The position numbers were made by a program, and so were the translations under genes. Below the pieces are notes generated by a model. It was not told the origin of the DNA. It worked only from the letters and a program-made list of their open reading frames with translations, and ran no database searches. A stretch of 32,907 nt of DNA from Syntrophomonadaceae bacterium (GTDB taxonomy: Bacteria > Bacillota > Syntrophomonadia > Syntrophomonadales > DTU052): positions 92,392-125,298 of the forward strand of contig JAAYEQ010000026.1 of NCBI GenBank assembly GCA_012728655.1. The letters are read 5' to 3'. Positions 1-32,907 of the stretch are shown piece by piece. The stretch's first letter is position 1; each line of letters starts with the position of its first letter.

Positions 1-990
1 TTGCTGCGGGTGTTTTATGATAACCGGGACCGGTGGGTTACGGAAACGGAACTCTCTGAGAATTTGCAGGTTTCAGCGGAGACGGTCAGGGATTTAGTAC
101 AGATGCTGCAGGATAATGGATACCAGGTGGAGAGCAGCCCGGACCGGGGATACCGTCTGATTTACCAGGATTCGCTAGTGCCGGAAATGGTCATCCCCGG
201 TTTGATGAGCCGTGTCTTCGGGCGCAGGGAGTACTTTTTCTACCGGGAGATCGATTCCACCAACAACCGGGCCTTAGAACTCGCGGCCCAGGGGTACCCG
301 GAAGGTACGGTGGTGGTGGCGGAGTCCCAAACGGCTGGCCGTGGTCGCCGTGGCCGCACCTGGTATTCGCCGCCGCGTCACGGAATCTACGTGTCGGTAA
401 TTTTCCGGCCGCAGCTGGCGGTGCGGGAGGTCCCGCGCCTGTCACTGGTTATCGGGGTGGCGGTGGCTGAAACCCTGGAAACAGCCTTCCAACTGCCGGC
501 CCGCATCAAATGGCCGAACGACATCCTGATAAACCACCGCAAAGTGGCAGGAATACTTTCTGAAGTTGCGACCGGCTCCAAGGGAATCGACTACATTGTA
601 ACCGGCATCGGACTGAATATAAACAACCCGCTGCAGGATTTTCCTGATGACCTGCGCACAGCCCCTACCTCGGTAATGGCCGAAAAGGAGGCCCCGGTTT
701 CGCGGGTGAGAGTCTTGCAGGAACTGCTGATGCATCTGGAGAACCGATATTACCAGTTGCTGGAGGGGGATTTCAATGATATTCTGAACAAAGGGAAGAG
801 CATGTCAACGGTTTTGGGGAAGGAAGTGGAGTACGACAGTCCGGACGGCCTCGCGATCGGCCTGGCGGTTGATATCGACGATAACGGGTTTTTACTGGTG
901 AAAGATAAATTCGGGAAGATTCACACGGTTACCTCCGGTGAGGTATATCTTTCCTCACCGCCTACCCCATCCGCTGACCCGGCTCTCTGA
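1..990 (+). CDS. birA: Biotin-protein ligase / biotin operon repressor BirA (5' end probably cut by window)
   Basis: Bifunctional enzyme that makes biotinyl-5'-AMP, transfers biotin to carrier lysines (for example carboxylase subunits), and represses biotin genes through an N-terminal winged helix. Residues 1-55 form the helix-turn-helix and wing. The ligase core follows, with STNN at 86-89, the adenylate-binding GRGRRGRTW loop at 113-121, KWPNDI at 170-175, and a C-terminal SH3-like domain from about 275. The first in-frame codon, TTG, falls on base 1 and lacks the usual few leading residues of family members, so the true start is probably just upstream of the window. It lies on the same strand as the downstream TetR gene with about 50 bp between, so co-transcription is possible. 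Confidence 0.93.
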   Translation: MLRVFYDNRDRWVTETELSENLQVSAETVRDLVQMLQDNGYQVESSPDRGYRLIYQDSLVPEMVIPGLMSRVFGRREYFFYREIDSTNNRALELAAQGYPEGTVVVAESQTAGRGRRGRTWYSPPRHGIYVSVIFRPQLAVREVPRLSLVIGVAVAETLETAFQLPARIKWPNDILINHRKVAGILSEVATGSKGIDYIVTGIGLNINNPLQDFPDDLRTAPTSVMAEKEAPVSRVRVLQELLMHLENRYYQLLEGDFNDILNKGKSMSTVLGKEVEYDSPDGLAIGLAVDIDDNGFLLVKDKFGKIHTVTSGEVYLSSPPTPSADPAL

Positions 991-1039
991 ACAGGGGCAG
1001 GAAATAATTGATAAAGGGTAAGAAAGGGGGAACTTTAAC

Positions 1040-1612
1040 ATAGCCGTCGAACGAAGAGCCGAGATTCTGGCAGTGGCTGCCAGGCTTTTTCGAGAGAAAG
1101 GGTATCCCTACACCAGCCTGGATGATATCACCCGGGAAATTGGAATAACCAAGCCTGCCATTTATTATTACTTTGCGGCCAAGGAAGATATACTCTACGA
1201 GATTTGTGTGACCCAGATTAAAAAACTCATGGAAGAAGCCCGGGCTATTGTTGCCACCGATCTTGATATCGCAGAAAAAGTAAGAAGGATTTTTGCCGCT
1301 CATATAATGCAGTTTCATACCAACCGTGATGTTGCCGAGTCATACTGGAGAGAAGCGGCACACCTTTCTCTGCCGCGCCGCAAAGAAGTCAGCAACATGC
1401 TAAAGCAATATGAGTACTTCATCCGCGAACAAGTAGATCAGGGGATTGCTGAAGGTGTTTTCCGGAAAATCAACACCCGGCAGGTTGTACGGGGGATCGG
1501 CGGTATGCTTTTTACCATTGGCAACTGGTACGATCCTGCCGGTCCCGATGACATTCATGCCATCATTGATGCCTACCTTGATTTCATAATGCACGGACTG
1601 TTGGCCCGGTAA
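1040..1612 (+). CDS. TetR/AcrR-family transcriptional regulator, apparent ATA start
   Basis: One-component repressor whose C-terminal pocket would bind a small ligand. The N-terminal DNA-binding domain is typical: helix 1 carries RRAEILAVAARLF, followed by EKGY, TSLDDI and the recognition stretch GITKPAIYYYF. The first canonical start in this frame (GTG at 1073) would remove most of helix 1. The frame is open back to TAA at 1019-1021, and a good Shine-Dalgarno AAAGGGGG (1023-1030) sits 9 nt before ATA at 1040. Starting there gives a 190-aa protein with a normal TetR N-terminus, so I place the start at ATA; a mutated or misread ATG is the alternative. Because it lies beside the beta-oxidation cluster it may regulate fatty-acid genes, but no operator was identified. 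Confidence in the family is high and in the start moderate. Confidence 0.85.
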   Translation: MAVERRAEILAVAARLFREKGYPYTSLDDITREIGITKPAIYYYFAAKEDILYEICVTQIKKLMEEARAIVATDLDIAEKVRRIFAAHIMQFHTNRDVAESYWREAAHLSLPRRKEVSNMLKQYEYFIREQVDQGIAEGVFRKINTRQVVRGIGGMLFTIGNWYDPAGPDDIHAIIDAYLDFIMHGLLAR

Positions 1613-1635
1613 CGATTCCAGGACCCGGGAAAAGT

Positions 1636-1672
1636 AAAAGCATCAAGAGAGCTGACCTCTTGATGCTTTTTC
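1636..1672. terminator. Bidirectional intrinsic terminator
   Basis: A perfect 14-bp inverted repeat (arms 1636-1649 and 1657-1670) has a 7-nt loop, with A residues on the left flank and T residues on the right. It can end transcription of the TetR gene on the plus strand and of the acyl-CoA dehydrogenase cluster, which ends at 1774, on the minus strand. Confidence 0.9.
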
Positions 1673-1773
1673 TGCACTCATTCTACATATTGTCTTCCAC
1701 TCCGGTCACTGGAATCCACCTGGCAGCATCGAATACATTATGCCTTTTATTCCGTTATCCCCCGGTCATACTC

Positions 1774-2937
1774 TTATTCCATAACATAAGGTTTATAACC
1801 GTCTTTGCACAGGTACTTACCGATAACCATGCGCTGAACCTCGGCGGTTCCTTCAAAGATCTGCATGATCTTGGCATCGCGCATGTATTTTTCTACCGGG
1901 TATTCTTTTGTATAGCCGTAGCCGCCGAAGATCTGAACGGCTTCGATGGCATTAATCATCGCCGAGTCCCCTGCGTAGAGTTTGGCCATTGAGGATACGG
2001 TCTTGAAGGGGGCTCCGATATCCTGCAGGAATGCAGCCTTCAGATAAAGCAGCCGGGAGGTTTCAGCTCGAACTGCCATGTCGGCCAGCTTAAACTGGAT
2101 CCCCTGGAAGGTGGCGATTGGTTTTCCGAATTGCTGTCTCTCATTGGCATAGTTCAACGCTGCTTCCAGACTGGCAGTGGCAATACCGGTAGCGAGAGCG
2201 GCGATGGCGGTCCGGGACAGGTCCAGGGTTTCCATCAGTATGGGAAGCCCTCCACCTTCTTTCCCGATCAACATCCAACCCGGTACCCGGACGTCTTCAA
2301 AGATCACCTGGGTGGTGCTGGAGCTTCTGATTCCCAACTTGTCTTCTTTGTTGCCGATGGAGACTCCCGGTGTATCCCTGTCAACCATAAAGCAGCACAG
2401 GCCTTTGTTGCCGAGCTTCTTGTCCAGGGTGGCGAAAACGGTGAATTGCTGGGCAATGCCGCCGTTGGTGATAAACTGCTTGGTGCCGTTCAGGATATAG
2501 TCGTTGCCGTCCTTAACGCACTTGGTCGACAGCCCCAGAGCATCGGACCCTGCTCCCGGCTCCGTAAGGCAGAATGCGCAGATGGCGCCTTCCATCTGGC
2601 GGCCGTACCACCACTTTTTCTGTTCATCGTTGGCTCCGACAATAATAGGGTCTGATGCCAGCAACGTGGATGCAACAACCGTTGTTGCCAGACCGGCATC
2701 CCCTTTGGACAATTCCTCACAGACCAGGCATTTGGATACATTGTCCAGCCCGTCTCCGCCATACTCCGCAGGAACCCCGATGGTCATCAGACCCAGTTCC
2801 TGCATTTTTTTGATGGTTTCCATGGGAACCTCATCGGCTTTGTCCCATTCGATGGCGTAGGGAGCGATCTCATTGGCCGCAAAATCCGCCGCCATCTGCC
2901 TGATCATTTCCTGTTCTTCGTTAAGACGAAAATCCAT
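1774..2937 (-). CDS. Short-chain acyl-CoA dehydrogenase (butyryl-CoA dehydrogenase type)
   Basis: FAD flavoenzyme that interconverts acyl-CoA and trans-2-enoyl-CoA, most likely butyryl-CoA and crotonyl-CoA given its neighbours. At 387 aa it has normal family length. The FAD/substrate signature CLTEPGAGSDA lies at 123-133, YILNGTKQFITNGG at 147-160, the arginine-containing FAD motif ERQQFGKPI at 266-274, and the catalytic base is Glu362 in QIFEGT. The ATG is preceded by GGGAGG. It is the last gene of the minus-strand hbd/CoA-transferase/thiolase cluster and ends near the bidirectional terminator. No etfAB genes are in the window, so its electron partner is encoded elsewhere. The chain-length assignment is inference. 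Confidence 0.93.
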   Translation of the reverse strand: MDFRLNEEQEMIRQMAADFAANEIAPYAIEWDKADEVPMETIKKMQELGLMTIGVPAEYGGDGLDNVSKCLVCEELSKGDAGLATTVVASTLLASDPIIVGANDEQKKWWYGRQMEGAICAFCLTEPGAGSDALGLSTKCVKDGNDYILNGTKQFITNGGIAQQFTVFATLDKKLGNKGLCCFMVDRDTPGVSIGNKEDKLGIRSSSTTQVIFEDVRVPGWMLIGKEGGGLPILMETLDLSRTAIAALATGIATASLEAALNYANERQQFGKPIATFQGIQFKLADMAVRAETSRLLYLKAAFLQDIGAPFKTVSSMAKLYAGDSAMINAIEAVQIFGGYGYTKEYPVEKYMRDAKIMQIFEGTAEVQRMVIGKYLCKDGYKPYVME

Positions 2938-3005
2938 AATAGAATACCTCCCTTTTATTGATTGATAAATATTTTTTCAGTTTGATGGAGTTAAAGAGCA
3001 TCAAG

Positions 3006-4214
3006 TTAAATATCCCTGGTCCATAAGGAGGCCATGGCCGGCCCGGTTCCCACGCACAGGGAAGCTCCCCCCAGAGTCAGCCCCAGTCTTTCCATCTCGT
3101 AATAAAGGCTTACGACAATACGCAGGGCGGTGCTGCCGACCGGGTGTCCCAGAGCTATACCGGATCCGTTGTGGTTGCACTTGTCCATGTCCAGAGTAAT
3201 GCCGTATTTCTCCTTGAGCCGGATACCGACGCCCAGGAATTGCGGGGCAAAGGCTTCGTTGATTTCCCAGTACTCGATATCCTCAAATTTCAGGCCTGCC
3301 AGCTTCAGGGCCTTGGGGATGGCTTCGGCGGGACCGATACCCATGATCTTGGGATCCACACCGCAGGAGGTAATGTTGATCATTTTAAGGAGAGGTTTAA
3401 CCCCCAGTTCTTGAGCTTTTTTCTTGGACATAACCACGACGGCCGACGCTCCGTCATTGATACCGGAAGCATTGGCTGCAGTTACAATGCCGCCTTTCTT
3501 AAAGGCCGGACCCAGCCTGCCGACACTTTCCATGCTGGCTCCGCGTATGGGGTGTTCGTCGGTATCAAATATTATCGTTCCTTTTTTTCGGTCCTGGATT
3601 TCAACCGGGACGATCTCCCGCTTGAAGATCCCGTTGTCAATAGCCGCAATCGCACGGTTGTGACTCATTACAGCCAACTCATCGCACTGTTCACGGGTAA
3701 TGTTGTACATTTCCGCAACGTTCTCTGCGGTCAGACCCATATGACCGGGTACAAGTCCATCAACCAGGGCGTCATGGAGCATGGCATCATACAATACGCC
3801 CTCGCCCATCCGATAACCGGAGCGGGCCTTATCCAGCATATAGGGTACCCGGGTCATGTTTTCCACCCCAACCACCAGATAGACTTCGGCCTTGCCGAGC
3901 GCTATCTGATCGCAGGCGATTTCCAAGGCCCTCATTCCGGAGGCGCAGTTCTGGTTAACAGAACAGGCATTGCTTTCAAAAGGAAGCCCGCAGGCCAGAC
4001 CAACCTGGCGGGCCGGCAGGGAACCCGACATATGCGGATAAACCTGGCCCATTGCGATTCCGTCGATGATTTGCGGATCGATACCGGCCCTCTTGATGGC
4101 CTCCTTACCTACGATGGTTGCCAGCTGCACTGCGGGAACATCCTTGAGTCCACCCTGGAATTTTCCTACTGCAGTTCTGCAAGCGCTTACGATTACCACT
4201 TCGTTTACGGACAT
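3006..4214 (-). CDS. Acetyl-CoA acetyltransferase (thiolase)
   Basis: Condenses two acetyl-CoA to acetoacetyl-CoA, or cleaves acetoacetyl-CoA in the oxidative direction. The 402-aa protein carries the acyl-enzyme cysteine Cys90 in NQNCASG, NEAF at 319-322, His357 in GIALGHPVG and the second active-site cysteine Cys387 in CVGTG. The open frame extends six codons further upstream, but that ATG overlaps the Shine-Dalgarno. The ATG at 4214 has AGGGGAGG at optimal spacing and is preferred. It lies 58 bp downstream of the CoA-transferase and 69 bp upstream of the acyl-CoA dehydrogenase, which supports one transcript. Confidence 0.94.
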   Translation of the reverse strand: MSVNEVVIVSACRTAVGKFQGGLKDVPAVQLATIVGKEAIKRAGIDPQIIDGIAMGQVYPHMSGSLPARQVGLACGLPFESNACSVNQNCASGMRALEIACDQIALGKAEVYLVVGVENMTRVPYMLDKARSGYRMGEGVLYDAMLHDALVDGLVPGHMGLTAENVAEMYNITREQCDELAVMSHNRAIAAIDNGIFKREIVPVEIQDRKKGTIIFDTDEHPIRGASMESVGRLGPAFKKGGIVTAANASGINDGASAVVVMSKKKAQELGVKPLLKMINITSCGVDPKIMGIGPAEAIPKALKLAGLKFEDIEYWEINEAFAPQFLGVGIRLKEKYGITLDMDKCNHNGSGIALGHPVGSTALRIVVSLYYEMERLGLTLGGASLCVGTGPAMASLWTRDI

Positions 4215-4271
4215 AGATACCTCCCCTTTCATAAACTACTGTTAATGCAATGACGAGCGCGGACGATACAG

Positions 4272-5615
4272 CTATGCTATTTTATTGGTTCTTAACCAAA
4301 TTTTCATCTTTTCGGCTTCTTTAATTAGTTCATCCCGGAAATCAGGATGGGCGATATTGATCAAGCCCTCAGCACGTTCCCAGACGGTCTTGCCTTTCAG
4401 ATTGAAGGAGCCGTATTCGGTGATAATATAGGCGGCAATCGATCGGGGAACGGTAACTATGGTGCCCGGACCCAGGGCCGGGGTAATTCTTGAGGCTACG
4501 GTTCCATCAGGCCTGGTAACGGTTGAACTTAAGGCGATGATGGGTTTGCCGCCCCGGGATTTGAAAGCACCGATTATATAATCCAGTTGGCCGCCGGTTC
4601 CCGAGATCTGGCGACCTGCTGAGGCTTCGGAGGCTACTTGACCGTATAAATCAACTTCAAGGGCATTGTTTATCGCCACTACATTATCGTTTTGGCTGAT
4701 AATATGAGGGTCGTTGCAGTAGTGAACCGGGTAGCTGGCACAGGCCGGATTATGATCCAGAAATTCATAGAGCTTGTCGGTTCCCATGGCGAAGGTGTAA
4801 ACCATTTTTCCTTTATCGATATTCTTTCTTTTGCCCGTGATCTTGCCGGCCTCGTACATATCAACAAAAGAGTCTACCAGCATCTCCGTGTGCACTCCCA
4901 GATCCTTAAGGTCTGAGTCCACGATCAGTGAACCGACGGTATTGGGCATTGCTCCAATACCCAATTGGATGCAGGCCCCGTCGCACATTTCCTGCATCAC
5001 ATACTCGGCTATCTTCCTGTCCACCTCGGTCGGGGGCTGGGAAGGCAGGTTGGCCAGCTTGGGATTGGTTGAACTCTCCACGATATAATCAACATCAGAT
5101 ATATGAATCCCTTCGCACATTCCGCCAAGGCAAACCGGTACTGATTTGTTGACCTCCACCACTACCTTTTTTGCTTTTTTGGTCACATACGAGGCCATGG
5201 AATTGGAGGTACTGAAGTTGAAAAACCCATTCTTGTCCATAGGGGCTACCGGCTGGAAACAGACATCGACTTCGAGGTAGTTTTCGTAAAGTATGCCGGC
5301 CTCATGATAGGTAAACGGGATATAACTGCACAGGTTTTGATCCATCAGCTTCCGGGAAACGCCGGAGAAGTGCCAGTCGTTTAAAATAAAATGTTTCCTC
5401 TCCGGGTCAACCTTGCATACTTCAGGCACAACCGGAATTGTGGTGGTACGGATCTTGACATCCCAGAGCTCATCTTTACGCTTGGCCAGGGCCGCATCAC
5501 AATCCCACGGGTGCTGCACAAACTCGCCCATATTAACCCAATCGCCGGACTTGACCAGCTTGGCGGCTTCTTCAGCGGTTATCAGTTTTCGTTTGTATTC
5601 TTCAACATAATTCAT
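4272..5615 (-). CDS. Acetyl-CoA hydrolase/transferase family CoA-transferase (butyryl-CoA:acetate type)
   Basis: Family I CoA-transferase that exchanges CoA between acyl-CoA and acetate through a glutamyl-CoA thioester. At 447 aa it matches the 4-hydroxybutyrate / butyryl-CoA:acetate CoA-transferase group. Visible features are GIGAMPN at 219-225, the candidate catalytic Glu244 in HTEML, and the oxyanion/CoA-binding GTGGQLD at 339-345. The ATG has AGGAAGTG about 8 nt upstream. Its position between hbd and thiolase suggests either butyrate release as acetate is taken up, or butyrate activation using acetyl-CoA. The substrate cannot be fixed from sequence alone; propionate or 4-hydroxybutyrate are alternatives. 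Confidence 0.87.
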   Translation of the reverse strand: MNYVEEYKRKLITAEEAAKLVKSGDWVNMGEFVQHPWDCDAALAKRKDELWDVKIRTTTIPVVPEVCKVDPERKHFILNDWHFSGVSRKLMDQNLCSYIPFTYHEAGILYENYLEVDVCFQPVAPMDKNGFFNFSTSNSMASYVTKKAKKVVVEVNKSVPVCLGGMCEGIHISDVDYIVESSTNPKLANLPSQPPTEVDRKIAEYVMQEMCDGACIQLGIGAMPNTVGSLIVDSDLKDLGVHTEMLVDSFVDMYEAGKITGKRKNIDKGKMVYTFAMGTDKLYEFLDHNPACASYPVHYCNDPHIISQNDNVVAINNALEVDLYGQVASEASAGRQISGTGGQLDYIIGAFKSRGGKPIIALSSTVTRPDGTVASRITPALGPGTIVTVPRSIAAYIITEYGSFNLKGKTVWERAEGLINIAHPDFRDELIKEAEKMKIWLRTNKIA

Positions 5616-5941
5616 GCTGCAATCACTTCCTTTCCTATCGTTTAAATGCAGGAGAGCACTGCCGCCTCACCGATAATGGAACTTATATGATTTTGGATTA
5701 TTCGGTTTATATTTAAGGAATGCTACCGTACAACAACCTTATTGAATTGGTAACCTGTTCATTTAAAGGGTAGAAAGGGAGGGATGGAGCACGCTCCGCT
5801 CCCTTTCTACTGTAAGGGGGCCAAAATTCTGCCAACATGGATGGCTCCCATGTTACCATCGGTATACGGTTGTCCAGGGCGATTATCAATAGCAACCTGA
5901 TCTCAGGCCGGACGATGGTCCGCCGTTACCCGGGGTCGGTG
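5616..5941 (-). other. hbd/CoA-transferase intergenic region with hairpin 5770-5810
   Basis: This 326-bp spacer holds a perfect 12-bp inverted repeat, arms 5770-5781 and 5799-5810, with a nested GGAGC/GCTCC helix in its loop. On the minus strand it follows hbd and is trailed by CCTTTAAAT rather than a clean T-run, so it may be a weak terminator or an RNA-processing or stability element. A TATAAA-like -10 at 5706-5711 with a poor -35 could give the CoA-transferase its own promoter. No coding sequence was seen. Confidence 0.5.
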
Positions 5942-6796
5942 TCACTTCTCGGTATAATCGTAGAAGCCCTTGCCGGTTTTCCTTCCCAGGTGTCCGGCGC
6001 GAACCTTGTTTCTCAAGGCCAGGGAAGCCCGATATTTCGGGTCCCCGAACTCTCTCCAGTAGTAATCGCAGATCATCAAGATGGTATCAAGGCCCACCAG
6101 ATCCGCCAAGGCCAGGGGACCCATAGGCATATTGGCTCCCAGTTTCATGGCTTTATCGATCTCCTCGGCCGGGATCCCTTCCTGGTAAAGCATTGCCGCT
6201 TCATTCATGTAAGGAACCAACAGGCGGTTGACAATGAAGCCCGGGGTTTCTTTGGCTTTTACCGGTTCCTTGCCGATTTTTACGGCCAAATCGGTGACGA
6301 TGGCGACAGCCTCCTCACTGGTTTCAGCCCCGGGGATCACTTCCACCAGCTTCATGGCCGGTACCGGATTAAAGAAGTGCATACCTACTACCGATTGGGG
6401 ACGGCCGCTGGCAGTACCTATCTCCGTGATACTGAGGGCCGAGGTATTGCTGGCCAGGACGGCGGAATCCTTGCAGATTTCGCCCAGCTCTTTGAATACC
6501 TTTTTCTTGATATCGATGTTCTCGATTATAGCCTCAATAACAACATCACAGTCTTTGAAGTCCGTTTTATCCAGGCTGGTGGTAATCAGAGCTTTGAACT
6601 TATCCACATCCTCGGCAGTCCTTTTGCCTTTTTCCACCGCTTTGGTCCAATTTTTCACTATGCCCTGGTAGCCTTTGTTAACAATCGATTCGGCCACATC
6701 AACCAGGATTACCTCATACCCGGCTTCGGCGCAGACCTGGGCAATACCGGTTCCCATGATGCCTGCCCCCAATACGCCGACCTTTTTAATTTCCAT
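5942..6796 (-). CDS. hbd: 3-hydroxybutyryl-CoA dehydrogenase
   Basis: NAD(P)-dependent enzyme that interconverts acetoacetyl-CoA and 3-hydroxybutyryl-CoA. The 284-aa length is typical of Hbd. The N-terminal Rossmann fold starts KKVGVLGAGIMGTGIAQ; the active-site histidine lies in VVGMHFFNPVPAMKLVEV; the C-terminal substrate domain contains PGFIVNRLLVPYMNEA and ends KTGKGFYDY. The chosen ATG at 6796 has AAGGAGG 8 nt upstream; the ATG six codons earlier lies before that site and is rejected. It is the first gene of the minus-strand cluster, downstream of a strong -24/-12 promoter at 7033-7049. No enoyl-CoA hydratase gene lies in the cluster, so that step must be supplied from another locus. Confidence 0.95.
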   Translation of the reverse strand: MEIKKVGVLGAGIMGTGIAQVCAEAGYEVILVDVAESIVNKGYQGIVKNWTKAVEKGKRTAEDVDKFKALITTSLDKTDFKDCDVVIEAIIENIDIKKKVFKELGEICKDSAVLASNTSALSITEIGTASGRPQSVVGMHFFNPVPAMKLVEVIPGAETSEEAVAIVTDLAVKIGKEPVKAKETPGFIVNRLLVPYMNEAAMLYQEGIPAEEIDKAMKLGANMPMGPLALADLVGLDTILMICDYYWREFGDPKYRASLALRNKVRAGHLGRKTGKGFYDYTEK

Positions 6797-7032
6797 CCGA
6801 CAAACCTCCTTCATTGCAATTCATTTCGTCTTATTGGTTATTAAGGTTGCTCTTGTTTGCTGCTGCTTTCCGCCAGCGGTTTTGGAGCCACTGCTCAGTG
6901 TATGACTTGATGCGGCATTATCCGCCCGAGGTTTTGTACGATCACTTCCTTTCTGAACTGCGATATGGCACCGTTATCGAAACATAAGCTCCAGAGATAT
7001 GGATATCAATAATCCGGTTTACCTTGTTTTGA

Positions 7033-7049
7033 AGCAAGATCGATGCCAA
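7033..7049 (-). promoter_or_regulatory. Sigma-54 (-24/-12) promoter for the hbd cluster
   Basis: On the minus strand the sequence reads TTGGCATCGATCTTGCT. It contains GG and GC separated by exactly 10 nt and matches TGGCA...TTGCW. Transcription would start near 7022, about 225 nt before the hbd ATG. A sigma-54 activator gene lies immediately divergent, and repeats that look like activator sites lie upstream, which strongly supports the call. Confidence 0.85.
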
Positions 7050-7125
7050 CGATAATACGACGATTAAGATGGCGAAAATCCTATGATTACGACAATAAAC
7101 GACACAATGCACATTCCATCCTACC

Positions 7126-7140
7126 CTCCCAGTTTGGGAG
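7126..7140. promoter_or_regulatory. Inverted repeat, candidate proximal enhancer site
   Basis: CTCCCA-GTT-TGGGAG is a perfect 15-bp dyad about 85 bp upstream of the -24 element on the minus strand. Its TGGGAG/CTCCCA arms resemble the TTGGAG/CTCCAA arms of the dyad at 7205-7219. This is a plausible binding site for the Fis-type helix-turn-helix of the divergent regulator; that assignment is inference. Confidence 0.45.
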
Positions 7141-7204
7141 ATTATCTGACAAAAGCACGGTATGCGGAGGATTAGAGACCATAAAACCGTGTTAATTGGG
7201 CATA

Positions 7205-7243
7205 TTGGAGGTACTCCAAAACGGGAGAGCCGTACTCCAAAAC
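7205..7243. promoter_or_regulatory. Upstream activating sequences: dyad plus 21-bp-phased direct repeat
   Basis: TTGGAG-GTA-CTCCAA (7205-7219) is a perfect dyad. TACTCCAAAAC occurs at 7212-7222 and again at 7233-7243, exactly 21 bp apart, which is two helical turns. This is the geometry expected of cooperative enhancer-binding-protein sites, roughly 160-200 bp upstream of the sigma-54 promoter. The sites also lie just upstream of the regulator's own probable promoter, so autoregulation is possible. Confidence 0.6.
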
Positions 7244-7288
7244 AGAAGAATTTTTCCGTAAGCAATAGTAAATATCCGGGGAAAATAG

Positions 7289-7317
7289 ATAACAAAATCG
7301 AAAAATGATGATATACT
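7289..7317 (+). promoter_or_regulatory. Candidate sigma-A promoter for the sigma-54 activator gene
   Basis: ATAACA (7289-7294), a 17-bp spacer, then TATACT (7312-7317). The -10 matches 5 of 6 and the -35 matches 4 of 6 consensus bases. It leaves a leader of about 100 nt before the ATG at 7424. Confidence 0.4.
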
Positions 7318-7423
7318 GAATAATAGCGAGCAATGTATAAGTGCAATTCAATCTCCAAACGATCGCCGCGCCTATATTTGTGCATGTTGATGGCAAAGTA
7401 CATACCAGGCGAGAGGTGAAATT

Positions 7424-9523
7424 ATGTGGAGCGCCTCCTTAAACCCGCAGCAGATGTTGGAAATGCTCTTAACGAACCCCTATATGTTTTTCATTGCTGT
7501 TGATAAGCATGGCATGATCACTGTAATCAGCCGCACCTTGCTGAAGATGCTGGGCATGACGGAAGACGAGGTGTTAAATCACTATGTGGGGGATGTAATT
7601 CCCGGCAGCAAGCTTCCGGAGATCCTGGAAACGGGGCGGATTGATGAAGCGGATGTGTGTGAGATTAACGGTCAGGAAGTTGTAGTTACCAGGGTGCCCG
7701 TTATGAACAATGGCAAAATAACAGGAGCCATTGCCACCAGCGTACTGATGGATACCAACCGCATGAGGGCCGTTTTGGAAAAGTTAAACGAAAAGATCGA
7801 TACCATAATCAGCCGGATCATTGACAGCCCTACCATGGGTTACATCGTAATCAACAAGGATACGGAGGTTACTCACGTAAATCAGACTTACCTTGACATC
7901 CTGGGGATGAAGGCGGAAGACATCATCGGCAAAAAGATCCTTGATGTTATCCCCAATTCCAAGATGCCGCGGGTATTGAAGACAGGAAAGATTGAGGAGA
8001 TTGATCTTTGGTCGGTCAACGGCCGCAACATGTTTGTCAGCCGTTTGCCAATAATGAGGAATGGTGAGGTCATTGGCGCCATCGGGCACACCCTTACGCT
8101 GGAATTGTCAGTTCCGAAATTCCTGGTCAGCAAACTGCAGGAGACTGACAGCCAGTTTAATGCCATTTTCGAAGGCCTGATTGAAAACCCGAACACAGCC
8201 TATATTATTGTCGATAAAGACGGCTACATTACGGTGATGAACAAAACCTTCCTTGATATTATCGGTAAGAAGCGGGAGGAGGTAATCGGCAAACACGTCC
8301 TGGAGGTGCTTCCACATTCCAAACTACCTGAGACCTTGAAAACAGGGCGGATGGACAGCGCCGATATCTGGCCGATTGTAGAAGGACGCGACATATTGAT
8401 AAACCGTATACCGATCAGACAGAACGGAGAGATTATCGGCGCCATAGGTCACAGCATGGTTCTGGATATGTCCGGGGCCAAACTTCTGATGAAGAGGCTG
8501 CAGGAAACCCAGAAGGAATTAAGCGTATACAAGGATGAGGTTAACACCATCTACCAGGCAAAATGGAAGTTTGAGGACCTGTTGGGCCGCAGTTCGGAAT
8601 TTGTCACCGTCAAGGCTATGGCCCAGCAATTCGCTCAGACTTCATCAACTCTGCTGATCACGGGTGAGAGCGGCACCGGCAAGGAACTCTTCGCCCAGGC
8701 CATTCACAATGCCAGCAAATACAGGACGGGTCCCTTTATAAGGATAAACTGCGTAACCCTGCCTGAGAATCTCCTGGAATCAGAGCTGTTTGGATATGAG
8801 GACGGGGCCTTCACCGGGGCCAAAAAAGGAGGGAAACCCGGGAAATTTGAGCTCGCCCGCGGGGGAACAGTTTTCCTGGATGAGATCGGGGATATGCCCA
8901 TGAGTATGCAGACCAAACTGCTCTCGGTTTTGCAGGAAAGGGTAATAGAACGCATTGGCGGAACCAAACCGATTGACATCAATGTTCGAGTTATCGCGGC
9001 GACCAACCGCAACCTGGAGGAGATGGTGGCCAATCACGAATTTCGGGAGGATCTGTATTACCGGTTGAACGTGGTTCGGTTGCACATACCCCCGCTGCGG
9101 AAACGCATTGAAGACCTGCCGGTGTTGGTGGCAGGACTGATGCCCAGGATTAATCAGAAACTCGGGACCGAGGTGACCCGGATCTCGGAACCGGCGTTGG
9201 AAGTCCTGCGCAACTACTCCTGGCCGGGGAACGTACGGGAATTGGAAAATATGCTGGAGAGGGCAATCAACATGGCCCATATAAGAGGAGCTGACTGTAT
9301 TGAAACCGGTGATCTTCCTGCTTTCCTGAAAAAGGGGACTTCACCCGCGGTCGCTCCTGATTCATCGCGATGGGCCCTCAATGAGGCGATAGAAGAGTTG
9401 GAAAGGAACATGATAATTCAAGCCCTGGAAGAGACGGGCCACAACAAGACCAAAACCGCCCAGTTGCTGGGCATCCACAGTTCCGCCCTCTACCGGAAAC
9501 TGACCAAATACGGGTTACACTAG
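7424..9523 (+). CDS. Sigma-54-dependent transcriptional activator with three tandem PAS domains
   Basis: Enhancer-binding protein that remodels sigma-54 RNA polymerase by ATP hydrolysis. The 699 aa comprise three related PAS repeats (about 12-110, 130-230 and 250-350), an AAA+ domain and a C-terminal Fis-type HTH. The AAA+ domain has Walker A GESGTGKE (414-421), the sigma-54 contact loop GAFTGA (461-466), Walker B GTVFLDEI (481-488), FREDLYYRLN (540-549) and WPGNVREL (600-607). The HTH is in NKTKTAQLLGIHSSALYRKL. There is no receiver domain, so the signal is probably a ligand or redox state bound by the PAS domains. GAGAGGTG precedes the ATG. Its divergent position and the intervening sites make the hbd cluster its obvious target. 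The ligand is unknown. Confidence 0.95.
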   Translation: MWSASLNPQQMLEMLLTNPYMFFIAVDKHGMITVISRTLLKMLGMTEDEVLNHYVGDVIPGSKLPEILETGRIDEADVCEINGQEVVVTRVPVMNNGKITGAIATSVLMDTNRMRAVLEKLNEKIDTIISRIIDSPTMGYIVINKDTEVTHVNQTYLDILGMKAEDIIGKKILDVIPNSKMPRVLKTGKIEEIDLWSVNGRNMFVSRLPIMRNGEVIGAIGHTLTLELSVPKFLVSKLQETDSQFNAIFEGLIENPNTAYIIVDKDGYITVMNKTFLDIIGKKREEVIGKHVLEVLPHSKLPETLKTGRMDSADIWPIVEGRDILINRIPIRQNGEIIGAIGHSMVLDMSGAKLLMKRLQETQKELSVYKDEVNTIYQAKWKFEDLLGRSSEFVTVKAMAQQFAQTSSTLLITGESGTGKELFAQAIHNASKYRTGPFIRINCVTLPENLLESELFGYEDGAFTGAKKGGKPGKFELARGGTVFLDEIGDMPMSMQTKLLSVLQERVIERIGGTKPIDINVRVIAATNRNLEEMVANHEFREDLYYRLNVVRLHIPPLRKRIEDLPVLVAGLMPRINQKLGTEVTRISEPALEVLRNYSWPGNVRELENMLERAINMAHIRGADCIETGDLPAFLKKGTSPAVAPDSSRWALNEAIEELERNMIIQALEETGHNKTKTAQLLGIHSSALYRKLTKYGLH

Positions 9524-9575
9524 AGATGACAAGCATACCAACCCCACAGACCATGAATGTTACCTGGGTTAAGAG

Positions 9576-10055
9576 TCAAAGCTCGCATTCTTGTTGATGC
9601 CAGTTGTCATGCGGATACTGTTTGCCGAATGCGGATAGCAGAACAAAGCCAAACAAAATCCCGGATGTTTTAACCAGAGTCGGGTGTTCGGCATACAGGA
9701 ATAATATGGGCTTCAATGCTGAAAATGGCACTTCGAATCCTAGGTACGGTGCCAGATAGAGGATCTGCATTATAACTATACCAAGGGCGGGAAGACCAAC
9801 CGTCAGCAGCATAATCCAGTCAATCTTCCAGGTCCCTTTTGTTCGGTATGCTTTAAGAAACGATGGCAAGGCCAGCAGCAAGCCGATGATAATGGGTACC
9901 ATTGATCCTATGAACAGCCAGGACCAGGGCACACGATACGTAGTTGAAAATATTTCATTGTAGTACCGGTACACGTCATTAACTATTAATAAAAAACAGC
10001 CAAAGAACAAGACATATATCAGGCAGAGAGCAAACCGTTTAAGATTTTCATTCAT
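9576..10055 (-). CDS. Small integral membrane protein, unknown function
   Basis: I do not recognise a family. The 159-aa product has four hydrophobic segments at about 8-27, 44-65, 79-102 and 128-145, a basic loop after the second (KAYRTKG), and a polar tail rich in His and Gln. It has no signal peptidase site and no obvious catalytic motif. The open frame begins at a GTG (10064) that overlaps the Shine-Dalgarno GGGGTGG. The ATG at 10055 lies 5 nt downstream of that site and is preferred. It converges with the sigma-54 regulator gene, with about 50 bp and no clear terminator between them. Confidence 0.6.
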   Translation of the reverse strand: MNENLKRFALCLIYVLFFGCFLLIVNDVYRYYNEIFSTTYRVPWSWLFIGSMVPIIIGLLLALPSFLKAYRTKGTWKIDWIMLLTVGLPALGIVIMQILYLAPYLGFEVPFSALKPILFLYAEHPTLVKTSGILFGFVLLSAFGKQYPHDNWHQQECEL

Positions 10056-10273
10056 CATATCCACCCCAGCATTAAGAGTTCATGTCAAAGCTTCTCTGTT
10101 ATTCAGAAAACCTTTTTTTGGAATGATAATTTCGGGGAAACGGCACCCAAATTATTCCGGAGAAAAATCCGCCGGGATTACTGTGTGCGCGCAAAAGCGG
10201 TAGTGAAGTGTCCATACGCAAGAATAAGTCCCTGCTCTTAACCCTTTCGTCGAAAAAAGTATTCTCAGTAGTA

Positions 10274-11584
10274 TCAGCGGCGGGGGAAGGCCTGAAGGGC
10301 TTTGACCAGCACATCGACTTCGGCTTTGGTGTTGTAGAGGCCGAAGCTTATCCTTACCATACCCCGACGGGGTTTTCCGGGGGCGGCAAAGGCTTGCTCC
10401 AGCTCGGCGCGAGTGACCCCCAGCAGTCTCTGCACGTACGGCTGGGCACAGAAGCAACCGCTGCGTACCGCTATCCCGTGTTCGTTGGCCAGGTAAGATG
10501 CCACGGCGTCATGAGGAACCCCCGGGACGTTAAAGGAGATAATCCCCACCTTGTGGTTGTGGTTTTGGTTGTCACCATAGAATACGAGTCCCGGTACACG
10601 TGACAGGGCCCTCCGGGCATAATCCGCCAGATTGGTTTCAACCTCCATAACTCGCTGCATACCCAGACGCTTGAGGGTTTGTATCGCTGCCGACAGCGCT
10701 ATTACTCCCATCATGTTGGGAGTGCCGGCTTCATCCCGGTGGGGAACTTCCGCCCACCGCACCTGCCGGAGGCTGACCAGCTCCACCGTTCCTCCCCCCA
10801 CCATTTCGCTGTGTCCGTGTTCAAAAGTCTTGCGCGGAGCGATCAGGACCCCGATACCAAAGGGGGCATACATCTTGTGGGCGGAAAAGGCCAAGTAGTC
10901 GATATGATCGCCATCGGCAAATCCTTTCATGGATACGGGAAGATGAGGAACCATCTGGGCCCCGTCTACCATGATTTCAGCGCCATAGTGGTGGGCAAGG
11001 CGGGCGATTTTTCCGATGGGGTTGACGTGTCCGGTGACATTGGAGGCTCCGGTAACGGTAACCAGCAGCACCCTTCCCCGAGAGACTCTCAGCTTCCTCT
11101 CCAGATCGTCAAGGAGCAGGCGACCGGCTTTGTCCACCTCCGCATACAGGACCCGGAATTTGTTCCGCCAGGGAAGGTCATTGGAATGGTGCTCCATTAC
11201 CGTGGAGATGACTATGTTTCGGTGACCGGCATTCTGAGCCAGGCGGTAGGCCAGCTTATTGATGGCTTCGGTGGTGTTCTTGACAAAGATTACTACATTG
11301 CGTTCGTGGTCGGAATCAACGAAATCCGCCACCTGTCTGCGGACCTCTTCATAAAGCCGGGTGGTGACCTCCGACTTGATCCCGCCGCCCCGGTGTACGG
11401 CGCCGTACCAGGGCGCAAACTTCTGAATAGCTTCCAGGACGGACCTGAAGGGAGGGGTAGTGGCCGCATTGTCGAAATTGATCAACGGAACCTGTTTGCC
11501 GATGGCCAGGGTAACCCGCAAATTCGAACCTGCAATCAGGTCCTGCAGATTGTCAGGATACCCCGACAGGGTGGATGGCGACAT
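10274..11584 (-). CDS. Class V aminotransferase / cysteine desulfurase-like protein (SufS/CsdA group)
   Basis: PLP enzyme expected to remove sulfur (or selenium) from cysteine and pass it on as a protein persulfide. The 436-aa product has NFDNAATTP at 36-44, PLP contacts EHHSND at 131-136 and VDGAQ at 207-211, the Schiff-base lysine Lys237 in SAHKMYAPFG, and RSGCFCAQP at 374-382, where Cys379 occupies the catalytic cysteine position of group II desulfurases. The frame is open for 67 more codons upstream, but GGGGGG lies 6 nt before the ATG at 11584 and the family N-terminus begins there. No sufBCD, sufU or iscU genes are adjacent, so it may serve a dedicated sulfur-transfer role. Confidence 0.88.
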   Translation of the reverse strand: MSPSTLSGYPDNLQDLIAGSNLRVTLAIGKQVPLINFDNAATTPPFRSVLEAIQKFAPWYGAVHRGGGIKSEVTTRLYEEVRRQVADFVDSDHERNVVIFVKNTTEAINKLAYRLAQNAGHRNIVISTVMEHHSNDLPWRNKFRVLYAEVDKAGRLLLDDLERKLRVSRGRVLLVTVTGASNVTGHVNPIGKIARLAHHYGAEIMVDGAQMVPHLPVSMKGFADGDHIDYLAFSAHKMYAPFGIGVLIAPRKTFEHGHSEMVGGGTVELVSLRQVRWAEVPHRDEAGTPNMMGVIALSAAIQTLKRLGMQRVMEVETNLADYARRALSRVPGLVFYGDNQNHNHKVGIISFNVPGVPHDAVASYLANEHGIAVRSGCFCAQPYVQRLLGVTRAELEQAFAAPGKPRRGMVRISFGLYNTKAEVDVLVKALQAFPRR

Positions 11585-11933
11585 GGTGATCCCCCCAACC
11601 TGCGATATCACGCGACACATCAGATAATGTGAGTTCCACGAGCGCAACACCCCGGAAGTTTTTATCATAATATTCTTTTTACAGAAAAAGGTTCTCCAGG
11701 CCGGCCTCAATGTAAGTACTGTTCCTTCAACTGTGATTCGCCTCAAGTTTCCCGTCTTCCACCAATAAAACCCAATTCCAAACACCTTGTCACTTTTGAT
11801 TCCCGGAAAGGAATCCGGTAAAACTTGGAGGGTTCTGCACCTGTAACTATTGGCGCAAAATGTCGTATTTCATATTAGGTACAGGGCAAACGTAGTATTT
11901 ATTGTGCAAAGCGGCGGGGGGCCACATCTACAT
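11585..11933. other. Intergenic region between the desulfurase-like gene and the acyltransferase remnant
   Basis: This 349-bp divergent spacer must hold the promoter of the desulfurase-like gene on the minus strand. The TATTATGATAAAA stretch, read on the minus strand near 11660-11672, is a possible -10 without a convincing -35. An open frame continuing the desulfurase gene upstream through this region is judged non-coding. I see no RNA gene or strong repeat here. Confidence 0.4.
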
Positions 11934-12892
11934 ATGACAATGTCAGACAACATACGAAGCATGCAGTCCGGTGCAGACAAAAAGCATTACATGCCGGGGT
12001 TGGATGGGCTGCGGGCGATATCGGTCCTGGCCGTTATCGCCTATCATTTGAATTTATCCTGGGCCTCCGGAGGTTTTCTGGGGGTTGGTGTTTTTTTCGT
12101 ATTGTCCGGTTACCTGATCACCGACCAGTTAATAGCTCGCTGGCATGATACCGGGCGGATTGACCTTAAAGATTTTTGGATGCGAAGGCTTCGCCGGCTT
12201 ATGCCGGGGCTGTTTTTCATGCTGCGGGTCCGAATAATCTTTCAAAGAATCACACCTATGCCCACGCACCGGGAGCACAGGGGATGAAGGTTGGCACGCC
12301 GCCACCCGCGGAAAATCCGACATCGCCAACTGTCGATTGCCAAGAATCCGAGGTAACGGCAACGGAAGGCAAACCGCCGGCAAATGACCAGGCGGGTGAC
12401 TCGGAAGTCAAAACGGAGGCCATGATAACAGCGATAGGAGATTCCGTCATTCTGGGTGCCAAACCGTACCTTAAAAAGAGTTTTCCCGGCATTATCATCG
12501 ACGGTGAACTGGGGCGGCAGATGTATCAGGCGCAAGATGTAGTGAAACGGCTCAAGGCTGAAGGCAAGCTAGGCCGGTATGTCATCATTGAATTGGGTTC
12601 AAACGGCCCCTTCAAGATGGAAGAACTCCGCACCTTGCTGACCTCTCTGGGGGATGTAGAGCAGATCCTGATTGTCAACACCCGGGTGCCGAAAAGGTGG
12701 CAGGACACCGTGAATTCCTGCCTGGCGGAGGCAGCCGCCGAGTTTCCCCAGGCGACACTGGTAGACTGGCATGCCGCCAGCCAGGGAAAAGACTACTACT
12801 TTTACAGTGACGGGGTTCACTTAAGTTCCCAAGGTGCCGAATGCTATGCTGCGCTCATCCGCGATGCGATTAAGGTTACCACAGGATCTTGA
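11934..12892 (+). pseudogene. OatA-like acyltransferase-3/SGNH protein, remnant with internal deletion and frame change
   Basis: Intact relatives (about 600 aa) carry an integral-membrane acyltransferase-3 domain and an extracellular SGNH domain and O-acetylate cell-wall or surface glycans. Here the first part, read from 11934, has the canonical start MPGLDGLRAISVLAVIAYHL with the catalytic histidine, then VFFVLSGYLIT and DFWMRRLRRLMPGLFFML. That frame ends at 12285. The SGNH part continues in another frame up to 12892, with GDSV (serine codon at 12443), ELGSN and the DGVH catalytic pair (Asp codon at 12809). The roughly 300 residues carrying the remaining transmembrane helices are missing, the junction falling near 12222-12235. 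A separate SGNH product from an internal ATG is conceivable but would lack a signal peptide. Confidence 0.8.
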
Positions 12893-13278
12893 ATTAGTCG
12901 CATATCCAGCCGCCTCACTCCCTTGTTCATGCTAATTGGTCCTACATCAAACCGCCCTCACTAGCTTGTCCATACTGCTGCCCATCGGATTATAATCACT
13001 GCCACGTTAAGGATTTATGTAACAGGTTCACGATTGCGGAAAACAGAACATGCCTCTTTGGGCAGGCAAGTCTCGGCATCGAGCGGCGGTTGGTATCCTC
13101 GGTAAGTTTGTGCGTCGAAGGTCAGTTGCCGAAAACTCGGGAGCAATAATAGCCCATGATTCACGGTGGACCGCGGAACGGTGCAAAGAAGCGCGGTTTC
13201 TTGGTTTATGCATACATTGTTCGTTATGAGGAAATATATGCTAGGTGCTCGCCATCGCCGGGTCCGGGAGGTGAAGGC
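12893..13278. other. Intergenic region upstream of the ger operon
   Basis: This 386-bp region contains a perfect -10 TATAAT at 12991-12996, with TTGTCC 19 bp upstream as a weak -35. I could not find a convincing sigma-G (forespore) promoter, although germination operons usually use one. The open frame extending the germination gene 41 codons upstream into 13156-13278 is probably untranslated leader. Confidence 0.35.
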
Positions 13279-14754
13279 TTGGATACGGGTGAACTTCCGG
13301 CCAAATTATCACACAAAATGGAACTGTTATCTCCGTATTTACAGCAGAACCGCGATGTGGTCAGCAGAGAATTCCGGCTGAAAGGGAAGAAAAGGCTGCC
13401 GGCTGCGGTCGTTTTTATACAGGGCATAACGGATAATAATTCATTGCATCGGGATATACTGTTGCCCCTGATGAACCTGGAATCTGCGAGGAACACCAGC
13501 CCGAAGGACTTTTTGGAGGAAGTCACCGCCTCGGTTTTGACCGTGAGGGAGATTAAGACGGTGACAACTGCACCGGCTATGGTTCAATCCATATTTGATG
13601 GTCTGACCGTCCTGATGTTTGACGGTATCGCCGAGGTTCTGGCGATTGACATTAGAGGCGGGGAATACCGGCAGATCCAGGAACCTCTGCTGGATCATGC
13701 CGTGCGCGGACCGCGGGAGAGCTTTACCGAAAACATTGTCACCAACATTTCCATGGTGCGACGCAAGGTACGCGATCCCAACCTGGTGGTCGAAAGCCTG
13801 GTTTTGGGACAGCGCAGCCGAACCGAAGCGGCCATTCTATACATTAAGGATATTGCCGATCCGGGAATCGTAGCGGAGATTAAGAGACGCCTGGCGCAGA
13901 TTGACATCGATGGAATACTGTCTGCGGTGCAGATTAACCAGCTTATTGAAGACAAGACCTACTCGCTTTTTCCTGTTACCAGAACAGCAGAGAGGGCTGA
14001 CATGGTAGCGGACAGCTTGTTGGAGGGACGGATAGCAATTGCGACGGGAGAATCGCCGTTCATGTTAATCTATCCGACCCTGTTTATTGAGCTCTTCCAT
14101 TCCACGGACGACTATTATGAACGGAGTATTGTGGGATCGTTTATACAGCCGTTGCGATTTGCCGCCTTTTTTGTTGCCGTTTCCCTGCCGGCACTCTATA
14201 TTGCCCTGTTTGCATATCAGCCGGAGTTTATTTCCTATAATCTGCTTATCAGTGTCGAAAGGTTTCGCAGCGAGGTGCCTTTCCCGGTAATATTTGAGGC
14301 CCTTATCATTGAACTTCTGGTGCAGCTCATAATTGAGGCCGGCTTACGCCTTCCCACTCCATTGGGGCAGACGGTTGGGGTTGTAACCGGAATTGTGCTG
14401 GGACAGGCAGCGATAACAGCAAAGCTGGCCAGCCCTTCCTTAATCATAATCATCGCCATTGCCGCCCTCAGCATATACGTGATACCCAACTACTCGATTA
14501 CCCAATCGGTCAGGATACTGCGGGTTCTAATGATTATCGCCTCGACAACGTTTGGATTGTTCGGCTTTGTCCTGGGGTGGCTGTTGATTCTCAGTCAACT
14601 GGCTGACCTCGAAAGTATTGGGGTTCCAACACTCGCACCTTTGGCACCCACCAGGTATAAAGACTTGAAGGCTTCTTTGACTGTTCCCCCGCTGTACAAA
14701 AGGAAAACCCGGCCGGTATCAGTCCCGATTCAGGACAAAGAGCGTCAGCGGTAA
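13279..14754 (+). CDS. Spore germination receptor A subunit (GerA/GerKA family)
   Basis: Inner-membrane subunit of a nutrient germinant receptor. The N-terminal soluble domain (to about residue 290) has typical motifs such as FRLKGKKR, SVLTVREIKTV, GPRESFTENI and RSRTEAAILYI, followed by VDSLLEGRIAI-like and RFAAFFVAVSLPALYIALF membrane segments and about five to six transmembrane helices. The start is TTG at 13279 because GGGAGG (13266-13271) sits 7 nt upstream and the 491-aa product then matches normal family length. The ATG at 13156 would add 41 unconserved residues. It is first in the A-B-C operon, with 21 bp to the next gene. Confidence 0.92.
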   Translation: MDTGELPAKLSHKMELLSPYLQQNRDVVSREFRLKGKKRLPAAVVFIQGITDNNSLHRDILLPLMNLESARNTSPKDFLEEVTASVLTVREIKTVTTAPAMVQSIFDGLTVLMFDGIAEVLAIDIRGGEYRQIQEPLLDHAVRGPRESFTENIVTNISMVRRKVRDPNLVVESLVLGQRSRTEAAILYIKDIADPGIVAEIKRRLAQIDIDGILSAVQINQLIEDKTYSLFPVTRTAERADMVADSLLEGRIAIATGESPFMLIYPTLFIELFHSTDDYYERSIVGSFIQPLRFAAFFVAVSLPALYIALFAYQPEFISYNLLISVERFRSEVPFPVIFEALIIELLVQLIIEAGLRLPTPLGQTVGVVTGIVLGQAAITAKLASPSLIIIIAIAALSIYVIPNYSITQSVRILRVLMIIASTTFGLFGFVLGWLLILSQLADLESIGVPTLAPLAPTRYKDLKASLTVPPLYKRKTRPVSVPIQDKERQR

Positions 14755-14775
14755 TCGGCAAGAGGGAAGACATTA

Positions 14776-15876
14776 ATGAACAGCAACCCGCGATTTTTGA
14801 TAACGAGTAAACAACTGATATTTGTCATTATCGGCTGCATCCTGGGAACCGGATATATTACACTGCCGCGGGAAATCAGTGCAGTTTCGGGCCAGGATGC
14901 ATGGGAATCGATAATAATTGGCTCACTCCTCCCCCTCTTGTCCATATTCCTGTTTTCAAAGCTGGGGAGCATTTTTCCGGCTTTAACCGTGGTTGAGATA
15001 CTTCAGACGCTCCTGGGGCGCATAGCCGGCTCGTTATTATCCATACTGTTGATCGTTTACTTTTTGAATGCAGCGGCGGTGGTCCTGCGGGGAATGACCG
15101 AGATTGTTTCTACATTTATGCTGCCGCTAACCCCAACATTTGTAGTTGCAGGCCTCTTTGGCATTACCGCTTGGTATTCCGCCAAACGGGGACTAAAAGT
15201 GGTGGGGCGATTGAATGAAATCCTGTTCTACGTCTTTTTGCTGGCCCTGATATCACTGGTCATACCTTTGGTTAACGCTGATGTTACCAACCTGCTGCCG
15301 GTGTTTGAAGCGCCCCCTGCCGACCTGACAAAAGGCGCAGCCGCGGCTTCCTTTGCTTTCTCGGGAATTGAGATATTGCTGGTGGTATATCCGATGGTAA
15401 CAAGAAGGGAAGAAATTCTAAAAGCCGGGCTGACGGCGGTCGGGTGTGTATTGACGATATATCTGTTTATCACCGTTATATGCCTGCTGGTCTTTGGCAG
15501 TGAAGCCCTGCAGCACGAGATGTGGCCATTGCTGACCCTGGCAAAGACCCAGGAAATACCGGTTCTGCAGCGGGGCGATCTGTTCTTCCTGCTCATGTTG
15601 CTCGGCTTTGGCATAAAGCCGGTGGTAAATTTCGTCTTTGCCTCGTCCTTTTGCCTGGTTCAGATTCTTAAGCAGGATGTAAATAAGTATTACAGCCCGT
15701 TGGCTCTGGTTTTAACCGTCATAATTCTTTGTCTGTCGCTGATGCCTGCCAATACTCTGGCCTTTTTTAACTACCAGAGATTAATCGGGATCCTGTCGCC
15801 CATTATCGGAATCGGCTTGCCGGCTGTTCTGCTAGCTGTTAGCCGATTAGGTAAAGGGGGAGCAACTTATGCGTAA
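14776..15876 (+). CDS. Spore germination receptor B subunit (GerB/GerKB family permease)
   Basis: A 366-aa APC-superfamily-like membrane protein with about ten transmembrane helices, the germinant-binding subunit of a Ger receptor. The N-terminus ITSKQLIFVIIGCILGTGYITLPREI is characteristic, as are GRLNEILFYVFLLAL and AFSGIEILLVVYP. It follows the A subunit closely. Its last codons overlap the start of the C subunit by 8 bp (15869-15876), indicating translational coupling. The frame is intact, unlike the downstream gerC. Confidence 0.92.
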   Translation: MNSNPRFLITSKQLIFVIIGCILGTGYITLPREISAVSGQDAWESIIIGSLLPLLSIFLFSKLGSIFPALTVVEILQTLLGRIAGSLLSILLIVYFLNAAAVVLRGMTEIVSTFMLPLTPTFVVAGLFGITAWYSAKRGLKVVGRLNEILFYVFLLALISLVIPLVNADVTNLLPVFEAPPADLTKGAAAASFAFSGIEILLVVYPMVTRREEILKAGLTAVGCVLTIYLFITVICLLVFGSEALQHEMWPLLTLAKTQEIPVLQRGDLFFLLMLLGFGIKPVVNFVFASSFCLVQILKQDVNKYYSPLALVLTVIILCLSLMPANTLAFFNYQRLIGILSPIIGIGLPAVLLAVSRLGKGGATYA

Positions 15877-16981
15877 GAAAAGCCTGCTGACTGTTTTGTG
15901 CCTCCCATTATTGTTAACTGCTGCGGGCTGTTTTGACTACCGCGATATCGAGGACCGTACTGTTCCCATCGTTGCAGCCTACGACCTGCCCGCGGAACCG
16001 GGCGGCACCGAAAACGGAGACATAGTCGTATCCGGAGTAGTGTTAAATCCTACAATCGGTATGAAAACAACGAGGATTGACAGTATGGTCGTAAAAACCA
16101 CCGCCGATGCGAGAAATGTAAATGCCCATTTCAGTCCGGGGGCTATGATCCTGGGACAGATCCAGGTTATTCTCCACAGTGAAGATTTGGCCCGTAAAGG
16201 GTTGCAAATAGATGATGGGCTCTTAAGGGTTGCACAGGTTAAACGGACCATGTATATGGCGATTGTTTAAGGGCGAGCTGAAGATTTGCTGAAAACAGAA
16301 GTCACGGTTGCTCCTGACATCGGTTTTTATTTGCTGGGATTGCTTAATGGCGCGCAGCGCAGAACCTTTCTCCCGGCCATTACCATGCATAATTTCCAGG
16401 TCAATGCAACTACCACGGGGAAGAATCCGATTATTCCCATCATCAAAGCCGAGGAAGGGCGTATTCGCATAGTGGGCACGGGGATTTTTGACAAAGAAAA
16501 ACTTATCGCCAAAGTGGGTATCAGAGACACCCGTTCACTGGTTATGCTGAGAGGCCTGAAGTGTAACGGGTTTATCCCTTTTGTCATTGAAAAAGATGGT
16601 GAACCGGTTGACAAAGGCACGGTCGCGGTAAGCAATACACGAAAGGTGCGGGTGGAAGAGAACGACGGCAGGATTACGTTTCTGATAACTATATTTCTCA
16701 AAGGCAACCTGTTGGAGCACTCGAGTCCGGAACCCGTAGATGAAACCCGTCTGCAAGAAATAGAAGACACGGTTTCCCATACCATTGCGTCCGACTGTAA
16801 CCGTCTGATCCGAAAGATGCAGGAAGATATCGGCGTAGACTTTATCGACATCAGCAAATATGCCAGGGCGAAATGGGGGAATGACATCCGGGAACAGATA
16901 AAAGATAATGATTTTATTAGGAACGTAAGGATCGTGGTCAGGGTCAAAACCAGTATTACGCACCTGGGACAGACGAGGTGA
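15869..16981 (+). pseudogene. Spore germination receptor C subunit (GerC lipoprotein) interrupted by an in-frame TAA
   Basis: Outer-surface lipoprotein subunit of the Ger receptor. The signal peptide ends in the lipobox LLTAAGC (lipidation Cys21), followed by FDYRDIEDRTVPIVAAYD. Reading straight through, the frame would give a normal 370-aa GerC with the C-terminal half GRAEDLLKTEVTVAPDIGFYLLGLL through the conserved DFIDISKYARAKWG region. A TAA at 16268-16270 splits it after residue 133 without changing frame. One base change (AAA or AAG lysine to TAA) explains the break. TTG at 16286 could allow weak re-initiation, but neither half would be a complete GerC. Loss of function is the simplest reading; a sequencing error is the alternative. 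Confidence 0.85.
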
Positions 16982-17274
16982 TACAGATTAAAGCAGGAAA
17001 ACGAAAGAAGTTAATCACAGCATTAACGATGATAAGCATCATAATCACTGTTGTCGGTCTGACGTTCGATTTTGTCATTCCCCGATATCTCGCGTATCGG
17101 TTCAGTCTTGATGCAACTGCGGGCGGCTCAATAGGGATCATCGGCGGTGCAGACGGGCCCACCAGCATTTTTATTGCCGGCAAAACGCCATCGGCCTCTA
17201 TTGCCCTGGTATTTGCGCTGCTGTCGGCAGCAGGAATCATATACCTGGCATTAAGCAGGAACACGCAGAAGTAG
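16978..17274 (+). CDS. Small two-helix membrane protein with OadB-like GGADGPT motif
   Basis: A 98-aa protein with transmembrane segments at about 12-33 and 73-92. Between them is GSIGIIGGADGPTSIFIAG (50-68), which resembles the conserved GGADGPT loop of the beta subunit of sodium-translocating oxaloacetate/methylmalonyl-CoA decarboxylases. It is far too short to be that pump, whose beta subunits exceed 350 aa. The GTG start overlaps the gerC stop (GTGA at 16978-16981), so translation is coupled to the germination operon. Function is unknown; a small regulator or ion-linked accessory protein is speculation. Confidence 0.65.
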   Translation: MIQIKAGKRKKLITALTMISIIITVVGLTFDFVIPRYLAYRFSLDATAGGSIGIIGGADGPTSIFIAGKTPSASIALVFALLSAAGIIYLALSRNTQK

Positions 17275-17312
17275 GCACTTCTTTGGGAACACACCGGTGA
17301 GGGTTTCCCGGC

Positions 17313-18080
17313 CTACCCAATAAGAAAGGTGTAATACTTATCCTCCCAGGTACCGGGCCGGTCGTGGAAGAAACTCCGTTCCCAGAACTGAACCCGGTTT
17401 TCGCGGTCGATCAGCAGTATGGTGGTACAGCGGGTGCCATAGCCGGGAATATCAATGAATATCGAAGACAGCATCCGTTCCATCTCCAAGCTCACGCCGG
17501 TATGGGGGAGGTCACAGTCGTCTGCATACTCCCGGTCGGCCATGAGCGCAAACAGTTCCTCAGGGTTGACTTCCCGCTGCTGCAGGCAATCGGCCAACCA
17601 GCTTATTCCCCGGGTTACCTTGGGCCAGGGCACGTCGAGCAGGCTGTTGCTGATGCCGTGGTAGCCCTTCTCCAAAGGGCGGATGATCTTTTCCAGGTTG
17701 GAGAAGTAATAGAGGTTTTCCATCGTCCCGGCCAGGAGATTGAACCCGTTATACCGGTCACACTCATTTATCAAATCCCGCATAAAGGCTTCCGGGGATG
17801 TGTTGCATTCCAGATACCGCTGTACCAGGCGGCCGCGGGACGGAGCGTGTGGTTTGTGCCGGGAGGGATCGCGGTAATTGGTTAACGCGGAAAACCGCCC
17901 CTCGGTGGTGATCCCCATCCAGGTACCGCCCTGACGCAGATCTCTTCCCGCCAGTATTGACGGATTGTCCGACCAGAAAGCCGCCGGCAGGGTTTCGCGG
18001 TTATAATACTCATCCCGGTTGGCTGCCACAACCAGCCGGTATTTGGGGTGGCAGTCAACGGCCAGAAGTATCAGACACAT
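17313..18080 (-). CDS. NRDE/TANGO2-family protein
   Basis: A 255-aa member of the NRDE (Ntn-hydrolase-like) family related to TANGO2, whose biochemical role in bacteria is unsettled. The N-terminus MCLILLAVDC exposes Cys2 after Met removal, as in the family. NRDE is at 21-24, GGTWMGI at 51-57, LTNYRDP at 66-72 and SRGRLV at 81-86. The frame extends six codons upstream, but AGAGGG lies 8 nt before the ATG at 18080 and the Met-Cys start is conserved. It converges with the ger operon and is separated from the pseudouridine synthase gene by a repeat-rich spacer. Confidence 0.85.
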   Translation of the reverse strand: MCLILLAVDCHPKYRLVVAANRDEYYNRETLPAAFWSDNPSILAGRDLRQGGTWMGITTEGRFSALTNYRDPSRHKPHAPSRGRLVQRYLECNTSPEAFMRDLINECDRYNGFNLLAGTMENLYYFSNLEKIIRPLEKGYHGISNSLLDVPWPKVTRGISWLADCLQQREVNPEELFALMADREYADDCDLPHTGVSLEMERMLSSIFIDIPGYGTRCTTILLIDRENRVQFWERSFFHDRPGTWEDKYYTFLIG

Positions 18081-18132
18081 GATCTCGGCCCTCTGCAATG
18101 AGTTCTATCTTTATTATAATACGATACTCGGG

Positions 18133-18251
18133 GAAGGGCAGAGCCCTTCTTAAAGGGATACGCCTTCTTCATACTTTGCTCTCACACCGATGCGGTGTGC
18201 TGCACCCTTTTCCGCTTCGGCGAAGTCCGCCTTCCTCATACTTTACTCTCA
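18133..18251. repeat. Cluster of short palindromes and a 24-nt direct repeat
   Basis: Two copies of a 24-nt unit beginning CGCCTTC and ending CTCTCA lie at 18161-18184 and 18228-18251 with two mismatches, 67 bp apart. Three hairpins lie in or near them: GAAGGGC/GCCCTTC (18133-18149), CACACCG/CGGTGTG (18183-18199) and CTTC/GAAG (18215-18225). The arrangement resembles a small dispersed palindromic repeat element. Whether it recurs elsewhere in the genome cannot be seen here. Confidence 0.6.
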
Positions 18252-18341
18252 TCTGAACAGGATTTGCTTGTCGTCGGATGAGACACGGAAACAGCAGCTC
18301 TTTTTTGAAAAGGTCCTTCCGAGTTGTGGGGGGGAGGCGCT

Positions 18342-19250
18342 TCAATCCCCGGTCTTTAATACCTCCAATAAATTTGCCATATCATCAGGCAGCGGAACCG
18401 TCAGGTGTACGGGCTTGCCGGTGCGGGGCTGGTTGAAGCATAACTCCCCGGCGTGAAGGGCCTGGCGGTTTATATAAGGGGAAGGACGCCCGTAGAGGGT
18501 ATCACCGTGGATGGGATGACCCAGGTGGCTGAGGTGGACCCGGATCTGATGAGTTCTGCCGGTGCCCAGGGTCAGGGAGAGCAGGGTAAAACCGTTCAAT
18601 CTCCGCACCACGTTAAAGTGTGTTATCGCACGTTTCCCGGTGGGATGAACCGCGCGGGAGCGGAGGGCGGGATCGAGCCGGGCAATGGGCAGGTCAATCG
18701 AGCCGCGGTCCGAGGTAACGATTCCCTCAACCACCGCCAGGTACCTGCGGGTGATGGTCCCTGCCTTCTGCTGGCGGTACATGGCTTGATGGGCATACTG
18801 GCTCTTGCCGATCAGGACCAGACCGGAGGTGTCTTTATCGAGGCGGTTGACCGGACGGAACAAAAGCGTTTTGCCCTGTTGGGCCCAGTAATAGGTTACG
18901 GCATTGGCCAGGGTTATCTCCGGTCCCCCACGCGGGGAATGGACCGCCATTCCCGGCGGTTTGTTGACTACCAGGCAGTCGGCGTCCTCGTAGATTATTT
19001 CCAGGGGGGCAAAGACCGGCCTTATCTGACTCGTTTCCTCCAGGTCGATGTCAACCGTAACTATATCCCCGGGCTGCAGCCGGTAGTTGGTCCAGGTAAC
19101 CCGGCCGTTTACCTTAATCTTGTTCTGAGATTTGAGCTTGACCTGCAGAGAACGGGAGAGTTGCCAGTGGTTGGTCAGCACCTCCCGCAGATAGATATAG
19201 TTGTCTGCAGGGTCAACCACGTAAATCAGGTTGTTTTCATCCGGATTCAT
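18342..19250 (-). CDS. RluA/RluD-family pseudouridine synthase
   Basis: Converts uridine to pseudouridine in rRNA or tRNA. The 302-aa protein has an N-terminal S4-like RNA-binding region (about 20-68, including VNGRVTWTNYRLQPGD), then the catalytic domain with VVNKPPGMAVHSPRGG (94-109). The motif RPVNRLDKDTSGLVL follows (catalytic Asp138 in RLDKDTSG), and then TGRTHQIRVHLSHLGHPIHGD. The ATG at 19250 is chosen because GGAGG lies 6 nt upstream; the frame extends 14 unconserved codons further. The exact target uridine cannot be inferred. Confidence 0.93.
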   Translation of the reverse strand: MNPDENNLIYVVDPADNYIYLREVLTNHWQLSRSLQVKLKSQNKIKVNGRVTWTNYRLQPGDIVTVDIDLEETSQIRPVFAPLEIIYEDADCLVVNKPPGMAVHSPRGGPEITLANAVTYYWAQQGKTLLFRPVNRLDKDTSGLVLIGKSQYAHQAMYRQQKAGTITRRYLAVVEGIVTSDRGSIDLPIARLDPALRSRAVHPTGKRAITHFNVVRRLNGFTLLSLTLGTGRTHQIRVHLSHLGHPIHGDTLYGRPSPYINRQALHAGELCFNQPRTGKPVHLTVPLPDDMANLLEVLKTGD

Positions 19251-19594
19251 GTCCTGCCTCCATACCTCACCGAGTTCATAACCAGCGGCCACCCGGCGTC
19301 ACGTTTAATTACGCCTTGCTTTATTACAAGATTATAAGGCTAAAGCCCGCGAACGATAAGCAGGTTAACCCGGCGGAGGCTGCAACTTGCCATAAGAAGG
19401 CCGTGTCGCGGAATATCCGAGGATGCCTGGCAAGAAGCAGTGCATAACGGTTGCTGATGGGAGAGGTGGGGAGCCCGGCAGAAGCCCGGATATAAGAAAA
19501 CGGGGAAACACGGTACTATCCCATGCTTCCCCGGTATCAACTACTGTGGTTTATGGCCTTGCAATACCGTTGAGAAAATCCAGGCCTCAATGCC
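19251..19594 (-). other. Spacer between nitronate monooxygenase and pseudouridine synthase genes
   Basis: A 344-bp spacer. Apart from the terminator near 19491-19533 I see no conserved coding sequence, RNA gene or repeat. The short open frames on both strands here lack convincing ribosome sites. Confidence 0.5.
19491..19533 (-). terminator. Intrinsic terminator of the nitronate monooxygenase gene
   Basis: CGGGGAA (19501-19507) pairs with TTCCCCG (19527-19533), with two more pairs inside after one mismatch. On the minus strand the hairpin is followed directly by TTTTCTTATA. It lies about 60 bp past the stop codon at 19595. Confidence 0.75.
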
Positions 19595-20647
19595 TTAGAC
19601 TCGGGTCCGGTTAAGCTTATCCATTACCGCTTCCGCCTCCGCCACGGTGCGGTCAACGAGTTCCTTGACGGTGGGGATGTCATTAATGCCGCCTACGTTC
19701 TGACCGGCAAAGAGTATGCCTTCCTCGACATCACCTTTGGTGATCGCCAGCAAATGCCGGCGGGTGCCCACCGCCTGCCGCGCCATGATCCAGGGCATAT
19801 AACCTTCGTCCTCTTTGCCCAGCATCTTGAAGCTCATCGCCAGGAATGCCGGATAGGAAAGATTCATCTGTTCTTTAACCTCTTTGGCGCCTTTGAAGGC
19901 CTCAAACAGCGGGAACCCTCGCTGCATCATCTTCAACGCCGCTTTGGTTTTCAGAACCCGGCCCTTCATGCCGTCGAACACATGGCTGTAAAGCGTATCC
20001 TGCTCCGTTGCGTTCACGATTAGCTGTTTAAAGTTATCATGGACGTTGCATTCTTGGGTGACAATGAATCTGGTTCCCATCGAAATGCCGTCTGCTCCCA
20101 GGGCCAAGGCCGCAGCCAGACCGCGTCCGTCATAAAAGCCGCCGGCTGCAATCAGCGGGAGGTCAACCTGACTGGCGACAACGGGAATGAGGACCAAAGA
20201 GGTGGCCGCATCGCCATGGGCGGCTGCTTCGTGGCCGGTGACTACCAGAGCATCACAGCCCAGCTTGGCCGCATTAACTGCGTGTTTCGCTATAGCAATG
20301 GTGCCAACTACCTTCCCGCCGTAGTCATGCACCTGGTCGATAAACCAGGGTTTGCCCAGCGAGTAGTTGATGACGGGAACCTTCTCCTCAATGGCCACCT
20401 GGATGTTCTCTTTGGCGTTGGCACCAATCAGAATCTGGTTTATGCCGAACGGTTTATCCGTAAGTTCCCGTGTTTCCCTGATCAACTTGCGGGTCTCTTC
20501 CGGTGCGCAGCGTGCAACCGCCAGTATGCCCAGTCCGCCGGCGTTACTTACTGCAGCCACCAGTTTCGGTTCGGTGATCCAGTTCATGCCCGCGAGCATG
20601 ATGGGGTGTTCTATCCCGAAAAGTTCTGTCATGCGTGTTTTCAACAT
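19595..20647 (-). CDS. Nitronate monooxygenase / FabK-like FMN oxidoreductase
   Basis: A 350-aa TIM-barrel FMN protein of the 2-nitropropane dioxygenase family; members oxidise nitronates or, as FabK, reduce enoyl-ACP. Visible features are EHPIMLAGMNWIT (13-25), SNAGGLG (34-40), PFGIN (66-70), VVTGHEAAAHGD (135-146) with the active-site-region histidine, and the FMN phosphate loop AAGGFYDGRGLAAALALGADG. The ATG at 20647 follows GGAGGG and is preferred over the upstream GTG, which overlaps that site. It is transcribed divergently from thioredoxin. The anaerobic setting makes a non-nitronate role possible. Confidence 0.88.
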   Translation of the reverse strand: MLKTRMTELFGIEHPIMLAGMNWITEPKLVAAVSNAGGLGILAVARCAPEETRKLIRETRELTDKPFGINQILIGANAKENIQVAIEEKVPVINYSLGKPWFIDQVHDYGGKVVGTIAIAKHAVNAAKLGCDALVVTGHEAAAHGDAATSLVLIPVVASQVDLPLIAAGGFYDGRGLAAALALGADGISMGTRFIVTQECNVHDNFKQLIVNATEQDTLYSHVFDGMKGRVLKTKAALKMMQRGFPLFEAFKGAKEVKEQMNLSYPAFLAMSFKMLGKEDEGYMPWIMARQAVGTRRHLLAITKGDVEEGILFAGQNVGGINDIPTVKELVDRTVAEAEAVMDKLNRTRV

Positions 20648-20746
20648 AAGTGTCTTTCCCTCCACTCCCGTTTATTCAATACCCTTATTATTATAACAAC
20701 AAGTATGAATTGGATCGAATAAGCTGTAAAAATAACTTAGGTTTTG

Positions 20747-20759
20747 GTGACCAGGTCAC
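20747..20759. promoter_or_regulatory. Palindromic operator candidate GTGACC-A-GGTCAC
   Basis: A perfect 13-bp dyad in the spacer between the divergent nitronate monooxygenase and thioredoxin genes. A -10-like TAGAAT lies downstream at 20781-20786. The GTGA...TCAC arms resemble Crp-type half-sites but with a 5-nt rather than 6-nt centre. The Crp/Fnr-type gene two positions downstream is a natural candidate binder; that is inference. Confidence 0.45.
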
Positions 20760-20836
20760 TGATTAGGTTTTCTCCATCAGTAGAATTAAGACAGAAACTA
20801 GAACTTGATTATCCTGACGGGAAAGGAGTTGAGATA

Positions 20837-21148
20837 ATGCGTACATTAACTATAACCAAAGAAAACTTTGAAAGCGAGGTCATTAATTCCAAAAAACCTG
20901 TATTATTAGACTTTTGGGCGGAGTGGTGCGGACCCTGCCGAATCCTGAGCCCGGTTCTCGATGAGGTGGCCCGGGAAGCGCCGCACTCCAAGATTGGCAA
21001 AGTCAATGTCGACGAACAGCCCGAGCTGGCAGCCGCATTTGGCATCAGGAGCATCCCGACCCTGGCCTTGGTAAAAGACGGCCGGGTGGTACAAAGAAAA
21101 GTTGGGGTTCAGTCAAAGGCATCGATTCTGGCGATGCTTAACCATTGA
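20837..21148 (+). CDS. trxA: Thioredoxin
   Basis: A 103-aa cytoplasmic thiol-disulfide oxidoreductase. The canonical active site WAEWCGPC is present, with redox cysteines Cys31 and Cys34, the cis-proline is in SIPTLALVKDG, and the usual FDKVNVDE-like strand reads KVNVDEQPELAAAFGI. The ATG at 20837 follows AAAGGAG; the frame extends 31 unconserved codons upstream. The Crp/Fnr-type regulator begins about 60 bp downstream on the same strand, so the two are probably co-transcribed. Confidence 0.96.
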   Translation: MRTLTITKENFESEVINSKKPVLLDFWAEWCGPCRILSPVLDEVAREAPHSKIGKVNVDEQPELAAAFGIRSIPTLALVKDGRVVQRKVGVQSKASILAMLNH

Positions 21149-21180
21149 AGGCAGGAGTCGCTCGATAATGATATACTCTT

Positions 21181-21200
21181 CCCAGGCAAACTGGGGAGGG
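21181..21200 (+). promoter_or_regulatory. Hairpin abutting the ribosome-binding site of the Crp/Fnr gene
   Basis: CCCAG-GCAAA-CTGGG (21181-21195) is followed immediately by GAGGG, so the 3' arm overlaps the Shine-Dalgarno GGGGAGGG used for the ATG at 21210. It could modulate translation of the downstream gene relative to trxA. The stem is only 5 bp, so this is tentative. Confidence 0.3.
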
Positions 21201-21209
21201 TATATTATT

Positions 21210-21878
21210 ATGGGACACAAGAATTTTCTGGCTGAAGTTCTGTCTTTCTGGGACAAACTGAGCCCCGGCGAGCAGGAGATGCTGATTGCCAACACCGTAA
21301 CCAGGCATTACCGCCAGGGGGAGAACGTTCACGGCGGGGAAAACGACTGCGCCGGGGTGGTGGTGGTCAAAAGCGGGGAGTTGCGAACCTATATCCTTTC
21401 CGAAGACGGCCGGGAAATCACCCTTTACCGGCTTTTTAGCGGAGATATCTGCATACTGTCCGCTTCCTGCGTCATCAACCGCATCACCTTTGACGTGCAT
21501 ATCGATGCGGAGATGGACAGTGAACTGGTAATCATCAATAATGAAGTCTTTGCCAAGCTGGCGGAGGAAAATGTCTATGCAGAGAATTTTGTCCTGAAAG
21601 AAGCGGTGGGCAGGTTCTCCGACGTAATGTGGACCATTGAACAGATACTCTTTATGAGCATGGACAAACGCCTGGCCCGTTTCCTGCTGGATGAAGCCGC
21701 GCGGACCAAGAGCGATTCCATCCCCCTAACTCACGAGCAGATTGCCCGGTATATCGGTTCGGCGAGAGAGGTGGTTTCCAGGATGCTAAGATACTTTGTC
21801 GGGGAAGGCCTGGTGGAACAATACCGCGGCGGGGTTAGAATCGTTGACAAAAAGCGGCTGCGGACCATGGTCACATAA
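21210..21878 (+). CDS. Crp/Fnr-family transcriptional regulator
   Basis: A 222-aa regulator with an N-terminal cyclic-nucleotide-binding-fold sensor (about 15-130) and a C-terminal Crp-type winged helix: LTHEQIARYIGSAREVVSRMLRYF followed by the wing EGLVEQYRGGVRIVD. Cysteines are scattered (NDCAG, DICILSASC) but do not form the classical Fnr N-terminal cluster, so iron-sulfur sensing is uncertain; a thiol- or heme-based signal is possible given the adjacent thioredoxin. The ATG at 21210 follows GGGGAGGG; the frame extends 36 codons upstream into the trxA end. The last 8 bp overlap the convergent ZIP gene. Confidence 0.9.
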   Translation: MGHKNFLAEVLSFWDKLSPGEQEMLIANTVTRHYRQGENVHGGENDCAGVVVVKSGELRTYILSEDGREITLYRLFSGDICILSASCVINRITFDVHIDAEMDSELVIINNEVFAKLAEENVYAENFVLKEAVGRFSDVMWTIEQILFMSMDKRLARFLLDEAARTKSDSIPLTHEQIARYIGSAREVVSRMLRYFVGEGLVEQYRGGVRIVDKKRLRTMVT

Positions 21879-22680
21879 ACAGCAGAAGGCTCACTGCCAT
21901 TACCGCCATTCCGAGGATCAGTCCCAGAATGGACAGATGGTGCTCACCATACTCCCTGGCGGCGGGAAGCAGTTCGTCAAGGCTGATGTAGACCATGGTT
22001 CCGGCGACGGCGGCAAAAATGAGACCAAACATGGCCTCATTAAGAAACCGGAGGAGGAAGAAATACCCGATCAGGGCTCCTGCCGGTTCAGACAGGCCCG
22101 ACAAAAAAGACAACCTGAACGCTTTTTTACTGCTGCCGGTGGCATAGAATACCGGTACCGCGATCGCAATACCTTCGGGTATATTATGTATGGCGATGGC
22201 AAAAGCCACCGCTACTCCCAGACCGGGATCGGTGAGGGCGGCCACGAATGCTGCCATTCCTTCCGGGAAGTTATGGATTCCTACAGCAAATGCCGTAACC
22301 AGTCCCATTCTCATCAGGTTTGACTTATGGGATTCGCTGGTTCCGTCCATTTCTTCCACCGTATGGATTTCATGAGGGTTCTCGGTGGAGGGTATCATTT
22401 TGTCAATAACCGCAACCAACAGCATGCCCAAGAAGAAGGCGCCCACTGCGGCCCATGCTCCGGCCTTTTCTCCCAGGACGGCCATCAGGGAGGCTCTGCC
22501 TTCCACCAGCAATTCTGCGAAAGACACATAAAGCATGATCCCGGCTGAAAAACCCAGAGCCAGGGACAATAATTTGGTGCTGGTTTTCCTGGTGAGCAAA
22601 GCCAGGGTACTGCCGATTCCCGTGGCCAAACCTGCAAGCAGCGTTAACGAAAACGCCGGCAAAACGTTTGCTGATTCCAA
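21871..22680 (-). CDS. ZIP-family divalent metal transporter
   Basis: A 269-aa inner-membrane importer of Zn2+, Fe2+ or Mn2+ resembling ZupT, with about eight transmembrane helices. The metal-binding motifs are HNFPEG (136-141) and HNIPEG (165-170), plus SFAELL in helix 2 and a His/Glu-rich cytoplasmic loop around 98-118 (ENPHEIHTVEEMDG). Translation starts at TTG (22680) with AAGGAAG 6 nt upstream. The 3' end overlaps the convergent Crp/Fnr gene by 8 bp, so the two cannot have independent terminators between them. The metal specificity cannot be read from the sequence. Confidence 0.92.
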   Translation of the reverse strand: MESANVLPAFSLTLLAGLATGIGSTLALLTRKTSTKLLSLALGFSAGIMLYVSFAELLVEGRASLMAVLGEKAGAWAAVGAFFLGMLLVAVIDKMIPSTENPHEIHTVEEMDGTSESHKSNLMRMGLVTAFAVGIHNFPEGMAAFVAALTDPGLGVAVAFAIAIHNIPEGIAIAVPVFYATGSSKKAFRLSFLSGLSEPAGALIGYFFLLRFLNEAMFGLIFAAVAGTMVYISLDELLPAAREYGEHHLSILGLILGMAVMAVSLLLFM

Positions 22681-22794
22681 ACGTATCTTCCTTCCATATG
22701 GATTACGTTAGTTTTAAACATCCATACCGAAATACGGCCCCATCAAGGGTGAATCCGTACACACATCACCGGACAAAGAACATTAACAACTATG

Positions 22795-22823
22795 ATAATA
22801 CCGATTTGTTCCACACAATTCAA
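22795..22823 (-). promoter_or_regulatory. Candidate sigma-A promoter of the ZIP gene
   Basis: On the minus strand, TTGAAT (22823-22818), a 17-bp spacer, then TATTAT (22800-22795). Spacing is ideal, with 4/6 and 5/6 consensus bases. It would give a leader of roughly 108 nt. Confidence 0.5.
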
Positions 22824-22937
22824 TTGCCGGCCGTATCCCTGCTGAATGCCGCATATATCTTGTACTCCCGGTACCAGGCAATCCAACAAGTGAAAGCCCA
22901 TTTCTGCTATAAGCTATATTGGCATTGACCCTGCACC

Positions 22938-22971
22938 AAAAAACCGGGGAGTTGAGCAGCAAAGCGCCCGG
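22938..22971 (-). terminator. T-tailed hairpin, terminator candidate after the ligase operon
   Basis: On the minus strand CCGGG and CCCGG arms (22971-22967 and 22948-22944) flank an 18-nt loop and are followed by TTTTTT. It lies between the acyl-CoA ligase stop and the ZIP promoter, where a terminator is expected. The loop is long, so confidence is moderate. Confidence 0.45.
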
Positions 22972-23110
22972 GGTTGGTCCCGGGGTGTAATCTCTGAAGG
23001 AGAACAGAAATGAGAAACCGGTGTACCGTTGACAGGAACATTGAGGAAACAAGGGATGGGCAAACGTTCGAGCCTTTTCCGCCGATTGTTGCGACATGGA
23101 CAAGAACACT

Positions 23111-23144
23111 GGGGAAGCAAGAGAACGTTTTCTCCTGCTTCCCC
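23111..23144 (-). terminator. Long hairpin immediately after the acyl-CoA ligase stop codon
   Basis: Arms of 15 nt (23111-23125 and 23130-23144) pair with a single mismatch around a 4-nt loop, 9 bp past the stop. There is no clean T-run after it on the minus strand, so it may stabilise the mRNA 3' end rather than terminate. The T-tailed hairpin further on could be the actual terminator. Confidence 0.5.
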
Positions 23145-23153
23145 ATGGGCTTA

Positions 23154-24788
23154 TTAACTCTTGATTTGCATCTCAACCACGCTGCCGCCGGCGTATTTTT
23201 CCCGCAGTTTGGGTTTTTCTATTTTACCGGTCGGATTGCGCGGCACCTTGTCAAATATGATTTTCCGCGGCCGTTTGTAACGCGGCAGAGTGGAGCAGAA
23301 GGTCCTTATGTCGTCTTCGCTGCAGTCATGCCCCGGTTTCAGCTCGATAATGGCGGCTGCAATCTCGCCCAGACGCGGATCGGGCACTCCAATAACAGCC
23401 GCATCTTTGATTGCATCATGCCCGCGAAGGAAATCTTCGATCTGAACCGGGTAAATGTTTTCTCCGCCGCTGATGATTACGTCCTTTTTGCGATCGACCA
23501 GGAAAATGAATCCGTCTTCGTCCATACACGCCATATCCCCGGTATAAAGCCACCCATTCTTTAGTGTGGCTGCTGTCGCTTCCGGGTCATTGTAGTAACA
23601 CTCCATTAAACCGGGACCGCGTACAATCAGCTCTCCAACCTGTCCTTGCGGCACCGGATTACCGGCTTCGTCAACGATTTTGGCTTCCCAGCGGTAGCCC
23701 GGTTTCCCAATGGCTCCCACTTTATGAATGTTCTCAATCCCCAGATGAACGCAGCCCGGGCCGGTGGATTCGCTCAAACCGTAGTTCGTATCATAGAGAT
23801 GGTTCGGGAAGTACTTTTTCCAGCGGTGAATCAGGCTGGGCGGAACAGGCTGGGCGCCGATATGCATCAAGCGCCATTGGTCAAGCCGGTAGTCATCCAG
23901 CTTCACCTCCCCGCTTTCGATGGCGTCCAGAATGTCCTGGGCCCAGGGGACCAGCAGCCATACGATGGTGATCTTTTCATCGGAAACCGCTTCCAGAATC
24001 CATTGCGGTTTTACGCCCCGCAGCAGAACCGCCTTGCTTCCTGCCAGCAGACTGCCGAACCAGTGCATCTTGGCTCCGGTATGATACAGCGGCGGTATGC
24101 ACAGGAAGTTATCCTCCCGGGTCTGGCCGTGATGCTTTTGTTCCGTTTCACAGGCCGACACCAGGCTGCGGTGGCTGTGCAGAATCGCTTTGGGAAAACC
24201 GGTAGTCCCGGAGGAAAAATAGATGGCCGCGCGATCATCATCCGTTAATTTGATGGACGGAGCTTCCGTCGAGCATTCTGCTGTCAGACGCTCATAGCTT
24301 TCGGCAAAGGAGGGGCAGTCCTCGCCGACAAAGAAACGCAGTTTCACCCTGGGAATCTGATCCAGAATCGTTTCCAACCGGTCAATGAATTCAGGGCCGA
24401 AGACCAGGGCATCGGCTTCCGATAAGTTCAGACAGTATCTGATCTCTTCGGCGGTATAGCGGAAGTTTAACGGAACCGCCAGGGCACCGGTTTTAAGGAC
24501 CCCGAAATAAATCGGCAGCCATTCCAGGCAGTTTAACAAGAGACTCGCTACCTTGTCGCCCTTTTTAATCCCTCTTTGGAGCAGCAGGTTGGCAAATTGA
24601 TTGGCTTTGTTGTCAAACTCCCGCCAGGTTATCTGGCGGCGAAACAGTCCCGGTGGATTGGGTTCGATCAACTCGAATTCGCGCCAGGTAACTTCCCGTC
24701 GTCCCTGCAGTTCCGGATTTCTTTCAATGAGGCTGATTTCATCGCCGTATAGACGGGCATTGCGAGCTAGAAATTCGGTAATAGGCAT
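23154..24788 (-). CDS. Acyl-CoA synthetase (AMP-forming ligase) with an N-terminal 20-residue tandem duplication
   Basis: Activates a carboxylic acid to its CoA thioester via an acyl-adenylate. The 544-aa protein has the P-loop-like YFSSGTTGFPKA, YGLSEST, YTGDMACMDEDGF, DRKKDVIISGGENIYP and the C-terminal catalytic lysine in PTGKIEKPKLREKY. Residues 20-39 and 40-59 are tandem repeats, each beginning LIE.NP and ending RR..TWREF, with 11 of 20 identical. Relatives normally have one TWREF-type segment before the KANQFANLL helix. The substrate is not determinable; short- or medium-chain fatty or aromatic acids are plausible. It follows the MFS transporter by 33 bp in one operon. AAAGGTAGGA precedes the ATG. 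Confidence 0.92.
   Translation of the reverse strand: MPITEFLARNARLYGDEISLIERNPELQGRREVTWREFELIEPNPPGLFRRQITWREFDNKANQFANLLLQRGIKKGDKVASLLLNCLEWLPIYFGVLKTGALAVPLNFRYTAEEIRYCLNLSEADALVFGPEFIDRLETILDQIPRVKLRFFVGEDCPSFAESYERLTAECSTEAPSIKLTDDDRAAIYFSSGTTGFPKAILHSHRSLVSACETEQKHHGQTREDNFLCIPPLYHTGAKMHWFGSLLAGSKAVLLRGVKPQWILEAVSDEKITIVWLLVPWAQDILDAIESGEVKLDDYRLDQWRLMHIGAQPVPPSLIHRWKKYFPNHLYDTNYGLSESTGPGCVHLGIENIHKVGAIGKPGYRWEAKIVDEAGNPVPQGQVGELIVRGPGLMECYYNDPEATAATLKNGWLYTGDMACMDEDGFIFLVDRKKDVIISGGENIYPVQIEDFLRGHDAIKDAAVIGVPDPRLGEIAAAIIELKPGHDCSEDDIRTFCSTLPRYKRPRKIIFDKVPRNPTGKIEKPKLREKYAGGSVVEMQIKS
24612..24731 (-). repeat. Diverged 60-bp in-frame tandem duplication inside the acyl-CoA synthetase gene
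   Basis: Unit 1 is 24672-24731 and unit 2 is 24612-24671. Both encode 20 residues of the form LIE-x-NP...RR-x-x-TWREF. Nucleotide divergence is considerable, mostly synonymous in the shared codons, so the duplication is old and has been kept in frame. Confidence 0.7.
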
Positions 24789-24821
24789 TGTGGATTCCTA
24801 CCTTTCTAAAATGTACTGTTG

Positions 24822-26027
24822 CTAAGCCATCGCTTCCCTTGCGGGTTTATTAAGGAATTTGGCCATAACTGCCGCTGCCGCCAATATGATGGCCGCAGCC
24901 AGGTACGCATAGCTGTAGGACCCGGTAATATCGACGATTTTTCCCGCCATCAGCGGTCCGATGACACCTGCTGCTCCAAAAGCCGTAAATACCAGGCCGT
25001 AATTTGTACCGCTGTTCTTCAAGCCGAAATAATCATAGGTCAAGGCCGGGAAAATCCCCAGCAGTGCTCCGTAAGCAATTCCGGTTATGCAAACTCCTAT
25101 GGTTAAGGAGGTCATATCGGCATAGTTTTTAAACAACAGCATGTTGGCGGCCTGAAGCAGAAACATCAGAATCAATGTCCGGTTGCGCCCGATGCGGTCG
25201 GACAGGAATCCGCCGACAACGCGGCCGGCGGAGTTGAACACCGCCAGGATGGCGACCAACGCAAATCCCCATGTGAGCTTAGCCTGGATACTGGCGATTA
25301 TGGCTATATGTCCTATTACCATCAGGCCGGCAATTGCCCCAAAACAGTACATAGACCAGATTAGCCAGAATTGTATGGTGCCCATCATTGCTCCGGGCGA
25401 AAAGTCATTTGCGGCCGCTTCCGTGCTGACAGCCGGTTCCGGGGTTCCGGGCGGTACATACCCGGCCGGAGGTACGGTCAGGAACTGTGCCAGTAAGACT
25501 ACCAGGCCACCGAACACGATGCCAACGATCAAGAAGGTCTGCTTGACTCCTACCGCATTGATGATGGCCTGAGCGAGAGGGGCCGCATACGCCGCGGCCA
25601 AACCCAGACCGGCAACCACTAAGCCGGATACCAAACCGCGTTTGGCCGGTGGGAACCACTTGACGGCAGAGGGAATGGTAACCCCGTAGGCTATGCCCGA
25701 TCCGGCTCCTACCATAACTCCAAAGAAAAACACAAATCCCGGTATTGTGGTCTGGATGGATGTCAGCGCCATGCCGGCGATCAACAGTATCCCGCCGGCC
25801 GTGGCCACGACCCGAGGTCCATATTTGTCAAACAATTTGCCGCCCGGCACCATCATTACCGCCAACATTGCCAAAGCCACCGTGTAAGGAAGCATGGCCT
25901 GGGTTTTGGTGAATCCCAGTTCCTGGATAAGGGCGGCTGCATATACGCTCCAGGCGTATATGAATCCACTGGCAAGGTTGAGGAGGACTGCTGCAATCGT
26001 AACCCGCCAACCGATGTTTTTTACCAC
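24822..26027 (-). CDS. MFS transporter, OFA (oxalate/formate antiporter-like) family
   Basis: A 401-aa major facilitator protein with about 12 transmembrane helices. The OFA-type helix 1 reads NLASGFIYAWSVYAAAL. The MFS loop 2-3 signature appears as PGGKLFDKYGPR, with a second-half equivalent GGFLSDRIGRNRT. A proline- and alanine-rich central loop (PPAGYVPPGTPEPAVSTEAA) separates the halves. I place the start at GTG 26027, 8 nt after AGAGG; the GTG three codons earlier overlaps the ribosome site. It precedes the acyl-CoA synthetase in an operon, suggesting import of the acid that the ligase activates. A long structured leader lies upstream. The substrate is unknown; the family is broader than oxalate and formate. 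Confidence 0.9.
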   Translation of the reverse strand: MVKNIGWRVTIAAVLLNLASGFIYAWSVYAAALIQELGFTKTQAMLPYTVALAMLAVMMVPGGKLFDKYGPRVVATAGGILLIAGMALTSIQTTIPGFVFFFGVMVGAGSGIAYGVTIPSAVKWFPPAKRGLVSGLVVAGLGLAAAYAAPLAQAIINAVGVKQTFLIVGIVFGGLVVLLAQFLTVPPAGYVPPGTPEPAVSTEAAANDFSPGAMMGTIQFWLIWSMYCFGAIAGLMVIGHIAIIASIQAKLTWGFALVAILAVFNSAGRVVGGFLSDRIGRNRTLILMFLLQAANMLLFKNYADMTSLTIGVCITGIAYGALLGIFPALTYDYFGLKNSGTNYGLVFTAFGAAGVIGPLMAGKIVDITGSYSYAYLAAAIILAAAAVMAKFLNKPAREAMA

Positions 26028-26118
26028 GAACAACACCTCTTTGCATGGTTTTGTTCAATACTTTTACGCGGCAGTATCAAGCGAGTTTACCTGAAACCCT
26101 TTTGATAATTTGCCAAAT

Positions 26119-26249
26119 AAAAAAACTCCCGCAGGAGCTCGTGAGTTTAGACACAGAAGGAATCGCCTGTGCCTAACTATGTGCCTGCCATGCTAACCTT
26201 CCTACCCTTTTGTATAAAAGTTTTTCTACCGTCAGCCCCAAACCTGCCA
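26119..26249 (-). ncRNA. Structured 5' leader with intrinsic terminator upstream of the MFS/ligase operon (riboswitch or attenuator candidate)
   Basis: Reading the minus strand, a 10-bp stem TTAGGCACAG / CTGTGTCTAA (26176-26167 and 26156-26147, one G-U pair) has a 10-nt loop, followed by a terminator hairpin CTCC-TGCG-GGAG with seven T residues (26137-26119). The terminator lies about 90 nt before the GTG start, with no minus-strand gene upstream that it could serve. The 5' part contains ATGGCAGG twice (26250-26243 and 26191-26184). GCAGG can pair with CCTGC in the terminator, giving a possible antiterminator. The loop bases CCTTC can pair with GAAGG at 26201-26197, a possible pseudoknot. I cannot match it to a known riboswitch class by eye. 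Confidence 0.6.
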
Positions 26250-26255
26250 TGAACT

Positions 26256-26286
26256 ATAATAACAAAATTTTTGCATGCTGTGCAAA
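26256..26286 (-). promoter_or_regulatory. Promoter with overlapping dyad for the MFS/ligase operon
   Basis: On the minus strand, TTGCAC (26285-26280), an 18-bp spacer, then TATTAT (26261-26256). An inverted repeat TTTGCA-TGCTG-TGCAAA (26270-26286) covers the -35 and looks like a repressor operator. Transcription would begin near 26249 and run through the terminator-bearing leader. Confidence 0.5.
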
Positions 26287-26740
26287 TTTATTTAATTTAG
26301 TACCAAGATAATGTTAGAGACAACTATATCCGGCGGAGTACTCACCATTTGTAAACTCATATTACTGCATTGCAATGTCGAGGATTATGACTAAAGCAGC
26401 ACGCGACGCCAAGTATCGACCAACATAAAAGATAAGCAGTTTAGCGACTTTTCCATAATTATACTACAATATTGGGAGAGGTATCGATCTGGTGGACTCT
26501 ACGTTCAAAAGGGTAAAGGATTGCGATTTTCCCATGGTGGATTGATCATTGACAATACTCCCCCGCATATACTGGCGGCCAATGGTATATGCTTATGAAC
26601 CGCACATTATGCATCTCAAAAAGAGGTGCTTTTTTGTGGTCAGTTTTGATTTTTACGAGATTGGTGAAACTGACATTCTGCTGCTATTTAAGTGTATAAA
26701 ACATAAAGAAAGGTCTTTTCGGATAAGGGGGGGACATTGC
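26287..26740. other. Intergenic region upstream of the ADP-ribosylglycohydrolase
   Basis: AT-rich divergent spacer. The open frame that extends the glycohydrolase 64 codons upstream (from 26549) lacks a ribosome site and homology and is taken as leader. A possible promoter is CTGACA (26671-26676) with TATAAA (26696-26701), but the 19-bp spacing is long. No RNA gene was recognised. Confidence 0.35.
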
Positions 26741-27691
26741 ATGGAAAGGAATCGTGTGTTAGGTGGTATTTTGGGAGTAGTGATCGGTGACGCTTTGGGC
26801 TTGCCGGTTCAGTTCGAGTCACGCGAACAGCGCCGGCGACGCCCGGTCAGAGGCATGGAAGGCTGGGGCGTCTTTAACATGCCGCCCGGAAGCATCAGTG
26901 ACGATGGTTCTCTGACTCTATGTCTGGCAGAAAGCATATGCGAGGCCGGTATCAATCCTCAGGATGCGGCGGAGCGGTTCCTGCGCTGGTATCAGGAGGG
27001 GCACTGGACTCCTTTGGGATATGCCTACGATATCGGTGGTTCTACTGCGCAGGCCATGGAGCGTTTAAAGCGAGGCGTCCCGGCGGTTGAAGCCGGACCT
27101 GCCGGTGAAAACGATAACGGCAATGGTTCGCTGATGAGAATTCTGCCGGCCGCTTTATACCTGGCGAAGGCGGATGTTAAGGACCTGGCCCGGGGAATCT
27201 GGGATATGTCACGGATAACGCATGGACATCCCCGGGCCTGTTCTGCCTGCTACATATATGCCCTGTTGGCAAGGGAACTCCTTACCGGTGCGTCTCCGGA
27301 TGAAGCCTATCGTAGGCTGTGTTCCCAGCCTGATGACATACTGCGCCCTGGAATTGAAGCGAAGGAGGCCCCTCATTTTCGGCGTATACTTGCGGGTAAC
27401 TTGGAGCTGTTGCCTGAGAGCGAAATCCGCTCGAGCGGATATGTGGTTGATACTTTGGAAGCCGCTATCTGGTGCCTCCTGAAACACAACGATTTTCCAT
27501 CCACCCTTTTGGCGGCCGTTAACCTGGGAGATGATACCGATACGGTGGGGGCGGTAACCGGGGGGCTGGCCGGCATAGTGTATGGGCGGGAAGGAATTCC
27601 AGACGAATGGCTTGAAGTCTTGATCAAAGGTGATGAAATTATGGACCTGGCCCACCGTTTTGCGGATGTAGTTTGTGGTGAACATTCATAA
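26741..27691 (+). CDS. ADP-ribosylglycohydrolase family protein
   Basis: A 316-aa protein of the DraG/ARH fold, which hydrolyses ADP-ribose from proteins or nucleic acids using two Mg2+ or Mn2+ ions. The N-terminus GGILGVVIGDALGLPVQFE is typical. The first metal motif reads SDDGSLTLC where relatives usually have DDT, ENDNGNGSLMRILPAAL is the conserved central motif, and NLGDDTDTVGAVTGGLAGI carries the second pair of metal-binding aspartates. The ATG at 26741 follows AAGGGGGG. It lies about 95 bp upstream of rtcB on the same strand. The target (protein, RNA or a small ADP-ribosyl compound) cannot be read from sequence. Confidence 0.92.
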   Translation: MERNRVLGGILGVVIGDALGLPVQFESREQRRRRPVRGMEGWGVFNMPPGSISDDGSLTLCLAESICEAGINPQDAAERFLRWYQEGHWTPLGYAYDIGGSTAQAMERLKRGVPAVEAGPAGENDNGNGSLMRILPAALYLAKADVKDLARGIWDMSRITHGHPRACSACYIYALLARELLTGASPDEAYRRLCSQPDDILRPGIEAKEAPHFRRILAGNLELLPESEIRSSGYVVDTLEAAIWCLLKHNDFPSTLLAAVNLGDDTDTVGAVTGGLAGIVYGREGIPDEWLEVLIKGDEIMDLAHRFADVVCGEHS

Positions 27692-27785
27692 GATAGAACG
27701 GGCGGTTGCTCAATTTCATTCCCTCCTGATTTGCTCGGTTGATAATCCTAACTGCCTTCATTGGATTGTGAAAGGGTGATTAAAG

Positions 27786-29036
27786 ATATTTGTAATCGAT
27801 GGATACGCGGGCAAAAAGCCGATTAAGGTATGGCTGAACAGCCCCGAGGATTTGGACGAAAACTGCCTGCAGCAGGCCCTGAATCTGGCGGAGTTGCCTT
27901 TCATCTACAAGTGGGTAGCACTGATGCCGGATACCCATGCAGGCTACGGAATGCCGATTGGCGGCGTAATTGCCGCCTTAGGGACAATCATACCCAATGC
28001 GGTGGGAGTCGATATTGGATGCGGTGTGGTGTTTTTCAAGACCAACATACCGGTGCACTTGGTCCGTGATTGCCGGACACCGCAGGGAACGCTGCTGCAG
28101 GTGATTACGAAAAACATACTGCGGGAAATTCCGGTAGGCTTTTCCCACCATCAGAAAAAACAGGAATCAGCCTACCTGTCGGAGCTGTTGGCCGCCGGGT
28201 CTCCTTTTGCCGAGGAATTGCGGAAACACCCGCAACTGGCTGATTTATGTTTTCCTTCGGCCTTTAAACAACTGGGAACCTTGGGAGGGGGCAATCATTT
28301 TATCGAGCTCCAGGAAGACGAGGAAGGCTATCTGTGCGTCATGCTGCACAGCGGCAGCCGTAATGTGGGAAAGCAGGTCTGCGATTATTTCAATAAATTG
28401 GCCAAAAAGCTCAATGAAAGCTGGGGGAGCCCCATACCTCCTTCATATCAACTGGCCTACTTACCGGTGGACGACGAGACGGGACAGTCGTACCTGCGCT
28501 GGATGAATATGTGTCTCAACTTTGCCCGGGAGAACCGCGAGCTCATCAAAGAGAGGGTCAAGTCCGTAATTGTGCGCCTGGTTGATCAGTACACTGATTT
28601 TGATGGCGTTGAGTTCGGTATGGAGATTAATGCCCACCACAACTATGCGTCCCTGGAAACCCATTACGGCCAAGAGGTCTGGGTACACCGCAAGGGAGCC
28701 ATCAGCGCCCGGAAGGGTGAACTGGGGATTGTTCCGGGAGCCATGGGGAGGGCCAGTTATATCGTAAGGGGCATGGGCAATCCCGAGTCGTTTTGCTCCT
28801 GTTCCCATGGCGCCGGCAGGAAGATGGGCAGGAGAAAGGCCCTGACCACCTACTCGGAAGGGGAAGTGCTTAAAGAATTAAAGGAGCAATCAGTGGTTCT
28901 GGAAACCCCCAGCACCAAGGATATTGCCGATGAGGCGCCCTTTGTCTACAAGAACATTGAGGATGTGATGGCTCAGCAAACGGATCTGGCCGTCCCGATT
29001 TTGAAGCTGCGCACAGTGGCCGTGGTTAAAGGGTAA
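27786..29036 (+). CDS. rtcB: RNA-splicing ligase RtcB, apparent ATA start
   Basis: GTP- and Mn2+-dependent ligase that joins 2',3'-cyclic-phosphate or 3'-phosphate ends to 5'-OH RNA ends. The motifs MPDTHAGYGMPIGGV, VGVDIGCGVVF (metal cysteine at about Cys79), LGTLGGGNHFIEL, HSGSRNVG and CSHGAGR (guanylated His341) are all present, giving a 416-aa protein close to family length. The first canonical start in frame (TTG 27852) would delete conserved N-terminal sequence. Between a TGA at 27777 and that TTG the frame encodes ATA-FVIDGYAGKKPIKVWL, which is how RtcB proteins usually begin (Met in place of ATA). AAAGGG lies 9 nt before the ATA. The start codon is therefore unusual or damaged. Confidence 0.93.
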   Translation: MFVIDGYAGKKPIKVWLNSPEDLDENCLQQALNLAELPFIYKWVALMPDTHAGYGMPIGGVIAALGTIIPNAVGVDIGCGVVFFKTNIPVHLVRDCRTPQGTLLQVITKNILREIPVGFSHHQKKQESAYLSELLAAGSPFAEELRKHPQLADLCFPSAFKQLGTLGGGNHFIELQEDEEGYLCVMLHSGSRNVGKQVCDYFNKLAKKLNESWGSPIPPSYQLAYLPVDDETGQSYLRWMNMCLNFARENRELIKERVKSVIVRLVDQYTDFDGVEFGMEINAHHNYASLETHYGQEVWVHRKGAISARKGELGIVPGAMGRASYIVRGMGNPESFCSCSHGAGRKMGRRKALTTYSEGEVLKELKEQSVVLETPSTKDIADEAPFVYKNIEDVMAQQTDLAVPILKLRTVAVVKG

Positions 29037-29038
29037 GA

Positions 29039-29067
29039 ACGACAGTGTGACAGCGTCACCTGGTCGT
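29039..29067 (+). terminator. Hairpin after rtcB
   Basis: ACGAC (29039-29043) pairs with GTCGT (29063-29067) and GTGAC (29047-29051) with GTCAC (29055-29059) around an AGC loop, with a 3x3 internal loop between. It starts 2 bp past the stop codon. Only AAAA follows, so it is a weak terminator or an mRNA 3'-end structure. Confidence 0.4.
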
Positions 29068-29199
29068 AAAATCCAACCTTTACCCCCTCGGCTTTATGGG
29101 AAGAACGCCATGTAAAAGCGTCACCAGGCGGCTCCTGAGAGCTTGAATCCGGGATATACCTGCTGTCTTTACTGGACCGTCCTGTGAATCGACTTCCAA

Positions 29200-29991
29200 T
29201 TAGCCGCCAATACTGGTAACGAAGTTTTCGATTCCCTGGAAATAAAGCTGAGGGTTGATCAGCATAATATCGTTATGGTCGGCGTTGGGAATCGGAAGCC
29301 AGTGTTTTTGGCTGCTGCCCAGGGTCTCAAAAACCAGGCGTCCTTCGCCGGAAAACACCAGGCTGTCCCGTTCCCCGTGGATGACCAGACCCGGGATGGT
29401 TATGGACTTAATCATATCCAGGCACTGTTTTTCCAGCACCGACAGTCGGGAGATGTCAATGGGGAATCCCCACTGGCTTATCAAACGGGTAACGCTGGCA
29501 AAACCGCTTTCGATGATCAGCCCTTTCAATTCTTCCTGATGGTGAGCCGCCAGTTCCAGGGCCGACAGGCTTCCCAGTGAACGCCCCATCACACATAAAA
29601 CGGGAAGGTAGCTGCGTTTTGACAACTCCTCTTGTACTGCCCGGTAAACAAGGTGTGCATCCTGAGCCATGAGACCAAAAGTCGGATGCCCGTTGCTCAT
29701 CCCGTAGCCCCGATAGTCCGCCACCACCAGGTTAATCCTGCGGGCATGGTACATCTTGCGAAAATAGTCGTAGTCGGAGGCGACTTCTCCATTGCCGTGA
29801 AAATAGAGAATCCATGGCCAATCTTCCTCGCCGGGGTAGAAGCGGACCGCCACCTGCACGTCCTGGTCGGCTTCAACTTTGACCATGAGGTCAAAAGCCC
29901 CCGGCGGCGGAGGGGTAAAATCCCGGCGGGGAAACAACAGGTATTGCGCCAGCAGAGGCTCTTCGTCCAATCGCCAGTATTCAGGGGTCAT
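29200..29991 (-). CDS. Alpha/beta hydrolase
   Basis: A 263-aa cytoplasmic alpha/beta-hydrolase-fold protein, probably an esterase or thioesterase. The oxyanion region is YFHGNGEVASDYD (63-75), then VVADYRGYGMSNG (89-101). The nucleophile is Ser138 in MGRSLGSLSAL, the acid is Asp209 in HGERDSLV, and the base is His239 in NADHNDI, so the triad is complete. AAGGAGGG lies 7 nt before the ATG. A membrane-protein gene lies about 95 bp upstream on the same strand. The substrate is unknown. Confidence 0.9.
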   Translation of the reverse strand: MTPEYWRLDEEPLLAQYLLFPRRDFTPPPPGAFDLMVKVEADQDVQVAVRFYPGEEDWPWILYFHGNGEVASDYDYFRKMYHARRINLVVADYRGYGMSNGHPTFGLMAQDAHLVYRAVQEELSKRSYLPVLCVMGRSLGSLSALELAAHHQEELKGLIIESGFASVTRLISQWGFPIDISRLSVLEKQCLDMIKSITIPGLVIHGERDSLVFSGEGRLVFETLGSSQKHWLPIPNADHNDIMLINPQLYFQGIENFVTSIGG

Positions 29992-30086
29992 AAATATGCC
30001 CTCCTTTTTCCTGATTTTATCCTAAAGCTGGTTGGAAACCAAAAGGAATCCATTCATTGGGATTCGTGACCGGAGCACCTTCAGGG

Positions 30087-30779
30087 TTAATGTACTATGT
30101 AGAAGTAAAAAGGACGTTCGCGGCCGAATACCCGGGAGTGGCGGGGCGGGATCACCGTTTCCCAGACGGTATACTGGGCAGCGTTTAATCCGGCTTCCTG
30201 CATATGCCGGACAAACGAACCCGGGGAGCAGCCGAATATTACTGCTCCCGGACCCAGAAATTCCTTCGCCCGGCGGTAATCGGCGGCTATGTTGCGGGCG
30301 ATAGATGCCGGTTCCATAGCATCCAGTTTTCCCGCCCGAACAGGCTTTATGTGCATTTCCCAGAAAGTCATGTCCGGAGACAGCTTTAATTCCGGCAACC
30401 GATTGCACAGCAGCAGTCCCAACAGGATCAGGGCGGTACGGGTTGAGCAGTAAAGGTGGTATTGCTTAAGCCGCAGGCGCCAATTGATGTACAGGGTAGC
30501 GGTCGCCCAGACCAGGATTAAAAAGACTATTACCGCGGTGCCGGCTATGAAGGCCGCCTGTACGTCAACTGCGAACAGGGAAGCGGTCATGATGAGAAGG
30601 GCAACCAGAATGGCGGCTGACTGGAAGAGGAGCACCGTCAGGATTATGGCCGGCAGCGTGCCATAGAGGTTGACCAGTTGCCAAAAGAGTGAGAAAGCCG
30701 TACCGGGGAAAGCCGGGAGCAACCGCAGGACGCTGCGGTAGATGAGACCCCTGGTTAGATGGCTGACAATCAGGCGCAC
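30087..30779 (-). CDS. Membrane protein with C-terminal cytoplasmic domain, unknown function
   Basis: I do not recognise the family. The 230-aa protein has hydrophobic segments at about 41-70, 74-98 and 114-126. A soluble C-terminal half of about 100 residues follows, containing ADYRRAKEFLGPGAVIFGCSPGSFVRHMQEAG and ending in an aromatic stretch PFYFYIVH. The GTG start at 30779 is supported by AGGAGGG 8 nt upstream. It lies upstream of, and probably in one transcript with, the alpha/beta hydrolase gene. Confidence 0.65.
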   Translation of the reverse strand: MRLIVSHLTRGLIYRSVLRLLPAFPGTAFSLFWQLVNLYGTLPAIILTVLLFQSAAILVALLIMTASLFAVDVQAAFIAGTAVIVFLILVWATATLYINWRLRLKQYHLYCSTRTALILLGLLLCNRLPELKLSPDMTFWEMHIKPVRAGKLDAMEPASIARNIAADYRRAKEFLGPGAVIFGCSPGSFVRHMQEAGLNAAQYTVWETVIPPRHSRVFGRERPFYFYIVH

Positions 30780-31226
30780 TCCGGGTTCCCTCCTGATACA
30801 GTGCTTTCCTAATTAGGATAATCGAAACCTGCCCGGTTTATCTTGGTCGCTGGGTAAATCAAATATGTCTGAAACCTTCTAGGTTCTTCAAACCCTCCGT
30901 CAATTCTGGACTGACGATGACTCACCCAGAACGTCCCCTGGCACCGGAGGGTTTGAATTGGCATGCTTTGCAGTTGAATAAACGGAGTTCTGATGATCCA
31001 GACATAGTACCCAAACGATTGATCCCGAACCGAGGAAAACTGAGTGAATTTCTTGCTGGTTAAAGGAACGTGGCTGAATGGCGTTAACTTGAAAACTTCT
31101 GGTGACCTTAGGGAAGTAGCACTAGCGCCCAAACATTAATCGACGTAATTTCGTGACCATTTTTATTCGAAAAAATCTGCGGGTTTACAAGAGGAAAAAT
31201 CACTTTAAAGAGAACTACTCACATGA
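30780..31226. other. Intergenic region with an 11-bp inverted repeat
   Basis: A 447-bp region. CAAACCCTCCG (30889-30899) and CGGAGGGTTTG (30945-30955) form a perfect 11-bp inverted repeat with a 45-nt loop. A 48-codon plus-strand frame (30917-31063) and a longer minus-strand frame (30809-31132) overlap here, but neither has a convincing ribosome site or recognisable product. It may be a remnant of a lost gene or mobile element. Confidence 0.4.
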
Positions 31227-31856
31227 TTATTCGGCTTCTTCAGATGGAATACCCCCTTCCTTAAAACTGTGCAACAATTCCTCGAACCGGCCCCCAAAAA
31301 ATAACTTGAAAAAGTGCTCCACGCCCATTTCTTCGATAGTATTTAGACCTAATAGCTGTTTCCAGCAAAGACCATCAACGACGGAATCAACAACTATGGC
31401 TAATGCTCGACTCATTGGACTTTTTGGAATATCAAAGTACATAGTAAAGATATCCTCAAAGCTATCTAACCAGGATTCATACTTATCTAGAAGCTTTGAG
31501 TTTAGTTCCTCATCACCAGATAAGGCCTCATACATCATATAGAAAAACAGTCGATTATCATCAGTGTTGCGAACTCGACTGTTAAGCATATTAATCATAC
31601 GATTAAACACTTCATCTGCTTTCCATGGTTTGGTCTTCATATCACGGGCAAGGCTATCCGCCTCTCGGGAACTATGATCAACTAAGTCATAAAGTATCAA
31701 GTTCTTGGATTTGTAATAGTAATAAAGGGTGCCCGGGCTAATACCTGCCTCTGCTGCCAACTGCCTTAGGGTTAATTTACCATAGCCCTGCTCCGTTATT
31801 ACTTTTTTGGCTGCTTCCATAATTTTACGTTTTTGCTGGTCGGAGTTAGTAATCAT
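31227..31856 (-). CDS. TetR/AcrR-family transcriptional regulator
   Basis: A 209-aa repressor. The N-terminal HTH has KIMEAAKKVITEQGYGKLTLRQLAAEAGISPGTLYYYYKSK, followed by an all-helical ligand domain of normal length. The ATG at 31856 has GGAGG 8 nt upstream; the frame extends ten more codons that overlap the ribosome site and are not used. It is clearly more AT-rich than the flanking core genes, consistent with transfer. It faces away from the DUF6125-like gene across a spacer that carries two strong dyads, and probably represses itself, that gene, or both. Confidence 0.92.
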   Translation of the reverse strand: MITNSDQQKRKIMEAAKKVITEQGYGKLTLRQLAAEAGISPGTLYYYYKSKNLILYDLVDHSSREADSLARDMKTKPWKADEVFNRMINMLNSRVRNTDDNRLFFYMMYEALSGDEELNSKLLDKYESWLDSFEDIFTMYFDIPKSPMSRALAIVVDSVVDGLCWKQLLGLNTIEEMGVEHFFKLFFGGRFEELLHSFKEGGIPSEEAE

Positions 31857-31963
31857 AAAAGTAACCTCCAATTCTGAAAACACCAAAGTTGATTATATAC
31901 CATAGTTTTGATTGATTCTCCCATATAAGTTAACAGATCGAACAGAATACTGCAAAATATATG

Positions 31964-31988
31964 TTCCATTACATAAACAGTAATGGAA
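31964..31988. promoter_or_regulatory. Dyad TTCCATTAC-N7-GTAATGGAA
   Basis: A perfect 9-bp inverted repeat with a 7-nt centre, about 110 bp upstream of the TetR ATG. Its size fits a dimeric repressor operator, and TetR autoregulation is the simplest hypothesis. Confidence 0.5.
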
Positions 31989-32091
31989 ACAAATAGAAAT
32001 CGTTGAAATAAGTGTCGAAACAATTATTGTTATGTTCTGAAAATTTTGTTGACTAGTCTTTTGCTTTAATGTTAATTTGATAACAACCAAT

Positions 32092-32111
32092 TCGGTCGGT
32101 TGACCGACCGA
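32092..32111. promoter_or_regulatory. Dyad TCGGTCGGT-TG-ACCGACCGA, TetR-type operator
   Basis: A perfect 20-bp palindrome of ACCGACCG arms, a pattern typical of TetR/AcrR-family operators. It lies between the TetR gene and the DUF6125-like gene, about 140 bp before the latter's ATG. It stands out as GC-rich sequence within an AT-rich spacer. Confidence 0.65.
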
Positions 32112-32252
32112 GAAACGTGTCGAGGAAACATGTTATTGTTCATTCTTAATCCATTACAGTTGTAACCAATGCAAATTTACAATTTCGAACAGGAGGGGGG
32201 AACAACACTGCGACTCTGGTTAAAGGCCGAAAATTAAATGGGGGGGGTAAAA

Positions 32253-32783
32253 ATGAGTATCAATCTTGAACGGAGACCTGGTAGAGTAACCTGGGAATCA
32301 ATGAAAGAGGAACTGATGAGTTTGCCGAAAGAGACTTTGGCCGAAATGGTCAGCATGTGGGTGAGAAACTACTGGACGAATCAGAATTACTGGATGGTAT
32401 GTGTGGAAAGAGAATTCGGTTTCGATAATGCGGCCAAATTGGACGAAGAAGTCTGGCAGTCGCTGGCGAGGGCGCAAGCCCACCGTCTGAAAAAACTATT
32501 AGGGTTGGGTGATGATACTAAGGCGTTGGCCACAACTCTAATATTTACTGCTCCACAGTGGGTAACGGCTGGATTTGAGTGGGAGTTTCTAGAAATAACA
32601 AAAAACAAGATATTAATGCAAGTTAACAAGTGCCCGATGGGTACCTACCGCGACAGTCAGGGACTTGAACTACTACCTTGTAAATATGGCTCCGACAAAT
32701 TGTACCGGGAATTAGCCAAGGCGATTAACCCTAAGTTTGAGGTGAACTGTTTGCACGCCCACCCTGAAGTTAAGTCCATATAA
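32253..32783 (+). CDS. DUF6125-like cysteine-containing protein
   Basis: A 176-aa soluble protein of uncertain function. The stretch WVRNYWTNQNYWMVCVEREFGFDNAAKLDEEVW resembles the N-terminus of DUF6125-type proteins. The C-terminal part has spaced cysteines (NKCPMG, LLPCKYG, VNCLHAHPE), as in that group and in aminothiazoline-carboxylate-hydrolase-like proteins, suggesting a metal or cofactor site. The ATG at 32253 follows a G-rich ribosome site; a start five codons earlier is possible. The stop codon abuts the left end of an IS256-type element, so the native C-terminus may have been altered. The family call is from memory of motif pattern only. Confidence 0.5.
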   Translation: MSINLERRPGRVTWESMKEELMSLPKETLAEMVSMWVRNYWTNQNYWMVCVEREFGFDNAAKLDEEVWQSLARAQAHRLKKLLGLGDDTKALATTLIFTAPQWVTAGFEWEFLEITKNKILMQVNKCPMGTYRDSQGLELLPCKYGSDKLYRELAKAINPKFEVNCLHAHPEVKSI

Positions 32784-32907
32784 TTGTGTAAAATAAAGAG
32801 CCATAAACAAGGCCTCTGGTTTAGAATGGTAAGTGACGAAAAAACAAACCAAAACCGGAGGTGACCTTGCAATGGCTCAATACCATGTTACCATCGACTC
32901 AGAATTA
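32784..32907 (+). mobile_element. Left end of an IS256-family insertion sequence (cut by window)
   Basis: TTGTGTAAAATA begins directly after the upstream gene's stop codon and resembles the terminal inverted repeat of IS256-type elements. About 90 bp later comes GGAGGTG and the first codons of a transposase. The right end, the matching inverted repeat and the target duplication lie outside the window. Confidence 0.6.
32872..32907 (+). CDS. IS256-family (mutator type) transposase, N-terminal fragment
   Basis: Only the first 12 codons are visible, MAQYHVTIDSEL, a start typical of IS256-type DDE transposases in Clostridia. The ribosome site GGAGGTG lies 8 nt upstream of the ATG. The gene runs off the window, so whether it is intact is unknown. 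Confidence 0.7.
   Translation, partial: MAQYHVTIDSEL

Follow-up and report, generated by a model that had tools for sequence, protein, structure and literature searches.

The window, by which we mean the whole 32,907-nt stretch of DNA analyzed, carries on its minus strand an operon whose first gene encodes an OFA/monocarboxylate MFS transporter (24822..26027; NCBIfam SfMCT, 413 bits) and whose second gene encodes an AMP-binding acyl-CoA ligase (23154..24788). Judged against homologous leaders, the transporter likely starts at the GTG at 26027; the longest frame begins at 26036. Elsewhere in the window, an isolated small open frame of 98 aa (16978-17274, plus strand) contains IGIIGGADGPTSIF, which we take to recall the beta-subunit signature of Na+-translocating decarboxylases.

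The element ahead of the operon spans 26286-26119 on the minus strand. It opens with a promoter-like -35/-10 pair (26254..26286; TGCACA-17-TATTAT, a 9/12 match to sigma-70, with a TG preceding the -10), which is overlapped by a TTTGC/GCAAA dyad at 26270-26286. The leader downstream of this pair is 130 nt long and contains two clusters of NAG triplets separated by 21 nt. Cluster 1 (26221..26250) is degenerate and retains only two triplets (CAG at 26244-26246 and UAG at 26226-26228), whereas cluster 2 (26182..26206) is complete with three (UAG at 26202-26204, UAG at 26193-26195, and CAG at 26185-26187). The core block in cluster 2, GGUAGGAAGGUUAGCAUGGCAGGCA, is identical to the family consensus and overlaps a strand that could base-pair with the arm of the terminator. 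Two copies of ATGGCAGG are present, one within cluster 1 (26243-26250) and the other at 26184-26191. A hairpin, P2 (26144..26178), identified by predicted fold and covariation, lies between the core block and an intrinsic terminator, CUCC-UGCG-GGAG followed by 7 U (26119..26140). The 5' arm and loop of this terminator, CCUGC, are complementary to GGCAGG, and the terminator is located 83-92 nt ahead of the transporter gene start. An earlier note on this DNA had described the promoter with its overlapping dyad, the stem-loop, the two ATGGCAGG copies matching the terminator arm, and the terminator with seven Ts, and all of these were recovered in our analysis. The note had also pointed to a potential CCTTC/GAAGG pairing involving the hairpin loop, a functional role of which the lack of conservation of this loop in the closest homologs argues against.

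The window leader folded modestly better than its dinucleotide shuffles (z -1.9). Because the single-sequence fold is only slightly better than the shuffles, the case for the leader rests on comparison. The analysis was computational throughout: the conserved leader, the covarying hairpin, the NAG consensus, the regulon content and the HutP linkage were computed, and taxonomy outside the order was taken from kinship labels. BLASTN searches with the leader revealed that the window genome holds one more copy, ahead of a TRAP-transporter DctP gene, and that OFA or DctP genes are preceded by homologs in many Syntrophomonadales genomes (the order being assigned by names). These leaders share an unpaired block, GGUAGGAWGGUUAGNAYGGYAGGNA, a P2 hairpin of freely changing sequence, and a conserved terminator, CUCCURCGGGAG-U7; the core block was kept in 46 leaders. 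Compensatory changes on both sides were found in 8/8 basal pairs of P2, and the covariation score was 0.381, compared with 0.203 +/- 0.014 for shuffled and at most 0.195 for slid alignments. A covariance model built from the leader family found the family again, and it also picked up TRAP-transporter leaders absent from its training set, which belong to further families of the phylum (L215, L217, L220, L224, L227, and L237; 33-64 bits). The mild fold score would also be expected of a constitutive terminator behind a fortuitously NAG-rich, unregulated leader; such a reading is hardly credible, as it is contradicted by the conservation, by the covariation, and by the coherence of the regulon described below. 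A two-quartet G-quadruplex formed from the GG runs was considered and rejected because these runs are broken in variants. Strict-scan matches beyond Syntrophomonadales (Neolewinella, Bacteroidales, and Allomuricauda) were set aside as chance, with no terminator-bearing leader at those places.

Several variants of the arrangement were observed. In five genomes (G034, G037, G019, G013, and G007; loci L016, L022, L024, L025, and L026), two complete leaders, each with block, hairpin, and terminator, stand in series before one TRAP-transporter operon and would form a double attenuator. The TRAP-transporter leaders of L133, L134, and L135 (genus g13) are accompanied by an extra NAG block (GTAGGAAGGTAGGCAGG) that lies inside the SBP gene, in its first codons; a second HutP gene, a paralog, is found 8-13 kb away on the contig and strand that carry the leader. 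In an S. wolfei-type genome (G005; L144:3660-9342), an operon for a TrpX-type tryptophan ABC transporter lies downstream of the attenuated TRAP-transporter operon, and L138 (G006:C1:1816447) presents a NAG-rich leader with a terminator (CAGGTAGGTAGGACGGTAGG) and then another GGTAGGTAGGATGGGG block.

Rfam returned no match in the window and none at the leader in 13 homologous loci, which agrees with the earlier view that the class may be undescribed. The best sub-threshold alignment of the leader was to the PyrR-type pyr attenuators (RF00515), with which it shares a hairpin-hairpin-terminator architecture; this alignment is weak, its 22.2 bits being well under the gathering score of 54, and the PyrR loop sequence is absent here. 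The leaders resemble T-box leaders in preceding amino acid operons and in combining a terminator with a putative antiterminator, but they gave no T-box match and have no tRNA specifier structure. A T-box leader that falls slightly short of the gathering score, with 83.7 bits against 93, was noted at L046:6997-7203 on the minus strand, and the MAG concerned also carries a TRAP-transporter leader of the window leader family.

The weak matches of the covariance model revealed a second leader class, in which UGUAGGAUGGU...GUAGUAUGGUAGGAUGGUGGGAA and a terminator stand directly ahead of DAHP synthase genes. A generic pattern, GTAGKAYGGTAGKAYGGTRG, was then run against 249 genomes from the phylum, allowing at most 2 mismatches, and 60 pattern sites were fetched by a gene-blind choice. 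The results revealed that 56/60 of these sites precede one of 13 gene families: DAHP synthase (16), SSS symporter (13), TRAP-transporter DctP (6), TrpX (6), LctP-type permease (4), PaaK phenylacetate-CoA ligase (3), IorA (2), and, once each, AroH, TyrA, AroA, AroK, HisC, and an acyl-CoA ligase. The last of these (L219) is 67% identical to the ligase of the window and has a NAG site and a terminator to itself; in G004, a NAG site also marks the start of a further acyl-CoA ligase (L146). A relaxed scan of the window genome with 3 mismatches returned only the DAHP synthase site, the controls giving 2 and 4, so that the scan does not resolve weaker sites in this genome. The regulon is coherent, comprising aromatic amino acid synthesis, tryptophan uptake, aryl-acid uptake, CoA activation, and, as the chemistry of IorA would imply, the reductive carboxylation of aryl acids. 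The chemistry of indolepyruvate:ferredoxin oxidoreductase is established and is the basis for assigning this last step. IorA was present in 6/6 nearby genomes tested, its tie to the window being by pathway only. The operon of the window fits aryl-acid uptake followed by CoA activation.

Across 59 sites, the core consensus was NAG-N-A-Y-G-G with a period of 8 and a free first triplet letter; the triplets are spaced by 5-6 nt, and the AYGG within the spacers is conserved. In 18 of the 59 sites, a second NAG cluster is present 19-56 nt (mostly 19-36) upstream of the core. Within 60 nt, 17 were counted compared with approximately 0.1 in shuffled flanks, and sites in terminator leaders often have such a second cluster. 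The sites of the transporters (SSS and LctP), IorA, and AroH often lie 0-7 nt ahead of the start codon with no intervening terminator, and at these ribosome-binding sites the core motif is a free-standing 20-mer, with neither hairpin nor leader. At one SSS symporter start (L154:1501-1523; G011:C51:25485), 3-4 more NAG repeats lie upstream (GTAGCAGGACGGTAGGGGTAGAGCAGG), a possible translational operator.

The earlier note had read the element as a possible riboswitch or attenuator sensing a ligand, perhaps the transported acid or its CoA derivative. It was probably right that the leader attenuates transcription of the OFA/acyl-CoA ligase operon, whereas the riboswitch part is probably wrong. 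A leader that itself binds a small ligand (the transported acid, an acyl-CoA, or an aromatic amino acid) would account for the riboswitch-like combination of a conserved block, a covarying hairpin, and a terminator serving as expression platform, as well as for the existence of complete leaders in tandem. We nevertheless regard this as very improbable: the core block is almost without pairing partners and stands alone at ribosome-binding sites, the sequence of P2 varies freely, no Rfam class was matched, and the presence of the motif depends on HutP. The proposed ligand is probably wrong as well. A trans-acting protein and an aromatic-supply signal are indicated instead, because the core is a single-stranded NAG block unable to pair with itself, and because this block occurs at ribosome-binding sites lacking leader structure, marks an aromatic regulon, and tracks the HutP gene.

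Known HutP binds two NAG clusters of three triplets each, approximately 20 nt apart, beside an intrinsic terminator in the leader (PMC7430163). The window genome encodes a HutP-family (PF09021) protein (G000:C77:81206-81586; 171 bits), and HutP-family genes were found in 35/35 good genomes of the order. As HutP is universal in the order, the linkage test was moved to the phylum, where the gene is present in 166/249 genomes and absent from 83; this set addresses the objection that the linkage is a mere by-product of universality. The motif was found in 104/166 HutP-positive and 9/83 HutP-negative genomes (p 7e-16, phylogeny being only partly corrected). By a majority rule at the family level, the corresponding counts were 41/66 and 4/39 (p 1.4e-7). 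The positions of the sites agree with this linkage: all 45 of the 45 sites at most 12 kb from HutP share its strand, with 39 located downstream of it and 6 immediately upstream. The gene that follows HutP is aroH in nearly all of the loci examined, and DAHP synthase often comes next. Among the 9 HutP-negative genomes with a pattern match, G281 was checked; its site precedes the regulon gene TrpX. Because its family is otherwise HutP-positive, its lack of HutP is probably an assembly gap.

NAG repeats could instead be read by the tryptophan sensor TRAP/MtrB. MtrB is encoded by the window genome (G000:C47:62901) and by 45/63 of those in the order, and TRAP/MtrB reads (G/U)AG repeats and controls aromatic genes both by attenuation and at ribosome-binding sites (PMC7430163). 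The B. subtilis trp system thus resembles the present one in its NAG-triplet repeats, in its combination of attenuation with translational sites, and in its aromatic genes, a tryptophan transporter included. However, TRAP/MtrB sites have 11 triplets with 2-3 nt spacers (PMC7430163), whereas the sites described here have 3 plus 2-3 triplets, 5-6 nt spacers, and a conserved AYGG. The TRAP/MtrB gene is also not needed: the motif occurs before the same genes in 29/60 HutP-positive genomes lacking TRAP/MtrB, but in only 4/21 genomes with TRAP/MtrB and no HutP, one of them a likely missed HutP. In a stratified test, the HutP odds ratio for the motif was approximately 10 in the TRAP/MtrB-positive and -negative strata alike, and the value added by TRAP/MtrB within HutP-positive genomes was 2.6. 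With this reader disfavored by stratified co-occurrence, we consider it an improbable one.

HutP is known as the Bacillus histidine antiterminator of a single operon, and in the B. subtilis HutP complex the triplets are separated by 4-nt spacers. The present system resembles it in having a PF09021 protein and two NAG clusters approximately 20 nt apart near a leader terminator, the upstream cluster of the window keeping only two of the three triplets. It differs from it in its spacers, which are 5-6 nt with a conserved AYGG, in its genes, which are aromatic rather than histidine genes, and in its reach, with many operons rather than one and with sites also at ribosome-binding sites. A PDB sequence search with clostridial HutP matched no HutP structure, that of B. 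subtilis HutP included, because the clostridial proteins are so distant from the B. subtilis protein. The positions of B. subtilis H73 and H77, the histidine/Mg ligand residues, are both Gly in 28/28 clostridial HutPs. This substitution makes histidine an unlikely signal for the clostridial proteins, and the genomic company of the gene suggests an aromatic amino acid.

On the basis of these findings, we consider it likely that the window leader is an attenuator belonging to a phylum-wide aromatic regulon, in which binding of a HutP-like protein causes termination and turns the operon off under aromatic plenty; the binding, the ligand, the direction, and the substrate are what we infer here. 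A HutP-family hexamer, encoded beside aroH, would bind the two NAG clusters in the nascent leader at high levels of the aromatic signal, which is most likely Phe, Tyr, Trp, or a closely related compound. The bound protein would bar the GGCAGG strand from the 5' arm of the terminator, such that the terminator forms and the transporter/ligase operon is off. At low levels of the signal, the block would be free, GGCAGG would pair with CCUGC around P2, and transcription would read through. The expressed operon would then import and CoA-activate an aryl acid, which indolepyruvate ferredoxin oxidoreductase may salvage reductively.

The pairing that this mechanism requires was evaluated in the leaders. 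In the class to which the window leader belongs, the core sequence GGYAGG complements CCURC in the arm and loop of the terminator, and the duplex energy in these TRAP-transporter/OFA leaders was -8.6 compared with -5.7 +/- 0.4 kcal/mol for shuffled arms. Standard pairs occupied 94.7% of the antiterminator cells, compared with at most 64% when the alignment was slid; these cells alternate among U-A, U-G, and C-G, with almost no C-A and few compensatory changes. The conserved terminator loop, URCG, doubles as a UNCG tetraloop; this lessens the weight of the antiterminator covariation (6/500 shuffles), and the tetraloop alone could explain part of the URCG conservation. Folding of the window sequence gave -38.5 for the terminator state and a less stable -32.3 for the antiterminator when it was imposed, and the upstream copy of ATGGCAGG rivals the core for pairing with the terminator arm; a protein on the block would therefore favor termination. 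In the aro-type leaders, the complementarity between block and terminator was no better than shuffled, and their switch may therefore differ. A single antiterminator logic for all leaders is thus unsupported in the aro-type leaders.

Of all the steps, we are least certain about the direction of control. The reader could be HutP-like and yet act as an antiterminator, that is, an activator, as in the B. subtilis hut operon. Known HutP blocks terminator formation (PMC7430163), and the terminators of the aro-type leaders, which lack antiterminator complementarity, would form by default. However, a protein bound 0-7 nt ahead of the start codons of transporters, IorA, and AroH would obstruct ribosomes, and activation of DAHP synthase by a plentiful product would be metabolically senseless unless the apo-protein binds. 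We therefore judge activation unlikely. The location of sites on ribosome-binding sites and start codons indicates that the bound state is the off state; the control is thus probably repression, opposite in direction to that of B. subtilis HutP.

The control of operons through NAG clusters by an RNA-binding protein is already known; the novelty lies in the regulon and its scale, in the probable signal, and in the translational sites. A search of freely accessible literature, which does not prove priority, found no paper that connects HutP with Syntrophomonas, with chorismate mutase, or with aromatic amino acids. Taken at the level of the protein family, it is rather probable that HutP-family proteins are phylum-wide sensors of aromatic amino acids that use NAG-cluster attenuators and operators at ribosome-binding sites to repress biosynthesis, aryl-acid salvage, and uptake, and that the histidine-sensing HutP of Bacillus is one specialized branch of an older family. 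A protein encoded by two thirds of the sampled genomes of the phylum would thereby be predicted to act globally on the supply of aromatic amino acids, and the NAGNAYGG repeats would constitute a readable RNA code from which its targets can be predicted genome by genome. Probable substrates, namely aryl or aryl-keto acids, can be assigned to OFA, TRAP, SSS, and LctP transporters and to acyl-CoA ligases that are annotated as lactate, dicarboxylate, proline, or fatty-acid systems, and these assignments point to aryl-acid salvage in syntrophic anaerobes.
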